From Bacillota bacterium (lineage in GTDB: Bacteria > Bacillota_A > Clostridia > Peptostreptococcales > Anaerovoracaceae), in contig JAFYLX010000093.1 of assembly GCA_017556895.1 (NCBI GenBank), positions 1 to 5,344 of the forward strand: a stretch of DNA of 5,344 nucleotides, in the 5' to 3' direction. A model generated the notes under the pieces. It had not been told where the DNA came from. It ran no database searches and was given only the letters and a program-made list of their open reading frames with translations. Position numbers and translations under genes: made by a program. Shown in pieces: positions 1 to 5,344 of this stretch (positions are counted from its first letter, which is position 1; each line of letters begins with the position of its first letter).

Positions 1-164
1 ATACACTTTGTGCATACGTTAGCTCTTCTTACTGTGCCGTTTTCTTCAGCGATTCTTACAGTCTGGATATTAGCATTCCATTTTCTTCTTGTGTGTCTCA
101 TGGAATGGGAAACATTGTTACCAGATGTCTGACCCTTACCACAAATTTCGCACTTTCTTGACAT
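1..164 (-). CDS. rpmB: 50S ribosomal protein L28 (5' part, cut by window edge)
   Basis: Reading from the ATG at 164 towards position 1 gives 54 codons beginning MSRKCEICGKGQTSG, followed by the SHSMRHTRRKWNAN stretch and ending NVCTKC. This is the characteristic small bacterial L28 of the large ribosomal subunit. Bacterial L28 of this form is usually about 62 residues, so only a few C-terminal residues are missing beyond the edge. Two CxxC pairs (C5/C8 and C51/C54) mark the zinc-ribbon form of the protein. The start is fixed by a strong Shine-Dalgarno sequence, AGGAGGTG (171-178), lying 6 nt upstream. The gene follows nrdG on the same strand but has its own promoter at 250-278, so it is probably expressed independently of the nrd operon, although read-through is possible because no terminator is visible between them. 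Confidence 0.96.
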   Translation of the reverse strand, partial: MSRKCEICGKGQTSGNNVSHSMRHTRRKWNANIQTVRIAEENGTVRRANVCTKC

Positions 165-225
165 TTACCGCACCTCCTCTTAGTATATTAAGCATGCTTT
201 GCAATTTCTTCGATAAATAAATCTG

Positions 226-245
226 TTTGTCCGCACTCGAACAAA
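226..245 (-). other. Small hairpin at the 5' end of the rpmB leader
   Basis: On the minus strand, TTTGTTC (239-245) can pair with GGACAAA (226-232) around a 6-nt loop, giving a 7-bp stem with one G-U pair. It lies right at the predicted transcription start of rpmB. No run of T follows, so it is not an intrinsic terminator for nrdG. It may be a 5' stabilising stem; no known ribosomal protein leader motif was recognised. The remaining gap between nrdG and rpmB holds only the promoter and the ribosome binding site. Confidence 0.3.
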
Positions 246-249
246 TGAT

Positions 250-278
250 AGTATATCACAACAGCTCATCAAGTTCAA
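250..278 (-). promoter_or_regulatory. Predicted sigma-A promoter of rpmB
   Basis: On the minus strand, TTGAAC (273-278) and TATACT (250-255) are separated by exactly 17 nt. A TGA just before the -10 makes it an extended -10 element. The predicted start near 242-244 leaves an mRNA leader of about 80 nt before rpmB. The promoter lies in the short gap just past the nrdG stop codon. Confidence 0.75.
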
Positions 279-294
279 GCACTTTTTTAGTAAT

Positions 295-828
295 TTATAT
301 ATATTTTTCAGCTAAAATTACTTCTTTTTTATCACGTGTAAGATTCATATCGATAACCCTCTGATTCTTGCTTCCGCGGAATAAAAGCGTTAAATCCCTT
401 TCCTCTTGCACGTATCTGCCATCTACCAATAGGTCTAAAATTGACAACAATTTATTAACCCATTCATCATTTAAGGCTATAAGTTCTTCATAAGTGTAGC
501 CGCTATAGGCCATTAAATTAAGGTTACGCTTCTTTAGTTCTACCCCTAGCTCATAGAAAGCTTTTGGCTGGCAGAAAGGCTCTCCGCCACTAAATGTAAC
601 ACCATCAAGTAATGGATTAGCATCTACCGCTGCTATGATTTTTTCTAGTTCGCAATCATATCCACCCTCAAAATCGTGAGTAGCCGGATTGTGACATCCC
701 GGGCATCCGTGAGGACATCCCTGGCAAAACACAGCAAATCTAAATCCTGGGCCGTCCACGATTGATTCGCGGACAACCCCGGCAATTCTTATTGTATTAC
801 AGTTGTTCAAGTCCTGATGCAACATCAT
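295..828 (-). CDS. nrdG: Anaerobic ribonucleoside-triphosphate reductase activating protein (radical SAM)
   Basis: NrdG is the iron-sulfur activase that uses S-adenosylmethionine and a reduced 4Fe-4S cluster to generate the glycyl radical on NrdD in the cytoplasm. The 177-residue product has the family's short radical-SAM layout. DGPGFRFAVFCQGC leads into the CX3CX2C cluster motif at C38, C42 and C45 (within CPHGCPGCHNP). The FSGGEP motif at 79-84 contacts SAM, and VDGRYV and FRGSKNQRVID lie near the C-terminus. The length is close to the usual 150-180 residues. The start is either of two adjacent ATG codons (828 or 825) inside the end of nrdD. Its ribosome binding site is weak (AGAG at 835-838, 6 nt away), which points to translational coupling with nrdD. 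Identity is secure; the exact start is less so. Confidence 0.95.
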   Translation of the reverse strand: MMLHQDLNNCNTIRIAGVVRESIVDGPGFRFAVFCQGCPHGCPGCHNPATHDFEGGYDCELEKIIAAVDANPLLDGVTFSGGEPFCQPKAFYELGVELKKRNLNLMAYSGYTYEELIALNDEWVNKLLSILDLLVDGRYVQEERDLTLLFRGSKNQRVIDMNLTRDKKEVILAEKYI

Positions 829-3142
829 GCTTTACTCTATCTCTTTCTTCTGCTGATTTAGCATTGTTCCAGTGATCCATAGTACCTACTAGGTAACCAG
901 TAATTCTACGGATTCTTTCGAAACCAACATCTCCCTCTTCTTCTGTTCTACCACAAAGAGGACATTCGTTATCGATAATACCTGTATAACCACAGCATGG
1001 GTCTCTGTCTACAGGGTGGTTGATGGAACCGTAACCGATACCTACTTCTTTCATGTGTCTTACAATCTTTTCGAAGGCGTCTAGGTTCTTTAGAGGGTCC
1101 CCATCAAGTTCGATATATGAAATGTGACCACCGTTTGTAAGCTCATGATAAGGAGCTTCGATTGATAATTTATCAAAAGCGTTAATTGGGTAGTATACAG
1201 GAACATGGAAACTGTTTGTATAGTATTCTCTGTCTGTAACTCCAGGAATAACGCCGTATTTTTCTCTGTCGATTCTTACAAATCTTCCGGAAAGGCCTTC
1301 AGCCGGAGTAGCGATTAAGGACCAGTTTAGACCTTCTTTTCTAGCCTTCTCGTCCATTCTCTTTCTCATATAGCCAACGATTTCCTGACCTAGGATCTGT
1401 GCTTCCTTAGATTCACCGTGGTGCTTACCAGTTAATGCCTTTAGACATTCAGCAAGACCGATGAAACCGATAGTTAGAGTACCGTGCTTGATTACTTCTT
1501 CGATTGTATCATCCGGACCAAGCTTTTCGGAATCCATCCAAATTCCCTGTCCCATTAAGAATGGGAAGTTTCTAACTTTCTTGCTGGACTGAATCTTAAA
1601 TCTATCATAAAGCTGATCGCAAGTTAAGTCGATCATGTGGTCAAGGCCTTCGAAGAACATGTCTAAATCGCCCTTCGCCTTGATAGCAAGTCTTGGAAGG
1701 TTGATGGAAGTAAAGCTTAAGTTACCTCTTCCGTTAACAACTTCTCTTGATGGATCATGGAAGTTACCGATTACTCTTGTTCTACATCCCATGTAAGCAC
1801 ATTCTGTTGCAGGGTTACCTTCTTCTAGGTACTGCTTGTTGAATGGTGCATCAAGGAATGAGAAGTTAGGGAATAATCTCTTCGCGGAAACCTTGCAAGC
1901 CATCTTGAATAAGTCGTAGTTAGGATCTTCCGGATTGAAGGAAACGCCTTCCTTAACCTTAAAGATCTGGATTGGGAAGATTGGAGTTTCGCCGTTGCCA
2001 AGACCTTCTTCTGTAGCTCTTAATACGGATTCCATAACTAATCTTCCTTCTGGGGAAGTGTCTGTACCGTAGTTAATTGAGCTGAAAGGAACCTGCGCGC
2101 CTGCTCTGGAATGCATTGTATTTAGGTTGTGAATAAATGCTTCCATTGCCTGGTGTGTCTTTCTTCTAATTTCCTTATTAGCGTACTTAACAGCCTTTTC
2201 CTGAATCTTAAGAGCCTCTTCTTCAGAGATGTGCTTCTTTAATTCTTCAAGTTCAAGCTCCTGATAGTTATTGTCCCAAGCCATGCACGGACATACGCCG
2301 TGTTCAGCTTCAATTTTCTTACCAAATTCCTTAACCATTTCTACGCCGTCTTCCATATCGTGTAGAATGTTAAGCATCTTACCAACGTTCATCCAGTACA
2401 TCTTCTTGTAAGACTTACGTACGCCAGGAGCCATACCATAATCGAAGTTAGGTACGGACTGACCACCGTGCTGGTCGTTCTGGTTGGACTGAATAGCGAT
2501 ACAAGCAAGTGCTGCATAGCTTTCGATGTCGTTTGGTTCTCTTAAGTGACCGTGTCCAGTGGAGAAACCACCCTTTAATAATTCAACAAGGTCAATCTGA
2601 CAGCATGTCATAGTTAATGTATAGAAGTCCATATCGTGAATATGGATATCGCCATTTTCGTGAGCCTTAGTGTGCTTAGGGTCGATTACATACATCTTGT
2701 AGAATTCCTTTGCACCTTCTGAACCGTACTTAAGCATTGTACCCATAGCAGTATTGCCATCGATGTTAGCGTTTTCACGCTTAACTTCGTTTTCCTTAGC
2801 ATCCTTGAAAGTAAGGTCTTCGTAAATCTTCATTAACTTAGTGTTCATGTCACGAGCTCTAGTACGTTCTGCTCTATATAGGATGTACTCTTTAGCTGTT
2901 CTAGCGTGACCGTTTTCGATTAAGATTTTTTCTACAGCGTCCTGAATCTGTTCTACAGATGGTGTAGGTGTATGTAAAATTTCTGATAAATATAGCTCTG
3001 TCTGTCTTGCAAGATACTTAGCCATATCCTTATCCTTACCGCCAAGAACCTGCGCTGCTTTAAAAATGGCTTCTGCGATCTTGTCTACATCGTATTCAAC
3101 CATTCTACCGTCTCTCTTTATGATCTTCTTAATAGTAGTCAT
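797..3142 (-). CDS. nrdD: Anaerobic (class III) ribonucleoside-triphosphate reductase
   Basis: NrdD reduces ribonucleoside triphosphates to deoxynucleotides without oxygen, using a glycyl radical installed by NrdG. The 781-residue protein starts with an ATP-cone (about residues 1-97: IIKRDGRMVEYDVDKI to GHARTAKEYILYR), the allosteric site that senses ATP/dATP. The barrel domain shows the conserved TCCQIDL (C180/C181), NDQHGGQSVPNFDYG and SSINYGTD segments, and C448 and C453 in ECAYMGCRTRV, one of which should carry the thiyl radical. Near the C-terminus C716, C717, C727 and C730 form the likely metal site, followed by the glycyl radical loop RITGYLVGT with G749. The ATG at 3142 is chosen over a GTG at 3169 because GGAG (3148-3151) lies 5 nt upstream of the ATG. 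Which reductant it uses (formate or a thioredoxin-type protein) cannot be settled from these motifs alone. Confidence 0.97.
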   Translation of the reverse strand: MTTIKKIIKRDGRMVEYDVDKIAEAIFKAAQVLGGKDKDMAKYLARQTELYLSEILHTPTPSVEQIQDAVEKILIENGHARTAKEYILYRAERTRARDMNTKLMKIYEDLTFKDAKENEVKRENANIDGNTAMGTMLKYGSEGAKEFYKMYVIDPKHTKAHENGDIHIHDMDFYTLTMTCCQIDLVELLKGGFSTGHGHLREPNDIESYAALACIAIQSNQNDQHGGQSVPNFDYGMAPGVRKSYKKMYWMNVGKMLNILHDMEDGVEMVKEFGKKIEAEHGVCPCMAWDNNYQELELEELKKHISEEEALKIQEKAVKYANKEIRRKTHQAMEAFIHNLNTMHSRAGAQVPFSSINYGTDTSPEGRLVMESVLRATEEGLGNGETPIFPIQIFKVKEGVSFNPEDPNYDLFKMACKVSAKRLFPNFSFLDAPFNKQYLEEGNPATECAYMGCRTRVIGNFHDPSREVVNGRGNLSFTSINLPRLAIKAKGDLDMFFEGLDHMIDLTCDQLYDRFKIQSSKKVRNFPFLMGQGIWMDSEKLGPDDTIEEVIKHGTLTIGFIGLAECLKALTGKHHGESKEAQILGQEIVGYMRKRMDEKARKEGLNWSLIATPAEGLSGRFVRIDREKYGVIPGVTDREYYTNSFHVPVYYPINAFDKLSIEAPYHELTNGGHISYIELDGDPLKNLDAFEKIVRHMKEVGIGYGSINHPVDRDPCCGYTGIIDNECPLCGRTEEEGDVGFERIRRITGYLVGTMDHWNNAKSAEERDRVKHDVASGLEQL

Positions 3143-3244
3143 GAGTACTCCTTCCTTTATGTTCTGCACTTATTCCAAAATACTTGTCTTCTTCAACTAA
3201 ATATAACTAAAAATTTTCATTTAAATTAACAATAAAAATAACTA

Positions 3245-3272
3245 AAGGCAACACTATATATTGTGTCGCCTT
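3245..3272 (-). other. Inverted repeat around the NrdR box; 5' mRNA hairpin of nrdD or terminator of the acetyltransferase gene
   Basis: AAGGC (3245-3249) and GCCTT (3268-3272) extend the NrdR palindrome to a 28-bp inverted repeat. In RNA from the minus strand the arms AAGGCGACAC and GUGUUGCCUU pair over 10 positions with one G-U wobble and an 8-nt loop. In plus-strand RNA the same position is an A/C mismatch. The stem is followed on the minus strand by the T-rich TAGTTATTTTTATTG. It could terminate read-through from the acetyltransferase gene, fold at the 5' end of nrdD mRNA, or simply be an extended operator; the sequence does not decide between them. Confidence 0.45.
3251..3266. promoter_or_regulatory. 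NrdR box (operator for the ribonucleotide reductase repressor)
   Basis: ACACTATATATTGTGT matches the published NrdR-box consensus acaCwAtATaTwGtgt at all 16 positions. NrdR is a zinc-finger and ATP-cone repressor that shuts off ribonucleotide reductase genes when dATP is plentiful. The box lies between the predicted -10 of the nrdD promoter and the coding region, covering about +4 to +19, so binding would block initiation or clearance. NrdR usually binds paired boxes about 30-32 bp apart. Only a degenerate partner is visible, around 3281-3297. Confidence 0.9.
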
Positions 3273-3275
3273 ATA

Positions 3276-3303
3276 AATATACCACAAATTATGAGTATGT
3301 CAA
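3276..3303 (-). promoter_or_regulatory. Predicted promoter of the nrdD-nrdG operon
   Basis: On the minus strand a perfect -35 TTGACA (3298-3303) is followed after 16 nt by TATATT (3276-3281), preceded by TGG, which makes an extended -10. Transcription should start near 3269-3270, giving a leader of about 125 nt before nrdD. The NrdR box begins only a few bases past this start, as expected for a repressed promoter. Confidence 0.75.
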
Positions 3304-3351
3304 TCAAAAACCTTGACATTTTCTTATTATCTTATTTTGTAATTTTTACCA

Positions 3352-3876
3352 CTATTTATAATACTCGTCTCTAAGCATTGACATTAGGCAAAGATCAACG
3401 TATTTGCCGTTTTTCTTTCCACAATTTCGCATAGTTCCTTCAGGTACAAACCCCACTTTTTTGTATAGGGAATTAGCAATTACGTTGTCAGAAAAGTGAT
3501 CTAGCGTCACCCTCTGGCACTTCATTTCGTCGAAGGACCACTTAAGGGCTAGCCTTAAGGCCTCCTCACCGTATCCTTTTCCCCTTAATGCAGGATCCGC
3601 AATATAGATTCTAGAAATATCCAGTGAATCGTAGTGGTCATTGATGTTGCTGATATAAATACGCCCAACAGCCTCACCTGTCTCCTTTAGACAAATTGTA
3701 AACTCCTTTTGAGTATCATCATTTTCGCGTTCGAAATGTTCCCTAACGATTTCTTCATATTCTCTTCCATCGCTAATAGTAAAGAAAGTAGTAACAGCAG
3801 GGTCTACTTCCCACTTCGCGAATAAAGCACAATCCTCAAAATTAGTATCTCTTAAAATTAATCTGCTATTTGTCAT
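3352..3876 (-). CDS. GNAT family N-acetyltransferase, RimJ/RimL-like
   Basis: The 174-residue product has the length and motif order of single-domain GNAT enzymes of the Acetyltransf_3 (RimJ/RimL) type, which transfer an acetyl group from acetyl-CoA to an amine such as a protein N-terminus or small molecule. It opens with SRLILRDTNFEDC, typical of this subgroup. The ISRIYIADPALRGKGYGEEA stretch is motif A, with the acetyl-CoA pyrophosphate loop RGKGYG at 98-103. NVIANSLYKKVGFVPEG (about 131-147) is motif B, with the conserved Asn, Tyr and GF. The ATG at 3876 is preferred over the GTG at 3885 because AGGTGG (3882-3887) is a Shine-Dalgarno sequence that overlaps that GTG and lies 5 nt before the ATG. 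The substrate cannot be deduced. It is divergent from the M20-like gene and upstream of nrdD, with no obvious functional link to either. Confidence 0.9.
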   Translation of the reverse strand: MTNSRLILRDTNFEDCALFAKWEVDPAVTTFFTISDGREYEEIVREHFERENDDTQKEFTICLKETGEAVGRIYISNINDHYDSLDISRIYIADPALRGKGYGEEALRLALKWSFDEMKCQRVTLDHFSDNVIANSLYKKVGFVPEGTMRNCGKKNGKYVDLCLMSMLRDEYYK

Positions 3877-3893
3877 AATAACCACCTATATAT

Positions 3894-3950
3894 AGTAGTA
3901 CATTTTTTTCATATTCTTCTTACTAAAATATGAATTTTTGATGAACTACT
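3894..3950. repeat. Nested inverted repeat upstream of the acetyltransferase gene
   Basis: The outer arms AGTAGTACAT (3894-3903) and ATGAACTACT (3941-3950) are complementary at 9 of 10 positions. Inside them TTCATATT (3908-3915) and AATATGAA (3927-3934) are perfectly complementary around an 11-nt loop, with T-rich internal loops between the two stems. If the acetyltransferase gene is read from the promoter at 3979-4006, this structure lies in its leader and ends 6 nt before the ribosome binding site. It also lies upstream of the plus-strand promoter, so it could instead be a protein-binding site. No known riboswitch was recognised. Confidence 0.5.
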
Positions 3951-3969
3951 GTTATTCCTTTTTAGTTTA

Positions 3970-3978
3970 TGCTATTAT
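3970..3978 (+). promoter_or_regulatory. Predicted extended -10 promoter of the M20-like gene
   Basis: TATGCTATTAT contains an extended -10 element, TGC followed by TATTAT (3973-3978), a common form in low-GC Gram-positives. No good -35 is present 16-18 nt upstream, which extended -10 promoters tolerate. The start would be near 3984-3986, about 50 nt before the ATG. Confidence 0.5.
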
Positions 3979-4006
3979 ATTATATATTTTTATGTGGTAA
4001 AATCAA
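3979..4006 (-). promoter_or_regulatory. Predicted promoter of the acetyltransferase gene
   Basis: On the minus strand TTGATT (4001-4006) is followed after 16 nt by a perfect TATAAT (3979-3984). A second overlapping TATAAT lies at 3974-3979. The leader would be about 95 nt. The -10 region abuts or overlaps the -10 of the divergent plus-strand promoter. Confidence 0.6.
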
Positions 4007-4009
4007 ATA

Positions 4010-4020
4010 CCTTAATAAGG
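4010..4020. repeat. 11-bp palindrome in the leader of the M20-like gene
   Basis: CCTTAATAAGG has perfect 5-bp arms around one central base. It sits between the predicted plus-strand start and the ribosome binding site, and just upstream of the divergent -35. It may be an operator but is short and AT-rich enough to be chance. Confidence 0.25.
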
Positions 4021-4035
4021 ATAAAGGGGAAAAAA

Positions 4036-5142
4036 ATGAAAAATAAAAAGAAACTAATTGCGATTATCATAGCTGCACTAGTTGTAGTGGCACTTGTAGT
4101 CGCTGGCATATTCGTATTTGTTCTAGGCGGAGAAGATGAACCTACGCTACAGGAGACTATCGAAAACAGAGCGGATTCCTACAAGACTGACTTTGAGGAT
4201 TCAATGGCGCAGATGACTGATCAGGCTTCCGTTACTAAGTACCTAGTAAACTGGGCGGAAAACAAGGGTATCGATGTCGAAACAGACTACAACAATAACG
4301 TAATCTACTCCTTGAAAGCTTCAGAAGGTTTAGAAGACAGAAAACCGTCTGTTATCCTTTGTGGATACGACTATTCTTCTATCGAGTCTTATACAAACAG
4401 CATCGTTTGTGCACTTACTCTTGCTAGAGACGACAATCCTCACGGCGAGTACAAGATTATCTTCGTTTCCGAAGAAAATGGTAACAAAGATGCAGCTCAC
4501 AACATTCCAGAGGAATATTTGGAAGAAGCAAACGAAGTATTCTACCTAGGTAATGACTCAGCATCAAAGATTGTTGATACATCTGCTGGCATAGTAAGCT
4601 ATCAGTTCACTAACGAAATCGAAACTATGAGCCCTTCATACAACAAGGCTTATAAAGTTAGCATCACAGGAATCCCTGCTCAGGCCATCACAAGCAAGTC
4701 AGTATCTGCACCTAACCCAATCAAGTTATTAGGTAACTTACTTGCAAACTTCAAGTCCAAGTCCGTATTATTCGACCTAGTTGAGTTTACAGGCGGCGAC
4801 AACCCTAGTATGACTCCAAGCGAGGCTTCCATCACTATCGTAGTAGCGGAAGACGTATCTTCAAAAGTTGAGACTAGACTCGACAGCGCAATCGAATCCT
4901 TCAACGATAAGTATGCCGAAAGCTATCCTGAAGCAACTTACACATACGAAGTGGTTGATATGCCATACGAGGTAATCGAATCAGACGTTACAGAAAGCCT
5001 AATCAGCTTACTATATACTGCACCAAACGGAGTTTATTTCAAAGACGACGATAAGAATGTGACTGCATTCTCCTGCATCACTGCTATCGACTATACATCC
5101 GGAACAGGGAGCATATATTGCAGCGGGCAGTACGGTAACTGA
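4036..5142 (+). CDS. Membrane-anchored M20/PepD-like protein, C-terminus apparently truncated
   Basis: The start is ATG 4036, placed 6 nt after AAAGGGG (4023-4029), not the GTG at 3994. The 368-residue product begins with a lysine-rich MKNKKK and one hydrophobic segment (about 7-30) without a lipobox cysteine, so it is probably anchored with its domain outside the cell. The rest resembles the M20 dipeptidase PepD: SVTKYLVNWAENKGIDV, then KPSVILCGYDYSS (about 104-115), SEENG at 145-149, NPIKLLGNLL, and TGGDNPSMTPSEASI near 252-266. Metal ligands look lost: the usual GHMD is GYDY and the usual GADNG is SYTNS, while the Glu-Glu pair remains, so it is probably not an active peptidase. PepD proteins run about 480 residues. 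This one stops early, and its last 8 or so residues come from sequence that encodes GlmU in another frame. The family assignment is from remembered motifs. Confidence 0.6.
   Translation: MKNKKKLIAIIIAALVVVALVVAGIFVFVLGGEDEPTLQETIENRADSYKTDFEDSMAQMTDQASVTKYLVNWAENKGIDVETDYNNNVIYSLKASEGLEDRKPSVILCGYDYSSIESYTNSIVCALTLARDDNPHGEYKIIFVSEENGNKDAAHNIPEEYLEEANEVFYLGNDSASKIVDTSAGIVSYQFTNEIETMSPSYNKAYKVSITGIPAQAITSKSVSAPNPIKLLGNLLANFKSKSVLFDLVEFTGGDNPSMTPSEASITIVVAEDVSSKVETRLDSAIESFNDKYAESYPEATYTYEVVDMPYEVIESDVTESLISLLYTAPNGVYFKDDDKNVTAFSCITAIDYTSGTGSIYCSGQYGN
5096..5115. other. Probable rearrangement or assembly junction
   Basis: Up to about 5098-5107 the M20-like frame still reads plausible family sequence (TAIDYTSGTGSI). 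From 5102 or 5108 the frame shifted by +1 reads the GlmU C-terminus. The two coding signals meet within a few bases, with no insertion sequence, target duplication or inverted repeat at the joint. This is what a deletion, a recombination event, or a mis-joined assembly would leave. Confidence 0.65.
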
Positions 5143-5239
5143 AGATGTGGAAGGGGATGCATTATTCATTGCTCGTGCAAAAGGCACTAAGAAGCCTGAT
5201 TGGGTTTCTGCTAAGGGTATTTTGAACAAGAAAAAATAG
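5108..5239 (+). pseudogene. glmU: 3' remnant of glmU (C-terminal end only)
   Basis: Forty-three codons ending at TAG 5237-5239 read GAYIAAGSTVTEDV, then GDALFIARAKGTKKPDW, ending in a lysine tail. This is the end of the left-handed beta-helix acetyltransferase domain of GlmU, the bifunctional enzyme that makes UDP-GlcNAc for peptidoglycan. EQ at 5102-5107 may also belong to it. Full-length GlmU is about 450-460 residues, so roughly nine tenths, including the uridylyltransferase domain, is absent. The frame has no start codon or ribosome binding site and overlaps the end of the M20-like frame, so it is not expected to be translated. The following gene looks like prs, the usual neighbour of glmU in Firmicutes, which supports the identity. 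Confidence 0.85.
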
Positions 5240-5267
5240 TTTAGTCACAAAATTTTAGTCACAAAAT
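5240..5267. repeat. 14-bp tandem duplication between glmU remnant and prs
   Basis: TTTAGTCACAAAAT occurs twice head to tail without mismatch (5240-5253 and 5254-5267), and TTTAG recurs at 5271-5275. It begins at the base after the glmU stop codon. It has no hairpin and resembles a replication-slippage duplication. Confidence 0.85.
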
Positions 5268-5305
5268 TAATTTAGTTTTTTATTTAAGAAGGCGAGGTAA
5301 ACAAA

Positions 5306-5344
5306 TTGAAAAGCGGAAATTATGCTGATTACAAAATCTTTGCA
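5306..5344 (+). CDS. prs: Probable ribose-phosphate pyrophosphokinase (first 13 codons)
   Basis: A TTG start at 5306 lies 8 nt after a good ribosome binding site, AAGGCGAGG (5289-5297). It opens a frame reading MKSGNYADYKIFA up to the window edge. The pattern GNY-x-D-x-KIF-(A/S) is the typical start of Prs, which makes PRPP from ribose 5-phosphate and ATP for nucleotide, histidine and tryptophan synthesis. Only 13 residues are visible, so the call rests on this short motif and on the preceding glmU tail, since glmU-prs is a conserved order in Firmicutes. Whether it has a promoter in this arrangement is unclear; none is seen in the 66-nt gap, so it would depend on read-through from the M20-like gene. 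Confidence 0.7.
   Translation, partial: MKSGNYADYKIFA

Follow-up and report, generated by a model that had tools for sequence, protein, structure and literature searches.

An M20/PepD-like gene joined to the end of a GlmU-type acetyltransferase gene: a probable chimera at a contig end

The DNA analysed here is a stretch of 5,344 nucleotides (the window) from a Bacillota bacterium, in which an M20/PepD-like gene breaks off and is followed within a few bases by the end of an unrelated gene. Was the gene cut in the living strain, or were two pieces of DNA joined outside the cell? From left to right the window contains an rpmB fragment, nrdG, nrdD and a GNAT acetyltransferase gene, all on the minus strand, and the M20/PepD-like gene on the plus strand. 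The assignment of rpmB comes from reading a 54-residue frame; NrdD and NrdG score above their NCBIfam cut-offs. The M20-like open reading frame begins with ATG at 4036 and ends at 5142 (368 amino acids), its stop codon being TGA at 5140-5142. The initial annotation described a change of coding frame at this point and took the second frame for the end of GlmU. Both statements were confirmed: the second frame is open over 5108-5236 with a stop at 5237-5239, and its 43 residues match GlmU models, best NF010934, with E = 6.5e-9. The stretch used in this search (P0002) also included 13 codons upstream of 5108. The features around the joint are collected in Table 1.

Table 1. Coordinates of features on either side of the joint in the window
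Feature	Position	Strand	Evidence
5′ part of M20/PepD-like gene, hydrophobic N-terminus (residues 1-357; P0003 has 472 amino acids)	4036..5106	+	357/357 residues shared with P0003 ahead of the joint; TIGR01893 81.4 bits, under cut-off
Probable joint; at most 3 bases (5104-5106) assignable to both sides	5104..5107	+	Agreement with P0003 through codon 357; blastn match to L002/L036 from 5106; Glu in the window for Gly of the tail family
M20 frame running out of frame over the foreign tail to stop TGA 5140-5142	5107..5142	+	Reading of the open reading frame
3′ end (43 codons and stop) of a gene for the GlmU C-terminal half (hexapeptide-repeat acetyltransferase)	5108..5239	+	NCBIfam GlmU models, best E = 6.5e-9; 40/43 residues identical to P0071; blastn match to L002/L036
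Spacer and first prs codons, cut by the window end	5240..5344	+	5286-5340 identical to L002/L036 in 55/55 bases; same first residues in L002 prs

A protein search with the M20-like sequence gave 67 homologues, the best of which, P0003, is identical to the window over all of residues 1-357. P0003 then continues for another 115 residues, whereas the window frame has 11 out-of-frame residues in their place. P0003 represents a cluster with 7 members from 5 contigs, considered here through this one sequence; the longest ENA contig that carries P0003 has 13,722 bases. In an alignment, 66 of the 67 homologues extend more than 60 residues past the position of the joint, and the remaining one (P0067) is named as partial. 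These results argue against a natural end of the M20-like protein at this point, which the initial annotation had named as the finding that would overturn a truncation. A pattern written for the C-terminus of M20 proved too narrow, matching only 13 of the 67 homologues, and the alignment was used instead.

Neither the window frame nor full-length P0003 (102.5 bits) reaches the cut-off of 343.75 bits for TIGR01893, the M20/PepD aminoacyl-histidine dipeptidase model. The H-x-D motif of PepD binds metal and includes a metal-binding His. When P0003 is aligned to 2qyv, a weak match with an i-Evalue of 0.007 over the stretch concerned, this His falls on Gly110. In all 67 homologues the corresponding column is occupied by G, S, E, T or P and never by His, the alignment to PepD being weak. 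As there is no His at the PepD site, and P0003 starts with a hydrophobic stretch, the family may be a membrane-anchored, inactive relative of PepD.

The source of the tail was sought in relatives of the window. Among 196 genomes searched, the best match to P0003 was found in Bacillota bacterium SUG1458 (G001, locus L001). Instead of a full GlmU, this genome carries a 230-amino-acid gene that covers GlmU positions ~236-450 and lies between murC and prs-pth. The gene 5′ of prs in the relatives is a stand-alone GlmU C-terminal half of ~230 amino acids (L002:1474-2166; homologues in L036-L047), and the expectation that the donor was a GlmU of 450-460 amino acids did not hold there. The hexapeptide-repeat acetyltransferase half of GlmU spans positions ~235-450; P0071 and P0087 match TIGR01173 over 237-450 and 235-449 with 263.4 and 261.4 bits respectively, and the precomputed Pfam domains of the homologues agree. 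The tail in the window corresponds to the end of the acetyltransferase half of bifunctional GlmU. The relatives' gene (16 of 17 genomes) remains below the TIGR01173 cut-off, its match beginning only at model position 231-239 (204 in one genome) and extending to the end region. When the best 120 of 5062 matches were compared, the tail was closest to P0071; none of these 120 came from the donor's gene itself. A 31-base tail pattern gave no match in viral_contigs, and phage records searched in near mode gave none to window positions 4036-5344.

Compared with the murC-GlmU C-half-prs-pth operon of L002/L036, window positions 5106-5340 track the gene tail, spacer and prs start, and the window lacks murC as well as roughly 187 codons from the start of the acetyltransferase gene, of which it keeps only the last 43. 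When window positions 5000-5344 were aligned by blastn with the G001 locus, 183 of 235 columns were identical over 5106-5340 (E = 3e-49), including every one of the 55 bases around the prs start. The E value, over 5106 through 5340, indicates that the downstream likeness is more than chance. The prs start itself, TTG at 5306-5308, was assigned by likeness to L002. The spacer 5′ of prs contains two copies of a 14-base tandem repeat, starting at 5241 and 5255 (window 5241-5268); the L002/L036 spacer is shorter, and the alignment is gapped at this repeat.

The position of the joint can be bounded from both sides. The window agrees with P0003 through codon 357 and mismatches from 5107; residues 358 and 359 differ, and the agreement at residue 360 is taken as chance. 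Codon 357 occupies 5104-5106, which places the end of the M20 side at 5106. In the tail family, a Gly stands two residues before a GAYIAAG-type motif in all 101 proteins in which the motif was found by pattern (120 were examined, and the 19 that did not match the pattern were left out). The window has Glu (5102-5104) in place of this conserved Gly, so the tail should start no earlier than ~5104. The joint therefore probably falls at 5104-5107, and the two sides can share no more than three bases, as judged from proteins on the M20 side. The foreign piece is 238 bases long and extends to the window end, and GC content shows no clear break at the joint.

P0003 has matches in 97 of the 196 genomes, and 30 of these loci (L006-L035) were examined. 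Their flanks contain GNAT in 19 of 30, NrdD in 19 of 30 and RpmB in 8 of 30, and none contains the acetyltransferase, murC, prs or pth, the flanks covered being ~1.5 kb or less (~1.4-1.6 kb downstream, but only 108 bases in L009). A search for the acetyltransferase in 17 genomes gave one strong match in each of 16, and only a weak match in G078. At 12 loci from the 16 strong-match genomes, murC lies 5′ and prs and pth lie 3′ of the gene in every case; M20, GNAT, NrdD, NrdG and RpmB are near it in none of the 12. The two halves of the window thus belong to two different loci, separately conserved in relatives, as is characteristic of a chimeric contig or read. Where both genes lie on one contig, they are on opposite strands and face each other, ~346 kb apart in G077, ~159 kb in G100 and ~132 kb in G017. 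The same layout is seen in G066 with a separation of ~200 kb, the M20 match there being weak (E = 5e-15). The M20 identity to these relatives is 27-33%, and 23% for G066; as all four are distant, the two genes may be arranged differently in the species of the window.

We consider it probable that the window ends in a chimera, in which the M20-like locus is joined to a piece of the murC-glmU(C-half)-prs operon. A protein that matches the window in all 357 residues ahead of the joint is present at full length in public data, the two loci lie apart in the relatives, and the foreign bases reach the window end; a size of 238 bases is close to that of a read or short insert. Chimeric contigs and reads are a known kind in shotgun and metagenome data, and the window resembles them in its abrupt switch between two loci, with little or no shared sequence and a short foreign end piece. 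Homologous recombination at the joint is disfavoured, since three or fewer shared bases are too few. Against a chimera it can be said that the tail comes from the same clade, with no clear break in base composition, and that most of the M20 loci examined extend only ~1.5 kb downstream. Simple contamination is disfavoured by the first of these points. The shared words on which assemblers join sequences are far longer than three bases; as three would not mislead an assembler, this reading has to assume a chimeric molecule or read. The alternative, which we regard as rather unlikely, is that a rearrangement in the strain (an inversion, a translocation or a partial duplication of acetyltransferase-prs) interrupted the M20-like gene after codon 357 through illegitimate recombination. 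Both halves are of the same clade, joints with few shared bases occur in bacteria, and an inversion between facing genes, as found in G077, G100, G017 and, with its weak M20 match, G066, would yield such a joint. However, public data contain this protein intact, with no difference ahead of the joint, and an inversion would in addition disrupt the acetyltransferase gene, of which 16 of 17 genomes have a single strong copy. The initial annotation had offered a mis-joined contig or a deletion as the cause. The mis-join stands as the likelier of the two. A simple deletion cannot join genes that lie on opposite strands, which an inversion could, and it does not fit a separation of more than 100 kb (132-346 kb in three relatives), if the layout is that of those relatives.

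If the joint were real, the living strain would have a cut M20-like gene and a copy of prs parted from an intact GlmU-type acetyltransferase gene, and prs would be expressed from a new promoter. The GlmU-type acetyltransferase family is essential in other bacteria, and 16 of 17 genomes have a single strong match, so a joint that cuts this gene would require a second copy or loss of the enzyme. The strain would survive by a second copy or by another route to GlcNAc-1-phosphate, and we regard this reading as a whole as improbable. It is extremely improbable that the joint is a functional fusion, in which a programmed frameshift near 5104-5107 would give the M20-like protein an acetyltransferase tail. 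Both frames are indeed open over 5069-5139, but M20 sequence continues in 66 of 67 homologues, and the 43 residues represent only the end of a repeat domain. A single homologue of the 67 (P0021) has a five-residue word in common with the tail, and it ends in an ordinary M20-family C-terminus. The chance that the lineage's M20-like protein ends here naturally, with a coincidental likeness downstream, is practically negligible: the frame does close in a stop, but P0003 is identical to the joint and then continues, and a coincidence does not account for the blastn match to the operon or its unbroken identity at prs.

For the preferred reading, a chimera, we infer that the join arose outside the cell. 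A DNA molecule, a read or an assembly step would have joined the rpmB-nrdG-nrdD-GNAT-M20 locus to 238 bases of the murC-glmU(C-half)-prs operon, the latter coming from the same or a closely related species. Neither gene would then be truncated in a living cell, and the 368-amino-acid frame with its 11 out-of-frame residues would be a product of the mis-join. The earlier description of a truncated M20-like gene with a foreign tail is supported as a description of the contig, in that P0003 continues past the joint and the tail matches another locus. Reading the joint as a chimera spares the annotation a gene truncation and a gene fusion that are probably false, and the last 238 bases of the window are unsafe for claims about gene order.

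The form of GlmU in the relatives may be worth more than the joint itself: their gene before prs encodes the acetyltransferase half only, which raises the question of which enzyme completes UDP-GlcNAc. The proposal of an intact glmU of ~450 amino acids elsewhere in the genome found no support. None of the 17 related genomes exceeds the TIGR01173 cut-off (366.85 bits); in 16 only the C-terminal half is strongly matched, and G078 has just a weak match. Matches to the N-terminal half were weak, 55 bits at best. In control genomes TIGR01173 matched 14 of 14, and 9 of 14 were above the cut-off; as the cut-off is this strict, the missing N-terminal half is the firmer point. Narrow searches of the literature with combined terms returned no report of a GlmU without its uridylyltransferase half, which does not imply absence from print.

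The UDPGP family PF01704, searched as a stand-in uridylyltransferase, was found in none of the 17 relatives, and no control genome matched it either, so this negative carries no weight. Profile searches with PF12804 and PF00483 in six genomes gave a protein of ~378 amino acids, which we read as IspDF from its sequence rather than by a family search (frames of G001, G003, G006, G017, G077 and G100, some partial). A further protein of 306-313 amino acids was present in all six genomes (L072, L073, L074, L075, L077 and L080), with a weak match to PF00483. It resembles a sugar-phosphate nucleotidyltransferase, a name that likewise comes from reading the sequence and not from a family search; as a guess, it is one candidate for the missing uridylyltransferase half of GlmU.
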